From positions 19,842-83,841 of the forward strand of contig CACEAQ010000002.1 in the NCBI GenBank assembly GCA_902557605.1: 64,000 bases of DNA. Reading direction: 5' to 3'. The stretch is from an uncultured Pelagibacteraceae bacterium. Its GTDB lineage: Bacteria; Pseudomonadota; Alphaproteobacteria; Pelagibacterales; Pelagibacteraceae. Below, piece after piece: positions 1 through 64,000 of the stretch. Position 1 is the first letter of the stretch. Every line of letters starts with the position of its first letter. Position numbers and translations under genes: made by a program. Under the pieces are notes generated by a model. That model was not told the DNA's origin, ran no database searches, and saw only the letters and a program-made list of their open reading frames with translations.

Positions 1-27
1 TATTCGTGCATATATACAATCGTAAAA

Positions 28-279
28 ATGCCTAATACAAAATCAGCAGTTAGACGAGTAAGAAGAGTTAAAAAACAAACTCAAGTAAATAGAATAAGAA
101 GAAGTAAGTATAAAAATGCCATAAAACAAATGGAATTGCTTCTTAAATCAAAAGAAAAAGACAAAGCAAAAAAATACTTTCCGAAATTTCAATCAATTCT
201 AATGCAGGTTGCTAAATCTGGAGTAGTAGATAAAAAAACAGCTTCCAGAAAAATTTCAAGAGTTTCAAAAAAAATTTAA
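28..279 (+). CDS. rpsT: 30S ribosomal protein S20
   Basis: Small, highly basic 83-residue protein with the S20 N-terminus (MPNTKSAVRRVRR) and the C-terminal KTASRKISRVSKK pattern. S20 is a primary 16S rRNA-binding protein of the small subunit; the length is normal for the family. The ATG has no clear Shine-Dalgarno sequence. It sits immediately upstream of dnaA, as in many alphaproteobacteria. The assignment rests on sequence resemblance and context and is secure. Confidence 0.96.
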   Translation: MPNTKSAVRRVRRVKKQTQVNRIRRSKYKNAIKQMELLLKSKEKDKAKKYFPKFQSILMQVAKSGVVDKKTASRKISRVSKKI

Positions 280-484
280 ACAAAATCCTAACAATTAAGA
301 GTTGTTAAATTAGAAAATTAAAAACTACATTTAGTTTTGAATTACAAAATATAGTTTCTTTCAAAAGTTGTAAAAGATTTAAAAAATTACAACCTAATTA
401 AATTTATTTTTAATTACAACCTCTACATAGTTGCAAATAATTTACAAAAAGAGTTTAAATAATTTTTTCAAAAAATTTAATTAC
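280..484. promoter_or_regulatory. dnaA upstream region with palindromes and TTACAAC repeats
   Basis: This 205-bp gap between rpsT and the likely dnaA ATG holds a TAACAA/TTGTTA inverted repeat (289-307), a perfect 7-bp AAAACTA/TAGTTTT hairpin (321-338) and three copies of TTACAAC: one inverted at 367-373 and two direct at 387-393 and 414-420, the latter inside repeated AATTACAACCT. The first palindrome may end the rpsT transcript; the repeats could be protein-binding sites controlling dnaA. I see no TTATCCACA-type DnaA box, so calling this oriC is not justified. Confidence 0.4.
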
Positions 485-1873
485 ATGGATCAAAGCTTTA
501 AAAAACAAAAAGTTTTTACTTCAGAGGAAGAAAAGACATTAAAATGGGACCAGATTCAGCTATCATTTAAGAAAGCTTTCGGCAATGAAGTTTATAATAG
601 TTGGTTACAAAAAATTTCACTTTTGAAAGAGTACAACGACTATTTGGTTTTAGGAGTGCCTACAAGATTTTTTAGAGATTGGATAGTATCACGTTATCTA
701 GATAAAATTTTGGAGGAAGTAAAAATTTTTAAATTAAGTCTTAATAGGATAGAATTCAAAATTATTGAGGAAAATAAACAAAATCAAGAAATAGTAAAAA
801 TTGATGAAATAAGCAAAGTCACAGAAATAAAAGACTCAATTCTTAATTATAATAGATTAAATCCTAACTTAAATTTCTTAAATTTTGTCAAAGGCAAGAG
901 TAATGATATAGCACTCTCCTACTCTAAAAGAGTGTGTGAGGATATCTCAAGATACAACCCTTTGTATGTTTGTGGGGGCGTAGGATTAGGAAAAACACAC
1001 TTACTAAATGCTATTGGATTAGAGTTACAGGATAATAATAACGTGATGTTTATTTCAGCTGAGAGGTTTATGTATCACTTTATTAAATCTATTAAGAAAA
1101 ATGATATGGTAAACTTTAAAGATTTCTTTAGAAAATCTTCAGTCTTTATCATAGATGACATACAATTCATTAGTGGCAAAGAAAGTTTACAAGAAGAGTT
1201 TTTTCACACTTTTAATAGTTTAATGGACAAAGGTTCTCAAATTGTAATATCTTCAGATAGATCCCCTATGAAATTAGACAAAGTACAAGATAGAATTAAA
1301 TCGAGATTAGCAGGAGGGTTAGTCGTTGATATTGATGCGCCAGATTTAGAACTAAAGATTAAGATTATAAAAAAGAAAATTGAAGAAATTCAAACACAGT
1401 TTAAAGAGAGTATTAATTTAAATGATGATGTAATAAACTACATTGCTAAGGAAAGCAAAACAAGTGTACGAGAACTGATTGGAATTTTAAATAGAGTTAT
1501 TGCCTTTGGACGAGTTCATAATAGAACTTTGAACATCAATGATTGTAAAAATATTTTAAAAGACGTATTTAATCAAATAAAAGTTATCACGGTCGATAAA
1601 ATTCAAAATGTAGTTGCAAACTATTTTAACATTTCTCTGCAGGACATGCTTTCGCAAAGACGATCAAGACCATTAGCAAGGCCAAGACAGATTGCTATGT
1701 TTCTCGCAAAAAAAATGACCTCTAGGTCTCTTCCAGAAATTGGTAGAAGATTTGCTAACAGGGACCACACTACAGTTATACATGCAGTTAAAACAATTAA
1801 CCGTTTATCAGATCAAGATGATGAAATGAAAAAAAATATCAATCAAATCAAGAGTCTTTTACTGGAACAGTAA
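485..1873 (+). CDS. dnaA: chromosomal replication initiator DnaA
   Basis: DnaA is the AAA+ initiator that melts the replication origin. The protein shows domain I (WDQIQLSFKKAFG), a Walker A (GGVGLGKTH), a Walker B region (VFIIDDIQF) and the C-terminal helix-turn-helix signature (ANRDHTTVIHAVKTI). The track begins at a TTG at 431; the ATG at 485 is preferred because it leaves about 20 residues before domain I, giving 462 aa, a normal length. dnaN follows after 3 nt, so the two are almost certainly co-transcribed. Confidence 0.96.
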   Translation: MDQSFKKQKVFTSEEEKTLKWDQIQLSFKKAFGNEVYNSWLQKISLLKEYNDYLVLGVPTRFFRDWIVSRYLDKILEEVKIFKLSLNRIEFKIIEENKQNQEIVKIDEISKVTEIKDSILNYNRLNPNLNFLNFVKGKSNDIALSYSKRVCEDISRYNPLYVCGGVGLGKTHLLNAIGLELQDNNNVMFISAERFMYHFIKSIKKNDMVNFKDFFRKSSVFIIDDIQFISGKESLQEEFFHTFNSLMDKGSQIVISSDRSPMKLDKVQDRIKSRLAGGLVVDIDAPDLELKIKIIKKKIEEIQTQFKESINLNDDVINYIAKESKTSVRELIGILNRVIAFGRVHNRTLNINDCKNILKDVFNQIKVITVDKIQNVVANYFNISLQDMLSQRRSRPLARPRQIAMFLAKKMTSRSLPEIGRRFANRDHTTVIHAVKTINRLSDQDDEMKKNINQIKSLLLEQ

Positions 1874-1876
1874 AAA

Positions 1877-2992
1877 ATGCAATTTGTTGTTAAAAGAGAT
1901 GTTTTATTAAAGTCATTGAATTTTGTGCAAGGAGTTGTTGAAAAAAAAAATACACTTCCAATACTCTCAAATGTACTTATCCAGCTGAAAGATAAAAAAT
2001 TAAGCATTATAGCTACTGATCTTGATATAATTTTTCAAGATGAAATTAGTGAAATTGAAGTTTTAGAGGAAGGCAGCACAACTACAACTGCATCTATTTT
2101 ATTTGATATTTTAAGAAAAATACCTTCAAATGCAGAAATAAATTTTGAGTTAAAAAAAGAAAATATCTTAAATTTAAAAAGCGAAAATTCTAATTTTAAT
2201 CTAAAATGCATATCAACTGATAACTTCCCTACTTTTACAGATGATTTTTCAGGAGATTCTATAAAATTAAATAACCAAAAATTTTTAAAACTTTTGAACA
2301 AAACTAAAATTTCAATATCAAATGATGACACACGACATTATTTGAATGGAGTATTTTTCCATTTATTAGAGGCTCACGGCCGAAATTTCTTAACAGGAGT
2401 AGCTACAGACAGCCATAGATTATCATCTAGTAGTTTGGAGATAGAAAATATTGGCGATTTTGACCCAATTATTTTACCAAAAAAAACAGTATTTCAACTT
2501 TGCAGTTTACTATCTGAAATTAATGAGGATGTCAAAATGCAGTTTGGTGAAAATAAGATCAAATTTAGTTTAGGAAAAATAATTTTGGTTTCAAAAATTA
2601 TTGACGGAAAATTCCCTGATTATAAAAAAGTTGTGCCATCAAATAATGAAAAAACGCTAACAGTGCAATCAAAAGAATTTATTAATTCTATAGAAAGAGT
2701 AATTAGTGTTTCATTGGACAGAAAAGAGGGTGTGAAATTAACTATAGGAAGAGATAATATTCAATTATCTGTAAATAGTGCGAACTCAGGAGAAGGAAAT
2801 GAGAAAATAAAAGCTGAATTTAATGCAGAAAACTTAAATATTAGTTTTAATTCAAAATACTTAATAGATATTGCCTCAGAAGTAGAAGATAAAAATTTAA
2901 AATTACGTTTAAAAGACTCAACTTCACCAGTGCTGATTGAAGATTCTTCTGATAAAAATAGTTATTACGTAATAATGCCGATGAAAATTTGA
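1877..2992 (+). CDS. dnaN: DNA polymerase III beta sliding clamp
   Basis: The 371-residue product matches DnaN from its N-terminus (VKRDVLLKSLNFVQGVVEKK) through TLPILSNVL to the C-terminal VIMPMKI that closes most beta clamps. Two copies form the ring that tethers Pol III and binds repair and initiation-control factors. It follows dnaA by 3 nt with no separate ribosome-binding signal, suggesting coupled expression. Length and start are standard for the family. Confidence 0.96.
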   Translation: MQFVVKRDVLLKSLNFVQGVVEKKNTLPILSNVLIQLKDKKLSIIATDLDIIFQDEISEIEVLEEGSTTTTASILFDILRKIPSNAEINFELKKENILNLKSENSNFNLKCISTDNFPTFTDDFSGDSIKLNNQKFLKLLNKTKISISNDDTRHYLNGVFFHLLEAHGRNFLTGVATDSHRLSSSSLEIENIGDFDPIILPKKTVFQLCSLLSEINEDVKMQFGENKIKFSLGKIILVSKIIDGKFPDYKKVVPSNNEKTLTVQSKEFINSIERVISVSLDRKEGVKLTIGRDNIQLSVNSANSGEGNEKIKAEFNAENLNISFNSKYLIDIASEVEDKNLKLRLKDSTSPVLIEDSSDKNSYYVIMPMKI

Positions 2993-5183
<2,191 letters not shown>

Positions 5184-5190
5184 TAAGATA

Positions 5191-6474
5191 ATGAACTTTT
5201 CAACTCTTTTTCGAACAAAAGAGAACTTAAGCCTAGATAAAAATACGTTAACAATCCTAAGGTATATAGCCATTATCGGCCAAATAGTTGCAATTAGTAT
5301 AGTCTTTTATGCCTTAAATTTACCTTTCCCAATTTTAGAGAGTTATTTGATCATTTCCATGGGCATAGCTACAAATTTGTATCTTCAATTTGGGATAAAA
5401 GTTAATCAACTTAAAGATTTTTATGCAGCCCCTTTTCTATTGATCGATTTGTTGCAATTAAGCGCTCTTCTTTATTTGACTGGAGGAATTTTTAATCCTT
5501 TTTCTTTTCTTTTAGTTATACCAGCAATCGTTTCATCAACATTTTTAAGTATGGGCACTACAATTATTTTAGGTTTAATAACTTCATTACTTTTATTAAC
5601 CATATCATTTTTTCATCTTCCATTACCAGGTGAAGATATGAATTTGTTACATTTTCCAAATTTTTATAAAATTGGAATCATTATCTCTATATTAATAGGT
5701 TTAATATTTTTAAGTTATTTCGGTATTCGTTTTTCTGGTGAAAAAAAGAAAACAGAAGAAGCTTTTAAAAAACTTCAAGAGGTAATTTATAAAGAGTACG
5801 AGTTGGAGTCCTTAGGAGGACAAGCAGCGGCAGCAGCACATTCTCTAGGTACACCATTAGCTACAATAAGTGTTGTTGCTAAAGAATTGAAAAAAGAAAT
5901 TGGAGATAATAATGAATTATCTAAAGATATTGATCTATTAATTAGTCAATCTAAAAGATGTAGTGAAATTCTAAAAAGGATTTCAAAAAAACAAATAGAG
6001 GAAGATAAATTTTTTAGTTCAACAAAATTAGAAAATTTACTTGAGGAAATCATAAATTCTTTTAGAGAAACTTCATCTAAAGAAATTATTTTAGTATCTG
6101 ATAAAGATAAAAACAAAATTGATATTCAAAGGTCAGCTGAAATGATTTACGGGTTGAGAAATTTTATAGGCAATGCGATTAAATTCTCAAAAAGTAAAGT
6201 TAATATTTTTTTGATGAGTGACGAAAAAGAAATTAAAATCATAGTAAATGATGATGGGCCAGGATTTCCTAAAGATATTATTGATAACTTGGGAGAACCC
6301 TATATTAAATCTAGATCATTAGAGTTAAATTCAAACTCAGGCTTGGGCCTTGGAACTTTCTTAGGTAAAACTTTATTAGAAAGACAAAATGCTAAACTCT
6401 TGTTTAAAGATGATAAAAATTTGGGTGGTGCTTCAGTAGTAATTAGCTGGTCTCCTAAAAATATTTTACTTTAA
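5191..6474 (+). CDS. regB: redox sensor histidine kinase RegB/PrrB
   Basis: About six membrane segments fill residues 25-180, followed by HisKA and HATPase domains. Two RegB hallmarks are present: the quinone-site heptapeptide GGIFNPF (about residues 98-104) and the H-box AAAAAHSLGTPLATI with the phospho-acceptor His near 217. A cysteine lies 40 residues later in SKRCSEILKRI, the same offset as redox-active Cys265 from His225 in Rhodobacter RegB. N-box and G-box motifs (GLRNFIGNAIKFS, DDGPGFP, GLGLGTFLGKTLLE) are intact. It follows gyrB by 7 nt; its partner regA lies at 10.8 kb. Confidence 0.9.
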   Translation: MNFSTLFRTKENLSLDKNTLTILRYIAIIGQIVAISIVFYALNLPFPILESYLIISMGIATNLYLQFGIKVNQLKDFYAAPFLLIDLLQLSALLYLTGGIFNPFSFLLVIPAIVSSTFLSMGTTIILGLITSLLLLTISFFHLPLPGEDMNLLHFPNFYKIGIIISILIGLIFLSYFGIRFSGEKKKTEEAFKKLQEVIYKEYELESLGGQAAAAAHSLGTPLATISVVAKELKKEIGDNNELSKDIDLLISQSKRCSEILKRISKKQIEEDKFFSSTKLENLLEEIINSFRETSSKEIILVSDKDKNKIDIQRSAEMIYGLRNFIGNAIKFSKSKVNIFLMSDEKEIKIIVNDDGPGFPKDIIDNLGEPYIKSRSLELNSNSGLGLGTFLGKTLLERQNAKLLFKDDKNLGGASVVISWSPKNILL

Positions 6475-6482
6475 GAGAAAAC

Positions 6483-7529
6483 TTACTTTGGCTCTTGTTG
6501 TGTTAAACAATGAATTGCTCCAAATCCCCAAATTAATTCAGAACAATCTATAGGAATAATTTTTCTATTATTAAATTCCTTTTTAAAAATCTCAATCACT
6601 ATTTTATCTTTTGGATCATTGAAAGTAGGCAACAAAACAAATTTATTAAAGATATAAAAGTTTAAATATGATGCTGGAACTCTTATTTTATTTATATAAA
6701 TAGGTCTAGGCATAGGAATTTTTTTAATTCTAATTTGTGAAGAATTAATTCTGATTTTTTTCAAAATTTTAAAGTTTTCATCAAGATTTTTAAAATTTTT
6801 ATCTTTTTTATTATTTTCGTAAGCGAGAAATACTTTATTATGTTTTACAAACCTAGCAATATCATCAACGTGACCATGAGTATCATCTCCCTCAATTCCT
6901 TTATTGAGCCAAATAATTTTTTTTACTCCTAAAAATTTTTTGAATATGTGATTATAATTTTTAATTTTTAAGAAAGAATTCCTTTGTTGAATTTTACTTA
7001 ATAAGCATTCTTTAGTTGTGAGTAGTAAACCTTTTCCATTAACATCGATCGCTCCCCCCTCGAGAACTATTGGTTTTTTATTAAACTTTGGGGTGATGAC
7101 ATTTCCTTTGTAATGACTTTTTATTCTTAAGATGACTTTATTATCTGCTCTAAAATTTTTATATTTAGCCCAACCGTTGAACGTCCAATTCAATAAAATA
7201 TTTTGATTTTTTTTATCCTTAATAAATATTGGCCCTGTATCTCTCATCCATACCCTATCTGTTTTACAAATAATAAATTTTACATTTTGTACTTTTGCAT
7301 TATTTTTCCTAAGCAATCTTTTAATTGCATTCTTAGAATTGTAGTTTTTAATTAATAGATTTACTTCTTGAGACTTAGTAATTTTAGAGATTATTTCAGC
7401 AAATATCTTGGGGATATTTTTAAATTTGCCTGGCCAATCATTTTTATTATAAGGCCATCCTATTAATGTAGATTTTTGTTTTTCCCATTCAGCTGGCATC
7501 CTGAAAAGAGATTTTGTTATTCTAGGCAT
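6483..7529 (-). CDS. aguA: agmatine deiminase
   Basis: This 348-aa PPAD-fold enzyme converts agmatine to N-carbamoylputrescine plus ammonia. Family motifs are seen: MPAEWEKQKSTLIGWP, VWMRDTGPIF, EGGAIDVNG, EGDDTHGHVDD with the catalytic His, and GAIHCLTQQ with the nucleophilic Cys near the C-terminus. The start overlaps the end of aguB by 8 nt; the in-frame ATG at residue 11 (7499) would also fit. With aguB it forms the two-step route from agmatine to putrescine. Confidence 0.93.
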   Translation of the reverse strand: MPRITKSLFRMPAEWEKQKSTLIGWPYNKNDWPGKFKNIPKIFAEIISKITKSQEVNLLIKNYNSKNAIKRLLRKNNAKVQNVKFIICKTDRVWMRDTGPIFIKDKKNQNILLNWTFNGWAKYKNFRADNKVILRIKSHYKGNVITPKFNKKPIVLEGGAIDVNGKGLLLTTKECLLSKIQQRNSFLKIKNYNHIFKKFLGVKKIIWLNKGIEGDDTHGHVDDIARFVKHNKVFLAYENNKKDKNFKNLDENFKILKKIRINSSQIRIKKIPMPRPIYINKIRVPASYLNFYIFNKFVLLPTFNDPKDKIVIEIFKKEFNNRKIIPIDCSELIWGFGAIHCLTQQEPK

Positions 7530-8397
7530 CTCTTGGATTTTTAAGTAGTCCTTTATAGTAGTCTATTCTTCTATCTCTAAAAAAAGGCCAATGTTGTCGA
7601 GAAGTTTCTACTTTTTTGAAATCAATTTCACAAATTAAAATGTTTTCTTTTAAACTGGCCTTTTTAACAACGTTACCACTTGGATCAAATATTACACTAT
7701 TCCCCCAGAACTCTATCTTTTTATTACCTTGTTTTTCAATTCCAACTCTATTTACTGCAGCAACATATATACCATTTGCTATTGCGTGAGACCTTTGAAT
7801 TGAAAGCCAAGACTCGAGTTGCGACGTACCAAATTTCCTTTTTTCTTTTGGATGCCATCCAATAGCGGTTGGATAAAAAATAATTTCTGCTCCTTTAAGA
7901 GCTGTTAATCTTGCTGCTTCAGGAAACCACTGATCCCAACAAATTAAAGTACCTAAATTGCCTTTTGAAGTTTTAAAAGATTTGAAACCTAAATCTCCAG
8001 GTGCAAAATAAAACTTCTCGTAAAACTGTGGATCATCAGGGATATGCATTTTTCTATATTTTCCTAATAGTTTACCTTTTTCATTAATTACAACACTACT
8101 ATTGTGATAAAGCCCAGAGGTCTTCTTCTCAAATAAAGAAATTATTAAAATAATTTTCAGTTCTCTAGCAAGTGCAGAAAATAAGTTACTGGTAGGCCCT
8201 GGTATTTTCTCAGCGAAATTAAAGTTTTTATGACTTTCAACCTGACAAAAATATTTTGTCATAAATAACTCTGGTAAGCAAATTACTTTTGCACCTTTTT
8301 TTGCTGCAGAATTAATTTTGTTGACAGCATTTTGAATATTTTTTTTTGGGTCAGATGACATTTTCATCTGTACTAATGCTATCTTCGTTTTACTCAT
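7522..8397 (-). CDS. aguB: N-carbamoylputrescine amidase
   Basis: A 291-aa nitrilase-superfamily hydrolase with the Glu-Lys-Cys triad visible in LPELFMTKYF, KYRKMHIPDDP and TLICWDQWFPEAARL. The last motif is typical of AguB, which releases putrescine, CO2 and ammonia from N-carbamoylputrescine. It overlaps aguA by 8 nt and lies 6 nt after the deoxyhypusine-synthase-like gene, so one polyamine operon is likely. Length is normal. Confidence 0.93.
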   Translation of the reverse strand: MSKTKIALVQMKMSSDPKKNIQNAVNKINSAAKKGAKVICLPELFMTKYFCQVESHKNFNFAEKIPGPTSNLFSALARELKIILIISLFEKKTSGLYHNSSVVINEKGKLLGKYRKMHIPDDPQFYEKFYFAPGDLGFKSFKTSKGNLGTLICWDQWFPEAARLTALKGAEIIFYPTAIGWHPKEKRKFGTSQLESWLSIQRSHAIANGIYVAAVNRVGIEKQGNKKIEFWGNSVIFDPSGNVVKKASLKENILICEIDFKKVETSRQHWPFFRDRRIDYYKGLLKNPRDA

Positions 8398-8403
8398 TAT
8401 TTT

Positions 8404-9450
8404 TCAATTGAATAAATTTTGAAAATTTCTTTTTTGTCTTGCTTGCCAATGTTTACGATGAAACGCATCGCTTGCTATTAGGGGTAATACACTTGTAGCT
8501 TCAGCAAACACCATTTGTTCCTTCGTCACATCCACTTTCCCCCATGAACTTGCCTCTTTTAAAGTAGAACTACTGCAAGCACCATCTCTCGTATCTGCCA
8601 CAGTTATTTGAATAGCGTATTTATGCATATCTACCTTTTTACCTAATAACTCTGCACAGACCACTGTATCCTGAATAAAATTTTTGGGTACCCCACCGCC
8701 AACCATTAATAATCCTGATTGTTTTGATTTGAGTTTAATTTCAGTTATTTCTCTGAACTCTCTTATTGAGTCTATGGTGATGTGATTTTCTGGATTTTGT
8801 TCCTGATGCATCACAAGTCCAAATCCTGCTGAACTATCTGTGAAAGCGGGACAAAATATAGGAACATTACTATCATAAGCAGCTTCTATTAATGAGTTTT
8901 TTTTCTTAGAATTTGTTTTTAAATATTTTCCAAGTTCTTTAATAAATTCCCTTGAGGTATATGGTTTAGGTTTTAGAGAATTAGCAATTTCACATATAGT
9001 TTTGTCACATGCTTGAAGCTCCTCTTCATCAATATAAGTGTCATATATCCTGTCAATATAGTTGTTTCTTAGTTCAGTATCATCTTGAAATTGGGAACCC
9101 TGATAGTGCTTGAAACCTAGAGCTTCAAAAAAATCCATATCTATAATCGAGGCCCCCGTAGCCACAATAGCATCAACCATGTTATGTTTTACTAAATCAG
9201 TGTATAAATCCATGCATCCACCTGCTGAAGTTGAGCCTGCTAAAGTTAAAAAAATCGAACAATCTTTATCTGCAAGCATTTCATTATAAATAGCTGCCGC
9301 TCTGGCTGTATCTCTAGAAGTGAAAGACATCTTACTCATACCATCAATTATCTTACGAGCATCAAAAGACTTGATGTCGATGTGTTCAACTGGAGAATTA
9401 AGTAAAGATTTTTTATTGTGTCCAATATTCGGACTATTTTTTTTATTCAT
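8404..9450 (-). CDS. deoxyhypusine synthase-like protein
   Basis: Clear deoxyhypusine-synthase fold: TLAGSTSAGGCMD, DAIVATGASIIDMDFFEALG, VPIFCPAFTDSSAGF, GGGVPKNFI, and SSWGKV carrying the Lys that forms the enzyme-imine in true DHS. Bacteria lack eIF5A, so hypusination is not expected. Bacterial members are thought to act in polyamine metabolism, for example homospermidine formation. It is head to tail with the PLP decarboxylase (shared base at 9450) and precedes aguB. Exact substrate is uncertain. Confidence 0.82.
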   Translation of the reverse strand: MNKKNSPNIGHNKKSLLNSPVEHIDIKSFDARKIIDGMSKMSFTSRDTARAAAIYNEMLADKDCSIFLTLAGSTSAGGCMDLYTDLVKHNMVDAIVATGASIIDMDFFEALGFKHYQGSQFQDDTELRNNYIDRIYDTYIDEEELQACDKTICEIANSLKPKPYTSREFIKELGKYLKTNSKKKNSLIEAAYDSNVPIFCPAFTDSSAGFGLVMHQEQNPENHITIDSIREFREITEIKLKSKQSGLLMVGGGVPKNFIQDTVVCAELLGKKVDMHKYAIQITVADTRDGACSSSTLKEASSWGKVDVTKEQMVFAEATSVLPLIASDAFHRKHWQARQKRNFQNLFN

Positions 9451-10631
9451 TAAGCTACTAAAGAACCAACTTTATCGTTAACATTATCGTACATAGATAT
9501 AATTGGTTTGTCACTTAATTCGTGAATATCATTTGAATAAAAACCGTTGAAGTTTGTTCTGAAAGTAAGACTGTAAGCACCTAACTGACCTAATTCTATA
9601 TAGTCGCCCTCTTTAATATTATTTGGTAACAAAAAAGGTCCTTTCATGTAATCTAATCCATCACAAGTTGGTCCAAAAAAACTAAAAGCAGTTAATTTTT
9701 TAGACTGAATTCTTCCGTTTGTAATCATCTTTGATGGTAAAACAAAGTTTGGTGCCCCAGCGTCAAATAAAGATCCATATGTTCCATCATTAATGTACAA
9801 GCTATTTTTTTTTCTTAAAATAACTTTAACAATTGTGGATCCACTTTCTGCTACAAGAGCTCTTCCTGGCTCACATATAATTTCTGGCAATTTATTTAAC
9901 TTTAAATTATTAAGCTCTTTTTTAATTTCTTCCATATAATTAATTAATGGTTCAGGATTAAGATCTGGATATACAGAAGGAAAACCCCCACCAACATTAA
10001 TTGTATTTGGAATTATTTTTGTTTTTTTTATTATATTTCCAATTTCACGAATTCCTTTTGAGTAAGAAATTTTGTGCATACATTGAGAGCCAACGTGAAA
10101 ACTTATTCCAAGTTTATTTGAATGTTCCTTACATAATCTTACTAATCCCAAAGCTTCAGAGGGAAGCGCACCAAATTTTCTAGATAGATCTATTTCAGCG
10201 TGTTCATTCGAAATTGCAATTCTTACAAACAATTCTAAATCTTTTGCTTGATTAGTGGCCTCTAGAATTTTCCTCAACTCATCTTTACTATCAAGAGAAA
10301 AACTTTTAACACCATAATCGAAGTAAGCCGATGATATACTTTCTTTACTTTTAATAGTATGCATAAAATGTAACTTCGCATTCGACTTAATTTTATTAAG
10401 AAGCTTAACTTCATTTAGAGAAGCAACATCGAATTCATTAACACCATTAGCAATAATCTGTTTAATAATTTTTTCGTTTGGATTCGTTTTAACAGCGTAG
10501 AGTATTTTTCCAGGAAAATTATCTTTAAAAAATTTTACGGATTTTTTAATCTCGTTTGGCCGTATACAATATACGGGGTAATCTGGTTGTAATGAGTTAA
10601 CTAATTCGTTAACTGTTTTAAATTTTCCCAT
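9450..10631 (-). CDS. PLP-dependent ornithine/arginine/lysine-type decarboxylase (fold III)
   Basis: The 393-aa protein has the alanine-racemase-fold decarboxylase motifs: YAVKTNP with the PLP lysine, FHVGSQC, NVGGGFP, CEPGRALV and GPTCDGLD. The last matches the eukaryotic-type ornithine decarboxylase site contributed across the dimer. It would supply putrescine, or agmatine or cadaverine if the substrate differs. It is the first gene of the minus-strand polyamine operon. A GAGGA Shine-Dalgarno lies about 10 nt before the ATG. Ornithine is the favoured substrate by motif, but not proven. Confidence 0.88.
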   Translation of the reverse strand: MGKFKTVNELVNSLQPDYPVYCIRPNEIKKSVKFFKDNFPGKILYAVKTNPNEKIIKQIIANGVNEFDVASLNEVKLLNKIKSNAKLHFMHTIKSKESISSAYFDYGVKSFSLDSKDELRKILEATNQAKDLELFVRIAISNEHAEIDLSRKFGALPSEALGLVRLCKEHSNKLGISFHVGSQCMHKISYSKGIREIGNIIKKTKIIPNTINVGGGFPSVYPDLNPEPLINYMEEIKKELNNLKLNKLPEIICEPGRALVAESGSTIVKVILRKKNSLYINDGTYGSLFDAGAPNFVLPSKMITNGRIQSKKLTAFSFFGPTCDGLDYMKGPFLLPNNIKEGDYIELGQLGAYSLTFRTNFNGFYSNDIHELSDKPIISMYDNVNDKVGSLVA

Positions 10632-10681
10632 TTCATGTGTTCCTCGTTTAATTACACAAAGATTTTTTAAAAAATTTAATA

Positions 10682-10718
10682 AAAAAAACCTTATTTATTT
10701 CGCATTTAAGGTTTTTTT
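10682..10718 (-). terminator. attenuator- or terminator-like hairpin with U-tract in the decarboxylase leader
   Basis: AAAAAAACCTTA (10682-10693) and TAAGGTTTTTTT (10707-10718) are perfect complements around a 13-nt loop. Read on the minus strand the stem is followed by a run of T. It lies about 50 nt upstream of the decarboxylase start, between two divergent genes, where an ordinary end-of-gene terminator is not expected. A transcription attenuator in the polyamine leader or the end of a short RNA are the likely explanations. Confidence 0.55.
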
Positions 10719-10754
10719 GACACTATGTAAAGAAAAAACGGACATTTTTGTCGT

Positions 10755-10790
10755 GTTGAAATTTTGTCAACAATACCTATATAACGTTCC
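10755..10790 (+). promoter_or_regulatory. candidate regA promoter with palindrome shared by the divergent operon
   Basis: GTTGA-N7-TCAAC (10755-10771) is an inverted repeat that includes TTGAAA reading right and TTGACA reading left, i.e. possible back-to-back -35 elements. Rightward, TATATA at 10778-10783 lies 16 nt downstream and only 7 nt before the regA ATG, so the regA message may be leaderless. The leftward -10 is poor. This is pattern-based. Confidence 0.4.
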
Positions 10791-11363
10791 ATGAGAGCAC
10801 AAAAAACCGTCCCAGAGCAGCTAAAATTGGCAGACTTTGCTGATAAATCGCTATTAATCCTTGATGATGATGATCCCTTAAGGGGCAGGCTTGCAAGAGC
10901 CATGGAGAAGAAAGGATTTCAAGTTAAGGAGGCTAAATCAGTAGCTGAGGGTCTTAATATTGCTAAAACAGCTCCCACAGCCTTTGCTGTAATTGATCTT
11001 AGGCTTGAAGATGGTAATGGATTGGATGTTGTTAAGGAACTTTCAAAAAATAAAAAAGATAGCAGAATTGTAATGTTAACGGGATACGGGAATCTACCTA
11101 CGGCTGTAGCTGCAGTGAAAGAAGGCGCAATCGATTATATAGCTAAACCAGTTGATGCGGACGATGTCGAGTCTGCTTTATTAGCATCGCCAGAATCAAA
11201 AGCAAAGCCTCCTGAAAATCCAATGTCAGCTGATAGAGTAAAGTGGGAACATATACACCGAGTTTTTGAGCTATGTAATAGAAATGTTTCCGAAACAGCT
11301 CGAAGACTTAAGATGCATAGGAGAACACTGCAAAGAATTCTTTCTAAAAGATCTCCAAGATAA
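10791..11363 (+). CDS. regA: redox response regulator RegA/PrrA/ActR
   Basis: A 190-aa two-domain regulator: receiver with acidic pocket (LDDDDPL), phospho-acceptor Asp near 69 (AVIDLRLEDG) and IAKPVDADD, a proline-containing linker, then a Fis-type HTH (NVSETARRLKMHRRTLQRIL), the signature of RegA. It is the expected partner of RegB at 5.2 kb, from which it is separated by the polyamine operon. In relatives RegA adjusts respiration and carbon or nitrogen metabolism to redox state. Divergent from the decarboxylase gene. Confidence 0.92.
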   Translation: MRAQKTVPEQLKLADFADKSLLILDDDDPLRGRLARAMEKKGFQVKEAKSVAEGLNIAKTAPTAFAVIDLRLEDGNGLDVVKELSKNKKDSRIVMLTGYGNLPTAVAAVKEGAIDYIAKPVDADDVESALLASPESKAKPPENPMSADRVKWEHIHRVFELCNRNVSETARRLKMHRRTLQRILSKRSPR

Positions 11364-11364
11364 C

Positions 11365-11916
11365 TTAAATAAATTTTCTAAATTTTTTAATTTGATTTAT
11401 TAAAAGCGTTGCAATTAGAATTTTAAACAACTCTGCTAATAAGAAAGGTTGTGCTCCCAATTTGAATATTGGTTTATCCCAACCTATCAAAGTACCTAGC
11501 CATAACATTCCTAACAAATAAATAAAGCTTGTAGCAAAAGTTAATTTTAAAAAAGTCTTAATATAATTATTATCATAAATAAATTTTCCTGCTAAAAATC
11601 CAGCTACTATAAAACCAATTAGATAACCCATTGTGGGACCTGTGAAGTAAACTATTCCTATACCTTTTTCTGGGGTGCCTGAAAAAATTGGCAAGCCAAT
11701 AATTCCCTCAAACAAATATAAAGAAATAGTAGCCACACCTAATCTCCATCCTAAACTTGCTCCAATTAATAAGACCACTAAAGTTTGCATAGTCATTGGC
11801 ACAGGATAGAAAGGAATTTTAATTTTTGAGGAGATAGCTAGTATAATGCTTCCAATTAAAGCAAAGAAAACATATTTTAATAATTTTGATTGTTTTAAAC
11901 TTTTTACTAATTCCAT
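11365..11916 (-). CDS. bioY: biotin transporter BioY (ECF S component)
   Basis: A 183-aa hydrophobic protein with about six membrane helices and BioY motifs: PFYPVPMTMQTLVVLLIG near residue 35 and YFTGPTMGYLIGF near 90. BioY binds biotin in the membrane and can work alone or with EcfAT. No biotin genes or ECF ATPases are adjacent. It ends 2 nt from regA in a convergent arrangement without visible terminator. Confidence 0.88.
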   Translation of the reverse strand: MELVKSLKQSKLLKYVFFALIGSIILAISSKIKIPFYPVPMTMQTLVVLLIGASLGWRLGVATISLYLFEGIIGLPIFSGTPEKGIGIVYFTGPTMGYLIGFIVAGFLAGKFIYDNNYIKTFLKLTFATSFIYLLGMLWLGTLIGWDKPIFKLGAQPFLLAELFKILIATLLINQIKKFRKFI

Positions 11917-11947
11917 AAGACTAAATAAACATTTTTTTAATTAAAAT

Positions 11948-12877
11948 CTAGTGCTTTGTTAATTGAACGAAAACATCTTCCAAGTCGCCGTCGTCCGTAG
12001 AAATATCCTCAATTTTTAAGTTGTTCTGATTAAAATAATCAATTATTTCACCAAAATTTAACGAATTTTTTTCATATGTTGCAGTGATTTGTTTGCTTGA
12101 AATGATCTTAAACTTAATTCCTTCCATATGAAGAGGAAGATTTAAATTAACAAGCTGAACTTTAAAATTGATTTTTTTGGTTTTAATTCTATCTAAGAGT
12201 TTTTCCGTTGTATCTAAAGCGACCAAATTACCTTTATCAATAATAGCTATACGATCACACATTTCTTGCGCTTCTAAGAGATAGTGCGTAGTTAAGATTA
12301 TTGTTACACCCTCCTTATTAAGTTTTTTAACATTTTTCCAAAGATTATTTCTAAGCTCTACATCTACTCCTGCAGTCGGCTCATCTAAAATTAAAATAGG
12401 AGGCTGATGAACCATTGCTTTTGCAATTAAAAGTCTCCTTTTCATGCCACCAGACAAACTTCTTGAATACGAATTAGCCTTACCCTCCAGGGAAACCATT
12501 TTGAGTATTAGTTCTGTGATTCTTTCTGTTTTATCTATACCATAAAGTCCAGCTTGCAGTTCTAATAATTGCTTTGGACTAAAAAAAGCATCTAAATTTA
12601 TCTCTTGAGGAACTATTCCAATAGAGGCTTTAACTTGTCTCGGGTTTTTATCAAGATCGAAACCCCAAACATTAACAAGACCAGATGTTTTAGATACTGT
12701 CCCACCTAAAATACTTAAAAAAGTTGTTTTGCCAGCACCGTTTGGTCCAAGTAGCCCAAACACTTCACCTTCTTTAACTTCAAAAGTTAAATCCGTAATA
12801 GCTTTAGTTTCCTTTTTTGTTTTGGAGTTTGAATAGATTTTGTTAAGATTTTCAACAGTTAATGCGTTATTTGACAT
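11948..12877 (-). CDS. ABC transporter ATP-binding protein (ABC-2/NatA type)
   Basis: A 309-aa ATPase with Walker A GPNGAGKTT, Q-loop region, signature LSGGMKRRLLIAKAM and Walker B ILILDEPTAGVD; a C-terminal extension of about 80 residues resembles drug/Na+ exporter ATPases of the ABC-2 class. Such ATPases normally pair with an ABC-2 permease, but none is adjacent here: bioY is downstream and polA is divergent upstream. Substrate unknown. Confidence 0.85.
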   Translation of the reverse strand: MSNNALTVENLNKIYSNSKTKKETKAITDLTFEVKEGEVFGLLGPNGAGKTTFLSILGGTVSKTSGLVNVWGFDLDKNPRQVKASIGIVPQEINLDAFFSPKQLLELQAGLYGIDKTERITELILKMVSLEGKANSYSRSLSGGMKRRLLIAKAMVHQPPILILDEPTAGVDVELRNNLWKNVKKLNKEGVTIILTTHYLLEAQEMCDRIAIIDKGNLVALDTTEKLLDRIKTKKINFKVQLVNLNLPLHMEGIKFKIISSKQITATYEKNSLNFGEIIDYFNQNNLKIEDISTDDGDLEDVFVQLTKH

Positions 12878-12919
12878 AATTTTTTAATCTAAGTAAAGAA
12901 TTCAATGTAATATGTATAT

Positions 12920-15685
12920 ATGAGTTCAATAAAAAAAACAGATCATTTTTATCTAATTGATGGATCCGGCTACATTTTCAGAGCTTATTATGCTTTGCCG
13001 CCTCTATCTAGAAAAAGTGATGGGTTACCAACAGGAGCTGTCAGTGGTTTTTGCTCGATGCTTTTTAAGCTTTTAGAGGATGCTAGATCCGATGACTCAA
13101 AAAATAAACCAACCCATTTTGCTGTTATATTCGACTCAGCTAGAAAAAATTTTAGAAATGAAATTTACAGCGAATATAAAGCGAACAGACAAGAAGCACC
13201 TGACGATTTAGCGCCTCAATTTGAGTACATCAGAAAATCTGTTGAGGCTTTCAACTTACCCTCTATTGAACTTTTAAATTATGAAGCAGATGATCTTATA
13301 GCCACTTATGCAAAAAAAATTACTGAAGTTGGCGCAAAGGTTACCGTGATATCGTCGGATAAAGATTTAATGCAGTTAGTATCAAATAAAGTCAGACTAT
13401 TTGATCCTATGAAAAGTAAAGTTATAGGTGAAAAAGATGTAATTGAAAAATTTGGAGTTAAACCAAGTCAAGTAATCGACGTGCAATCACTTGCTGGAGA
13501 TAGCTCAGATAATGTGCCTGGAGTTCCTGGTATTGGCATTAAAACAGCAGCGGAACTTATAAATAAATATAAAACCTTAGAAAATTTATTAAATAAGGCA
13601 TCAGAAATACCTCAGAACAAAAGAAGGGAAACATTATTGTCTAACAAAGATAAAGCTATGATTAGTAAGCAATTAGTAACTTTAAAAAATGATGTTCCAC
13701 TTAAAAATGATGCTGCTGACTTTATAATTAAAGATATTAATAAAGATAAACTATACGATTTTTTAAGAGATATGGAATTTAATAGATTGTTGAGCCAAGC
13801 AATTAGTTTTTATGGTGAACCTGGAAGCAAAGATTTTAATGAGAAAAATCCAGTAAAAAAAAACAATAAGATAAATATTAAGACCTACAAAACTATTTTC
13901 AAAGAGAAACAACTGGATGAATTAGTAAAAAAATTAAATGAAAAATCATTCATAGCAGTTGACACTGAAACCTCATCTTTAAATCCTCAAGAAGCAGATC
14001 TAGTTGGTGTATCGTTATGTTATGAGGCTAACCAAGCTTTCTATATCCCAGTAGGTCATACAGAAAAAACGGAATTAAAAAAGGATGTAGTTTTGAAAAA
14101 ACTTAAACCGATTTTAGAAGACCCAAGTATAAAAAAAGTTGGCCAAAATATAAAATATGACTTTATAATATTTAAAAATTACGGCATCGAACTAAACTCG
14201 GTAGAAGATACGATGTTACTTTCGTACACACTAGACGCGGGAAATAATAGACATAATATGGATACGTTATCTGAATTACACCTTGGTCACAAAACCATAT
14301 CTTATAAACAGTTAGTTGGAACTGGAAAAAAGCAGTTAAACTTTTCAGAAGTAGATCTTAAATCAGCCACTGAGTATGCTGCTGAAGATGCAGATATAAC
14401 GTTTAGATTATATGAAGTTTTATCTGAGAGAGTATCCAAGGAAAAGTTAGAAAAAGTTTATGAGGAATTTGAAAAGCCAATGATAAAAATTCTTTCAAAA
14501 CTAGAGTCGAGCGGTGTAAAAGTTGACGATGTTTATCTTAAAAAACTTTCAAAAAAATTTGAGGAAAGATTAATAACTATTGAAAAAGAAATTTATAAAA
14601 TATCGGGTAAAAAATTTAATATCGGATCACCAAAACAATTAGGAGAAATTATTTATAATGACCTGAAGATAGCAAAATTAAAAAAAACTAAGAAAGGAAG
14701 TTTAGCTACGAGCGCTAAAATTCTAGAGGAATTGGCATTGACTGGACATAAATTTCCTAATTTAATTTTAGAATGGCGCCAAGTTTCAAAACTAAAAAGT
14801 ACTTATACAGATGCTTTGCAAGATCATATAAGTAAAAAAACAAAAAGAGTGCATACTTCTTTTTTATTAGCTGCAACTAATACTGGCAGGTTAGCATCGA
14901 GTGATCCTAATCTACAAAATATTCCTATAAAAACTTCAGACGGTAAAGAGATAAGAAAAGCCTTTATAGCAGATAAAAATAATTTATTAATTTCTGCAGA
15001 TTATAATCAAATAGAAATGAGAATTCTTGCTGATATGGCTGACGTAAAAGAATTAAAGAAAGCTTTTAAAAATAAACAGGATATACATTCTTTAACAGCT
15101 AGCCAAGTTTTTGATGTTCCCATTACAAAAGTGACAGATGATTTTAGAAGAAAAGCTAAGGCAATTAATTTTGGAATTATTTATGGAATTACACAATATG
15201 GATTAGCAAAACAAATATCAGTTTCAAATGAAGAGGCTTTAAGTTTCATTAATTCATATTTTAATAAATTTCCTGAAATTAAAGATTATATGAATACGAC
15301 AATCAAAACTTGCAGAAAACAAGGCTTTGTTACAAATATTTTTGGAAGAAGAATTCATTTAAGAGGAATTAATGATAAAAATTTTAGCGTGCGCGCATTT
15401 CAAGAAAGAGCAGCAATTAATGCACCAATACAAGGATCAGCTGCAGATATCATAAGACTAGCAATGATTAAAATTGATAGAATCCTTGAAGAAAAAAAGA
15501 AAGCAAAAATGCTTTTACAAATACATGATGAACTTATTTTTGAGTGTTTAAAAAAAGATGAGAGTGAAGTAAAAAAAATTGTTAAAGAAGTTATGATGTC
15601 AGTTTCAAGTTCAGACCATCACATGTTTTCAATACCTTTAGAAGTAAGTATTAACTCTGGAAACAATTGGGGAGAGGCCCATTAA
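12920..15685 (+). CDS. polA: DNA polymerase I
   Basis: A full-length 921-aa Pol I. Residues 1-280 form the 5' nuclease (LIDGSGYIFRAYYALP, SSDKDLMQLV, GVPGIGIKTAAELI). The central 3'-5' exonuclease keeps its acidic residues (FIAVDTETSSL, NIKYDF, YAAEDADIT). The polymerase core has motif A (ADYNQIEMRILA), motif B (RRKAKAINFGIIYG) and motif C (QIHDELIFE). It functions in Okazaki-fragment processing and repair. A TAATAT ends 6 nt before the ATG and may start a leaderless transcript. Confidence 0.97.
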   Translation: MSSIKKTDHFYLIDGSGYIFRAYYALPPLSRKSDGLPTGAVSGFCSMLFKLLEDARSDDSKNKPTHFAVIFDSARKNFRNEIYSEYKANRQEAPDDLAPQFEYIRKSVEAFNLPSIELLNYEADDLIATYAKKITEVGAKVTVISSDKDLMQLVSNKVRLFDPMKSKVIGEKDVIEKFGVKPSQVIDVQSLAGDSSDNVPGVPGIGIKTAAELINKYKTLENLLNKASEIPQNKRRETLLSNKDKAMISKQLVTLKNDVPLKNDAADFIIKDINKDKLYDFLRDMEFNRLLSQAISFYGEPGSKDFNEKNPVKKNNKINIKTYKTIFKEKQLDELVKKLNEKSFIAVDTETSSLNPQEADLVGVSLCYEANQAFYIPVGHTEKTELKKDVVLKKLKPILEDPSIKKVGQNIKYDFIIFKNYGIELNSVEDTMLLSYTLDAGNNRHNMDTLSELHLGHKTISYKQLVGTGKKQLNFSEVDLKSATEYAAEDADITFRLYEVLSERVSKEKLEKVYEEFEKPMIKILSKLESSGVKVDDVYLKKLSKKFEERLITIEKEIYKISGKKFNIGSPKQLGEIIYNDLKIAKLKKTKKGSLATSAKILEELALTGHKFPNLILEWRQVSKLKSTYTDALQDHISKKTKRVHTSFLLAATNTGRLASSDPNLQNIPIKTSDGKEIRKAFIADKNNLLISADYNQIEMRILADMADVKELKKAFKNKQDIHSLTASQVFDVPITKVTDDFRRKAKAINFGIIYGITQYGLAKQISVSNEEALSFINSYFNKFPEIKDYMNTTIKTCRKQGFVTNIFGRRIHLRGINDKNFSVRAFQERAAINAPIQGSAADIIRLAMIKIDRILEEKKKAKMLLQIHDELIFECLKKDESEVKKIVKEVMMSVSSSDHHMFSIPLEVSINSGNNWGEAH

Positions 15686-15725
15686 ACGCCTAAATTTTGA
15701 CAACATAATTAAGAGAATAAAAAAT

Positions 15726-16424
15726 ATGAGTCAAACAATAGCTTTAGTAGATGACGATAGAAATATACTAACCAGTATAAGTATTGCTTTGGAAAGAGAA
15801 GGTTTTAAAGTTCAAACTTATATAGACGGGGAGTCCGCTTTAATAGGATTGACTAGAAATCCACCTGACTTAGCTATATTGGATATTAAAATGCCAAGGA
15901 TGGATGGAGAAGAATTATTAAAAAAGCTTAAAAAAAAGATGTCAATTCCAATTATCTTTCTAACATCAAAAGATGATGAAGTTGATGAATTACTTGGTTT
16001 GAAGTTGGGTGCTGATGATTTTGTCAAAAAATCTGGAGGTTTTTCTACAAAAGTTTTAATAGAGAGAATTAGAGTTCAATTAAGAAAAAAAACTAATACT
16101 GTCGATGACACAAAAAATATAATTAGTCACGGTAAATTAAAACTAGATCCTGCCCAATTAGAGTGTGAATGGAACGGAAAAGCTTTACCAGACAAGCTGA
16201 CAACTACAGAATTTTTAATAGTTAAAGAATTAGCTAAAAGACCAGGTGTTATAAAAGAAAGAGCACATTTAATGGACATAGCCTATAAGGAAAATACAGA
16301 AATTGAAGATAGGACGATTGATAGTCACGTAAAAAGAATTAGAAAAAAGTTTAAAAAAGTGGATGAAAAGTTTTCCGCGATTGAAACAAGATATGGAAGT
16401 GGATATAGATGGAATGTTAGCTAA
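15726..16424 (+). CDS. chvI: OmpR-family response regulator, ChvI-like
   Basis: Receiver domain (VDDDRNILTSI, LAILDIKMPRMDG with the phospho-Asp, FLTSKDDEVDELLGLKLGADDF) followed by an OmpR-type winged helix (ELAKRPGVIKERAHLMDIAY, DRTIDSHVKRIRKKF, ETRYGSGYRW). The DELLGL and GADDFVKK stretches resemble alphaproteobacterial ChvI. The stop overlaps the start of the kinase by 1 nt, so they form one two-component operon. A TTGACA lies upstream at 15697-15702. Annotation as OmpR is a possible synonym. Confidence 0.85.
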   Translation: MSQTIALVDDDRNILTSISIALEREGFKVQTYIDGESALIGLTRNPPDLAILDIKMPRMDGEELLKKLKKKMSIPIIFLTSKDDEVDELLGLKLGADDFVKKSGGFSTKVLIERIRVQLRKKTNTVDDTKNIISHGKLKLDPAQLECEWNGKALPDKLTTTEFLIVKELAKRPGVIKERAHLMDIAYKENTEIEDRTIDSHVKRIRKKFKKVDEKFSAIETRYGSGYRWNVS

Positions 16425-17944
16425 TGAAACAAAAAAAATCAGCTTCTATTTTAAAGAAGTTTTTAATTATTAACCTTACAGTCTTTTCTGTATTAGGACT
16501 TTTTACAATTATATACCTTGAAGCAATCCAACCAAATCTAGTAAAGGAAAGATCAGATAATCATAAAATAGTAATTAATAATACCAAAGATAATCTTGAA
16601 AGACTAAATACAGAATATACTAAAGAGGGAATTAGAGATTTCTTGCTCTCTACAAGATTTTTATTTCAAAGTCTAGATCGTGTCCAATTTTATGACTTAT
16701 CTGGAAATCTAATTGGCGATACTAATATTTTAGATTTGGATCAAAGTGTTTTTACAGGATCAGATATAATTTTTGAAGAAGCTTTGAGTGGGGAAAAAAT
16801 CAAGCCAGATATTGAAGAAAGACTTGAAGAAGAAGAAATAGACGAAATTAAAGATATTATTACTAATAAATATAACGATGAAATAATGACTATTACCAAT
16901 GATAAAAAAAATAATTTTTTTGTAAGCACGCTAAGTAAAATTCAATTCCAAAACGATGATATCGGTTATATTGTAGTTTCAGAGCAAGCTAATGATATCA
17001 CCATTGCTGTGAAAGAGAGAAAAGCATTTATAATAAGAACTATGATTGCTGTTGCAATTGTGATTTTAATCTTTTCTCTATTTTTAAATAAATATATTCT
17101 TAAGCCAATTGGACTTTTGGTTAAATTTAGTGACGGAGTCAAAAAAAAATCTAGTCAAACAATCGATATAAACAAAGTTTTTATAAGAAATGATGAAATT
17201 GGAAAACTCACAAAGTCAATTGATGAAATGACTAAAGAATTACAACAACGAACAAATAGAGCAGAAACATTTTCAAATGATTTAGCTCATGAAATAAGAA
17301 ATCCACTTGCATCTTTAAAAAGTGCCTCAGAACTTTTAGACAAAACTACTGAAAAAAATGAAGGAGAAAAACTTCTTAAGATCATAAATCATGATGTAGA
17401 AAGAATAGAAAGATTAATAACAGATTACACTCAAATTTTAAAAGATGAAGCATCTTTATCCCGAGAAAAAATGAGTAAAATAAATTTAGTTGAAATTGTT
17501 AATAGTGTAGTAGAAGATTTTAACCAAGATCTGATTAATCAAAATAAAAAAATTGAGATAAGTGTCATAAATAAAATTAAAAGTAAAAATGGCCATTTTA
17601 TACTCGGTATAAGCAATAGATTGGAGCAAGTAATTGCTAATTTGTTGGACAATTCGATTTCATTTAGCAATGATGACCAAAAAATCGAGATTGGCCTTGA
17701 AGAAACTTCTAGTAATCTATTAGTATCAGTCAAAGATGAAGGACCTGGCTTTACTGAAACTTCACCTCAGAAAATTTTTAAACGTTTTTATAGCAACAGA
17801 CCTTCGAGTTTTGGAAAACACTCTGGCTTAGGATTAAATATCGTTAAAAATATTGTCGAATTACATAAAGGAACAATAGCAGCCTCAAATAGGATAAATA
17901 CAAAAGGGGCCCAGGTCGAGGTTTTACTTCCTAAATTGACCTAA
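16424..17944 (+). CDS. chvG: sensor histidine kinase, ChvG-like
   Basis: A 506-aa kinase with an N-terminal membrane segment near residues 11-31, a periplasmic sensor region of about 165 aa, a second membrane segment near 201-220, a HAMP linker, an H-box DLAHEIRNPLASL (His about 289) and ATPase motifs NLLDNSISFS, DEGPGF and GLGLNIVKNIVELH. Architecture and gene pairing match ChvG/ExoS, which senses envelope or acid stress in other alphaproteobacteria. Unlike many relatives there is no hprK or PTS gene after it; ahcY follows. Confidence 0.84.
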   Translation: MKQKKSASILKKFLIINLTVFSVLGLFTIIYLEAIQPNLVKERSDNHKIVINNTKDNLERLNTEYTKEGIRDFLLSTRFLFQSLDRVQFYDLSGNLIGDTNILDLDQSVFTGSDIIFEEALSGEKIKPDIEERLEEEEIDEIKDIITNKYNDEIMTITNDKKNNFFVSTLSKIQFQNDDIGYIVVSEQANDITIAVKERKAFIIRTMIAVAIVILIFSLFLNKYILKPIGLLVKFSDGVKKKSSQTIDINKVFIRNDEIGKLTKSIDEMTKELQQRTNRAETFSNDLAHEIRNPLASLKSASELLDKTTEKNEGEKLLKIINHDVERIERLITDYTQILKDEASLSREKMSKINLVEIVNSVVEDFNQDLINQNKKIEISVINKIKSKNGHFILGISNRLEQVIANLLDNSISFSNDDQKIEIGLEETSSNLLVSVKDEGPGFTETSPQKIFKRFYSNRPSSFGKHSGLGLNIVKNIVELHKGTIAASNRINTKGAQVEVLLPKLT

Positions 17945-17992
17945 CATTATTTCTTGCTAAGGTTTATTTATGTTGATAATAACTTCTTCAAT

Positions 17993-19282
17993 ATGGTTCA
18001 GGATTATAAAGTAAAAGATATTAATCAAGCTGATTTTGGAAGAAAAGAAATTTCTTTAGCAGAAACGGAAATGCCAGGACTTATGGCTCTTCGAAAAGAG
18101 TACAAAGGTAAAAAACCTCTGAAGGGTGCAAAAATCTTAGGTTGTCTTCATATGACAATACAAACAGCAGTTTTAATTGAAACTTTAGCGGAACTTGGAG
18201 CAGAAGTTAGATGGTCTTCATGTAATATTTTTTCAACACAAGATCATGCAGCAGCTGCAATAGCCAAAGCGGGTATTCCTGTTTTTGCTTGGAAAGGCGA
18301 GACAGAAAAGGAGTATTGGTGGTGCGTTAAGCAAACCATTGAAGGAAAAAAAGATTGGAAACCAAATATGATTTTAGATGATGGTGGTGACCTTACAGCT
18401 ATAATGCACAAAGAATATAAAAATTTATTAAAAGATGTTAAGGGTGTTTCAGAAGAGACTACAACAGGTGTTTTAGCACTTAAAAAGATGGAGGCTAATA
18501 AAGAGCTACTTATACCTGCAATAAATGTAAACGACTCGGTGACAAAATCTAAATTTGATAACCTTTATGGTTGTAGAGAAAGTTTAGTAGACGGAATAAA
18601 AAGAGCAACTGATGTAATGATGTCAGGCAAAGTAGCCATTGTCGCTGGATTTGGTGATGTTGGTAAAGGAAGTGCTGCTTCTTTACGTCAAGCAGGTGCA
18701 AGAGTTATGGTAACCGAGACAGATCCGATCTGCGCTTTACAAGCTGCTATGGAAGGTTACGAAGTCGTTGTTATGGATGAGGCTATCAAATATGCCGATA
18801 TAGTAGTAACTGCAACAGGAAATAAAGATATAGTTACAGCTGATCATATGAGAGATATGAAAGACAGAGCAATACTTTGCAACATAGGTCACTTTGATAA
18901 TGAAATTCAAGTTGAGGCTTTAAAAAACTACAAATGGGATGAAATAAAACCTCAAGTGCATGAGATTGAATTACCTAGTAAAAAAAGAATCATTCTTCTA
19001 GCCGAGGGAAGATTGGTAAACTTGGGATGTGCTACAGGCCATCCTAGTTTTGTTATGAGTGCTTCATTTACAAATCAAGTAATTGCTCAAATTGAATTAT
19101 GGAATAACTCAGATAAGTATGAGAAAAAGGTTTATGTACTTCCAAAACATCTTGATGAAAAAGTTGCAATGCTTCATTTAGAAAAAGTAGGTGCTAAATT
19201 AACCAAAATGTCAAAAGAGCAAGCCGATTATATTAGCGTTAAACCATCAGGACCATTCAAACCAGATACTTACCGCTACTAA
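17993..19282 (+). CDS. ahcY: adenosylhomocysteinase
   Basis: SAH hydrolase cleaves S-adenosylhomocysteine to adenosine and homocysteine, maintaining methyl-transfer reactions. Motifs: [44 protein letters not shown] with the substrate-site Lys/Asp, the NAD-binding [10 protein letters not shown], and the C-terminal KPDTYRY. The track starts at a TTG (17954); the ATG at 17993 fits the family N-terminus and gives 429 aa. GATAAT at 17975-17980 may be a promoter -10 with a very short leader. Confidence 0.96.
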
Positions 19283-19293
19283 AACAGTAGCTA

Positions 19294-19743
19294 ATGATTG
19301 TAAAATCTTTAGAACATTTAAACTCCTTATCACAAAAAATTGCGGACAAGCTAGCTAAAAACGATTGTATCTTTTTAATCGGTGAAATCGGAGTAGGGAA
19401 AACCACTTTTACAAGATATTTGATAAATTATTTACAAGAAAAAAAAGGAGAAAAGATTTCCGAAGTACTTAGCCCCACTTTTAACTTACTTTATGAGTAT
19501 GATTTAAAGGGAATTAAGATTATGCATTATGATCTTTACAGAATAAGAGATAAAAAAGAATTAAAGCATTTAGGAATATTTTTAGATAAGCAAGATACAA
19601 TTAAGATTATTGAATGGCCACAACTCATAAATATTCCATTATCTGATAAGTTAGAAATATATATAGATTATGCTAAAAATGAAAAAGAGAGGGAGATAAA
19701 ATTTGTAGGTACAGGTAAATGGAAAATTTTGAATGAATTATAA
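19294..19743 (+). CDS. tsaE: tRNA t6A37 biosynthesis ATPase TsaE
   Basis: A 149-aa YjeE/TsaE P-loop protein: GEIGVGKTTFTRYLI, SPTFNLLYEY and HYDLYRI are diagnostic, and IIEWPQ is also present. TsaE works with TsaB and TsaD to form threonylcarbamoyladenosine in ANN-decoding tRNAs. It begins 11 nt after ahcY and overlaps the following phosphotransferase by 11 nt, the usual alphaproteobacterial order. Confidence 0.93.
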   Translation: MIVKSLEHLNSLSQKIADKLAKNDCIFLIGEIGVGKTTFTRYLINYLQEKKGEKISEVLSPTFNLLYEYDLKGIKIMHYDLYRIRDKKELKHLGIFLDKQDTIKIIEWPQLINIPLSDKLEIYIDYAKNEKEREIKFVGTGKWKILNEL

Positions 19744-20695
19744 ACTTAAAAAAATTTCAGGAGATGCATCGTTCAGAGAATTTTACAGGTTAAAAAAAGG
19801 AAAAAATTCATCAATTGTAGTCCAAGCAAAAAAAGAAAAATTTAAAAATTTAATTACCTATATTGTTGTTAACAAAATTTTAGAAAAAAATAAAATATAT
19901 GTACCTAAGTTAATTTCCAATCACTATGAGCATAATGTTATTGAAATCACTGATTTGGGACAAAAGTCTTTTTACAATTCAATTATCAAAAAAAAAAAAA
20001 AATTTAAAGATTACAAAGATTTAATTAAGATTATTATAAAATTACAAAATATAAAGTTAAAAAAAAATTATCGTTTAGGAAAATTCAAAGTTAATTTTCA
20101 AAATTATTCAATTAAGAATCTGCATAAAGAATCAGATTTATTTTTTGAATGGTACTTAAAGTATTGTTCCAAAATTTCAAAACAAAAAAAAGTTAAAGAT
20201 ATTATAAAAAATGAATTAACTAAAATATACAAAAAACTTTATTTTCAAAATGATACTTTTGTGCATAGAGATTTTCATGCATCAAATATAATGATAAATA
20301 AAAATAAACTTGGTTTGATAGATAGCCAAGATGCAATAATTGGAAATCCGTTATATGATGTGGCTTCATTAATTGATGATGTAAGAATAAAATTACCCTC
20401 AAATTTAAAAGAGAAATTATTGAATTATTATTATTATAAATCGAGGTTTAAAAAAGAGAAATATAAAAATTTAAAAAATGATTTTGAAATATTATCTGTT
20501 CAAAGAAATTTAAAAATTCTAGGGATATTCGTAAGACTTTTTAAAAGAGATGGCAAACCAAATTATTTAAAATATTTACCTTATACATGGAGTTTAATTG
20601 AGAAACGTCTCAAAAATCCTGTCTTCAAAAACCTAAACTTATTATTTAAAAAGCATCTAAAAATTAAAAAACTGAAAAAAATTAATAATTTATGA
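19733..20695 (+). CDS. amgK: N-acetylmuramate/GlcNAc anomeric kinase AmgK-like
   Basis: A 320-aa aminoglycoside-phosphotransferase-fold kinase with the catalytic loop HRDFHASNIMI and metal-binding LGLIDSQDAIIGNPLYDVASLIDD. Its position between tsaE and murU is the known alphaproteobacterial arrangement of the cell-wall recycling kinase AmgK. It overlaps murU by 4 nt. The coding sequence is very A-rich and carries an A15 homopolymer (19988-20002) encoding five lysines. Substrate inferred from context. Confidence 0.82.
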   Translation: MNYKLKKISGDASFREFYRLKKGKNSSIVVQAKKEKFKNLITYIVVNKILEKNKIYVPKLISNHYEHNVIEITDLGQKSFYNSIIKKKKKFKDYKDLIKIIIKLQNIKLKKNYRLGKFKVNFQNYSIKNLHKESDLFFEWYLKYCSKISKQKKVKDIIKNELTKIYKKLYFQNDTFVHRDFHASNIMINKNKLGLIDSQDAIIGNPLYDVASLIDDVRIKLPSNLKEKLLNYYYYKSRFKKEKYKNLKNDFEILSVQRNLKILGIFVRLFKRDGKPNYLKYLPYTWSLIEKRLKNPVFKNLNLLFKKHLKIKKLKKINNL

Positions 20696-21390
20696 AAATA
20701 AAACACGGTATGATATTGACCGCTGGCTTAGGCAAGAGAATGCAACCTCTTACTAATAAAAGACCAAAACCATTATTAAAAATAGGAGGTAGCACTCTTC
20801 TTGAAAGAGCAATTAATCTTTTAATCAATCATGGTGTAGAAGAGATAACTGTTAATATTCATCATCTTGCTGATCAGATAGAAAAATTTATCTCAGATTT
20901 TACATCAGAGGTTAAATTTAAAATATCTAATGAAAAAGATTTATTATTAGATACTGGTGGTGGAGTGAAAAAGGGAACAAAAGAATTTAAGGATAATCCC
21001 TTTTTTGTAGTAAATCCAGATACGCTTTGGAGTAATAAATATTCTGAAGAAGTACGATCTCTAGAAAACGAGTATTTCACAAATAAAAGGCCGTGTTTAT
21101 TACTGGTTAAAAAAGAATTATCTTTGGATAATTCTTTTAAAGGTGACTTTAATTTAAACAACAATTTAATTTCTAAAGATGAACACAATCAATACATTTT
21201 TACTGGTCTACAAATAATGGAAAATGATTATTTAACCTCATTTAGTAAAAATATTTTTTCTATGAATGAAGTTTGGACAAAATTAATAAGTGAAAACAAT
21301 CTGGGTGGGTTGGAAAGTAATCAAAAATTTTATCATTTAAATACTGTAGAAATGTTTGAAAAAATATCTTCTTTAAGATCTATTGATTAA
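20692..21390 (+). CDS. murU: N-acetylmuramate-1-phosphate uridylyltransferase MurU-like
   Basis: A 232-aa sugar-1-phosphate nucleotidyltransferase with the signature AGLGKRMQPLTNKRPKPLL at the N-terminus, plus LDTGGGVK and NPDTLW. With AmgK it would turn recycled MurNAc into UDP-MurNAc, bypassing de novo synthesis. It overlaps amgK by 4 nt and ends convergently, overlapping the end of gpmA by 11 nt. Confidence 0.85.
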   Translation: MKIKHGMILTAGLGKRMQPLTNKRPKPLLKIGGSTLLERAINLLINHGVEEITVNIHHLADQIEKFISDFTSEVKFKISNEKDLLLDTGGGVKKGTKEFKDNPFFVVNPDTLWSNKYSEEVRSLENEYFTNKRPCLLLVKKELSLDNSFKGDFNLNNNLISKDEHNQYIFTGLQIMENDYLTSFSKNIFSMNEVWTKLISENNLGGLESNQKFYHLNTVEMFEKISSLRSID

Positions 21391-22099
21391 AGATAATATT
21401 TTTTGCCCTAGTATCATCTAGATAATAATATTTTTTAATTTTTAATTGATTATCAAATTCGATTATTAGTGGGTTTCCTGTTGGAATTTCTAATTCATTT
21501 ATCTTTGTGTCTGAAATCTTAAAAAGATATTTACACAATGCCCTTAATGAATTTCCATGAGCTGATATCAAAATATTTTTTTCATTTTTCAAATTCTTGT
21601 GTATTTCAATATCATAAAAAGGAATTACTCTTTCGTAAGTGTTCTTCAAAGATTCTGTCAAAGGAATTTTATTTTTGGGAATTCCGCCGTTCAAAGGGCT
21701 GAAATTTTCAAGGTAATTACTTTCTTTAGCCATGAGAGGAGGTGCCACGTCCCAAGATCTTCTATATTTTTTAAATTGTTCTTCACCTATTTTTTTTTTT
21801 GTTTCCTCCTTATTTAAACCAGTTAATGACCCATAATGTCTCTCATTTAATTCCCAGGAAGTATTAAACTTCAAAGGTAAATTTAAAGTTTTTAAGATAA
21901 TTGTGAGCGTTTCAATAGCTCTTTTAAGATAAGAGGTATAACTAATATCAATTTTAATATTCAATTTTTTAATTAACTCACCTGACTTTTTAGCTTCCTC
22001 TTTACCTTTCTCTGAAAGATCAACATCTACCCAGCCCGTAAATCTATTTTCAGCATTCCAGGTACTCTGGCCATGTCTTGTTAAGATTAGTTTACTCAT
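21380..22099 (-). CDS. gpmA: 2,3-bisphosphoglycerate-dependent phosphoglycerate mutase
   Basis: A 239-aa histidine phosphatase-fold enzyme of glycolysis/gluconeogenesis. Seen: the catalytic LTRHGQSTWNAENRFTGW, SYTSYLKRAIETL, LNERHYGSLTGLNK, and the second His in SAHGNSLRAL. Length fits the cofactor-dependent dPGM class. It overlaps murU at the 3' ends and is divergent from the VanZ-like gene. Confidence 0.94.
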   Translation of the reverse strand: MSKLILTRHGQSTWNAENRFTGWVDVDLSEKGKEEAKKSGELIKKLNIKIDISYTSYLKRAIETLTIILKTLNLPLKFNTSWELNERHYGSLTGLNKEETKKKIGEEQFKKYRRSWDVAPPLMAKESNYLENFSPLNGGIPKNKIPLTESLKNTYERVIPFYDIEIHKNLKNEKNILISAHGNSLRALCKYLFKISDTKINELEIPTGNPLIIEFDNQLKIKKYYYLDDTRAKNIIFNQ

Positions 22100-22139
22100 A
22101 TAAGTTAATTAAGTTATTATGTACTATATAAAAATCTAA

Positions 22140-22532
22140 ATGAAAAATATTTTATTCTCTTCTTCAAAATATTTATTCTATTTTTCATTTATAATTCTAA
22201 TAATTCTTTATTTGTTCCCAGGAAGTTTAATTGGTTATTTTTTATATGGTAATTTAGGAAAACAACCTGATTTTATATTAAATCCAATAGGCACCTCTAT
22301 TAATCATTTAGTATTCTTTTTATATTTAAGTATTCTGGGTTTTATATTTCGAAGTATTGAAAGAAAATTTATTAATAGCTTTTCTTTTTTATTTTTAATT
22401 TCAATAATTTTGGAATTATTGCATTATTTTATTCCTAATAGGGCATTTGAACTTAACGATTTATACGCAAATAGCTTGGGAGTGTTATTAGCTTATTTTA
22501 TATTAAAACTTTTTAGGAAAACTAGGAACTAA
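22140..22532 (+). CDS. VanZ-like family membrane protein
   Basis: A 130-aa protein with about four membrane helices and the VanZ-like C-terminal motif ELLHYFIPNRAFELNDLYANSLGV. Members are small envelope proteins; biochemical role generally unknown, though the founder gives low-level teicoplanin resistance. TATAAA ends 7 nt before the ATG. The next gene starts directly after the stop, so it may be co-transcribed with the nuclease-like gene. Confidence 0.75.
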   Translation: MKNILFSSSKYLFYFSFIILIILYLFPGSLIGYFLYGNLGKQPDFILNPIGTSINHLVFFLYLSILGFIFRSIERKFINSFSFLFLISIILELLHYFIPNRAFELNDLYANSLGVLLAYFILKLFRKTRN

Positions 22533-23030
22533 ATGCCTTTGCGTATTATAATTTTATTTTTGATTTTTTTCTCTAATACAATAGCAGAGGAAATATCTGG
22601 TGTTCCAAAAATTGTAGATGGAGATACTATTCATATAAATCATAAAAAATTTAGACTAGAGGGTATAGATGCTCCAGAAATGAAACAGAAATGTAAAAAA
22701 GAGTCTTTAAAAATTTCATATATAATTGGTTTCACATTTTACAAAGATTATAGCTGTGGAAAAGTTTCAAAAGAAAAGTTAATAAGAAAAATTCGTGGAT
22801 CAAAAATAAAATGTATATTCACAACTAAAGACAGATATAAAAGATATATTGCTACATGTTATAAGGAAAAAACAAATTTAAATCAGTGGATGGTAAGAAA
22901 TGGATATGCAATAGCATACAGAAGATACTCAAAAAAATATGTGCCAGATGAAGATTTTGCCAAAGAAAACAAATTAGGATTATGGCAAGGGAAGTTTATG
23001 AATCCAGAAAAATGGAGAAAGCTTAACTAA
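22533..23030 (+). CDS. secreted thermonuclease-like (SNase) protein
   Basis: A signal peptide (RIIILFLIFFSNTIA) leads a staphylococcal-nuclease fold: KIVDGDTIHINHKKFRLEGIDAPE with Ca-binding Asp and active Arg, DRYKRYIATCY, and the WMVRNGYAIAYRRYS region. Likely a periplasmic or secreted Ca-dependent nuclease that may scavenge nucleic acids. 165 aa is typical. It begins adjacent to the stop of the VanZ-like gene. Substrate not determinable here. Confidence 0.85.
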   Translation: MPLRIIILFLIFFSNTIAEEISGVPKIVDGDTIHINHKKFRLEGIDAPEMKQKCKKESLKISYIIGFTFYKDYSCGKVSKEKLIRKIRGSKIKCIFTTKDRYKRYIATCYKEKTNLNQWMVRNGYAIAYRRYSKKYVPDEDFAKENKLGLWQGKFMNPEKWRKLN

Positions 23031-23050
23031 TTTTTAGTATAAATTACTAA

Positions 23051-23650
23051 GTGATTCCTTTTAAACAAATAATATTAATTCTAATATTTTTTATTTTAGG
23101 TGCCTGTTCATCGATTCCAAAAAATACTCAAAACAGTTGTGCTATCTTTGAAGAGAGATATCTGTGGTACAAACATTCTAAAGCTTCTTATGAAAAATGG
23201 GGAGCACCTATTCATTTACAATTAGCTTTTGTTAAAAAAGAAAGCGACTTTAATTGGCTTGCAAAACCTCCAAGAACCAAATTATTTAAAGTAATTCCAT
23301 TTAAAAGACCTTCATCTTCTTTTGGGTACTCCCAAGCAGTGAAGGGAACCTGGGAACAATACAAAAGAGAAACAAATAATCCACTTGCTACAAGAGCAAG
23401 ATTTAAAGACTCGGTAGATTTTATAGGATGGTACATCCATAAAACAAATAAGATATTAAAAATCTCAAAAAAAGATCCTTATCGACAGTACTTAGCTTAT
23501 TATAAAGGCTGGGGAGATTATAAAAATTACTCAAAAGATAAAAAGGCCATCATATACGCAAAGTCAGTTAAGGATATGGCAAGTAAATATAGAAAACAAT
23601 TAACTCTCTGTAAAAAAAATCTTGATAAAAACAAATATATTATTTTTTAA
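23051..23650 (+). CDS. lytic transglycosylase-like lipoprotein (SLT domain)
   Basis: GTG start followed by a lipoprotein signal peptide with lipobox LGAC, then an SLT-like lysozyme domain: AFVKKESDFNW holds the presumed catalytic Glu, and GYSQAVKGTWEQYK and YLAYYKGWGDY are typical later motifs. Probably an outer-membrane-anchored muramidase acting on peptidoglycan. A TTAGTA/TACTAA palindrome (23034-23050) abuts the start codon. Overlaps the RND pump gene by 11 nt at the 3' end. 199 aa. Confidence 0.8.
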   Translation: MIPFKQIILILIFFILGACSSIPKNTQNSCAIFEERYLWYKHSKASYEKWGAPIHLQLAFVKKESDFNWLAKPPRTKLFKVIPFKRPSSSFGYSQAVKGTWEQYKRETNNPLATRARFKDSVDFIGWYIHKTNKILKISKKDPYRQYLAYYKGWGDYKNYSKDKKAIIYAKSVKDMASKYRKQLTLCKKNLDKNKYIIF

Positions 23651-26600
23651 GCTGTCTCTGTAGCTCAATTTCAACAGCATCAATCCTCTTGGTGCCTCTT
23701 CCAACAATTGTATAAACAGTAGGAATTACGTAGAGAGTAAAAAATGTTGAGAATAACATTCCACCAAATATTGTTATACCAACAGTTAATCGACTTGCAG
23801 CACCAGGTCCAGTTCCAAGAATTAGTGGTAAAACTCCAATAATTGTTGAGATACTTGTCATGAGAATAGGTCTTAGCCTAATAGCGGCAGCTTCAAAAAC
23901 AGCAACTTCTAAATTTTTACCTTCCTTCCTTAACTGATTTGCAAATTCTACAATTAGAATACCGTTTTTAGCTGAGAGACCTATCAAAATGATTAACGCT
24001 ATTTGACTATAAACATTTAATGAAGACCCAACTACTAACAAACCAATTAATCCACCAAGAATAGCCATAGGCACAGTTAACATAATTGTCAGTGGATGCC
24101 TCCAGCTTTCAAATTGTGCACTCATGGCTAGGTATGCAGTAATTAATGCTAAAGCAAATATTACATAAAGTTCAGTATTAGTTTTTTTATACTCCTCACT
24201 TTCACCTTTATAAGCAATTTTTGCTTGAGGTGTATTCTGCTCTACAACACCTACTAAAAACTTTAGAGCCTCATCAAGCGAATAGTTTCCAACAAGTCTT
24301 GCTGAAATAGTAACTGCTTTTTGCCTATTGTATCTTGCTAAGAATGGAGATTGTCCCTCTTCATCGTAAGCAACTAAGTTTGACACAGATACAAGCTTTC
24401 CATTGTTTTTAGATCTTACAAAAACTTTACTTATACTATCTGGCTCTTGTCTATCTTTGATATCACCTTGCAAAATTATAGAATATTCTTTTCCATCCCT
24501 TGTGAAGTTTGTAACTCTTTTAGAACCAAAAATTGTTTCTATAGTTTTTCCAATATCTTCTGTTGAAACTCCTAGGTCAGCAGCTTTTTTTTGATCTATC
24601 TTTACATTTAGTTGAGGTTTGTTCAGATCAAAGTCATCTTGAATTGAAGTAAGACCAGGATTTTTTCTTGCCTCTTTTTTAATAATCTCTTTCCACTCAA
24701 TCAATTGTTCATATGTATTACCTAGAACAACAAATTGAACTGGACTTTCTATTCCGCCAGTCCTTATCCCCTGAGGCATTATTGGAAAAGCCAAAACACC
24801 AGGCACTTTCGCAATTTTTCCAAAAGATTCTCTCATTATCTCGACACCATGACGATCTCTTTGAGCCCAAGGCTCTAAAAGAACAATTATAAAACCACTG
24901 TTAACTTGTTTAGCCGACTTTCCAAAACCTGGAACCCGCATAATTAATTTTCTATATTCACCTTTACCTACACTTGGAAGCAATAATTCCTCAATTTCTT
25001 CCGCTCTATCTTTGGTAAAATTAAAACCAGATCCTTGTGGAGCTTTTACAATTACAAAGAATGCTCCCCTATCTTCAGGAGCAATTAATTCTTTCTTAGC
25101 AAAATTAAAAAAGAATATTGTTAATATAAGGGTTCCTAATAAAAAAATAGTTATTGTTTTTCTTTTTTTTATCCAATTTAAAAGTGAAACTTTATAAAGA
25201 TAAGTGAGATTTTTTAAAAACTTCTCAAATTTCAAAACAATTTTTGATTTTTTCATATCTTTTTGCAAAAATTTACTAGCTAACATTGGACTCAAGGATA
25301 ATGCAACAAAGCTAGAAATAATCACGGCTGATGCAAGAGTAATTGCTGTTTGAGTAAAAAGAACTCCTGTAATGCCTTTAATAAAAATTAGAGGAACAAA
25401 TACCGCTACTAACACAACAGTTGTAGCTATTATCGCAAACGAGACCTGCTTAGCACCTTTATAAGCTGCAACTAAAGGTGTATCTCCTAACTCTATTCTT
25501 CTAACTATATTTTCAAGCATCACAATGGCATCATCAACAACAATACCGATAGCTAGTACTAAGGCCATCAAGGTAAAAAGGTTAATTGAAAAATCAAAAA
25601 TATAAATTGATAAAAAAGTTGAGATTAATGAAACAGGCAAAGCTATCAAAGGGACAACCAAAGCTCTAAGGTTGCCTAGAAATAGATAAATAATAATAGT
25701 CACTAATATTAATGCAATAATTAGTGTTTTATAAACTTCTTTAATAGCAGATTTTATATAATTACTTCTATCAAATGAAACTTCTAAAGTAGTGCCTGGG
25801 GGCAAGCTTGGTTTTAGTTCTTTTATCTTTTTTTTTATCCCATTAGCTACAGCGATAGTGTTTGCATCAGATTGTTGATATATCCCTATACCAACTACTT
25901 GCTTTCCGTTACCTTTAAAAAGAGTTCTAGTCGACTCAGCTCCTAATTCGATTCTTGAAACATCTGACAAGGTTATGATTGAACCGTCCTTAGCTCTTTT
26001 TAGAGGTAGATTTTTATAATTTTCAACTTCTTTATAAGCTTTATCGAGTTTTATAGTCAGATCAATATCTCTTGACTCAATCCGCCCAGCTGGGAATTCT
26101 GTATTTTCACTTCTTAAGACTGCTTCTACTTCTTGGGTGGTTAGATCTCTTGCAGCTAAAGCTATTGGATCTAACCAAACTCTAAGTGAAAGTTCTCTTT
26201 GACCACCAAGGCGTACTCTACCTACGCCATCCACAGTGGAAAAAGTATCTGTTAAATATCTATCAGCATAATCAGTTAATTCTAAATCTGTCATTGTTTC
26301 AGAGTTGAAAGACAACCACATAGTAGTTCTCATACCCGCACTTTGTTTGAAAATTTCAGGCTGTTCCGCACCCTCTGGTAAATTATCCAGTACTCTGGAT
26401 ACAGAGCTTCTTACATCGTTAGCAACGTCATCTAAGTTCAAACTCGTTTCAAATGTGAGTGTTATTCTTGAACTTTCATCTTCACTAAATGAATCTATCG
26501 TTTCTAACCCAGGTGTTCCTCCAACAAAATCTTCGATTTTTTGAGTTATTTGAGTATCAACAATTTCTGCTGATGCACCTCTATACTCAGTTTGAATAGT

Positions 26601-26735
26601 TACCACAGGAGGTTGAACATCAGGTAGTTCATCAGTTGGAATTTCTTGGAAAGTTACAAGACCAAATATCACCAGCACTAAGCTCATTACTGAAGCTACG
26701 ACAGGTCTTTTGATAGATAGGTCTGTTAAAAACAT
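23640..26735 (-). CDS. RND-family efflux permease
   Basis: A 1031-aa AcrB/MexB-superfamily transporter with 12 predicted helices and two large periplasmic loops. Start IKRPVVASVMSLVLVIFG is typical. The proton-relay aspartates appear in GIVVDDAIVMLENI (TM4), and the C-terminal LIGLSAKNGILIVEFANQLR is also characteristic. It is preceded directly by its adaptor gene (1 nt). No TolC-type channel is in the window. Cargo unknown; likely a tripartite export pump for small amphiphiles. Confidence 0.93.
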   Translation of the reverse strand: MFLTDLSIKRPVVASVMSLVLVIFGLVTFQEIPTDELPDVQPPVVTIQTEYRGASAEIVDTQITQKIEDFVGGTPGLETIDSFSEDESSRITLTFETSLNLDDVANDVRSSVSRVLDNLPEGAEQPEIFKQSAGMRTTMWLSFNSETMTDLELTDYADRYLTDTFSTVDGVGRVRLGGQRELSLRVWLDPIALAARDLTTQEVEAVLRSENTEFPAGRIESRDIDLTIKLDKAYKEVENYKNLPLKRAKDGSIITLSDVSRIELGAESTRTLFKGNGKQVVGIGIYQQSDANTIAVANGIKKKIKELKPSLPPGTTLEVSFDRSNYIKSAIKEVYKTLIIALILVTIIIYLFLGNLRALVVPLIALPVSLISTFLSIYIFDFSINLFTLMALVLAIGIVVDDAIVMLENIVRRIELGDTPLVAAYKGAKQVSFAIIATTVVLVAVFVPLIFIKGITGVLFTQTAITLASAVIISSFVALSLSPMLASKFLQKDMKKSKIVLKFEKFLKNLTYLYKVSLLNWIKKRKTITIFLLGTLILTIFFFNFAKKELIAPEDRGAFFVIVKAPQGSGFNFTKDRAEEIEELLLPSVGKGEYRKLIMRVPGFGKSAKQVNSGFIIVLLEPWAQRDRHGVEIMRESFGKIAKVPGVLAFPIMPQGIRTGGIESPVQFVVLGNTYEQLIEWKEIIKKEARKNPGLTSIQDDFDLNKPQLNVKIDQKKAADLGVSTEDIGKTIETIFGSKRVTNFTRDGKEYSIILQGDIKDRQEPDSISKVFVRSKNNGKLVSVSNLVAYDEEGQSPFLARYNRQKAVTISARLVGNYSLDEALKFLVGVVEQNTPQAKIAYKGESEEYKKTNTELYVIFALALITAYLAMSAQFESWRHPLTIMLTVPMAILGGLIGLLVVGSSLNVYSQIALIILIGLSAKNGILIVEFANQLRKEGKNLEVAVFEAAAIRLRPILMTSISTIIGVLPLILGTGPGAASRLTVGITIFGGMLFSTFFTLYVIPTVYTIVGRGTKRIDAVEIELQRQLKK

Positions 26736-27608
26736 TTAATTATTTGGATTTATAATTTTGATTTTAGCGTTATTTCTTACTTTCGAGACACCTTCTGTAA
26801 TAACAAGGTCACCTTCGTTTATTCCTGATATTACAGAAACTTTCCCAAAATTTCTTTTACCGATTTCAATATTCTTTTTTTCAGCAGTTTCATCTCTTAC
26901 TGTGTAAACAAAAGCTGTACTACCTTGTATCGTTACAGCACTCTCAGGAACACCAACTTGATTAATTTCATCGTATATAATTTTTACTGTCATTAGTTGC
27001 CCTGGAATGATTTTGAAATCAGAATTATCAACTAAAACTCTAGATAAAATCGATCTTGTAGAAGGATCTATTCTTGAGCTAATTGTTTGAATTTTACCCT
27101 TAAAAGTTTTTTTAAATGCTGAACTTGTTATTTCTGCCTTCAATCCTGGTTTGAGTATACTTACATAATTCTCTGGGACTTTTATATCTATTACAATTTT
27201 CTTTAAATCATCCAAAGTTACTATTAAACTCTCTGAACCCAAAACTCCTTGAGCAATTTCTCTTTTCCCCAATTTACCTGAAAAATCTGCAATAACTTCT
27301 TCTCCACTATTAAGTCTAAGGATTATTTCACCTTTTTTTACAAATCTATTATCAATATTTAATTTTCCAGCAACCTCATTAGTTTTTATTCTATACGTTT
27401 TTGAATTTTGCGCTAATGCTGTCCCAAAAGTTTCTATACTTTTGTAAAACAAAGATCTCTCAACTTGCTCTACAATTACCCCTGGTGCAGGCCTTACACT
27501 AAATTTTTTTTTAAAGTGCAAACCAATAAAATGCCTTGCAGCAATAATTGCAAAAATAGCAATGAAGAAGATAATTAAAAATACTTTTAACTTTGATGAT
27601 GCTTTCAT
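26736..27608 (-). CDS. efflux RND periplasmic adaptor (membrane fusion protein)
   Basis: About 290 aa with an N-terminal membrane anchor (LKVFLIIFFIAIFAIIAA), lipoyl/beta-barrel regions (KTNEVAGKLNIDNRFVKKGEIILRL, LKPGLKAEITSS) and the C-terminal GINEGDLVITEGVSKVRNNAKIKI typical of HlyD/AcrA adaptors. The track starts at 27635 inside the upstream sulfurtransferase gene; the ATG at 27608 avoids that overlap and begins just before the membrane anchor. It couples the RND pump to an outer-membrane channel. Confidence 0.9.
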   Translation of the reverse strand: MKASSKLKVFLIIFFIAIFAIIAARHFIGLHFKKKFSVRPAPGVIVEQVERSLFYKSIETFGTALAQNSKTYRIKTNEVAGKLNIDNRFVKKGEIILRLNSGEEVIADFSGKLGKREIAQGVLGSESLIVTLDDLKKIVIDIKVPENYVSILKPGLKAEITSSAFKKTFKGKIQTISSRIDPSTRSILSRVLVDNSDFKIIPGQLMTVKIIYDEINQVGVPESAVTIQGSTAFVYTVRDETAEKKNIEIGKRNFGKVSVISGINEGDLVITEGVSKVRNNAKIKIINPNN

Positions 27609-27610
27609 TT

Positions 27611-28423
27611 TTATTCTAATCCGTACTCCGACCATGAGCCGTCATAGATAGTAGGTTTTTTACCACTTATGATAGAATTAGCTAGTCCTAAAATACATGC
27701 CGTGACTCCAGATCCACATGTAAAAGCAATATCTTTATCTTTATCTATTTCATTCTGATCAAAAATCTTTATTAAATCTTCTTTTTTTTTGAAGGTTCTA
27801 TCTTCATTTAAAAGTAATTGAAAAGGTATATTTTTAGATCCCGCAATATGACCACTTTTTAATCCTTGTCGGGGCTCAGGCACCAAACCCGAAAATCTTT
27901 CTTTGCTTCTAGCATCTATTAACTGAAATTTTTTATCTAATATGTTTTTTTTGACTTGAGTTTTATTTATTACCATGGATAAATTTTCATTAGTTTCATA
28001 ATTAGTTTTGGATATTTTTATTACTTCATTTGACACAGCTCTATTTTCCTTCAACCATTTTGTAAAATTTCCGTCTAAAACAGAAACTTGATCAGGATTA
28101 TGTCCAAAGTAAATAAAAGTATACCAAACTCTACATGAACTAAAGACATCTGAATTATCATAAATAATTACATGGTCAGAATTATTTATTCCTAAATTTG
28201 AAACAATTTTTCCCCACTCTTTATTTGATGGAAGCATATGGGGTAATGAAGAATTTTTCTTTGAATTTTTATCAATATCAAAGAACATTGAGTTCTTTAT
28301 ATGATTTTCTTTAAACTCTTCTTCAGCATTTCTACCTGAGTTAGGCAAACACCAAGTAGCATCTAATATTTTCACCTTATTGATATTTTTTTCAAGCCAT
28401 TCTGTAGTAACAAGTTGTTTCAT
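27611..28423 (-). CDS. sseA: 3-mercaptopyruvate/thiosulfate sulfurtransferase
   Basis: Tandem rhodanese domains over 270 aa: an inactive N-terminal domain (VTTEWLEKN, KILDATWCLP) and a catalytic C-terminal domain with loop TCGSGVTACIL, the form associated with mercaptopyruvate rather than thiosulfate specificity. It transfers sulfane sulfur to thiols or cyanide. Start overlaps the msrA stop by 1 nt, suggesting co-transcription with the methionine-sulfoxide reductase gene. Confidence 0.9.
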   Translation of the reverse strand: MKQLVTTEWLEKNINKVKILDATWCLPNSGRNAEEEFKENHIKNSMFFDIDKNSKKNSSLPHMLPSNKEWGKIVSNLGINNSDHVIIYDNSDVFSSCRVWYTFIYFGHNPDQVSVLDGNFTKWLKENRAVSNEVIKISKTNYETNENLSMVINKTQVKKNILDKKFQLIDARSKERFSGLVPEPRQGLKSGHIAGSKNIPFQLLLNEDRTFKKKEDLIKIFDQNEIDKDKDIAFTCGSGVTACILGLANSIISGKKPTIYDGSWSEYGLE

Positions 28424-28869
28424 TATCTATTTTTTTCTAAGTACTTTTGGTGATATTCTTCCGCCTTACAATAATTTTTGAGACTAGAAATATTAGTTTG
28501 AATTTTTCCATTAAGTTTCTTATTAAAAATTTCTAAAATTTCTTTAGCCTCTGCTTTTTGAATGTCGTCTTCATAAAATATTTCACTTCGATATTGAGTT
28601 CCAACATCAGGGTATTGCATATCTTTTTGAGTAGGATCGTGCATTTTAAAAAATAAATCTAAAATTTTTTTGAAGGAAATTAATTTTTCATCAAAAGTAA
28701 GTCTTACAACTTCAGCATGACCAGTGTCACCTCTACATACTTCCTCATATGTAACTTTATCTGATAATCCACCGGCATAGCCGACTTCTGTTTCAATTAT
28801 ACCTGGCTTATTTTTGAAGTTTTCCTCAGGTTTCCAAAAACAGCCAAGAGCAAGTGTACATTTCTTCAT
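28423..28869 (-). CDS. msrA: peptide methionine sulfoxide reductase MsrA
   Basis: A compact 148-aa MsrA with the catalytic GCFWKPEE at the N-terminus, TEVGYAGG, and GHAEVVRLTFD, DPTQKDMQYPDVGTQYRS and AEEYHQKY in order. It repairs methionine-S-sulfoxide after oxidative damage. It lies upstream of and just overlaps sseA, linking two sulfur/redox functions. Divergent from a DMT transporter. Confidence 0.95.
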   Translation of the reverse strand: MKKCTLALGCFWKPEENFKNKPGIIETEVGYAGGLSDKVTYEEVCRGDTGHAEVVRLTFDEKLISFKKILDLFFKMHDPTQKDMQYPDVGTQYRSEIFYEDDIQKAEAKEILEIFNKKLNGKIQTNISSLKNYCKAEEYHQKYLEKNR

Positions 28870-28902
28870 AAAGTAATTATATAGAGTTGTGAGGATATTA
28901 AA

Positions 28903-29781
28903 TTGTTAGCACGAAATCAATTAGGCGTATTGTACGGAGTAGCATCAGTGGCATGTTTTGCCATGATGGATGCTTGTGTTAAATGGTTAGACCAGTTTCC
29001 TGTTGGTGAAGTATTATTTGCAAGATTTTTTTTCGGTTTGATACCAATTTTAATGCTTGTACCTAAGAATGAATTTAAAACTTTTTATAAAACTACAAGA
29101 CCTAAATTACATGCTTTCAGAGCTGTAACAGGGACTTTAGCAATTGTTGCGCTTTTTATTGCTCTCAGAGAAATACCTTTGGCAGATGTTGTAAGCTTGA
29201 CTTTTGGAGGCCCAATTTTCGTTACCTTAGGTTCAATATTTTTTTTATCTGAAAAAGTGGGTATTAGAAGATGGTCTGCAGTTTTAATTGGTTTTATCGG
29301 GATGTTAATGATTGTCAAACCCGCTTATGATGAATTAAATATTTATTACTTGTTTCCAATAATTTTTTGTATTTTCTTCGCTTGTGTAGCTTTAAGTATA
29401 AGAAGTTTATCATCTACCGAACCTAATTATAGAATTGCCCTATACTTTTCTTTATTAAGCATGATAGTTGGTCTAGTAACGCTTCCTTTTGGCTGGATCA
29501 TGCCATCAAAGTTTGAATTCTTTCTTTTAATTTTTACAGGTATAATTGGTTCAGTAGCTAATATTTTACTTACAGTATCACTAAGAATAGCTGAGGCATC
29601 ACTAGTTACACCAACAAAATATTTAAATTTAGTATTTGCAATATTGTTAGGATATTTCATTTGGGGCGAAATACCAAAAGTACTGACTCTTTTTGGTGCT
29701 GCTTTAATCATTGTAAGTTCTGCAATTATTTTCATGAGAGAATCTCAACTTAAAAAACAAGTTGTTAGTCCTAGGCCGTGA
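28903..29781 (+). CDS. DMT-superfamily (EamA) transporter
   Basis: A 292-aa inner-membrane protein with about ten helices arranged as two EamA repeats (first ends near FIGMLMIVKP at about 145, second near ALIIVSSAIIFMRE). Such permeases export or import small metabolites; the substrate is not readable from sequence. TTG is the apparent start. The downstream glycosylase GTG overlaps its end by 4 nt, implying translational coupling. Confidence 0.85.
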   Translation: MLARNQLGVLYGVASVACFAMMDACVKWLDQFPVGEVLFARFFFGLIPILMLVPKNEFKTFYKTTRPKLHAFRAVTGTLAIVALFIALREIPLADVVSLTFGGPIFVTLGSIFFLSEKVGIRRWSAVLIGFIGMLMIVKPAYDELNIYYLFPIIFCIFFACVALSIRSLSSTEPNYRIALYFSLLSMIVGLVTLPFGWIMPSKFEFFLLIFTGIIGSVANILLTVSLRIAEASLVTPTKYLNLVFAILLGYFIWGEIPKVLTLFGAALIIVSSAIIFMRESQLKKQVVSPRP

Positions 29782-30401
29782 GCAAATATCCAAGTTATTG
29801 GTTAAAAGCAACAAAAATTTTATCTAAAAGAGATAAAGTTTTAAAAAGACTAATCATTAAATACAATGATAAATTTTTAACCACTAGAAAAGATATTTTT
29901 TACTCTTTATGTAAAAGTATAGTCGGTCAGCAGATAAGTGTATCAGCTGCTAACTCAGTATTTAAAAAATTCCAAAAGAAAACTAAAAGGATCAATCCCT
30001 TAAAAGTATCAAAATTATCGATATCACAACTTAAATCCTGTGGTCTAAGTAGACAAAAAGCTTTAGGAATAAAAGAGTTGTCAATTAAATTTGTAAAGAA
30101 AGAATTTGATCCAAAATTAATCAAAAACATGAATGACGAGGAAGCCATTCAATACTTATCATCTTTAAGACAAATAGGTAGATGGAGCGCAGAAATGATT
30201 TTACTATTCACTTACAACCGATCTAATATTTGGCCTTTGCAAGATATTGGATTATTAAGAGCAATATCAAACAATTATAAGAAAAAATATTTTCCTCCAA
30301 AAACTTTTTTAAATAAACTTTATAAAAAATTTTCACCTTATTGTTCAGTTGCCACGTGGTATCTCTGGCGCAGTATTGATGATGAACCAATCCAATATTA
30401 A
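29778..30401 (+). CDS. DNA-3-methyladenine glycosylase II (AlkA-like)
   Basis: A 207-aa HhH-GPD glycosylase: SLCKSIVGQQISVSAANSVFKKF, LSRQKALGIKELS and LRQIGRWSAEMILLFTYNRSNIWPLQDIGLLRA. The last stretch provides the helix-hairpin-helix and the catalytic Asp. It removes alkylated purines for base-excision repair. It is shorter than E. coli AlkA, lacking the N-terminal domain, as in other compact family members. GTG start overlaps the transporter stop. Confidence 0.9.
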   Translation: MSKYPSYWLKATKILSKRDKVLKRLIIKYNDKFLTTRKDIFYSLCKSIVGQQISVSAANSVFKKFQKKTKRINPLKVSKLSISQLKSCGLSRQKALGIKELSIKFVKKEFDPKLIKNMNDEEAIQYLSSLRQIGRWSAEMILLFTYNRSNIWPLQDIGLLRAISNNYKKKYFPPKTFLNKLYKKFSPYCSVATWYLWRSIDDEPIQY

Positions 30402-30685
30402 ACACCTTCAATCGTTTGATGTTGACGTTCTGCATAGCCTTCAAGAATAGAATGTGCATCTTGATACTCCTTTGAATTGTAAAAGCTATTAGCTTCATCA
30501 TAGGATGGAAACTCAATTACAACTGTTCTTGGAGATTTATCGCCCTCATTAGATGTATATTTTCCGCCTCTAATTAAAAATTTTCCCTTATATTTTTCAA
30601 CTGCTGCTCTAGCTTTGACAGCGTATTCTTTTAATTTTTCCTCATTAATTATACTTTTATAAACACAAACTACGTATCCTTTCAT
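30398..30685 (-). CDS. DUF1330-family protein
   Basis: A 95-aa ferredoxin-like dimeric alpha/beta-barrel protein with DUF1330 motifs: Y at the N-terminus, KYKGKFLIRGGKY, VVIEFPSYDEANSFYNSKEYQ. The biochemical function of the family is not established. Overlaps the glycosylase end by 4 nt in convergent orientation. A single-gene unit facing the purine phosphoribosyltransferase promoter. Confidence 0.8.
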   Translation of the reverse strand: MKGYVVCVYKSIINEEKLKEYAVKARAAVEKYKGKFLIRGGKYTSNEGDKSPRTVVIEFPSYDEANSFYNSKEYQDAHSILEGYAERQHQTIEGV

Positions 30686-30718
30686 TTACAACTCCTTTAA
30701 AATAAATTATTTTTTTTC

Positions 30719-31246
30719 ATGGCAGATAAACTTATCATAGATTGGAAAGAGTATAATCTAATCGTAGAAAAACTAGCAATACAAATTTATAAAAGTGGCT
30801 TCAAGCCAAATTTGTTAATTGGCATTATGCGTGGTGGAGCACCAATCATTGATGTTTTAAGTCGAGTGTTTAAATTGAAATGTGCTTACTTAGCAGTTGA
30901 ATCTTATTCAGGAGTGGGTACAGAAGATCAACAAGGGGATTTAGTTTTTTCGAGAGAAATGAGTTCTACTGTTCAGGATATGAGAGGCAATATTTTGCTG
31001 TGCGATGACTTATCTGATACTGGTATAACTTTAAATAAAAGTATTGATTGGTTGAAAAATTATCCACCTCTCAAAGATAATATTAAAGAAATAAAGACAG
31101 CAGTACTTTGGAAAAAAAAAGACTCAACTTTTGAACCAGATTTTTGTGCACAAAGGCTAGATAGTAATCCATGGATAGTTCAACCTTTTGAGCATTATGA
31201 AGAAATAAAAATTAAGGATTTAATTAATAAACATCAAAAGAATTAA
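30719..31246 (+). CDS. purine-type phosphoribosyltransferase
   Basis: A 175-aa type I PRTase with the PRPP-binding loop ILLCDDLSDTGITL and an N-terminal GIMRGGAPIIDVL. It resembles xanthine/guanine or hypoxanthine phosphoribosyltransferases and would salvage a base to its nucleotide. It is convergent with an NCS2 purine permease across a shared terminator hairpin, supporting a purine-salvage role. Base specificity cannot be set from sequence. Confidence 0.82.
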   Translation: MADKLIIDWKEYNLIVEKLAIQIYKSGFKPNLLIGIMRGGAPIIDVLSRVFKLKCAYLAVESYSGVGTEDQQGDLVFSREMSSTVQDMRGNILLCDDLSDTGITLNKSIDWLKNYPPLKDNIKEIKTAVLWKKKDSTFEPDFCAQRLDSNPWIVQPFEHYEEIKIKDLINKHQKN

Positions 31247-31277
31247 GGGCCAGAATTAACTGGCCCTAAAATTTTTA
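31247..31277. terminator. bidirectional Rho-independent terminator
   Basis: GGGCCAG (31247-31253) pairs perfectly with CTGGCCC (31260-31266) around AATTAA, followed by TAAAATTTTT. It lies between the convergent phosphoribosyltransferase and NCS2 permease genes and starts at the first base after the stop. Confidence 0.85.
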
Positions 31278-32585
31278 AGCTACGTAAAAACTAATTACAC
31301 TAAATACTGCGATTACCCAAATAGCTGGAGAAGTTTTACCAAATTTTCCCGTAAATATTTGAATTAATGCATATGAAATAAATGCGAGAGCGATACCGTT
31401 ACTGATGCTATATGTTAGCGGCATTGTTATCATTGCAACTACTGCCGGGCCTGACTCAGCTATATCATCCCACTCAATATCAGTGATATTTCTCACGAAT
31501 AATATTGCTACGTACAATAAAGCTGCACCATCAATTTCTTTTGGTAAGCTTGTAGCGAGCGGCGAAAAGAATAAACAAGCTAGGAACAAAACTCCTATTA
31601 CAAGTGAAGTCATTCCAGTTCTACCTCCGGCTTTTACTCCTGCACCTGACTCAACATAACTAGTTACAGTTGTTGTTCCCATCATTGCTCCAGCGACTGT
31701 TCCCACACTGTCAGATAACATTGCTTTGTTGATGTCTTGCACTTTACCTTTTTTATCAACTTTACCTGCTACGTTAGCAACGGATGTTAATGTTCCTGCT
31801 GTGTCGAAAAAGTCGATAAATAATAAAGTAAAAACTATTGAAGCCATACCTGCAGTGAGCGCTGCTTTAAGATCAAAATCAAATAAGTATGTCATTGGAG
31901 GTATTGAACCAACAACACCATTAAATTTTGCTAAACCAGTGGCCCAAGCTATTATACTAAATAAAAGGATACCAATTATAATGTTTCCTCTTATCTTCAT
32001 TTTCTCTAAAATAATCATAAAGACAAAAGTTAAACAACCAAGAAGCACTAAAGGATTCTTAATGTCTCCTAAAGTAACAAGTGTGACTGGGTGGTCTCCT
32101 ACTACTCCCATAATTTCTAAACCTATAATAGCTAAAAATAATCCTATCCCTGCCCCAATTCCTAGTTTTAAACTTCTCGGAATCGAGTTAATCAACCACG
32201 CTCTTAAAGGCGTAAGTGATATAGCTAAGAAGATAATTCCAGCTACTAGTACAGCGCCCAGTGCTGCTTGTGGGGTGTACCCCATTCCTGCAACCACTCC
32301 GTATGCAACAAATGCATTTATACCCATACCTGGCGCCAAACCTATAGGCCAAGTTTTTCCGTAAAATGCCATAATGAAACATGCAAGTGCCGTTGCTAAT
32401 ATCGTTGCAGTAAATACTGCACCAAAATCAAAAAAACCTTTTTCTGTTCCAGCAAATTCACCAGACAAGATAAAGGGATTTAAAAACATGATGTATGCCA
32501 TTGTAAGAAAAGTAGTTACACCAGCTATTACCTCAGTTTTAAAATTTGTTTTATGTTTTCTATACTCAAAATATTTATCCATCAT
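31275..32585 (-). CDS. NCS2-family purine permease (AzgA-like)
   Basis: A 436-aa protein with about 12-14 helices and hallmarks of the guanine/hypoxanthine permease branch: TEVIAGVTTFLTMAYIMFLNP at the N-terminus, LAPGMGINAFVAYGV, IDFFDTAGTLTSVA and GTTTVTSYVESGAGV. It imports purine bases by proton symport. A strong GGAGG Shine-Dalgarno lies upstream of the ATG. The paired phosphoribosyltransferase is convergent. Confidence 0.9.
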   Translation of the reverse strand: MMDKYFEYRKHKTNFKTEVIAGVTTFLTMAYIMFLNPFILSGEFAGTEKGFFDFGAVFTATILATALACFIMAFYGKTWPIGLAPGMGINAFVAYGVVAGMGYTPQAALGAVLVAGIIFLAISLTPLRAWLINSIPRSLKLGIGAGIGLFLAIIGLEIMGVVGDHPVTLVTLGDIKNPLVLLGCLTFVFMIILEKMKIRGNIIIGILLFSIIAWATGLAKFNGVVGSIPPMTYLFDFDLKAALTAGMASIVFTLLFIDFFDTAGTLTSVANVAGKVDKKGKVQDINKAMLSDSVGTVAGAMMGTTTVTSYVESGAGVKAGGRTGMTSLVIGVLFLACLFFSPLATSLPKEIDGAALLYVAILFVRNITDIEWDDIAESGPAVVAMITMPLTYSISNGIALAFISYALIQIFTGKFGKTSPAIWVIAVFSVISFYVA

Positions 32586-32719
32586 AAATAAAGCCTCCGT
32601 TATATGTTTATTACTCTATATAATTGTTAAAATCTTAACTAAATCGTTCATATCTACCTTGATTCAACCAATAGTAAATATATCTGTTTATAACTTTTCG
32701 TTATAAAATAAGGTTAAGA
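32586..32719. promoter_or_regulatory. divergent intergenic region, NCS2 leader and lipoprotein promoter
   Basis: On the minus strand this carries a CGGAGG ribosome-binding site for the permease. I compared the leader with the purine riboswitch core (TATA...ATATGG...CTACC) and saw no match. The rest is AT-rich with no clear element. Confidence 0.4.
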
Positions 32720-33025
32720 ATGAAAAGATTTTTTTTAACGATTTTATACACATTATTTTTGATTTCTTTCACTGGCTGCCAAACTGTCTCAAAAAAAATT
32801 GAAGATACGACAACCAAAGAAGAGCAGGAATTAAGCAAGTGGTTAAATAAAACTGAAGAAGATCTTAAAAGTTTTTATGGTCAACCTGACAAAGTTGAAT
32901 TTTTAAAAACAAGAAACAGAAATTACGTCTACACTACTAAAAAATATAAAATTAAGTGTGAGCGAAAGTTTGAAATAAACCCAAGGAATATTGTAATTGG
33001 TTTTAGTAGCAAAAATTGCTTTTAA
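32720..33025 (+). CDS. small lipoprotein, unknown function
   Basis: A 101-aa protein with signal peptide and lipobox (FLISFTGC) giving a mature lipoprotein of about 80 residues. The region LSKWLNKTEEDLKSFYGQPDKVEFLKTRNRNYVY resembles small outer-membrane lipoproteins with a SmpA/BamE-like or YnbE-like pattern of a Gly-Pro turn, but I do not recognise the family. Two cysteines near the C-terminus (KCERKF, SKNCF) may pair. It ends in a strong hairpin. Confidence 0.65.
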   Translation: MKRFFLTILYTLFLISFTGCQTVSKKIEDTTTKEEQELSKWLNKTEEDLKSFYGQPDKVEFLKTRNRNYVYTTKKYKIKCERKFEINPRNIVIGFSSKNCF

Positions 33026-33055
33026 TTACTTGCGGAGCAAATACTCCGCAAGTAA
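33026..33055. terminator. strong hairpin between convergent genes
   Basis: TTACTTGCGGAG and CTCCGCAAGTAA form a perfect 12-bp stem around CAAATA directly after the lipoprotein stop codon and just before the hspA stop. No long U-tract on either strand, so termination may be bidirectional and less than canonical. Confidence 0.75.
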
Positions 33056-33062
33056 GGTAAAC

Positions 33063-33506
33063 TTATTTAATTTCAATAAGTCTTTTTTTCTTAATTTCAG
33101 GGATAATTTTTTCACAAGAAATAGTGAGTAAACCATCTTTTAGTTCGGCATCGTTCACTTTTACATCATCTGCAATTGTAAACGACCTTGCAAAAGATCT
33201 TTGCGATATTCCTCGATGAATAACTTCATCACCTTCTTTTTCTTTAGCTCTTTTAACATCTTTTGTTTTTACAGTTAAAAGATTATCTTCATATTCAACT
33301 TCAACATCATCTTTGTTAAAACCAGCAACTGCTACTTCAATAGCATACTTATCTTTGCCTGCTTTTCGAATGTTGTATGGCGGGTAATTGCTTTGTACAG
33401 CAAGACTACCATTCCCTAACATCGACTCGAATTGATCAAACATGTCATCGAATCCAATGCTAAAAGGTCTAAGTGAATTAAAGATCGATAGATCCTTACT
33501 TGTCAT
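33063..33506 (-). CDS. hspA: small heat-shock protein Hsp20/IbpA family
   Basis: A 147-aa alpha-crystallin-domain chaperone that holds unfolding proteins. FDDMFDQFESML lies at the N-terminus, YNIRKAGKDKYAIEVAVAGF opens the domain, and the closing GLLTISCEKIIPE carries the G-x-L type motif. The track begins at 33551; the ATG at 33506 is preferred because AAAGGAGG lies 7 nt upstream and the family N-terminus fits. A sigma-32-type promoter precedes it. Confidence 0.93.
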   Translation of the reverse strand: MTSKDLSIFNSLRPFSIGFDDMFDQFESMLGNGSLAVQSNYPPYNIRKAGKDKYAIEVAVAGFNKDDVEVEYEDNLLTVKTKDVKRAKEKEGDEVIHRGISQRSFARSFTIADDVKVNDAELKDGLLTISCEKIIPEIKKKRLIEIK

Positions 33507-33563
33507 ATATCCTCCTTTGTTAGCAAGGTTAATGTCAGCCCCATTTGGCAACTGACAAAGTAG

Positions 33564-33591
33564 ATATGGGAATTATTTTTATTTTTTCAAG
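33564..33591 (-). promoter_or_regulatory. RpoH (sigma-32) promoter for hspA
   Basis: On the minus strand CTTGAA (33591-33586), a 15-nt spacer and CCCATAT (33570-33564) match the sigma-32 consensus (CTTGAA, about 13-17 nt, CCCATnT). It lies about 60 nt upstream of the hspA ATG in the 3'-flank of ptrB, leaving a leader of about 50 nt with a strong Shine-Dalgarno. Placement and gene function agree. Confidence 0.8.
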
Positions 33592-33595
33592 ATTG

Positions 33596-35680
33596 TTATT
33601 TAAAAATTTTTGCTGATTTTAAAATAAAAGAATATTCTTCTGCCAGTTCTGTGATCGCATTGTCGCGGCCAGACATTCCTCCATGACCTGCTGCTTCCAT
33701 TTTACATTTTAATAATTGAATATTATTATCAGTTTTTGTTTCTCTAAGTTTTGCAATATATTTTACTGGCTCAGAGTAAAGGACTCTATTGTCAAACAGA
33801 GATGTTGTAATAAGCATCGACGGATAATCTTTTTTCTCAAGATTATTATAAGGAGAGTAAGATAGAATATATTCAAAGTACTCTTTACTTTTTATTGGAT
33901 TTCCCCACATCTCCCATTCGCCTGGTGTTAACGGTAATTTTTCATTTAACATAGTTGTCATTGTGTCTACAAATGGAACTAACAAAAGCATTCCAAAAAA
34001 TAAATCTGGAGACAAATTAGCTACCGCACCACCCGTAAGACCTCCAGCTGATCCACCATAAAAACAAATTCCACCCTTATAAGTATATCTTTGATTTATC
34101 AAATGATTTGCACATGCTACATAATCTAAAAAAGTATTTTTCTTTAATTTTTTTTTACCTTCAGCGTGCCAGTTATCACCAAGGTCGCCTCCACCTCTAA
34201 TATGAGCTATTGCAAAAATAATTCCTCTATCTACAAGACAAAATCTTGAAGCACTAAATGAACAATTAACCGAGTGTTTATAAGCTCCGTAGCTATAGAG
34301 CAATACTTTTGATTTTCCATTCTTTTTTGAGTCTTTTAATCTTACTAAACTAATTGGAATTAAACGCCCATCATGTGATTTAGCCTTGATTCTCTCTACC
34401 ACATATTTTTTTGGATCATGACCAGACGGAATTTCTGTTTCTTTAACTAATTTTTTTTCTTTATTGACGATATTATACTCGTAAACCCTTCCTGGAGTTG
34501 CCATACTCTCCCAACTTACTCTTATCATTGAAGTATTTGTATCTCTTTGCATTAAAGAAATTCCAGGAACGCCTATTGGTTCATCTGAAATTTTAATTTC
34601 TTCTTCTTTGTTAGTGTTAAGATTTCTCACAAAAAGTTTTGGTATAGCATCAGACTTTTCAGATCTAAGGATATAATCATCTAAAAATTCAAATCCACCT
34701 ATAACGGTTTCTTTTTTTGCGGGAACAAAAACTTCTAATTTCTCTATTTGATTAGTCTTACATCTGAGCACCTTATAATCTCTAGCTTCTTCATTGGTAT
34801 GCACATAAAAATAACCTTGCCAAGAGTCTATTGAATAACGAACATCATTTTTTCTTTTTTGAAAAAGTCTGGGTTTTATTTCTTTAGAGTCTGTGGGAAA
34901 AAAATATTCCTCAGTTGTGATGTGATCGGATGTTCCAATTATGAAATATTTTTCATCAGAAGTAATACCAATACCGCAAGTAAAAGTTTCGTCTTTTTCC
35001 TCAAATATTAGCTGATCTTTATCGGTCGATGTTCCAAGGACATGTTTGAAAATTTGTCTTGGTCTATGATATTCATCTAATTTTGAATAAAAGAAACTTT
35101 TATTATCCAAGGCCCAAGTAACACTACCACTAGTATTTTCAATTATATCTTTTTCATTTTTTCCTGTTCTAAGATCTCTTAAATAAATTGTGTAATATTC
35201 TGATCCTTTTAAATCGAGAGAATAAGCAATAAAATTATCACAATAAGAAGTGCTTACAGTTCCAACACCAAAGTATTCTGAACCAGAATTCTTTTTCTCC
35301 AAATCACCATCAAAAAAAACTTCCTCAGGCTTAGAGCCATCAATGAGTTGCCTCATTCTTTTTCCATAATTACCCTTGGCTTCTGTCTTAATCCAATAAT
35401 AATATCTTTTATCTTTATATTTTAATCCAGTATCATCTAATTTTATTTTTCCTTTTATTTCGTTAAATAAGTTTTTCTGTAGTTCCTTAACGTCCGCAAA
35501 GTAGTCTTCAGTTATTCTGTTGTTAGCTTCTATGTAATCTTTGACTTCGGTATTTAATTTTTTTGGATCCTTTAAAACATCAAGGATATTTGGTTGATCT
35601 ACCCAAGAATAATCATCTTCTAGTGGAATCCCGTGGTAATTTTTCGTAGTCTTAATTTTTTTAAGTTTTGGTATATTCAT
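33596..35680 (-). CDS. ptrB: oligopeptidase B (S9A serine peptidase)
   Basis: A 694-aa prolyl-oligopeptidase-family enzyme: N-terminal beta-propeller (YHGIPLEDDYSWVD...), C-terminal alpha/beta hydrolase with catalytic Ser in CFYGGSAGGLTGG, Asp in SLFDNRVLYSEPVKY and His in EAAGHGGMSGR. Oligopeptidase B cleaves short peptides after basic residues in the cytoplasm or periplasm; no signal peptide is seen. Located upstream of hspA but separated by the heat-shock promoter. Confidence 0.92.
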   Translation of the reverse strand: MNIPKLKKIKTTKNYHGIPLEDDYSWVDQPNILDVLKDPKKLNTEVKDYIEANNRITEDYFADVKELQKNLFNEIKGKIKLDDTGLKYKDKRYYYWIKTEAKGNYGKRMRQLIDGSKPEEVFFDGDLEKKNSGSEYFGVGTVSTSYCDNFIAYSLDLKGSEYYTIYLRDLRTGKNEKDIIENTSGSVTWALDNKSFFYSKLDEYHRPRQIFKHVLGTSTDKDQLIFEEKDETFTCGIGITSDEKYFIIGTSDHITTEEYFFPTDSKEIKPRLFQKRKNDVRYSIDSWQGYFYVHTNEEARDYKVLRCKTNQIEKLEVFVPAKKETVIGGFEFLDDYILRSEKSDAIPKLFVRNLNTNKEEEIKISDEPIGVPGISLMQRDTNTSMIRVSWESMATPGRVYEYNIVNKEKKLVKETEIPSGHDPKKYVVERIKAKSHDGRLIPISLVRLKDSKKNGKSKVLLYSYGAYKHSVNCSFSASRFCLVDRGIIFAIAHIRGGGDLGDNWHAEGKKKLKKNTFLDYVACANHLINQRYTYKGGICFYGGSAGGLTGGAVANLSPDLFFGMLLLVPFVDTMTTMLNEKLPLTPGEWEMWGNPIKSKEYFEYILSYSPYNNLEKKDYPSMLITTSLFDNRVLYSEPVKYIAKLRETKTDNNIQLLKCKMEAAGHGGMSGRDNAITELAEEYSFILKSAKIFK

Positions 35681-35693
35681 AACTGGAAATTAT

Positions 35694-36206
35694 ATGAATT
35701 TGTTTTTATTAGGAATTATCATTTTTGTCATTGTTTATTTGTTTTTAAACTGGTTTGCGAGAGCTAGTTCAAAGAAAATAGCTACTAGCATAAAAAAAAT
35801 TGCAATTTATATATCACTAATTCTTGCCGTTCTATTTACAGTAGCTGGAAAATTTATTTTTAGTTTACCAATGTGGTTGATCTTGCTCTCTGGACTTAAA
35901 ATAAAAGGATTTACGGCTCTACAAATGTATCAATTATGGAGATTAATTCAGTTTATGAAAAACAATACTGGTAGGTTTTCTCAAGGGGAATTCGGAAAAT
36001 CACCAGGCTCATCAAGTCTTACATCTGAAGAGGCCTATAAATTATTGGGTCTTAAAAAAGGAGCAAGCAAAGAAGAAGTATTAAAAGCAGCTAATCAACT
36101 ACAAAAAAAAATTCATCCTGACATGAACCGAAATGTGGACAGTTCTAGATTAAGTCAGTTAGTAAATGAAGCTAAAGAAAAAATAATTAAAACCGATTTT
36201 AGTTAG
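35694..36206 (+). CDS. membrane-anchored J-domain protein
   Basis: A 170-aa protein with two N-terminal membrane segments (residues about 2-20 and 38-62) and a C-terminal J-like domain (TSEEAYKLLGLKKGASKEEVLKAANQL) containing the HPD tripeptide in KIHPDMN. This layout resembles alphaproteobacterial relatives of mitochondrial Tim14/Pam18, which stimulate Hsp70 at a membrane. The client process is unknown. It is convergent with the GT9 gene, with an 8-nt overlap. Confidence 0.82.
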   Translation: MNLFLLGIIIFVIVYLFLNWFARASSKKIATSIKKIAIYISLILAVLFTVAGKFIFSLPMWLILLSGLKIKGFTALQMYQLWRLIQFMKNNTGRFSQGEFGKSPGSSSLTSEEAYKLLGLKKGASKEEVLKAANQLQKKIHPDMNRNVDSSRLSQLVNEAKEKIIKTDFS

Positions 36207-37158
36207 ACAAAAGCTCAATACATTTATTATAAACTTTGTCGAAAGAGATATTATCTGCTCCTAAAGTGTCGTGAGTTGTTGTTTCCTCGGTTTCACCCTC
36301 AGGCACAATTATTTCGATATTTTTAGAATATTTGCCATAAGCTTGAACTGGGCTATCCATAAATAATGCTAGACATTTTAAATTTAATGCAGATGAGATA
36401 TGAAGCCACCCAGTGTCATTACCAATATATAAATCACAATTTTTAATGATTGGCAGCGTTTCTCTAATTTTTAAGTCTTTAAATGAGGTACACTTATCTT
36501 TAATATTTGAATTAAAAATTTCACTAATCAGCTCTTTGTCATTTTTACCAGCAGCAATGTAAAATTTAGATGGCACTATTTTATTTATCTTTTCGCATAA
36601 TTTAATATAATTTTTTATAGACCATCTTTTTGTAGGACCGCTAGCGGAAATACCTAAACAAATATGCTTAAATTCTTTGGCAAATTTCTTTCTAGATTTT
36701 TCTATTTTTTCTTTATTAAGTTGTAAGTTTGGCTGTGTAGAAACAATTGAACCTAACTCATACTCAGTAAAGATTTTTGCAGAAGTCACAAAATTATCTT
36801 TTTTTCTAAATAACGGATATTGAGATATTTTTTTTATTCCAGCTAGTTTTGAAATTAAAAAATATCTTAATGAACTACTGAAGATAAATACTTTATTAAA
36901 TTTTTTTTCTCTTAATTTTTTTGCAAGATTAAAAAAGCCAGATATACCATCATGAGACCCAGCATTTGTTTTTGTTCGTTCTAAAGTGATAATCTCATTA
37001 ATTTGATCATCATCCATTAAAAGATCGCTTGCTCTTGAATTCGCTTTTACCAAAAGAGAGACCGGTGAATTGCACTTTTTAGAAATTGCATGAATATATG
37101 GAAGATAAATAACCATATCCCCCATACCAATTTTAGGTTGTATTACTAAAACTTTCAT
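36199..37158 (-). CDS. glycosyltransferase family 9 (heptosyltransferase-like)
   Basis: A 319-aa GT-B protein: N-terminal QPKIGMGDMVIYLPYI, central CLGISASGPTKRWSIKNY and the ADP-heptose-binding region YIGNDTGWLHISSALNLKCLALF. GT9 enzymes add heptose or similar residues to the lipopolysaccharide core. No other LPS-core genes adjoin. Monocistronic by appearance. Acceptor and donor not assignable from sequence alone. Confidence 0.85.
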   Translation of the reverse strand: MKVLVIQPKIGMGDMVIYLPYIHAISKKCNSPVSLLVKANSRASDLLMDDDQINEIITLERTKTNAGSHDGISGFFNLAKKLREKKFNKVFIFSSSLRYFLISKLAGIKKISQYPLFRKKDNFVTSAKIFTEYELGSIVSTQPNLQLNKEKIEKSRKKFAKEFKHICLGISASGPTKRWSIKNYIKLCEKINKIVPSKFYIAAGKNDKELISEIFNSNIKDKCTSFKDLKIRETLPIIKNCDLYIGNDTGWLHISSALNLKCLALFMDSPVQAYGKYSKNIEIIVPEGETEETTTHDTLGADNISFDKVYNKCIELLSN

Positions 37159-37201
37159 TTTAATTTTAATATAACTTAGATAAAATAATTTAGGTAAGAT
37201 T

Positions 37202-38092
37202 ATGATTAAAAAAGGTGTTTACGCTGCAAGTTTAAGCATCCTTAATAAGGAAAAAACTTTAAATATCGATTTGACTATTAACCATGCGGTTAATGCAATT
37301 AAAAGTGGCTTACACGGAGTATTTTTTTTTGGTTCAACTGGGCAAAGTCAATTAATTTCTATTACAGAAAAAAAAGAATTTATTGCAAAAATATCAAGTC
37401 ACAAAATGAGAAAACAATTCTTTTTAGGTACGGGGTGTAATTCCTTAAATGAAAATATAGATTTAATTAAATATGCCATGGAATATGATTTTAGGGATTT
37501 TTTAATTATGCCACCTGCATATTATAAAGGAAACACCGATGAAGGGGTGTTAAACTTTTACTCAAGTATTGTAAAGTCGGCACCAAAAATAAAAATTATT
37601 CTTTATAATTTTGAAAAACTAAGTGGTTATAAGTTTTCCCCTGAAGCAGTCACAAGGTTAGTAAAATTATTTCCAGAAAATATAATAGGCTGCAAAGATT
37701 CAAGTTATAATTTATTTGAGATATTAAGATTAAAAAACTTTTTAATGTTTCCTGGTTCAGAGGCAAAATTACTTAAAGGTTTAAAACTTGGATGCTCCGG
37801 ATGTATTTCAGCTGTAACAAATGTTACACATTCACTTGCCAGGCAAGTATTTAATGATTTTGAAGATCGGAAAAATCAAACTGAAAATGAGCAATTAATT
37901 GCAGTAAGAGAAACTTTCGATCAATATAATTTGATATCAGCATTGCATAGTTTTCATTCGCTAAAAGATCAAAATTATAAGAATATACTACCTCCATTAA
38001 CTTTACTAAGTGAAAATAAACAAAAAGAGCTTATGAAAAAATTGAATGGATTAAATTTTTCATTAGAAAAAAATAAAGTAGCATACTCATGA
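37202..38092 (+). CDS. dihydrodipicolinate synthase/N-acetylneuraminate lyase family aldolase
   Basis: A 296-aa TIM-barrel class I aldolase with FFGSTGQSQLISITEKKEF, ILYNFEKLSG and the Schiff-base lysine in NIIGCKDSSYNL. The motifs deviate from true DapA (GTTGE is GSTGQ), so a sugar-acid or keto-acid aldolase is more likely than lysine biosynthesis. Overlaps Cfa by 4 nt (ATGA), implying co-translation. Confidence 0.82.
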   Translation: MIKKGVYAASLSILNKEKTLNIDLTINHAVNAIKSGLHGVFFFGSTGQSQLISITEKKEFIAKISSHKMRKQFFLGTGCNSLNENIDLIKYAMEYDFRDFLIMPPAYYKGNTDEGVLNFYSSIVKSAPKIKIILYNFEKLSGYKFSPEAVTRLVKLFPENIIGCKDSSYNLFEILRLKNFLMFPGSEAKLLKGLKLGCSGCISAVTNVTHSLARQVFNDFEDRKNQTENEQLIAVRETFDQYNLISALHSFHSLKDQNYKNILPPLTLLSENKQKELMKKLNGLNFSLEKNKVAYS

Positions 38093-39294
38093 TACTAGCA
38101 AGGATATTTTCAAAAATTTATAAAGAAGGAGGCATAATATTAATTGACGCCAAGGGACAAAAATATATTTGCGCAAATCCTAGAAAAGAAAAACCGGTAA
38201 CATTAAAACTTTTAAAAGATAATTTACAATGGAAATTATTAATTGACCCTGAACTTGAATTTCCTGAGGCATATATGAGAAATGAGATCATTATTGAAAA
38301 TGCATCGTTAAAAGATTTTTTAATGGATTTGATTAAAAATCTTGGCAGAAATGAAGTTTCAAGAGCGAGCTTGATAACAAAGAAAATCTATCAAGCTTGG
38401 AGATACCTTACAAATTTTAATTTGCCTAGTAAGTCCCGAAAAAATATTGAACATCATTATGATATTGGCGGAAAAAGAGGTGAAAAACTTTATGATATTT
38501 TCTTAGATACAAAACATAGATTATATTCATGTGCTTATTGGAAAGATGAAACTAAAACTCTCGAAGACGCTCAACAAAATAAAATAGACCATATTGTAAA
38601 GAAACTAGATATTAAAGAGGGTTCAAAAGTTCTTGAAGTAGGTTGTGGTTGGGGCGGGATGGCGCTTGAAATAGCTAAACAAAAAAAATGTGAAGTAACT
38701 GGTATTTCTTTAAGCAAAAATCAAATCATATATTGTAAAGAAAAGGCAAAGGAGCTTGGATTAGACAATCAAGTAAAGTTTGAACTACTCGATTATAGAG
38801 AGGCACAAGGAAGCTACGATAGGATTTACTCAGTTGGTATGTTTGAACATGTAGGTAAGAAATTTTACTCAACTTTTTTTAAAACAATGAATCGATTACT
38901 GAAAGATGATGGTCTTTTTTTATTGCATACAATTGGAGTAGTGGACAAACCATCGCCTCCTAATAAATTTATAAATAAATATATTTTTCCAGGGGGAGTT
39001 TGTCCATCTTTTAGCCAAATAATAACACCCTTAGAAAAGACAGGATTAATAGTAGCAGACTCCGAAACACTTATCAGACATTACGACAAAACTTTAGAAA
39101 GCTGGCTAGAAAGGTTCTTAAATAAAAAAAATCTTGTTAAAGATTTGTTTGACGAAAAATTTGTAAAAATGTGGGAATTTTATTTAGCTAGTTGTGCAGC
39201 CGCCTTTAAATATCGTGATCTTGTTGTTTTTCAATTACAAATTGTCAAGAACTTTCAATCAGCACATAGAACAAGAGACTATATATATTCATAA
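38089..39294 (+). CDS. cfa: cyclopropane-fatty-acyl-phospholipid synthase family methyltransferase
   Basis: A 401-aa SAM-dependent enzyme. SAM-binding motif VLEVGCGWGGMALEIA, then GISLSKNQIIYCKEKA, YSVGMFEHVGKKFYSTFF and LLHTIGVVDKP are all characteristic of Cfa. It would methylenate unsaturated acyl chains of membrane lipids. Expression is likely coupled to the upstream aldolase by the 4-nt overlap. Confidence 0.9.
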   Translation: MILARIFSKIYKEGGIILIDAKGQKYICANPRKEKPVTLKLLKDNLQWKLLIDPELEFPEAYMRNEIIIENASLKDFLMDLIKNLGRNEVSRASLITKKIYQAWRYLTNFNLPSKSRKNIEHHYDIGGKRGEKLYDIFLDTKHRLYSCAYWKDETKTLEDAQQNKIDHIVKKLDIKEGSKVLEVGCGWGGMALEIAKQKKCEVTGISLSKNQIIYCKEKAKELGLDNQVKFELLDYREAQGSYDRIYSVGMFEHVGKKFYSTFFKTMNRLLKDDGLFLLHTIGVVDKPSPPNKFINKYIFPGGVCPSFSQIITPLEKTGLIVADSETLIRHYDKTLESWLERFLNKKNLVKDLFDEKFVKMWEFYLASCAAAFKYRDLVVFQLQIVKNFQSAHRTRDYIYS

Positions 39295-39320
39295 AAACTG
39301 TTATTAAATTAAGTAACAGC

Positions 39321-40532
39321 ATGAAAAGAAAGAAAAAAAAACTTAAGAAAAATAAGTCAATTAGATTAAAAAGACTTAAATCTAGAAAATCTGCTAAAAA
39401 AAGAAGAAAAGTCTCAAAAAAAAAACCAAAAATAAAAAAAATAATTAAAAAAAGAAGAAAAAAAATAAAGATTCGAAAAAAGAAAATTCATTCATCAAAA
39501 TCTAACAGTAAAAAAACTCAAAAAACAAGGATGGTGGTTTCAAGAATTTTAAGTTTAAGTGATAAAATTAAATCAATGATAAGATTTAATTTCAATCTTG
39601 ATAAATCTCTGCAGAATTTTTTTCAAAGTATTTCAAATAGAGTTTTAAATATTAAAAAAGTCATTCAAGAGGAAAGAGAAAAGCAAAAACAAGAAAAAAT
39701 AAGAGAAATGGAGAAAGAAAAAATAGAAGCCAAGAAACGTTTTATGCAACAAGAGGAAATAGCATTAAAAGCTAAAGCTTTGGAGCTTAAAGAAGAAAAA
39801 GAATTAAGTCGCCAATTATCAATCGATCTAAAAAAATTTTTACGTGAGGATCAAGCTGAACTTAGAAGAGAGCGGGCAGAAAAACAAAGGAGATTTTTAG
39901 AGCAAATTAAACTTGAAAAGAAAATTGAGAGTTTTGTTCGTAGAGAGGAAAAAGAAGTTCAAGCTCTTTCAAAATATGTTTTAAGTCAACAAAGGGAGTC
40001 CTACGATGATGTAAAACTAAGAATAGATAAGATTAAAGAAAAATATAAAGCCTTAAGACAACAAAAAGTTGAAGAAGCAATTAGAGAAAGACTAACTCAA
40101 TTTGGTATAGAGGTAAAAGATAGCGATACAAAAGAAATATTATTAGAAAAGGAGAGAGTTTATAATGAGGAGAGAGAAAAGGTAGAGTATGCATTAGAGT
40201 CTTTCTATAGAGCTTCCCATTCACTTTGTTTCATGATTTCAAAAAGATATTTAAGCAAACACCTTCCAATAATGAGGTGTATAGATAAAAGGATTGAAGA
40301 GTCAGCTATATATATAAAATGGGATGATACCCCTGAGGATGAGTGGCTTATTTGTATTTATTTAAAAGATGATTCTCCTACTGAGGGAATAGTTATTGAA
40401 GACAAGACTGATCCAGAAAAAAATATTTCAAAAGAATTTCAGAGAGATCAGATTTTTAATGCTTCAGATTTCATGGTCGACTCGCTTACTGCTCTACTTG
40501 AGAGAGAGCGAAATAAAAAAAAAGCTAGTTGA
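39321..40532 (+). CDS. polybasic coiled-coil protein, unknown function
   Basis: A 403-aa protein I do not recognise. Residues 1-70 are almost solid Lys/Arg (KRKKKKLKKNK and similar), resembling a nucleic-acid-binding or histone-like tail. Residues about 110-265 are a long charged coiled coil rich in E, K and Q. Residues 280-403 form a globular domain with two cysteines (HSLCFMISKRYLSK, IMRCIDKRIEESAIYIKW, DEWLICIYL). No signal peptide. It overlaps the MBL gene by 8 nt (convergent). A role in nucleoid or RNA binding is a guess. Confidence 0.75.
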   Translation: MKRKKKKLKKNKSIRLKRLKSRKSAKKRRKVSKKKPKIKKIIKKRRKKIKIRKKKIHSSKSNSKKTQKTRMVVSRILSLSDKIKSMIRFNFNLDKSLQNFFQSISNRVLNIKKVIQEEREKQKQEKIREMEKEKIEAKKRFMQQEEIALKAKALELKEEKELSRQLSIDLKKFLREDQAELRRERAEKQRRFLEQIKLEKKIESFVRREEKEVQALSKYVLSQQRESYDDVKLRIDKIKEKYKALRQQKVEEAIRERLTQFGIEVKDSDTKEILLEKERVYNEEREKVEYALESFYRASHSLCFMISKRYLSKHLPIMRCIDKRIEESAIYIKWDDTPEDEWLICIYLKDDSPTEGIVIEDKTDPEKNISKEFQRDQIFNASDFMVDSLTALLERERNKKKAS

Positions 40533-41607
40533 TAAGATCATTTAATTTTTTAATCTCACCAATTTTGAAAATAATTGCTTCGTCTTTTTTATAGCCGAAT
40601 TTTTCGGCATTTTCTTTAAACCTTACGGGAGGTTCCCATATCGGTTCCAAACTTAATATTGCCGTTCCCCAATGCATTCCTATAACTTTTTTTACTTCTA
40701 AGTCTTTCATTAAAGATAAAAGCTCTTCAGGATTTGCGTGAGCTGTAGATTTATCCTTGACTGGAACCAGTGGAAAGAAATTATAAGCGCCTAAATTTCC
40801 AAATCCCAAATCGATAGGACCAAATTTTTTTCCTAATTCTTTGTAAAATGGTGCTGGTCCAGTATCACAAGCAAAAAAGATTTTTTTATTTTTGTATTCA
40901 ATTAAAAAGCTCCCCCAAAGTGATCTATTTGTATTTCCATCTCCCCAGATCCATCGTTTGGACCAATGTTGACTTGGAAGCATTGTTACTGTGATTTCAT
41001 CATTAATTTTAATTTTATCAAACCAATCCATTTCTTTAACAGTATCTTTTTTATATCCATTTTTTGTGAAATATTTTCCAAGTTTAAGAGGCACAAGAAC
41101 TTTAGTATTCTTATAAGGAAAGTTTTTTATCGTGCGAATACTCATGTGGTCATAATGATTGTGTGTCAGCAAAAATAAATCTATTTTCGGAAGTTCTTTA
41201 AGAGTTAAAGGAGATTCTATATATTTTTTAGGCCCAAACACCATAGGTCCATAATTTTTTTCGAAAACTGGATCAGTAATAATTGTAGTGTTTCCAAGTT
41301 TAATTATAAAGCTCGCGTGATCAAGCCACATCACATATGAGTCGGATTTATGTTTTTCAAGATTTTTTAAAACTATTTTTTTATCAATTACATGTTCAGG
41401 TGGATAATCAATCTTAAGTTTCTTTTTTTCCTCCCTAAAAACTTTCCAATCCCATTTAAAATTAGGATCCCTTTTTGGACCTCCCTCAAGATTTCTAAAA
41501 GCATATAATTTTCCATCTTTATAAATATGATGATAAGGTTTTTTTTCCATAGCATTTAAATTAGTACTTAATGAAAATAATATATACAGAATAAGGGGTA
41601 TTCGCAT
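40525..41607 (-). CDS. MBL-fold metallo-hydrolase with signal peptide (NAPE-PLD/UlaG-like)
   Basis: A beta-lactamase-fold hydrolase with metal site LLTHNHYDHMS, an internal ACDTGPAPFYKE and GMHWGTAIL near the end, similar to NAPE-PLD/UlaG-like proteins that act on lipids or small esters. The track starts at 41628; the ATG at 41607 (residue 8) starts the hydrophobic leader MRIPLILYILFS and is preferred. That ATG lies in a GNRA-capped hairpin. Probably exported; substrate unknown. Confidence 0.82.
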   Translation of the reverse strand: MRIPLILYILFSLSTNLNAMEKKPYHHIYKDGKLYAFRNLEGGPKRDPNFKWDWKVFREEKKKLKIDYPPEHVIDKKIVLKNLEKHKSDSYVMWLDHASFIIKLGNTTIITDPVFEKNYGPMVFGPKKYIESPLTLKELPKIDLFLLTHNHYDHMSIRTIKNFPYKNTKVLVPLKLGKYFTKNGYKKDTVKEMDWFDKIKINDEITVTMLPSQHWSKRWIWGDGNTNRSLWGSFLIEYKNKKIFFACDTGPAPFYKELGKKFGPIDLGFGNLGAYNFFPLVPVKDKSTAHANPEELLSLMKDLEVKKVIGMHWGTAILSLEPIWEPPVRFKENAEKFGYKKDEAIIFKIGEIKKLNDLIN

Positions 41608-41617
41608 ACCCCTTATT
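41590..41617 (-). promoter_or_regulatory. 12-bp hairpin with GCGA tetraloop over the MBL-gene start codon
   Basis: AATAAGGGGTAT and ATACCCCTTATT pair perfectly; on the minus strand the loop is GCGA (GNRA type), and the preferred start ATG begins inside the loop region. It is either a translational control hairpin or an end-of-transcript stem for the upstream 67-aa lipoprotein gene. T-rich sequence downstream is moderate. Confidence 0.5.
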
Positions 41618-41645
41618 AGCACAGACAATTAAATTTAAAAGGAAA

Positions 41646-41849
41646 TTAAATATCCGAACAATTAGATTTATTTATTCTCTTATCAAATGATTTAAGTGCT
41701 TCTTTTGAAATGACCCAAACATACGAGCTCTCTTTTAAACCATTTTCATCAGCAGCTGTACATCTTTTGCCAAATTTTACTTTGGCCATGTTGCCTCCAG
41801 CACAATTAGTCAACATAAGCAACAACATAAAAGTAGATAATATTTTCAT
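41646..41849 (-). CDS. small lipoprotein, unknown
   Basis: A 67-aa predicted lipoprotein: signal peptide with lipobox LTNC, then a mature part of about 50 aa (GGNMAKVKFGKRC... SNCSDI) containing two further cysteines that could form a disulfide. It is just upstream of the MBL gene on the same strand, 38 nt from its preferred start. Not recognised as a named family; the lipobox and isolated position favour a real gene. Confidence 0.6.
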   Translation of the reverse strand: MKILSTFMLLLMLTNCAGGNMAKVKFGKRCTAADENGLKESSYVWVISKEALKSFDKRINKSNCSDI

Positions 41850-41957
41850 GATTAAAATTTAAAGTTAGAGTCTGTGCTTTGCTTGGCATAATTTGGACCA
41901 AAAAAAGAAATTGAAACTTTATTGAATAAGATAAATTTTAGCCTTATGATTGAAATT

Positions 41958-42350
41958 ATGTCTAAAAGCCACATTTATGAATTGAAAGTTTATGTTGAAG
42001 ACGTTGACTTTGGTCGAGTATTTTACTCTAGATATCTTCAGTATATCGAGAGAGCTAGAACGGAGTTAATACACGAAAAATTTGGTCTTACTTTAACTGA
42101 ACTTATGAACGAGCACGAAATAATGTTTGTCGTTAGGAAATGCAACATTAAATACCTAAAATCAGCAGTTTTTGAAGATAATCTAAGTGTCGAAACAGTT
42201 GTTTTAAAAAAAACCAACGTTAGACTAGGCTTGCTTCAAGAGATTAAAAGAGACGGAGAAGTTCTTGTTAGTGCAGAAGTGGAACTAGCAGTGGTAGATC
42301 GAAGTGGGTCAATAAAAAAACTTTCTAAAGATTTATATGAAAAAATTTAA
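41958..42350 (+). CDS. ybgC: YbgC-like acyl-CoA thioesterase
   Basis: A hot-dog-fold thioesterase of the 4HBT family: VYVEDVDFGRVFYSRYLQYIERAR is the tol-pal-associated YbgC motif, with the catalytic Asp in DVDFGRVFY. Length 130 aa. The track starts at a TTG (41922); the ATG at 41958 (MSKSHIYELKVYVED) fits the family. Hydrolyses acyl-CoA; no Tol-Pal genes are nearby. Confidence 0.85.
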   Translation: MSKSHIYELKVYVEDVDFGRVFYSRYLQYIERARTELIHEKFGLTLTELMNEHEIMFVVRKCNIKYLKSAVFEDNLSVETVVLKKTNVRLGLLQEIKRDGEVLVSAEVELAVVDRSGSIKKLSKDLYEKI

Positions 42351-42438
42351 ATTTGGCTAAGAAACGCCAAATATCTGCCTAAATTTACGTTATAAACTAT
42401 ATTCAATTCAAGTTTGCAAATTCAGCAATACTCATAAA
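42351..42438 (+). promoter_or_regulatory. post-ybgC hairpin and AT-rich leader region
   Basis: ATTTGGC (42351-42357) and GCCAAAT (42366-42372) make a 7-bp hairpin immediately after ybgC; with no U-run it is a weak terminator candidate. The rest of the gap to the small ORF is AT-rich and I see nothing else reliable. Confidence 0.35.
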
Positions 42439-42585
42439 GTGAAAAATAAATTAAAAAGAATCATGCGAATTAAACAACCAAAAAAAAACAAGTTAAAGAC
42501 TAATATTGATAAGAAATTCAAAAAAATCTCTCTCTTCGAACTTCAAAATAGTCCAAAATTTCTAAATTTTAGAGTTCGAGCATAA
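42439..42585 (+). CDS. 48-aa basic small ORF (absent from the ORF track)
   Basis: GTG at 42439 (or ATG at 42463) opens an ORF ending TAA at 42585: starting (V/M)KNKLKRIMRIKQPKK and ending SPKFLNFRVRA, strongly basic with an aromatic tail. It sits alone between ybgC and purE and is followed by a strong intrinsic terminator, which argues for a real short transcript. Whether it is translated or is an RNA gene cannot be decided here. Confidence 0.45.
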   Translation: MKNKLKRIMRIKQPKKNKLKTNIDKKFKKISLFELQNSPKFLNFRVRA

Positions 42586-42596
42586 TCTTTCCTCCT

Positions 42597-42637
42597 AAAA
42601 AAACAGTGGCTTAATCTAATTAGGCCATTGTTTTTAT
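42597..42637 (+). terminator. strong Rho-independent terminator
   Basis: AAAAACAGTGGCTTAA pairs with the TTAGGCCATTGTTTTT arm with two G-U wobbles, with a short loop and U-run. It lies after the 48-aa ORF and before purE. Confidence 0.8.
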
Positions 42638-42660
42638 ACCAATAATTGTTAAATTAATTT

Positions 42661-43146
42661 GTGAAGCGTAATAAACTGAATAATAAAGTAGCAATTATTA
42701 TGGGATCTCAATCAGATCATTCCATAATGAAAGAATGCGCAAAAATTTTAAATACTCTCAAAATAAAATATCAAATTTCAATAGTAAGTGCGCACAGAAC
42801 ACCAAAAAGAATGTTTGAATTTGCAGAGTCAGCCTCAAAAAATGGTTTTGGTGTTATTGTAGCTGGAGCAGGAGGTTCAGCACATTTACCCGGCATGGTA
42901 GCGTCATTATCTTCCTTGCCAGTTATTGGAGTTCCGATTGAGTCAAAAAAATTGAAAGGTTTAGATAGCTTATTATCAATAGTGCAAATGCCGCGAGGTT
43001 GTCCGGTAGCAACAATGGCTATAAACGGATCAATGAATGCTGGTTTACTCGCAGCTTCAATTATTGGAAATTTTGACGAAAAAATTAAATCAAATTTAGA
43101 AAAATGGAAACGTTTACAAACTAAATCTATTAAAAAAAAACCTTAA
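42661..43146 (+). CDS. purE: N5-carboxyaminoimidazole ribonucleotide mutase
   Basis: A 161-aa class I PurE: MGSQSDHSIM, SAHRTPKRM and GAGGSAHLPGM are the diagnostic motifs. It isomerises N5-CAIR to CAIR in de novo purine synthesis, together with PurK encoded 4 nt downstream. GTG is the apparent start, placed shortly after an AT-rich stretch. Confidence 0.95.
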   Translation: MKRNKLNNKVAIIMGSQSDHSIMKECAKILNTLKIKYQISIVSAHRTPKRMFEFAESASKNGFGVIVAGAGGSAHLPGMVASLSSLPVIGVPIESKKLKGLDSLLSIVQMPRGCPVATMAINGSMNAGLLAASIIGNFDEKIKSNLEKWKRLQTKSIKKKP

Positions 43147-43150
43147 CAAA

Positions 43151-44194
43151 ATGTCAATAAGAGTCCTAGGAGTTATTGGTTCAGGTCAACTTGGTTCATT
43201 GTTATGCCAGGCTGCAAAAAAACTTAATATAAAAACTATAGTAATATCAGATGACGAAAATGGTCCAGCGCAAAAATATTCAGATAAATTTATTTTTTCG
43301 AAATATGATAACAAAAACAAGATTAAAGAATTTATAAGTGAAGTAGATATTATAACTTATGAATTTGAAAATATTCCAATAAATGTTTTAAAAGAGATAG
43401 ATAAAGAAAAAAAGGTCTTACCTAAACCTGAAATAAATAAAATAATTCAAAATAGAAAACTAGAAAAAACTTTTGTCAATGATTTAGGTATTAAAACTAC
43501 AGACTGGGCTTTTATCGAACAGGCTGGAGATGTCGAAAAAAATAAAAACTTATTGCCCGGAATTTTAAAATCAAATACACTTGGTTATGATGGACATGGA
43601 CAATATGTTTTAAACTCTCTTGATGATGTAAAAAAAGATTGGTGTTTTACTGCTGATTATATTTTAGAAAAAAAGGTAAATTTAAAAAAAGAAGTATCAG
43701 TTGTAATAACAAGATACTTAAATGGTGAAACTTATATTTATGAGCCTATAGAAAATATTCATAAAGACCAAATCTTAAATCATTCAAAAATCCCTGCAGA
43801 CATAAATAAAGAAATTTTTGTTAAAGCACAGAGTAATGCAAAACTTATTTCAGAAAAATTAGATTATGTTGGCACGATGTGCGTTGAATATTTCATCGAT
43901 CAAGACGATAATTTGTTAGTCAATGAAATTGCCCCAAGAGTTCATAATTCAGGCCACCTAACAATAAATGCGTTTTCTATAAGTCAATTTTCTGGACACG
44001 TTGCAGCTGTGTGCAATCTTGGAGTAAAAAAAGTTAAAAAAATTTGTAACGCTGAAATGTTTAATGTCTTAGGAAAAGATATTGAAGCTTATAGATCCAA
44101 AACATTTAGTAAAAATGAATTTTTTTACGATTACGGCAAAAAATCAATTAAAGATAAAAGAAAAATGGGACACCTTACGGTTTTAAAAAAATGA
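43151..44194 (+). CDS. purK: 5-(carboxyamino)imidazole ribonucleotide synthase
   Basis: A 347-aa ATP-grasp enzyme that makes N5-CAIR from AIR, bicarbonate and ATP. GVIGSGQLGSLLCQAA at the N-terminus, LKSNTLGYDGHGQYV near 140 and NEIAPRVHNSGHLTI are typical. It forms an operon with purE. Its end abuts the convergent dioxygenase gene. Confidence 0.95.
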   Translation: MSIRVLGVIGSGQLGSLLCQAAKKLNIKTIVISDDENGPAQKYSDKFIFSKYDNKNKIKEFISEVDIITYEFENIPINVLKEIDKEKKVLPKPEINKIIQNRKLEKTFVNDLGIKTTDWAFIEQAGDVEKNKNLLPGILKSNTLGYDGHGQYVLNSLDDVKKDWCFTADYILEKKVNLKKEVSVVITRYLNGETYIYEPIENIHKDQILNHSKIPADINKEIFVKAQSNAKLISEKLDYVGTMCVEYFIDQDDNLLVNEIAPRVHNSGHLTINAFSISQFSGHVAAVCNLGVKKVKKICNAEMFNVLGKDIEAYRSKTFSKNEFFYDYGKKSIKDKRKMGHLTVLKK

Positions 44195-45004
44195 TTATTT
44201 AATTGTTATTCTATGCATAACTCTTCTGCAGTTCTTTATTTCACTAGCCATATGTAGAATACTCAAATTATCCCAAAGACAGATATCACCTTTGGTCCAC
44301 TCATATGAAAATATAAAATCTTCTTTGTTTACGTGATCTACTAAATAATTTTTTAAATATTCAGCTTCGTCTTTCTTTACATTTTTAATCTTCATTAAAT
44401 GTCCCGGAGATACATAAAGAGTTTTTTTTCCATCCACAGTAATAACTATTGGATGTTCGGCTTCCATACTTTCTGAAGATTTTATTCCCATTTCTTTTTC
44501 TCGTTCAAGTCTTGTTATTGCTATCGGACCTGCCGATGAAAAAACTCCAGTAGCGTCTTTAATTTTTTCTTTAATGTCGTCTGGTAATTTTTCATAAGCA
44601 TTAAAGCCAGATGAGAATATAGTATTACCTTGGCCAACTGGTATCTCTATTCCCATTAACATTGTATATCTAGGTCTATCATTAGCTAAGTAACTTGTAT
44701 CCTGATGAAGCCAGCTAGAGCCGAAACTTAAATTTTTATCATCAGGCTTTCTTTCGATTACATTTATAAATGGAAATTTTTCGTCTAAACCTTTAAGTCT
44801 TGGATATACTACGGGTTGACCAATATTCTTTGCAAAATTTTGATAGGTTTCAGGATCAAGATTTTGTTCTTTTATAAATATAACTCCATACTTATTTAAA
44901 ATCTTTTTTATTTCTGTTGCTTGATCTTGATCTAGGGATTTTAAATTAATGTCATTGATGTAAGCTCCAACATTATTTTTTCCCGGTGAGATTGATAAAT
45001 TCAT
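44195..45004 (-). CDS. TauD/TfdA-family Fe(II)/2-oxoglutarate dioxygenase
   Basis: A 269-aa jelly-roll oxygenase. The Fe ligands are seen in SSWLHQDTSYL (HxD) and the C-terminal RRVMHRITI (His, then Arg for 2-oxoglutarate). The family oxidises taurine, alkyl sulfates and related compounds; this member's substrate is unknown. It starts where the downstream HMCES gene ends (1 nt), so they are probably co-transcribed. Confidence 0.87.
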   Translation of the reverse strand: MNLSISPGKNNVGAYINDINLKSLDQDQATEIKKILNKYGVIFIKEQNLDPETYQNFAKNIGQPVVYPRLKGLDEKFPFINVIERKPDDKNLSFGSSWLHQDTSYLANDRPRYTMLMGIEIPVGQGNTIFSSGFNAYEKLPDDIKEKIKDATGVFSSAGPIAITRLEREKEMGIKSSESMEAEHPIVITVDGKKTLYVSPGHLMKIKNVKKDEAEYLKNYLVDHVNKEDFIFSYEWTKGDICLWDNLSILHMASEIKNCRRVMHRITIK

Positions 45005-45631
45005 TTAGTTCAAAGGTTTAATTAAAGTTGGGTCATTATTTACCGGATTATTAACATCTTTTGATATCTCATGAAACTTTAAATTGGGTGGTTTAATAGA
45101 GTTTAATATTTCCATAGCATCTTTTTTAATGTTCAAATAATTATTAATCTGGCTTTGATTAATAATCATTGGCTCTCTGTGATGGATGGTACTAATTTTT
45201 TCAGTTGCTTCTCTTGTAATTATACAAAACTGGTCATTCTGATATATCCCGGCAAAATACATCAATTCATCATCCTCTTTTGAAAAATAATAGGGAGTTT
45301 TTGTTTTATCTTCCCTTTTCCATTCATAATACCCATCAGCTGGAATAATACATCTTGATGTCTGGATAAGATTCTTAAAAGTAACCTTTTCCATAAGGGT
45401 TTCTCTTCTTGCATTAATAAGGGGAGAAAACTTATCTAATTTTTTAGACCAACTCGGAACTAATCCCCACTCATAGAGCTCAAGAGCCTTACCGTTTGAA
45501 TAGGATTTTATTACAGGTAACTTTTGAGTCGGGTGTGCATTATAATTATCTGTATCCTCAACCTTAATAATAGTTTTTACCAAATCAACGGTTTTAGTAA
45601 CCGGTTTCCGAATGCTATATCTTCCACACAT
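45005..45631 (-). CDS. SRAP-domain protein (HMCES/YedK)
   Basis: A 208-aa SRAP (SOS response-associated peptidase) protein. The catalytic Cys2 in MCGRYS, INARRET, PADGYYEWK with Glu, and the TIHHREP histidine are all present. HMCES/YedK crosslinks to abasic sites in single-stranded DNA and protects them. Its ATG overlaps the stop of a 36-aa basic ORF as TAATG, implying translational coupling. Confidence 0.93.
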   Translation of the reverse strand: MCGRYSIRKPVTKTVDLVKTIIKVEDTDNYNAHPTQKLPVIKSYSNGKALELYEWGLVPSWSKKLDKFSPLINARRETLMEKVTFKNLIQTSRCIIPADGYYEWKREDKTKTPYYFSKEDDELMYFAGIYQNDQFCIITREATEKISTIHHREPMIINQSQINNYLNIKKDAMEILNSIKPPNLKFHEISKDVNNPVNNDPTLIKPLN

Positions 45632-45741
45632 TATTTATTTTTTCTCTCTCTTTTAAGTTTTCTCTTTTCTTTTAAAGATAACTTTGCTTTTTTCATAAAG
45701 TTTCTATCTTTTTGACTTTTACCCGAATATCTTTTTGACAT
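45631..45741 (-). CDS. 36-aa highly basic small ORF
   Basis: On the minus strand an ATG (45741) opens MSKRYSGKSQKDRNF and ends KRKLKRERKNK, 36 aa, with TAA overlapping the SRAP start as TAATG. Lys/Arg make up close to half the residues. Overlapping stop-start supports a real translated gene coupled to the SRAP gene, too short for the ORF track. Function unknown; such peptides often bind RNA or ribosomes. Confidence 0.55.
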   Translation of the reverse strand: MSKRYSGKSQKDRNFMKKAKLSLKEKRKLKRERKNK

Positions 45742-45743
45742 AC

Positions 45744-46580
45744 TTATTCATCTATTATTTCATGTAATTGCTCACCAAGTCCATCTACTTTTAAGTGAAG
45801 TTTGTCACCTGGCTTTAAAAATTCAGGTTTTTCCATTTCCATTGCCGTACCCGCAGGTGTCCCGGTAGTGATAATTGTCCCAGGATATAAAGTCATAAAT
45901 TGACTTAAGTGAGAAATTAAAAAATTGAAATTAAAAATCATTCTTTCTGTATTTCCAGTTTGTCTTCTGTTGCCATTTACATCTAACACTAAATTAATAT
46001 TATTTAAGTTTTTTATCTCATCTTTGGTCACAAGAAAGGGCCCTGTTGGTCCTGCTATAGATTTACCTTTGATCCATTGACCACCTCTTTCTTTTTGCCA
46101 AGACCTTTCAGATATGTCATTAACGATACAATAGCCAAATACATAATCTTGAGCATTTTCCTCTAAAATATATTTGCCTTCACGACCAATAATCATTCCA
46201 ACTTCAACTTCGTAATCCATTTTATTAGCAGATTTAGGTTTTACTATTTGATCATTAGGACCCTGAATACATCCTGAACTTTTATTAAAAACAATTGGTT
46301 CAGTTGGTAATTTTGATTTGGTGCCTTCTGCATGTGCTTTATAGTTTAAACCTATTGCTAAAAAATCTACGGGATTTGAGATGCAAGCGCCAATTCTAAT
46401 GTTTGAGTTAATTTCCTTTAGTTCAGATAATTTAATTCTTTTTAATTTATTTAATTGTTCTTCATTAATTGTCTGTGGATTTAAATCTTTAATATGATCT
46501 GATAAATCCCTAATGACATTATTATCATCTAAAGCAGCAACAATTTCACTTCCTAATTCACCAACTCTTAATAATTTCAT
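45744..46580 (-). CDS. fumarylacetoacetate hydrolase family protein
   Basis: A 278-aa FAH-fold enzyme: AIGLNYKAHAEG, MDYEVEVGMIIG, GYCIVNDISERSWQ and IITTGTPAGTA are family motifs, with metal ligand residues in the MDYEVE region. Members hydrolyse or decarboxylate 2-oxo or acylpyruvate substrates, or act as ureidoglycolate lyase. Substrate not fixed by sequence. 3 nt upstream of the 36-aa ORF, so possibly co-transcribed. Confidence 0.87.
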   Translation of the reverse strand: MKLLRVGELGSEIVAALDDNNVIRDLSDHIKDLNPQTINEEQLNKLKRIKLSELKEINSNIRIGACISNPVDFLAIGLNYKAHAEGTKSKLPTEPIVFNKSSGCIQGPNDQIVKPKSANKMDYEVEVGMIIGREGKYILEENAQDYVFGYCIVNDISERSWQKERGGQWIKGKSIAGPTGPFLVTKDEIKNLNNINLVLDVNGNRRQTGNTERMIFNFNFLISHLSQFMTLYPGTIITTGTPAGTAMEMEKPEFLKPGDKLHLKVDGLGEQLHEIIDE

Positions 46581-46604
46581 TGATTAATTTTATTCTTGGA
46601 ACCG

Positions 46605-47051
46605 CTATTTTACAAATCTTTTGATTCTTTCCTCAGTAGTCGTTTCAGGACCAGAGTAAGGTGTTTCGTAACTATTAGTCCTTGTTAGAACATCAATACC
46701 CTTAGTAAAAATAAAGATAAAAAAAACAATAAAAAAGACCGCAAATATTTTTGCAGGATTATAATTCCCAGATTGAAAAACACTGACTGGTTGTTCTTGT
46801 TTTTTGTGAAAAAATTTAAATGTCAGGTAAACTGCTATGATTAATCCAATATGCGCCATAACTACTCCAGCCCAACCAAAAATAAAAGAGGTTACGCTAA
46901 ATACATAGAGGCTAAACACAGTGGACCAAACAAAAGACAAAACAATTAAAATTTGAAGCCTTACAGACTTTGGCAAGCTTCTTAAGTCGTTTTTACTATC
47001 ATCAAACATGATGTTAGCTGCTTCAGTCATCCAATTTTTAAAACTTTCCAT
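46605..47051 (-). CDS. membrane protein, unknown
   Basis: A 148-aa protein with about three membrane helices (residues about 32-52, 57-78 and 100-120) after a hydrophilic N-terminus (SFKNWMTEAANIMF). I do not recognise the family. It lies between the FAH gene and a flavodoxin-fold gene on the same strand. The lack of other candidate features and good reading-frame length suggest a genuine gene. Confidence 0.6.
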   Translation of the reverse strand: MESFKNWMTEAANIMFDDSKNDLRSLPKSVRLQILIVLSFVWSTVFSLYVFSVTSFIFGWAGVVMAHIGLIIAVYLTFKFFHKKQEQPVSVFQSGNYNPAKIFAVFFIVFFIFIFTKGIDVLTRTNSYETPYSGPETTTEERIKRFVK

Positions 47052-47089
47052 AACTGTCTTATATACTTTTTAAATTGAAATTTAAATTG

Positions 47090-47668
47090 TTATAAATTTC
47101 GCACTAGTTTTCTAACTTTTTCCATATGTGAATTAAATTTTTCTTGTGTCATGCCTGGTAAAACCTCATAAAATCTTATGTAGGTTGTTTCCATTCCACC
47201 AAGCTTTAAAACTCCTGCTTTAATTCTCCTAAATGGAATATTTTGAAACCAGGTTTGAATTGAAAACCAATTTCCTCCGTAAGACATCGACATTATAGCC
47301 TTTCTACCTTTCATCGCACCTGCAACAGGGTAACCCCAATTGCCAACAAGTCTTTTAAAAGAAAAAAACCATTTAGGAGCTAAAGTCAAATCAATCCAAT
47401 TTTCTAAAATTGCAGTTGCTCTCAGATTATAACAAGGTGAAATCATAAATAATACATCACTAGCTTCTAGTCTTTTTCTATAATCTAAAATTTGATCATT
47501 AGGGCCAGAACCATCAAAAAAAGGAATCGGTTTTTCTTCATGTAAATTAATTAAATCAATTTGATAACCTAATTTTTTTGCTTCTTCGACAAAAGTATCT
47601 CTTACGGAAGCATTAAATGATTTTTTTATGTCGTGATGGCCATAAACAATAAAAATTTTTTTAGACAT
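47090..47668 (-). CDS. NAD(P)H dehydrogenase/flavodoxin-fold oxidoreductase
   Basis: A 192-aa member of the NQO1/MdaB/KefF-like flavodoxin group: FIVYGHHDIKKSFNASV at the start matches the FMN/FAD phosphate loop, followed by ASDVLFMISPCYNLRATAILENWIDL and a Gly-rich GNWFSIQTW region. It probably reduces quinones by two electrons. It precedes the 51-aa membrane gene by 2 nt on the same strand. Confidence 0.8.
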   Translation of the reverse strand: MSKKIFIVYGHHDIKKSFNASVRDTFVEEAKKLGYQIDLINLHEEKPIPFFDGSGPNDQILDYRKRLEASDVLFMISPCYNLRATAILENWIDLTLAPKWFFSFKRLVGNWGYPVAGAMKGRKAIMSMSYGGNWFSIQTWFQNIPFRRIKAGVLKLGGMETTYIRFYEVLPGMTQEKFNSHMEKVRKLVRNL

Positions 47669-47670
47669 CT

Positions 47671-47826
47671 TTATTTGTCTATATCATTTTTTTCGTTTTT
47701 TCGTATTAGAAATCCCGAACCTATCCCCACTGCAATGGCTGATATAACCCACGAGTATTCTTGTTCGCTGAAAAGAACTAATAGACCAAAACCTATAATG
47801 ATTACTCCTAAAAGCTTATTATCCAT
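47671..47826 (-). CDS. 51-aa two-helix membrane small ORF
   Basis: Minus-strand ATG at 47826 opens a 51-residue ORF: MDNKLLGVIIIGFGLLVLF followed by a charged turn and WVISAIAVGIGSGFLI, ending RKNEKNDIDK. Two hydrophobic helices with positive C-terminal residues fit a small inner-membrane protein. It ends 2 nt before the flavodoxin-fold gene. Missing from the track because it is under 60 aa. Confidence 0.6.
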   Translation of the reverse strand: MDNKLLGVIIIGFGLLVLFSEQEYSWVISAIAVGIGSGFLIRKNEKNDIDK

Positions 47827-47854
47827 TGACAAATATAAACCTTATATTAAAGTT

Positions 47855-47947
47855 TACTTACCCATCTGTCATGGGAAAAAAGACTCGGCATTCGACATGC
47901 CGGACCTATAAAGGGTTGCAAAGTCGGTAGAAATGAAAGGAGTTGCT
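47855..47947 (+). ncRNA. structured 5' leader with pseudoknot upstream of 63-aa gene
   Basis: Hairpin 1: CCCAT (47861-47865)/ATGGG (47871-47875) with loop CTGTC. Hairpin 2: CGGCAT (47886-47891)/ATGCCG (47897-47902) with loop TCGAC. All five loop bases of hairpin 2 can pair with GTCGG (47923-47927), one of them as G-U, giving an H-type pseudoknot just before AAAGGAG and the ATG at 47948. A TTGACA lies at 47826-47831 and TATATT at 47843-47848, though spacing is short. This looks like a cis-regulatory RNA; it matches no riboswitch I recognise. Confidence 0.5.
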
Positions 47948-48139
47948 ATGAATAGATTTAGCAAACTGTATGGAAATTCTGCCGTTAAAAAAGCTGAGCA
48001 GAAACTCTCAATGCAGTTAAGTAAAAACCAAAAAGCCCCCGAGGCTAACGCCAATGGAACGGCTGGTTATATGGTTAAAAACGGAAAAAATTCCGGAAAA
48101 ATTTTGAAGCATTTAAAAACCGATAAAAATCAGCTTTAA
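47948..48139 (+). CDS. 63-aa protein of unknown function with strong SD
   Basis: The track starts at 47933; the ATG at 47948 has AAAGGAG 6 nt upstream and is preferred. The product (MNRFSKLYGNSAVKKAEQKL...) is basic, Lys/Asn/Gln-rich and has no membrane segment. Third positions look more C/G-rich than in neighbouring genes (GCC, CCC, GAG, AAC codons), which may reflect high expression. A structured leader precedes it and a hairpin terminator follows. Family not recognised. Confidence 0.65.
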   Translation: MNRFSKLYGNSAVKKAEQKLSMQLSKNQKAPEANANGTAGYMVKNGKNSGKILKHLKTDKNQL

Positions 48140-48150
48140 ACTTTTATAGG

Positions 48151-48172
48151 GTGGGGACTTTAAAATCCCCAC
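48151..48172 (+). terminator. terminator hairpin after 63-aa gene
   Basis: GTGGGGA (48151-48157) and TCCCCAC (48166-48172) form a 7-bp stem around CTTTAAAA; a short T-containing stretch follows. It closes the small gene's transcript before rlmN. Confidence 0.7.
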
Positions 48173-48194
48173 TCAAGTCTTTAATATCCTCTTA

Positions 48195-49286
48195 ATGGAA
48201 AAACAAAATTTTTATGATCTTAATTTTGATCAACTAAAAGCTTTTTTAATTGAAAAAGGAGAAGTAGAGCCAAAAAAAGCAAAGATGAGGTCTCAACAAC
48301 TTTTTAATGCAGTTTATAAAAAAAATATTAAAAGTTTTGATGAGCTTACCACATTCGGAGTTGAACTTAGAGGTAAGATCAAAGATTTGATTAGTTTAGA
48401 AAAACCAAAAATTATAGATGTTCAAAAATCTAAAGACGGGACAATAAAATTTCTTTTAGAGCTTAAAGATAAACGCAATGTTGAGACAGTCCTCATTCCT
48501 GATAAATCTCAAAGCAGATATACAATATGTTTATCTGTATCAGTGGGTTGTTATCTCTCTTGCGAATTTTGTGCAACAGCTCAAATTTCAAAAAAATTAG
48601 TAAGGAACTTATCACCAGGGGAAATAATATCACAAATAATTTTAAGTAAAGATTATATTAATGATTGGTCAACACAAAAAAAAATAACCAATCAAGTATT
48701 GATGGGTGAAGGCTCGCCTTTTCTGAACTTAGATAATGTTAAAGTTGCTATAGACAATTCAAAAAATAAAGATGGCTTGGAGTTCGGAAGAACTAGAATT
48801 ACAGTAAGTACAGTAGGAGTAGGAACTAAAAAAGATAATTTAGATGCTATTGAATGGGCTGCAAATGAATTAGATGTTTATCTTGCGTGGAGTTTACATA
48901 GTTCTATACCAAAACACAGATCAGAATTAATGCCAATTAATGATAAATATTCAATTAATTCATTATTACCAAAACTAAAAAAATATTATGAAAAAACAAA
49001 ATTGCCAATTTTTATCGAATGGATATGTTTAGATGAAAACCTAACGGATGAACATGCTAGAGAATTAATTAAGATTATGAAAAAAGTTCCCTCAAAATTG
49101 AATTTAATTGAGTTTAATCCTTTATCAAATAAAGATTTCAAACCAGCAACTCAAGAAAATATTGATAGGTTTTCTAAAACAATTCAAGAAGCTGGATTCC
49201 TTTCTTTGTTCAGAAAAAGTAGGGGTAGAGACATAAATGCATCTTGTGGATCGTTAGCGAATAGTAAAGCTATACTTAATGGATAA
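48195..49286 (+). CDS. rlmN: 23S rRNA/tRNA adenosine-C2 methyltransferase RlmN
   Basis: A 363-aa radical-SAM enzyme with the cluster motif CYLSCEFCATAQ and the conserved QVLMGEGSP plus a C-terminal cysteine region (INASCGSLA). It methylates A2503 in 23S rRNA and A37 in some tRNAs. TAATAT ends 7 nt before the ATG and may be a promoter. Overlaps the next gene by 8 nt. Confidence 0.94.
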   Translation: MEKQNFYDLNFDQLKAFLIEKGEVEPKKAKMRSQQLFNAVYKKNIKSFDELTTFGVELRGKIKDLISLEKPKIIDVQKSKDGTIKFLLELKDKRNVETVLIPDKSQSRYTICLSVSVGCYLSCEFCATAQISKKLVRNLSPGEIISQIILSKDYINDWSTQKKITNQVLMGEGSPFLNLDNVKVAIDNSKNKDGLEFGRTRITVSTVGVGTKKDNLDAIEWAANELDVYLAWSLHSSIPKHRSELMPINDKYSINSLLPKLKKYYEKTKLPIFIEWICLDENLTDEHARELIKIMKKVPSKLNLIEFNPLSNKDFKPATQENIDRFSKTIQEAGFLSLFRKSRGRDINASCGSLANSKAILNG

Positions 49287-50229
49287 TTTACATATTTTTT
49301 TAGGCGCAACAGTGGCGGATGCAGCAACTAGACCTTTACATTGGGTGTACGATCCAAAAAAGCTAAAGAAATACATTAAGGGAAAAAAAGAAATAGCTTT
49401 TTTGAAAAAAAATAAAAGTCCTTTCTATAACATTAAAACTGGAAATGTCTCTGGATATAATGACGTTGGACAGGTAATGTTTAGGACTTTGCTTTCTTCA
49501 AAGAAAAAAAAAGATGTTCTTAAAAATTTCAAAAAAAATGTAATTAAAAACTTTGGTCCAGGCTCAAATTATTGGAAAAATTTAAAACTGAGAAAAAAAT
49601 ATAAAAAAGTGAAATGGAAAAAACCTATGAATGGTCCATGGATTCATCAGAATATCTTAGAGACTATACAAAATATCAAATCTAAGAAAATTATCACTGG
49701 TGGTACTAAAGTAAACGAGTCCGATGGTTATTGTGCTGCTTTGCCTTATTTTCTTTTCAACGATAAAGAAAAAGAAATTAAAAAGGTTATTAAATCTGTA
49801 GCTAATTCAAGAATAAATGAAAAATATGCTTTATCTAAGTTAAAGATCATAGATTTAGCTAATAAAAAAAATAGAAATCCTGTTCAATCTTTTGTTAAAA
49901 AATACAAAAAAAATAAATATTTTAAAGACGTAATTACAAACATTAAAAAAGTTTTAAAACTAAAAAACCAAAATCATATATTGACTGTAAGAAAGTTTGG
50001 AAAAGCTTGTAGTTATCCTGGTACATTTATGGGATCAATTCACGCGATTATAACATCCAACAGTTATAAATCTGCTATTACAAAAACGATTAAAGCTGGT
50101 GGTTGCAATTGTTCAAGAGCAAATTTTGTTGGAGCATATTTTGCAGCATTAAAACCAGAAAGTATTCCAAGCCACTGGGTTAGAAGAACTTTGCCAGCAA
50201 AAAATATTTTGAAATATATTAATTCTTAA
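49279..50229 (+). CDS. ADP-ribosylglycohydrolase-fold protein (crystallin J1-like)
   Basis: A 316-aa protein whose N-terminus (FLGATVADAATRPLHWVYDP) matches ADP-ribosylglycohydrolase/J1-crystallin proteins. However, the metal-binding TDDT region reads YNDVGQ, and the distal GGDxD is GGCNCSRANFVGA, so key acidic ligands appear lost. It may not be an active ADP-ribose hydrolase. It overlaps rlmN by 8 nt and precedes rmuC by 16 nt. Confidence 0.75.
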   Translation: MDNLHIFLGATVADAATRPLHWVYDPKKLKKYIKGKKEIAFLKKNKSPFYNIKTGNVSGYNDVGQVMFRTLLSSKKKKDVLKNFKKNVIKNFGPGSNYWKNLKLRKKYKKVKWKKPMNGPWIHQNILETIQNIKSKKIITGGTKVNESDGYCAALPYFLFNDKEKEIKKVIKSVANSRINEKYALSKLKIIDLANKKNRNPVQSFVKKYKKNKYFKDVITNIKKVLKLKNQNHILTVRKFGKACSYPGTFMGSIHAIITSNSYKSAITKTIKAGGCNCSRANFVGAYFAALKPESIPSHWVRRTLPAKNILKYINS

Positions 50230-50245
50230 TGTGGTATATTAACCT

Positions 50246-51274
50246 ATGGATTCGTTAATTATAGTTTTAATCGTATTATTGGTTGTTATTAATCTTGCAG
50301 TTATTTTTTTCTTAATAAGAAATAAGCCTGAAAAACCAATAAACCCAGAGCAGACTTTTAAAGATGAATTCAATTCATTTAAAGAAACCTTTGGTCAATC
50401 TTTTGGCTCTATGAGTAAAGAAATTGCTAAAGATATGACTGGAGCTTTGACTAAAGTTGATGAAAAAGTTTCAGTTTTTAATCAGCAAGTAAGTGAGCTC
50501 AATAAAAGTCAAGATAACTTTAGTAGAATTTTAAGTGGAGTTAAAACCTATGGGACACTTGCAGAATTTGGATTAGGTGCTCTTCTTAAAGATTTATTAC
50601 CAGCATCTCAATTTATTGCTAATGCAAAAATGAAAGATGATACGTCAGAAACAGTTGAATTTGCTATAAAACTTCAAGATGTTTTATTACCCATAGACAG
50701 TCATTGGCCTGTAGAAAAATATAAAGCAATTGATGACGCTTACAATTCTAATAACAAAGAGGCTCAAACAGAGGCGAGAAAAGATTTAGCTGCAGCTTTT
50801 AGATTGAAAGCTAAAATGGTAAACTCTAAATACATAGCGCCTCCTAAAAGTACAGATTTTGCGATCGTTTACGTTCCTACTGAAGGATTATTCTCAGAAC
50901 TTTCAAGCTATAGAGATCCAAAAACAAAAGAACTTTTATTACAAGAGCTTAGAACAAAATATAAAGTAACAGTTTCTGGTCCTAATACTTTATCTGCTTT
51001 GTTACAATCTTATCATTTAGGATTTCAAACACTAAAAGTTCAACAGCATGCAACTCAAATCTATAGTGACTTAAGAAATGTAAGCTCTAGGTTTGAAAAA
51101 CATTTTGATGGGATTAAAGACTTAAGAAAGAAATTAGAACAGGCCATGGCTGCAACCGATGGTTTTGGTAGAGACGCGAGATCTATAATGAATACGCTTG
51201 GGAATATAAAAGATCCAGAGCAAGTAACAGATTCCTTGAAAGAAAATCCAGAAAAGATAAAAGTTTTAAAGTAA
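50246..51274 (+). CDS. rmuC: DNA recombination protein RmuC
   Basis: A 342-aa RmuC-family protein: one N-terminal membrane segment (residues about 3-23), a coiled-coil stretch (TFKDEFNSFKETF...) and the RmuC nuclease-fold domain from about 95 (GTLAEFGLGALLKDLLPASQF, DSHWPVEKYKAI, VYVPTEGLFSEL). It limits inversion at short repeats and may be a nuclease. An extended -10 (TGGTATATT) ends 5 nt before the start, hinting at leaderless expression. Confidence 0.92.
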   Translation: MDSLIIVLIVLLVVINLAVIFFLIRNKPEKPINPEQTFKDEFNSFKETFGQSFGSMSKEIAKDMTGALTKVDEKVSVFNQQVSELNKSQDNFSRILSGVKTYGTLAEFGLGALLKDLLPASQFIANAKMKDDTSETVEFAIKLQDVLLPIDSHWPVEKYKAIDDAYNSNNKEAQTEARKDLAAAFRLKAKMVNSKYIAPPKSTDFAIVYVPTEGLFSELSSYRDPKTKELLLQELRTKYKVTVSGPNTLSALLQSYHLGFQTLKVQQHATQIYSDLRNVSSRFEKHFDGIKDLRKKLEQAMAATDGFGRDARSIMNTLGNIKDPEQVTDSLKENPEKIKVLK

Positions 51275-51283
51275 ACATTAATT

Positions 51284-52705
51284 ATGTCTAACTTTGTCTT
51301 TTACGATTTTGAGACCAGTTCATCTAATAAATATTGGGGCCAAATAATTCAAATTGGCGCTGTATTAACAAATGACAATTTAGATGAACTAGATCGTTTT
51401 GATGCTAGGTGTAGATTAAGTCCTGGAATAATTCCAGAAGCAATGGCGCTGATCGTGAACAAGACCTCACCCTCAATGCTTAAAAAATCTAACCTTTCTC
51501 ATTATGAAATGATTAGGCAGTTTGTTGAAACACTTAAAAGATGGGGCAAGGCTACTTATATTGGGTTCAATAGTATTGAGTTTGATGAGGAATTCTTAAG
51601 GTGCACTTTATTTCAAACATTAGAATATCCTTATATTACTAGCACAAACGGAAACACTAGAGGAGACATCTTAAGTTTGGCAAGGGCCGCTAACTTATAT
51701 TACCCAAATACACTTAAAAATTCTGTAAACGAAAAAGGGAACGATGTTTACAAATTAGATCAAATGGCACCTTTAAATGGAATTGAACACGGAGATGCAC
51801 ATAGTGCAATTGGTGATGTAATAGCAACTATTGGAATAGCAAAAATAATTTCTAAAAAAGCTCCAAATGTTTGGAAAGCAAGCATGTTAACTATGGATAA
51901 AAATCAGTCTTTAGAATTAATTAAAAAAGAATTACTTTTTTGTACAAATGAATATTTTTATGGAAGAAGTAGACCTTATGTTCAAACTTTTATTTGTCAG
52001 CATCCTCAATATCAATGGCCATTATGTTTTGATTTGAGACATGATCCTTCTCCATATTTGAAAATGCCAATTAAAGAATTAACTGCAGCAATGAAAAAAC
52101 AACCAAAATTCATTAGAACTGTTAGACACAATAAACATCCAGTTATTATGAATCCATCTTACGGAAATCAATTTGATGAGTACAAACTTATTGGTACAAA
52201 AAAATTAGAGGAAAGAGCTAAAATGATAAAAAACAACGAAGCTTTTGCGGAAAAGGTTTCCTCAGTAAAACGATCTGAAATTGATGAAAAAGAACAAACA
52301 AAGTCACAAGAAGATTTATATAATGAGGAAAGTATTTACGCTAAATTTACTTCAACAGAAGATAATAAAATAATGCCAGAGTTTCACAGTGTTGATTGGG
52401 ATAAAAAACTTCAAGTTATCTCTAAATTTAAAGATGAGAGGTTACAGTACTTTGGAAAAAAACTTCTTTACATGGAGAAACCTGAAATTTTAACTAAACC
52501 TGACTTTAATTTGATTCATAAAGATATTTCAAAAAAACTATTAAGCACTAATAATGAAAACTGGAATACAATTCCAAGAACTTATTCAGAGATAGATACT
52601 TTAAGAGCAAAATTTGAGAAAGAAAACCAACCAGAGAAACTTAAAATATTAGATGATATTAACGCATACGTTGAAGATTTAGAAAAATATTATTCATCTG
52701 CATAG
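51284..52705 (+). CDS. sbcB: exodeoxyribonuclease I
   Basis: A 473-aa ExoI, the single-strand 3'-5' DNA exonuclease of mismatch repair and recombination. DEDDh motifs FYDFETSSS, GFNSIEFDEEFLR and HGDAHSAIGDV lie in order, and the C-terminal SH3-like and helical domains follow as in E. coli ExoI. It begins 9 nt after rmuC. Length is typical. Confidence 0.94.
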   Translation: MSNFVFYDFETSSSNKYWGQIIQIGAVLTNDNLDELDRFDARCRLSPGIIPEAMALIVNKTSPSMLKKSNLSHYEMIRQFVETLKRWGKATYIGFNSIEFDEEFLRCTLFQTLEYPYITSTNGNTRGDILSLARAANLYYPNTLKNSVNEKGNDVYKLDQMAPLNGIEHGDAHSAIGDVIATIGIAKIISKKAPNVWKASMLTMDKNQSLELIKKELLFCTNEYFYGRSRPYVQTFICQHPQYQWPLCFDLRHDPSPYLKMPIKELTAAMKKQPKFIRTVRHNKHPVIMNPSYGNQFDEYKLIGTKKLEERAKMIKNNEAFAEKVSSVKRSEIDEKEQTKSQEDLYNEESIYAKFTSTEDNKIMPEFHSVDWDKKLQVISKFKDERLQYFGKKLLYMEKPEILTKPDFNLIHKDISKKLLSTNNENWNTIPRTYSEIDTLRAKFEKENQPEKLKILDDINAYVEDLEKYYSSA

Positions 52706-52739
52706 TTGACAAAAAATGAAAAATACTTAATTAAAGGCT
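52706..52739 (+). promoter_or_regulatory. candidate trx promoter
   Basis: TTGACA (52706-52711), a 16-nt spacer and TAATTA (52728-52733) end 6 nt before the thioredoxin ATG at 52740. The transcription start would fall on the start codon, so a leaderless mRNA is predicted. Confidence 0.5.
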
Positions 52740-53057
52740 ATGGCATTCAAAGATTCTACAGATGAAAAATTTAGTGATCAAATAGGTGGAAGCAAACTTT
52801 CACTAATTCAATTTTCAGCATCGTGGTGTGGACCATGTCAACAGCTTAAACCAATAGTGGAAAAAATTTCAAATGACATGTCAGATAAAATTGATTGTTA
52901 TTATCACGATATTGAAAGTCAGCCTAATGAGCCAACTAAGTATTCAGTGAGAGGTGTGCCAACAATTCTTTTATTTAAAGAGGGTAAGCTTTTAGGTACA
53001 AAAGTAGGTGCTTCAAGTGAAAAAGATATGCTTGAATTCATAAAGCCGCATATTTAA
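52740..53057 (+). CDS. trxA: thioredoxin
   Basis: A 105-aa thioredoxin with active site SWCGPCQQLKP and the cis-Pro loop GVPTILLFKEG. It is the general protein disulfide reductant for ribonucleotide reductase, MsrA and others. It is convergent with folC (4-nt overlap), and lies near accD/trp as in other alphaproteobacteria. Confidence 0.95.
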   Translation: MAFKDSTDEKFSDQIGGSKLSLIQFSASWCGPCQQLKPIVEKISNDMSDKIDCYYHDIESQPNEPTKYSVRGVPTILLFKEGKLLGTKVGASSEKDMLEFIKPHI

Positions 53058-54316
53058 TTTTTATTCAAAATATTTCCACAATTATAAAGACTACCAAAAC
53101 AAACAATAATTTTTTTTTCTTTGCTACTTACTTTCTTTAAGGCATCCATAAAATTTTTACTTTTTTCTGAATTGAATTTATTTTTAGTTGCTATTTTATT
53201 AAGCTCTTTAGCTGAGACAGAATTAGGTTCATTTTCAATTGGCATAGTAACAATTTTTTTAAAGAGTCCCTTAAACTCTTTTATAAATAAGTCTGGCTGT
53301 TTGTTTTTAGTCATAGCCCAAATACCATATTTTGAAGTTTTTACTGTTTTTAAATAAGTTGCTAAATTTTTTGCATCAGCAACAGCATGTGCACCATCAA
53401 TCATAATGATTTCATTCTTGTGTAGCTTTTTTTTAATCTTACCCTTATTTAAAAATTGAAAACGACCTTCGAAAGATAGCAAAGGTAAAGTTTTTTCGAT
53501 AATTTTCTTATTAATATTAAGATCTAGTGCTACCTTTATTGCTAAACAAACATTTTCAAACATTCCTCTCGAATAAACATTTTTTGTGTTAAGTTTTATT
53601 TTAAACTTTTTATCTTGATAATAAAAAAAATTATTCTTCTTAATTATTTTCCAAGTATTCGGATAAACTATTTTACTTTTATTATTTTTTAAGTATGTCT
53701 TAATTCTTTTTAAAATATAAGGTCTTTGCTTACCTATATAAATATTAGTAAAATTACTCAGAGATCCCACATCCTCTTTTATAACTTCATTCAAAGTTTT
53801 CCTTTTTAAAAAATTCAAGTGTTGTTTATTGATGTTTGTACAAATTTGAAGTTTTGGAAAGTCATGGACATTATTAGAATCTAATCTCCAGAGAGCACCT
53901 GTTTCTTGGATGTTATAATCCACATTAATTTTTGAAGCATTAATTATATAAACCAGAGTAAGACACTCGAAAATTGTTAGAGGAATATTCAACTTTTCAA
54001 TTTGCTTTATAGTCTTTTTAATATTTTTATAAGATAAATTTTTTTTATTCATATAAAATCTCTCTTTAATATCTCTTATTGATGGAGATATATGGGCAGT
54101 CACTGTTTGATTGTTTGCTTCTATAAATGATTTTAAAGAATTTAAAGTAGTGAATTTTCCAGACTCACCTATTACCGAAATAACATTTTTGAGACTTTTT
54201 TCTGGGTTTCCTAATAAATCTAAAGCTAACTTAATTCTTTTCAGTCCAAATTTTACTGATTTATTAAATAGTTTGTGATTAGCTAGCTGTTTGTAAAGAT
54301 TGATCGATTGTGACAT
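53054..54316 (-). CDS. folC: FolC-family folylpolyglutamate/dihydrofolate synthase homologue, divergent
   Basis: The 420-aa product aligns with FolC along its length (LALDLLGNPEKSLKNVISV, LWRLDSNNVHDFPKLQI, EGRFQFL, MIDGAHAVADAKNL). It departs at key sites: the P-loop is GESGKFTT instead of GTNGKGST, the EKAG motif is EDVG, and DGAHNP is DGAHAV. Position next to accD and trpA is the normal folC locus. It may be a divergent synthetase or one with lost ligase activity. Overlaps accD by 38 nt. Confidence 0.75.
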   Translation of the reverse strand: MSQSINLYKQLANHKLFNKSVKFGLKRIKLALDLLGNPEKSLKNVISVIGESGKFTTLNSLKSFIEANNQTVTAHISPSIRDIKERFYMNKKNLSYKNIKKTIKQIEKLNIPLTIFECLTLVYIINASKINVDYNIQETGALWRLDSNNVHDFPKLQICTNINKQHLNFLKRKTLNEVIKEDVGSLSNFTNIYIGKQRPYILKRIKTYLKNNKSKIVYPNTWKIIKKNNFFYYQDKKFKIKLNTKNVYSRGMFENVCLAIKVALDLNINKKIIEKTLPLLSFEGRFQFLNKGKIKKKLHKNEIIMIDGAHAVADAKNLATYLKTVKTSKYGIWAMTKNKQPDLFIKEFKGLFKKIVTMPIENEPNSVSAKELNKIATKNKFNSEKSKNFMDALKKVSSKEKKIIVCFGSLYNCGNILNKN

Positions 54317-55193
54317 TGGACTCTTTTTTAGCCTGAGCCTCAGTTTTTTTCAATAGCACACTCAATAAAGTTCCAATTGTTGAGCTTAAATATTTTCGCT
54401 CAACTATTAAATCTAATCCACCGTGGTCTTTGACATATTCTGCAGTTTGAAAGTCGTCTGGCAAAGTTTCTCTGACTGTGTCTTGTATTACTCTTCGACC
54501 AGCAAATCCAATTACGCTTTTTGGTTCACTTATTAATATATCTCCTAACATTGCCCAAGAAGCGGTCACGCCACCAGTTGTTGGGTTTGTTAAAATTACT
54601 ATGAATGGAATATTTTTTTTCTTAAGTTCATTAACTGCTAAAGCGGTTCTAGACATTTGCATCAAAGCAATTGAGCTTTCGTGCATACGCTGTCCTCCAG
54701 AACAGCTAAAAAAAATGTAGGGTATCTTATTTTCTATTGAACATTGAGCTCCAGCAATAAATGCTTCTCCAGAAGCTGCACCAAATGATCCACCAATAAA
54801 TCTGAAATCTTGAGCTCCTACAACTACATCAATATTTTGAACTTTACCTTTGGCAATTAAAACAGCATCTTCTTGTCCAGTTAATTTTCTCGCAGCTCTT
54901 AATCGATCCGTATATTTTTTTTTATCTTCAAAATTTAAAGGATCATCTTTTGGAAGAGGAGTTTCAATTGTTTCAAATTCCTTTTGATCAAAAAAGGTTT
55001 CAAATCTTTCTTTACAAGTAAGTTTGTGGTGCTCCCCACATTTAGGGCATACTTTTAAGTTTGATTTTAAATCTTCTTTATAAATTAGATTTTTACAACT
55101 ACATGTGCTCCAAAGATTTTCCTCAATTTTAGATGACCTTTTTTCAAAAAGAGATTTAATCTTAGGTTTAATAAATTTTGTTATCCAATTCAT
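54279..55193 (-). CDS. accD: acetyl-CoA carboxylase carboxyltransferase beta subunit
   Basis: A 304-aa subunit that, with AccA, transfers CO2 from biotin-AccB to acetyl-CoA in fatty-acid synthesis. GQRMHESSIALMQMSRT and NPTTGGVTASWAMLGD are diagnostic. The N-terminal zinc ribbon reads TCSCKNLIY...VCPKCGEH: the first pair is CxC, not the usual CxxC. Overlaps trpA by 4 nt. Confidence 0.95.
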   Translation of the reverse strand: MNWITKFIKPKIKSLFEKRSSKIEENLWSTCSCKNLIYKEDLKSNLKVCPKCGEHHKLTCKERFETFFDQKEFETIETPLPKDDPLNFEDKKKYTDRLRAARKLTGQEDAVLIAKGKVQNIDVVVGAQDFRFIGGSFGAASGEAFIAGAQCSIENKIPYIFFSCSGGQRMHESSIALMQMSRTALAVNELKKKNIPFIVILTNPTTGGVTASWAMLGDILISEPKSVIGFAGRRVIQDTVRETLPDDFQTAEYVKDHGGLDLIVERKYLSSTIGTLLSVLLKKTEAQAKKESNVTIDQSLQTAS

Positions 55194-55990
55194 AAAATTT
55201 TTTTCTTTAGATTGTACACAACTTTATCTAATTTTGTGACAGGATTTTGTCCCATTTTGAGCGAATTAGCTATAGTTTTACACAACAAACTTCCTACAAC
55301 TAACCCATTAGCAGATTTTAAGGCTGAAATAGTCTTGTCTGTTATTCCAAAGCCTATAACTAAATTTTTTTTCGGATTGATTCTCTTAATCTTATTATAA
55401 TTTTTAAGAATTTCTTTCGGTGAGATCTTAAGTTTACCGCCCGTGGTTGACAGCATTGATATATAATAAATCATATCATGTGAGTCTCTTATTATTTTTT
55501 TCATTCTTTCTTTAGAAGTAGTTGGAGAGAGCAGTTGTATAAAATTAATTGATTTTTTTTTACATTTTTTCGCAAATTCATGGTTTTCTGGATAAGGCAG
55601 ATCAACGATAATCAAACCATCGACCCCAGAGAGACTACAATCTTTCAAAAAATTATTTTCTCCACTTTGATAAATAACATTGTAATATCCCATAAGTATT
55701 AGAGGTTTAGCTGGATTTTTTTTTTTGAATTTTTTAACTATTTGAAATACATCTTTAAGCTTAATTCCTTTCTTAAGAGCACGGTGTGAGCTTCCCTGAA
55801 TTTGTCCTCCATCAGCTATAGGTGTATTATGAGGAAAACCTAACTCAAGAATATCAGCATATTTAGAAATCTTATTTAATATTTTCAAAGAGTTATTTTT
55901 AGTATTATCACCAGCTACAGTATAAGTGATTAGCGCTGGTCTTTTTTCTCTTCTACAAGCTTGAAAAGCTAAAGAAATATTTGAATTCAT
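55190..55990 (-). CDS. trpA: tryptophan synthase alpha subunit
   Basis: A 266-aa TIM-barrel that cleaves indole-glycerol phosphate to indole. ADILELGFPHNTPIADGGQIQ with the catalytic Asp, MGYYNVIYQ and GVDGLIIVDLPYPE are typical. Start overlaps trpB by 4 nt; stop overlaps accD by 4 nt. Confidence 0.95.
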   Translation of the reverse strand: MNSNISLAFQACRREKRPALITYTVAGDNTKNNSLKILNKISKYADILELGFPHNTPIADGGQIQGSSHRALKKGIKLKDVFQIVKKFKKKNPAKPLILMGYYNVIYQSGENNFLKDCSLSGVDGLIIVDLPYPENHEFAKKCKKKSINFIQLLSPTTSKERMKKIIRDSHDMIYYISMLSTTGGKLKISPKEILKNYNKIKRINPKKNLVIGFGITDKTISALKSANGLVVGSLLCKTIANSLKMGQNPVTKLDKVVYNLKKKIL

Positions 55991-57219
55991 CGCACGTAAG
56001 AACCCAATTTTTGTTTAATAATATCTTTGTCTTTAAGACTATCTCCGCAAGAGTTGACAATAATTACTTCAAAAGGTTTCAATTTTGGCGCTAGTTTAAT
56101 TGCTTCTGCAAATGCGTGTGATGGCTCAAGAGACGGTGAAATATTCTCAAGCCTTGAAACTAATTTGTAAGCCTCCAATGCCTCTTCATCACTCGCAGAA
56201 GTGTAACTAGCTCTTTTTGAGTCTTTGAGAAAACAATGTAAGGGTGAAATGCCCGGATAGTCTAATCCTGCAGATATTGATTCTGTCGAGCCTATCTGAC
56301 CTTCTTTATCTTGTATAACATATTGAGCAGCTCCATGTAGAATTCCAATTTTAGAGCCGAAAGTTAATGGAGCAGCATGTAGTTTACTATTTTTTGGACC
56401 TCCAGCCTCGACACCAATAAATTCAGCACTCGTATTTATAAACTCATTCCAAAAACCTGCTGCTGAACTTCCACCACCAACACAATTAATCAATTTCAAT
56501 TTATTCGGTATCTTTCCAAATTCCTCTTTAACTTGCACAATCAATTCTCTAGAAATTTGAGCAGTACTCCAAGCACAGATCTTAATAAATATATTTGGAC
56601 CTACTGTTGAGCCAACACACATATGAGTAGTATCGCAATTAGACACCCAGTACCTCATGCATTCACTTACGGCATCTACTAAAGTTTGACTTCCTGTAGT
56701 AACTGGAACAATCTCAGCTCCATTCTTTTTAATTGCTTCCACATTAGGTCTTTGCCTTTTGATATCTTTAGCCCCCATAAAAATTTTACATTTGAGACCA
56801 AATTTTTTTGCAGCCATTGAAAGCATTTTTCCCGCATATCCAGCGCCGGTATCTCCAATTATATATTTTTTTCCAGCCTTTTTTGCTATAAGACAGTGGA
56901 CTGTGGCTCCATAAATCTTGTGTGCTCCTCCGTTAGCTTCTGAAACCACTTTTGCATATACCTGTGCTCCACCTAGATAATCCGTTAAATTTTCTAGTTT
57001 TATGAATGGTGTAGGGGAACCTACGTAATCTTTAAAATACAAATCTCTTTCTTTTAAGAATTTTTTATCTTTTCTTAATTTTGCAAATAATTTAGTGAGA
57101 TCATCAAGCGGTTTCTTAAGTGTTTCAGGGATAAAATTTCCACCAAATTTTCCCCCGTACATAAAATTTTTATCATGTTGATCTATAAGCGGTATATTTC
57201 TTCTAATTTTCAAGCTCAT
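55987..57219 (-). CDS. trpB: tryptophan synthase beta subunit
   Basis: A 410-aa PLP enzyme that condenses indole with serine. EANGGAHKIYGA carries the PLP lysine region (usually GAHKxN, here GAHKIYG), the phosphate loop VGGGSSAAGFW is present, and STESISAGLDYPG is characteristic. Start overlaps trpF by 17 nt. The Asn to Ile change directly after the lysine is unusual for TrpB. Confidence 0.94.
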   Translation of the reverse strand: MSLKIRRNIPLIDQHDKNFMYGGKFGGNFIPETLKKPLDDLTKLFAKLRKDKKFLKERDLYFKDYVGSPTPFIKLENLTDYLGGAQVYAKVVSEANGGAHKIYGATVHCLIAKKAGKKYIIGDTGAGYAGKMLSMAAKKFGLKCKIFMGAKDIKRQRPNVEAIKKNGAEIVPVTTGSQTLVDAVSECMRYWVSNCDTTHMCVGSTVGPNIFIKICAWSTAQISRELIVQVKEEFGKIPNKLKLINCVGGGSSAAGFWNEFINTSAEFIGVEAGGPKNSKLHAAPLTFGSKIGILHGAAQYVIQDKEGQIGSTESISAGLDYPGISPLHCFLKDSKRASYTSASDEEALEAYKLVSRLENISPSLEPSHAFAEAIKLAPKLKPFEVIIVNSCGDSLKDKDIIKQKLGSYVR

Positions 57220-57817
57220 TTACTTTTTTTATAAATTTATTTATTTTTTGATGATCTTTGTACCCTATTTGCTTATCTAATTCCAAATTACTCGACAAGT
57301 CACAAAAGGTAACTCCTAATTTCTTTATATTTTCAATATTATCAATTGAGACCGAGCCTGCTAGAGCATATCTTTCACCTTTTGGAAGTTTAAAAATTAA
57401 ATCTTTGGGAAATTCGATAGATCTTTCCATTCCTGGAGTATCGAATAAAATTATATCAGCATCTTTATATATTTTATAATTTTGTATTTCCGACTCTTTA
57501 CTAATTTTGACAGTCTTAATTATTTTTACCCCCATTGATTTAATTTCTTTTATTCTCTCGTTTGTCTCTGAACCATGAAGTTGAATATACTCAAAATTTT
57601 TTAAAATAATGTTTTTTATAAACTCATTTGACGGGTTTACCGTAACTGCTACAAATGATGAATTTCTTTTATCATATTTCTCCAACTTTTTCACATCGGT
57701 TAAATTTATATTTCTTGGTGACTTTTTGTAAAAAACAAAACCTAAAAAACTTACTCCAAGATCTATACAAATTTGCACGTCTCTAGCTGGATTCAAACCA
57801 CAGATTTTAACTTTCAT
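57203..57817 (-). CDS. trpF: phosphoribosylanthranilate isomerase
   Basis: A 204-aa TIM-barrel catalysing the Amadori rearrangement of PRA. KVKICGLNPARDV with the catalytic Cys, FVFYKKSPRNI, and the QLHGSE and ALAGSVS motifs are present. It overlaps trpB by 17 nt. Part of the trpFBA unit; trpC, trpD and trpE are not in this window. Confidence 0.94.
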   Translation of the reverse strand: MKVKICGLNPARDVQICIDLGVSFLGFVFYKKSPRNINLTDVKKLEKYDKRNSSFVAVTVNPSNEFIKNIILKNFEYIQLHGSETNERIKEIKSMGVKIIKTVKISKESEIQNYKIYKDADIILFDTPGMERSIEFPKDLIFKLPKGERYALAGSVSIDNIENIKKLGVTFCDLSSNLELDKQIGYKDHQKINKFIKKVNELEN

Positions 57818-57818
57818 G

Positions 57819-58493
57819 CTATTTTAATTCTTTTATCAGTCTCTGAATATTTTTTTTTATGTTACCTTTTATAAGACTTCGGCCCATGACCAAAGAGGTC
57901 GCCCCATTTTGAAAAGCTTTTTTAGGTGTCATTACTCTCTTTTGATCTTGTTTATTGTCTTTAATTAATCTAATTCCTGGAGTAATTATTTCTTTCTTAA
58001 ACACTTTTCTGACTATTTTTGTTTCATGAGGACTACAAACTATTGCATCTAATTTAGTTTCAGCTGCAAGTTTTGCTTGATGTAATACAATTTTTTTTAA
58101 ATTCTTATCATAACCAATTTCTCTTAGTGATCTATTATTTAAAGAAGTGAGCGTGGTAACACCTACTAATTTAGTTGAGCCTGAAACTTTTTTAGCACCT
58201 ACAAGAGCTTCTTTGCCTGAATTAATATGAATTGTAATATAATTAAATTTTAGATCTTTAACTGCTTTAATCGAAGATGCACAAGTATTTGGTATGTCGG
58301 CAAGTTTGTAATCGCCAAAAGTAATTTTATTTCGCAGGGTTGATATAAATTTTCTTCCGTTTTTCGAATTTAAAAATTCTAAACCAAATTTATATCCAAA
58401 TTTTAATTTTAAATTACTTGTTTCCTTAATTATTTTTTTTATTTTTTTTACATTATTTACATCACAAGCTATAAAAATTTTAGGTGTTTTCAT
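57819..58493 (-). CDS. pyrF: orotidine 5'-phosphate decarboxylase
   Basis: A 224-aa OMP decarboxylase for UMP synthesis. The catalytic DxKxxDI site is FGDYKLADIPNTC; TLTSLN and GATSLVMGRSLI complete the picture. It overlaps ihfB by 4 nt and precedes trpF by 1 nt. Confidence 0.93.
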   Translation of the reverse strand: MKTPKIFIACDVNNVKKIKKIIKETSNLKLKFGYKFGLEFLNSKNGRKFISTLRNKITFGDYKLADIPNTCASSIKAVKDLKFNYITIHINSGKEALVGAKKVSGSTKLVGVTTLTSLNNRSLREIGYDKNLKKIVLHQAKLAAETKLDAIVCSPHETKIVRKVFKKEIITPGIRLIKDNKQDQKRVMTPKKAFQNGATSLVMGRSLIKGNIKKNIQRLIKELK

Positions 58494-58771
58494 TTATTTA
58501 TAAATTCTTTTAACTTTTTACTAGGTCGAAATCTTACATTATTTTTTTTTGGAACATAAATTATTTCTCCAGTTTTTGGATTTCTTGCAGAATATTTTTC
58601 TTTTATCTTTTTTACAAAAAAGGTACCAAAACCTCGAATCTCAACTTTTTTGTTATTTAAAAGCGCGTCTTCAATCGAGTTACACAAAACGTTAAAAGAG
58701 GTTTCTAAAAATAATAAATCAATATTTGGGTTTTTTTCTTTAAGTTGTTTAATTATCGCAGTTTTTGACAA
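58490..58771 (-). CDS. ihfB: integration host factor beta / HU-family protein
   Basis: A 93-aa DNA-bending protein. RGFGTFFVKKIKEK and the ARNPKTGEIIYVP arm with the intercalating Pro are HU/IHF signatures, and position after rpsA is the usual ihfB locus. Immediately after rpsA with no gap and overlapping pyrF. Heterodimer partner IhfA is not in the window. Confidence 0.92.
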   Translation of the reverse strand: MSKTAIIKQLKEKNPNIDLLFLETSFNVLCNSIEDALLNNKKVEIRGFGTFFVKKIKEKYSARNPKTGEIIYVPKKNNVRFRPSKKLKEFINK

Positions 58772-60493
58772 TTACTTCTTTTTTTTATCTTTTTTTCCAA
58801 TAGCTTTTTCAAAAATACCTTTAAGAGTAGCGCCCGACTTAGTTGCACCTTCTCCAAATTTTGCAATTAAAGATTTTTCTTCATCTATTTGAGCTGCCTT
58901 TACACTTAACTTAATTCTTCTTGCTTTAAAGTCTAGTTCAGTAATTTTTGCATCAAGCGCGTTTCCTGGAGAAAATACTTCTGGTCTAGCATCAGCAGAG
59001 TCTTTTGCTAAGTCAGCTTTTCTTATAATTACAATCAATTTCTTATCTTTGTCGATTGATACTTTAACTCCAGTTTTTAAAACTTCGTGTATTCTTGTAG
59101 TTATGACGTCTCCAACTTTCTTCTTATTATCAGAAAACCAATCTAGAGGATCTTTATCAAGGGCTCTTTTTGAAAATCTTATTTTATCGTCTTTAATTTC
59201 AAGTAATTTAACATTCAATAATTCGTTCTTTTTAAACTTTTTTAAATCCTCAATATTTTCATCATATGATATTTCTTTATAATGAAGCATTCCAGATAAT
59301 CCTGTTTCCACCATTTCAGCGAAAATTGCTTTATCAGTAATATTATTTACCTTTACTTTAACCTCTGTTCCAATTTTATTATTTATTTTCTCCCAAGGAT
59401 TTTCTAAAGTCGCCTTATAAGATAAAGAAATTCTTTTAGTCTCTTTCTCAATATTTATGATTTTAAATTTTATTTTTTGGGAAACGGATAGAATCTTACT
59501 TGGTTTAATATTTTTATTTTTCCAGTCTAATTCTGAATTATGAATTAGTCCTTCTATACCTTCGTCTATTTTACAAAATGCACCATAATCCATAATTTTT
59601 GTCACTGTTCCTTCATAAACTTCTCCAACCTTATATTTTTTTTCTATGTTTTCATATGGGTCTTCAATTAAGGCTTTTACAGAAGCTGAAACTCTATTTG
59701 TTTTTTCATCAATTTTAGTTATTTTTACTTTAAGTTTCTGACCTATAGTCACTAGATCAGATGGTTTTTTCACGCGTCCATGACTTAAATCAGATACATG
59801 TAAGAGAACATCAATTCCATTAATATCAAGAAATATTCCCCAGTCGGTAGTTGCTTTAACTATTGCATTTTCAACGATGTCACCTTCCTTAATATTTTTT
59901 AAAGCTTCGGTTATCTCAGCATTCTTGCTTTTTTCTAGAACCGCTCTTCTTGATACGCAAACGTTACCTCTGTTTTTATCTATTCTTGTTGCTATAACTT
60001 TTACCGGTGTATTCATTAGATGATCAATTCTTTTTAAAGGTCTCACATCAATTTGAGACGAGGGCATAAAACAAGGCAGGCCTTCAACAGTGGCGATAAA
60101 TCCACCTTTAACCTTTCCAGTAATATAACCTGTCATCTCCTCTTGTGTTTCAAAAACTTTTTCCATCTTCTTCCAAGCTTTCATTTTTCTAGCTTTATCT
60201 CTTGAAATTATAATTTCCCCTTTGAAACTTTCTATTCTCTCTAGGTAAACATCAATTTGTGATCCAACCTTAAGTTTTTCAAATTCTTTATCATTTTTGA
60301 ATTCCTCAATGGGGATCATACCTTCCATTTTAGCTTTGCAGTCAACTACCACAAAATTTTTTGTAATTTCGGTGACTATGGCTTGAACAATTTCGTTTTC
60401 TTTTAATTTTCTGTCTTTAAAATCTTTATCGAGTAAATTTTGAAATTCTTTACGAAGTGGAGACTTATTTTTTATTTCTTGTTCTGTTTCCAT
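58772..60493 (-). CDS. rpsA: 30S ribosomal protein S1
   Basis: A 573-aa protein with repeated S1 (OB-fold) domains: domains run from KLKENEIVQAIVTEI through repeats such as VGEVYEGTVTKIMDYGAFCKIDEGIEGLIHNSEL. S1 binds mRNA 5' ends and helps load structured or SD-poor messages. Start overlaps cmk by 29 nt, the usual cmk-rpsA-ihfB string. Confidence 0.95.
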   Translation of the reverse strand: METEQEIKNKSPLRKEFQNLLDKDFKDRKLKENEIVQAIVTEITKNFVVVDCKAKMEGMIPIEEFKNDKEFEKLKVGSQIDVYLERIESFKGEIIISRDKARKMKAWKKMEKVFETQEEMTGYITGKVKGGFIATVEGLPCFMPSSQIDVRPLKRIDHLMNTPVKVIATRIDKNRGNVCVSRRAVLEKSKNAEITEALKNIKEGDIVENAIVKATTDWGIFLDINGIDVLLHVSDLSHGRVKKPSDLVTIGQKLKVKITKIDEKTNRVSASVKALIEDPYENIEKKYKVGEVYEGTVTKIMDYGAFCKIDEGIEGLIHNSELDWKNKNIKPSKILSVSQKIKFKIINIEKETKRISLSYKATLENPWEKINNKIGTEVKVKVNNITDKAIFAEMVETGLSGMLHYKEISYDENIEDLKKFKKNELLNVKLLEIKDDKIRFSKRALDKDPLDWFSDNKKKVGDVITTRIHEVLKTGVKVSIDKDKKLIVIIRKADLAKDSADARPEVFSPGNALDAKITELDFKARRIKLSVKAAQIDEEKSLIAKFGEGATKSGATLKGIFEKAIGKKDKKKK

Positions 60494-61139
60494 ATTTATT
60501 TTTAATTACTCTTTCAACGTAGTTAGACATTTTAGCAACCATTGCATGTTTATCTAATTTTCCGGTGTCGATTTCTATCGAATCTCTATGTTTAAGTAAA
60601 GGGGAGTTTTTTCTTTTTATATCAGAAATATTTCTTATTCTTAGGGACTTTTTAACGTGCTTTAGGCTAATTTTTATTTTCTTTTTTCTTAATTCTTTGT
60701 ATCGCCTATAAGCTGCAATATTTAGATTACATTTAAAAAAAAACTTTATATCCGAATTAGGAATAATTTTTGTTGAAATATCTCTCCCTTCAATACAGCA
60801 ATTTTTATTTCTCTTTGCAAAATCAATTTGAACCCTTTTTAAAATATTTCTAACATTAGAAATTTTTGCAATCTTAGCACTATATTCTGAAATTAGTGGA
60901 GTATGTAAATTTTTATTGTTAATCTTATTTAGATCAATTTTTCTAAATTTTTTTTTTAAAAAAGTGATTTTATTTTTTGGATTATTTTTAAGTATTTCGT
61001 AACTTGCATATCTATACAACAATCCAGATGATAAAAATTTAAGTCGATATTTTTTCGATATTAATCTTGCACCAGTGGATTTTCCCGTAGCTGCACCTCC
61101 ATCACAAGATATTTTAATAGATTTATCTTTTAATTTCAA
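60465..61139 (-). CDS. cmk: cytidylate kinase
   Basis: A 224-aa NMP kinase with P-loop DGGAATGKSTGARLIS and the CMP-binding IEGRDISTKIIPNSDIKFFF and RRYKELR region. It phosphorylates CMP and dCMP. The P-loop AATGKST replaces the common AASGKGT. Overlaps aroA by 17 nt and rpsA by 29 nt. Confidence 0.93.
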   Translation of the reverse strand: MKLKDKSIKISCDGGAATGKSTGARLISKKYRLKFLSSGLLYRYASYEILKNNPKNKITFLKKKFRKIDLNKINNKNLHTPLISEYSAKIAKISNVRNILKRVQIDFAKRNKNCCIEGRDISTKIIPNSDIKFFFKCNLNIAAYRRYKELRKKKIKISLKHVKKSLRIRNISDIKRKNSPLLKHRDSIEIDTGKLDKHAMVAKMSNYVERVIKNKYGNRTRNKK

Positions 61140-62472
61140 ATTTTGCTCCTAAAAATTTAGCTATTTTTAAAAATGACGGCGATGAGGTAAAAACAGTTTC
61201 AAAATTTTTTATATTTGTCTTTGCTCCGGTTAAAATAGATAAGATAAATGAAGACATGCAAATACGATGATCTCCTAAATTTGGAACAATTATTCTTTTT
61301 TTTCTGCCATCAATCATTCCTTGTCCAAATATCTTAATTTCACCGTTTTTAGCAAAACTTTTTACACCTATTTGGTCTAGTACTTTTTGCATTTCCTTTA
61401 TCCTATTACTTTCTTTGTTAGCTAGATCTTCTAAACCCTTGAATATAGATGTTCCTTTGATCAGCCCTGCAATAATAAAAAGAATTGGATATTCGTCAGT
61501 TGAGTTTACATAATAACTTTTCGATGCACGAATAGCTTTTAACTTTGAACTCTTAACTAAAATATCTCCTCTTAATTCATTTTGCACAATTTTTAATTTT
61601 TTAAACTTTATTCTAGCACCCTGTTTTTTTAAAAGCTGGTAAAAACCTGTTCTAGTTTTATTTAAACCTACGTCTTTAATTATAATTGACGAACTTTTGT
61701 TTAAGAGTGTCAATGCCACAAAAAAAGCTGCTGCAGATGGATCTCCAGGAATATCAAGTTTAATTGGATTAAGAGATCTTTTTCCAAAAACTTCAATTAT
61801 TTTTTTTCTTCCTTTTTTAATTTTAATTGCTTGAGTGTTATTTTTTAAAATGTTTTCAGTATGGTCTCGACTTTTTTTACGTTCAGTAATTTCTGTATTT
61901 CCAAAAGAATTGAGACCAGCAAATATTACTGCACTTTTTAATTGTGCAGATACACCTGCCTCATACTTAATGCCAATTGGCATGTCAGTTGAAATCATTT
62001 TTAAGGGAAAGTTATATTTTTTTTTTGGAAGAAATGTTGCTCCAAACTCTGACATAAGTTCTATTAATTTTTTCATATTTCTCTTATTTAACGATCTGTC
62101 ACCCTTAATTTCGACAGTTATATCTGGTGTTGTTGATAATATACCAATTAACAATCTAGCTAATGTTCCTGAATTTCCAAAATTTAATTTAGTATTTTTT
62201 TTTGCTCTTAAAGAGCCCAATCCCTTACCAAAGATTAAATATCTATTCGTTTTTTGTTTTTGTATTTTTACACCTAATTTTTTTAATGCATTTATTGTTG
62301 AGATAACATCCTCTGACTCAAGCACATTTTTTGCTTCGGAAGTTTCATGACTTATTGAACCAATCAAAAAGCTTCTAATAGACATTGATTTATCTGGATC
62401 TACTTTAATAGTTTTTTTAAAAGGAGTGATTTTATGTTTTAGAGCAAGATGAAATCTTTTTGGTGTTACCAT
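61123..62472 (-). CDS. aroA: 3-phosphoshikimate 1-carboxyvinyltransferase (EPSP synthase)
   Basis: A 449-aa EPSP synthase of the shikimate pathway: VDPDKSMSIRSFLIGSI, FGNSGTLARLLIGIL, GDRSLNKR and the C-terminal GDHRICMSSFIL. It makes the precursor of chorismate. Overlaps cmk by 17 nt and follows lptB by 2 nt. Confidence 0.94.
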   Translation of the reverse strand: MVTPKRFHLALKHKITPFKKTIKVDPDKSMSIRSFLIGSISHETSEAKNVLESEDVISTINALKKLGVKIQKQKTNRYLIFGKGLGSLRAKKNTKLNFGNSGTLARLLIGILSTTPDITVEIKGDRSLNKRNMKKLIELMSEFGATFLPKKKYNFPLKMISTDMPIGIKYEAGVSAQLKSAVIFAGLNSFGNTEITERKKSRDHTENILKNNTQAIKIKKGRKKIIEVFGKRSLNPIKLDIPGDPSAAAFFVALTLLNKSSSIIIKDVGLNKTRTGFYQLLKKQGARIKFKKLKIVQNELRGDILVKSSKLKAIRASKSYYVNSTDEYPILFIIAGLIKGTSIFKGLEDLANKESNRIKEMQKVLDQIGVKSFAKNGEIKIFGQGMIDGRKKRIIVPNLGDHRICMSSFILSILTGAKTNIKNFETVFTSSPSFLKIAKFLGAKFEIKR

Positions 62473-62474
62473 TT

Positions 62475-63230
62475 TTAAGAAAATTGAGAGCCAAAATAAT
62501 GTTCAATTGCCTTTGTAGATTTCAATAATTCTCTTGAGGTACCTTCTGCTATTACCGTTTGTTCACCAAGCACGTAACTTCTGTCGGTAATATCGAATAA
62601 ATTTTTAACGTTATGATCGGTCACGAGGATTGCTGTTCCACTTGACTGAATTTTTAAAATATATTTTTGAATATCTTGAATAACAAGAGGATCCAGGGCA
62701 GCAAGCGGTTCATCTAGTAAAACTATTTTTGGTCTATTTATCATTACCCTAGCCATCATTAATCTTCTTATTTCACCACCCGATAGAACAGAAGCATTTA
62801 ATGTTCTTAAATGTTGCAAGTTAAATTCATCTAAAAGTTTTTCAGTAACCGATTTTTGGTTATCTGCTCCACTAATAGATATTTGCGCGATACCCATTAT
62901 GTTTTCATATACTGACATATTAAATACACTTCTTTGTTGTGGTAGATAACCTAAACCTTCTTTAGATCTTAAATGAATTGGAATTTGTTCAATTGCTTTT
63001 CCATTTAAAAAGATTTTTCCACCTTCAACTTGCTGTTCACCTATACACATTGAGAATAAAGTAGTTTTTCCACAACCATTTGGCCCTAAAATTCCAACAC
63101 ATTCTCCAGGAAAAACTTTCAATGAAAGTTTTTTTAGTATTGGTCTTCCATCGAAGGCTTTACTAACATCTTTTACTTCAAAAATTGGTTTGTCTTTCTT
63201 AAATTTTAATATTCTAAATCCTTTTTTCAT
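62475..63230 (-). CDS. lptB: LPS export ABC ATPase LptB
   Basis: A 251-aa ATPase with Walker A GPNGCGKTT, signature VLSGGEIRRLMMARVMI and Walker B IVLLDEPLAALDPL; the sequence LPQQRSVFNMSVYENIMGI is LptB-like. It powers LptFG to lift LPS to the outer membrane. It overlaps lptC by 4 nt. lptA is not between them. Confidence 0.93.
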   Translation of the reverse strand: MKKGFRILKFKKDKPIFEVKDVSKAFDGRPILKKLSLKVFPGECVGILGPNGCGKTTLFSMCIGEQQVEGGKIFLNGKAIEQIPIHLRSKEGLGYLPQQRSVFNMSVYENIMGIAQISISGADNQKSVTEKLLDEFNLQHLRTLNASVLSGGEIRRLMMARVMINRPKIVLLDEPLAALDPLVIQDIQKYILKIQSSGTAILVTDHNVKNLFDITDRSYVLGEQTVIAEGTSRELLKSTKAIEHYFGSQFS

Positions 63231-63829
63231 TTTAAGTTTATATTAGCATTAATTTTTTTATCATCAAACGAAGCAATATTTAATTTTTTCTTTTTTATAT
63301 CAAATAAAAGTTCATCAGCAAATATTGTTCCTCTTATATCTGTAACTTTTACATTTTTCGAAATAACCAAAAAACTGTCTGAGTTCGAATATTGTGCTTT
63401 TTGGGCAAATAAGTCACTATCAAGATATTTTGCTTTTACATTTCCCTCAAATACCATGTCTAAAGATTTGTTATTATATTTACCAAAATCCGACCATACG
63501 TAAAGTGTTGTGTCATCTTTAAAATAAAAAATAGCCTCAACAAATTTCATGCTAACTAATTCTTGAGTATTTTTATTATTAATTGCTTCTTTAGATTTCA
63601 ATATATATCTGTTGCCATTAAGATCTAAACCTGAGTATTCAATATTATAAAATACATCTCCCTCTTCTGATTGATCTGTTATTTGTTTTTTAATTTTTTC
63701 TTGAGTCTCTTTTGAGATAATTTCTTGATTTGGAGGTCTTCCCTTATCAGAATAAGTATAAAAAACAATTATTGATCCGAGAATAAATAAACCTAATTGT
63801 ATTAATCTTAGTTTTTTCTTTCTTTCCAT
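63227..63829 (-). CDS. lptC: LPS export protein LptC
   Basis: A 200-aa bitopic protein: one N-terminal membrane helix (IQLGLFILGSIIVFYTY), then an OstA/LptC beta-jellyroll (NIEYSGLDLNGNRYIL... VFEGNVKAKYLDSDLFAQKAQYSNSD... DIRGTIFADEL). It bridges LptBFG to LptA. The gene is directly upstream of lptB, overlapping by 4 nt, with no lptA in between. Confidence 0.85.
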   Translation of the reverse strand: MERKKKLRLIQLGLFILGSIIVFYTYSDKGRPPNQEIISKETQEKIKKQITDQSEEGDVFYNIEYSGLDLNGNRYILKSKEAINNKNTQELVSMKFVEAIFYFKDDTTLYVWSDFGKYNNKSLDMVFEGNVKAKYLDSDLFAQKAQYSNSDSFLVISKNVKVTDIRGTIFADELLFDIKKKKLNIASFDDKKINANINLK

Positions 63830-63830
63830 T

Positions 63831-64000
63831 TTAGACTCCAGTCTTTAAGAGAAAGTGTATATGAATAATTCCTTTAAGTTTCTTATTCACTTTCTTAAAA
63901 TCTTTATCAGCAACTACAAGCAAACTAGTAATTTTTTTTTCATTCATAATCGCTAAAGCTTTAGATGCAAGCATATTTTCGTTTACAACAAGAGGTCTTT
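63831..64000 (-). CDS. kdsD: arabinose-5-phosphate isomerase, C-terminal part (CBS domain), partial
   Basis: The minus strand from the window edge translates to RPLVVNENMLASKALAIMNEKK and ends HIHFLLKTGV, the final CBS domain of KdsD/KpsF. The stop is 1 nt from lptC. KdsD makes arabinose-5-phosphate for Kdo. The 5' part, including the SIS domain, lies outside the window. Confidence 0.8.
   Translation of the reverse strand, partial: RPLVVNENMLASKALAIMNEKKITSLLVVADKDFKKVNKKLKGIIHIHFLLKTGV

Follow-up and report, generated by a model that had tools for sequence, protein, structure and literature searches.

Tandem H-type pseudoknots ahead of short basic protein genes in SAR11 bacteria and marine phages, a candidate nitrogen-responsive leader RNA

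In cyanobacteria, the glutamine-I (glnA RNA, RF01739) and glutamine-II (Downstream-peptide RNA, RF01704) riboswitches work as ON switches ahead of small-protein genes, for example that for IF17 (PMC6316151, PMC6698751), and gifB, encoding a glutamine synthetase (GS) inactivating factor, is under the control of a glutamine riboswitch (PMC6316151). Glutamine-II RNAs precede open reading frames (ORFs) of 17-100 codons, and the modules of guanidine-II (mini-ykkC) looked at first like protein-binding elements (PMC2864571). The SAM-V riboswitch is known in Pelagibacter, and the available portion of the HTCC1062 SAR11 structured-RNA survey describes no motif like the one reported here (PMC2704228). 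Likewise, a literature search found no description of a third glutamine riboswitch class.

The locus studied lies in a 64,000-nucleotide stretch of DNA (the window) from contig C2 of an incomplete 0.66-Mb Pelagibacteraceae (SAR11) genome; all features described are on the plus strand unless stated. The leader stands out by composition, with a GC content of 0.452 against 0.30 (top 0.8% of windows). A promoter-like pair, TTGACA (47826-47831) and TAAAGT (47848-47853) separated by a 16 nt spacer, matches at 10 of 12 positions; the scan found three such sites where 1.9 were expected. TTGACA and the region of TAAAGT are also present in most leaders of the window genus. From this pair, transcription is predicted to start near 47860, just 5' of the first hairpin, so that the predicted start lies upstream of both hairpins of the leader; the initial annotation had held a start downstream of both to speak against its proposal. 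The TTGACA hexamer also abuts the probable start codon of a divergent minus-strand gene at 47671-47824 (47822-47831 of the window).

By its conserved pairings, the leader is two consecutive H-type pseudoknot modules of one design. Each comprises a stem ending in AU, a loop of 4-5 nt ending in C, then AU and the 3' stem strand, followed by an A-rich linker and a strand complementary to the loop. In module 1, the hairpin P1 (CCCAT/ATGGG, loop CTGTC, 47861-47875), which is conserved in 71 distinct leaders, is followed by the linker AAAAAA (47876-47881), and the pseudoknot PK1 (47868-47884) pairs GTC (47868-47870) with GAC (47882-47884). In module 2, the hairpin P2 (CGGCAT/ATGCCG, loop TCGAC) occupies 47886-47902 and the pseudoknot PK2 (47893-47926) pairs CGAC (47893-47896) with GTCG (47923-47926) across the linker GCAAA (47918-47922). 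The two hairpins had been correctly placed by the initial annotation, which had also paired the loop TCGAC (47892-47896) with GTCGG (47923-47927); this pairing has four Watson-Crick pairs and one T.G and ends 8 nt before AAAGGAG. It had recognised a single H-type pseudoknot near the Shine-Dalgarno (SD) sequence, which covariation confirms, and had missed the one formed by hairpin 1, the modules being two in tandem. An alternative fold through ACCC/GGGT pairings, also suggested there, gave way to an additional third hairpin within module 2, P2b (GACC/GGGTT, 47903-47917), which covaries in relatives. P2b is optional: the window clade has it, and it is absent from the compact form, which both modules take in phages and in most of the other clades. 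In minimal form a module measures about 23 nt, and compact modules are about 23-25 nt each (for example ACCATCCACATGGTAAGAAAGTGG and CTCATCTACATGAGTTAAAAGTAGG).

The SD sequence AAAGGAG (47936-47942), an SD-like form of which is kept in the leaders of nearly all relatives, is preceded by an ATG at 47933 and followed by the gene for a basic protein of 63 amino acids (47948-48139, beginning MNRFSKLYGNSAVKK). Across leaders the SD lies downstream of the pseudoknot, at a distance of 8 to about 25 nt. An anti-SD strand common to the leaders was looked for by eye, and none conserved across clades was found. The codons of the gene are richer in C and G than those of its neighbours, as had been noted (GC3 of 0.36 against 0.17-0.27). 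The terminator that had been attributed to the gene corresponds to a real inverted repeat, GTGGGGACTTTAAAATCCCCAC (48151-48172), with palindromic but sequence-divergent counterparts in relatives; since no T-run passed the plus-strand scan, it is only a probable terminator stem.

Compensatory changes were found in both stems and pseudoknots among relatives, as the initial annotation had proposed to check. Across 60 distinct cores, PK1 occurs as GTC:GAC (36), CAC:GTG (18) and CTC:GAG (6), and is never unpaired, although PK1 pairing played no part in sequence selection. PK2 occurs as CTAC:GTAG (26), CGAC:GTCG (19), TCGC:GCGA (6), CGC:GCG (6), GATC:GATC (2) and CCAC:GTGG (1); the parser required PK2 pairing, and failed on only one of the 71 leaders (L020/L096). 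With AGC:GCT, ATC:GAT, GTAC:GTAC, GCC:GGC and GTCC:GGGC at other loci, PK2 shows about eleven pair combinations overall, and at one of its pairs all four Watson-Crick types are observed. The stems vary likewise: P2 appears in relatives as CGGCAT/ATGCCG, CTGCAT/ATGCAG, CCGCAT/ATGCGG, AGGCAT/ATGCCT, CAGCAT/ATGCTG, GCTCAT/ATGAGT and GCCGAT/ATCGGT, and P2b as GACC..GGGTT, GACTC..GAGTT, GACTCC..GGGAGTT and GATCC..GGGATT. Both modules thus have the two crossing helices with compensatory changes that define an H-type pseudoknot.

Because a joint MAFFT alignment of compact and inserted forms (A2) misplaced module 2, the former were aligned on their own (A3, A7) and the latter tallied by script. Of 486 cells in an alignment of 27 sequences with the pseudoknots entered, 98.1% were paired, and 9 of 18 pairs changed on both sides. 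Two-sided changes numbered 68 cells against a shuffled mean of 17.9, with none of 500 shuffles as high, and sliding the partner strands reduced pairing to 17-32%. The one leader on which the parser failed comes from a single genome (G032, isolate AG-349-C11, on a 377,540-base contig) in which the small gene is truncated at codon 21; here the 3' strands of the pseudoknots are mutated (GAC to AAC and GTCGG to GTTGG) and the stems remain, which provides an informative natural control for relaxed constraint. Chance occurrence of the strict-module tandem was seen on neither strand of the window, nor in 20 Markov-resampled windows. Covariation carries the structural case, because the single-sequence folding energy of the leader is not unusual (z of -0.66); minimum free energy folding, which cannot show pseudoknots, was dropped in its favour. 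Beyond AU, the last C:G pair and the A residues of the linkers, few positions are invariant, which is less invariance than expected for a ligand pocket and counts against a ligand-binding reading.

No tandem-pseudoknot leader, in the window or at the other loci, matched any Rfam 15 family; at permissive E-values only chance eukaryotic or small-RNA matches appeared. RF01739 in particular was not matched at the gathering score in the window, in the tandem loci L029, L124, L134, L141, L152, L160 and L193, or in L286, L292, L318, L319 and others, nor was RF01704 or any preQ1, SAM-II, SAM-V or guanidine-III model in the leaders searched. The tandem pseudoknot is a real class of leader, supported by covariation, and apparently one so far undescribed.

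The downstream protein, which had been called unrecognised, is indeed unnamed, and belongs to a family shared by phages and SAR11, phrog_32989 (function unknown; E=1.6e-6 for the window protein). Of 12 members tested, 11 match this phage profile, the best at 2.4e-12; 32 of 61 relatives carry homologues, as do 129 of the 297 order genomes. The most conserved part of the family is NGTSGYxxKxGxNxGKxLKH. Searches of Pfam and NCBIfam with the family gave nothing convincing, and a PDB search gave no significant match for the protein; an AlphaFold model (pLDDT 68) shows a helix at residues 3-26 and a flexible tail, and is too poor for a fold search.

Pseudoknot modules stand before five families of short, basic proteins, spread over SAR11, marine phages and a second order of Alphaproteobacteria; for most of the five, no similarity to each other or to any known family could be detected. 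In the SAR11 order, a compact-form covariance model finds one tandem element per genome where it is present, and the real hits precede the window gene family except in G061 and G064, where a different basic protein of 48 amino acids follows. In the second order, 21 of 32 genomes carry one tandem element; at the 18 loci readable by a simple pattern it precedes a third protein kind with the signature RVWDxSENRWGYK. Viral contigs carry the element ahead of kinds one and three, and also ahead of two further kinds with 29-37 amino acids. Three viral contigs (L319, L323 and L328) carry four modules in a row before a basic ORF of 29 amino acids, MTMLHALRNYQRQSWRKRQNSLFTRLVLR, with the pseudoknot pairs GTC:GAC, CAC:GTG, GTC:GAC and GTC:GAT. 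These counts are lower bounds, because the compact models miss the window's own inserted form; for this reason too the phylum-wide search, in which compact model R2 found no match in 299 genomes drawn from the phylum, is no census. Searches of isolate phages returned neither a tandem pseudoknot nor homologues of three query proteins.

Some model matches were set aside as chance: those in G040, G043, G044, G053 and G055 (30.6 bits), of which the three read lie in ribE/ribB-like coding DNA, and the single modules inside coding DNA in viral L329 and L330. The third protein kind (38-54 amino acids, full signature NIIKFNxxxxxIPxxxxRVWDxSENRWGYK) occurs once per genome in the second order (L275-L277, L422-L438) and is also widespread among phage operons, where it mostly lacks the RNA leader (viral L292, L318, L320-L327). 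Distant paralogues of the small protein lacking the RNA leader were seen in the SAR11 genus g6 (L220-L241); in many of these, a frame ending CGCGESF (IscA/HesB-type-like) ends just upstream.

In marine phages the family of the 63-amino-acid protein also follows the glutamine-I riboswitch: RF01739 was found at 39-62 bits in 12 loci, which had looked like glutamine-I riboswitches beforehand, by the cmscan run that left the tandem loci unmatched, and a pattern for the RF01739-type leader before the same family gave 24 distinct protein/leader entries. Among the 297 genomes of the SAR11 order, RF01739 occurs only in G076 and G190, both times directly before this gene family, and their congeners G133 and G143 carry the tandem pseudoknot instead. 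A leader swap at one orthologous locus was considered and rejected, as the neighbours differ. Since the gene neighbourhoods and positions of the family differ between genera, the leaders were exchanged between homologous genes that are probably mobile and may have been carried by phages. In the protein tree, which is poorly resolved because the protein is short, a well-supported phage clade (100/98) mixes both leader types and forces at least two leader changes. Moreover, both leader types lie in phages just downstream of a TAAATA late-promoter-like hexamer (14 of 18 and 21 of 22 loci, against a background of 3%). Exchange is shown for the window family (a) only, because phage homologues of the third kind (c) mostly lack any leader and none has the glutamine-riboswitch pattern. 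On two phage contigs, a freshwater-2 RNA (RF02980) lies downstream of the small gene controlled by a glutamine riboswitch (L146 2045-2128, L163 1709-1780).

A further nitrogen association comes from SAR11 paralogues without the RNA leader, which have the dyad GCATAnCWGnnnTGCA or a near variant upstream. Across 20 genomes, 17 distinct sites match the dyad exactly, one of them inside coding DNA, and none match the reversed pattern. Three genomes of the window genus have the dyad ahead of gltD, and in G061 and G064 it borders the tandem pseudoknot; a half dyad precedes glnA in four genomes, and one dyad-bearing gene in genus g6 encodes a PLP-dependent decarboxylase. Its TGCA-N9-TGCA spacing is reminiscent of that of NtrC sites, and the dyad is possibly a SAR11 nitrogen operator of NtrC/NtrX type. 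The dyad loci are L456-L477 (L458 1501), together with G006:C4:25398, G010:C3:91484 and G020:C1:414359. The window genus has glutamine synthetase; PII was detected in none of 24 of its genomes and GlnE in none of 39 relatives, controls being positive, and such an absence is weak for any single genome because single-cell genomes are incomplete. None of the tandem pseudoknots found stands ahead of glnA, amt or any other named nitrogen enzyme, and the glnA leaders examined are without tandem modules; this counts against the nitrogen reading.

That the element is a cis-regulatory leader of the short basic gene is strongly supported by the covariation. A nitrogen-sensing role is likely from gene context, because a glutamine riboswitch and a gltD-type operator serve the same gene family, and glutamine is the leading candidate, because it is the ligand of the riboswitch class with which the tandem pseudoknot alternates; binding of glutamine by the leader is plausible. 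We favour, at a probability of about one half, a translational switch responding to nitrogen status with L-glutamine as its leading ligand. Each module would most likely bind L-glutamine, or else a nitrogen metabolite closely tied to it, the SD sequence would be left free by the pseudoknots in their folded state, and the short basic protein would be made when nitrogen is plentiful, as with an ON switch. The protein might then restrain nitrogen assimilation, for example at glutamine synthetase or a related step, although this last part is speculative. Imposing the pseudoknot state in folding calculations raised the mean accessibility of the SD from 0.60 to 0.74 (44 leaders up and 6 down, of 69), a hint of an ON switch from a crude test.

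The same nitrogen association would also suit a riboswitch for another nitrogen-tied ligand, such as 2-oxoglutarate, glutamate, arginine, ornithine or a polyamine. One gene can be served by different RNA classes with different ligands, and the decarboxylase gene with its dyad in genus g6 fits such a ligand; however, the exchange with glutamine-I before the same family, and the shared promoter arrangement in phages, point to the same input, and we consider a different ligand unlikely. The initial annotation had left the choice between a riboswitch and a protein-binding leader, and here the context favours a nitrogen-responsive, riboswitch-like element over autoregulation. For the latter, in which each of the short basic proteins, or one RNA-binding protein supplied by the host, would bind the modules and control translation, the pseudoknot of T4 gene 32 is the comparison. 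All downstream products are short and basic, small repeated modules suit protein binding, and a weak N-terminal helix may be common to families (a) and (b) (hhalign P 0.004, probability 8.5%). Yet the five families are mostly dissimilar, so that repeated convergence on one RNA design would be needed, and family (a) additionally has a metabolite riboswitch; autoregulation seems to us somewhat less probable again than a different ligand.

Constitutive pseudoknots, acting as a 5' stabiliser or ribosome-standby structure that raises expression without sensing, would agree with a predicted start at the very base of hairpin 1 and with A-rich linkers that look structural. A generic stabiliser would not be expected to come in tandem and four-fold arrays, to be exchanged with a true riboswitch or to be confined to nitrogen-linked genes, and we regard this reading as improbable. 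Beyond the nitrogen-status switch itself, we put forward only tentatively, as a proposal that we hold to be somewhat more doubtful than the switch, that the leaders are a third and structurally unrelated glutamine riboswitch class, consisting of arrays of two to four pseudoknot aptamers of about 23 nt that control short basic nitrogen-regulatory proteins, and that are shared and traded among SAR11, the second order of Alphaproteobacteria and the phages of these bacteria.

SAR11 rank with the most abundant ocean cells, and the window genus has neither PII nor GlnE detectable, which makes the way in which it restrains nitrogen assimilation a question of interest. Because this covariation-supported RNA class stands ahead of short basic genes that elsewhere have a glutamine riboswitch or an operator of gltD type, the idea that a leader of about 50 nt binds glutamine is amenable to direct test. 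Finding both leader types ahead of the same proteins in phages suggests, furthermore, that viruses read or steer the nitrogen status of their hosts.

Among known systems, the glutamine-I riboswitch is closest in setting: it precedes the same small-protein family, again as a 5' leader near the start codon, is found in SAR11 as well as in marine phages, and stands behind TAAATA-type late promoters in the phages. In structure it differs, being a three-way junction with a loop E motif (PMC6698751) where the leaders here have two H-type pseudoknots, and its sequence is different; the tandem-pseudoknot leaders show no sequence resemblance to glutamine aptamers. Glutamine-II is likewise pseudoknot-based and placed ahead of short ORFs, but it is a single cyanobacterial aptamer whose conserved core nucleotides cluster in the pseudoknot helix, whereas the modules here are repeated two to four times and their pseudoknot strands covary freely. 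The cyanobacterial GS inactivating factors IF7 and IF17 are, like the proteins here, small, and no homology to them was detected in Pfam or NCBIfam. Guanidine-II shares the very small repeated modules, which in that class are hairpins with ACGR loops rather than pseudoknots and precede other genes. The preQ1-I, SAM-II, SAM-V and guanidine-III riboswitches are also small H-type pseudoknots near the SD, with conserved ligand pockets and Rfam models of their own; unlike them, the present leaders are built of tandem modules with the SD downstream of, and not inside, the pseudoknot. The preQ1-I aptamer, at 34 nt, is larger than the module of about 23 nt described here, and if these modules are aptamers, they would belong with the smallest found in nature and would occur there as arrays.
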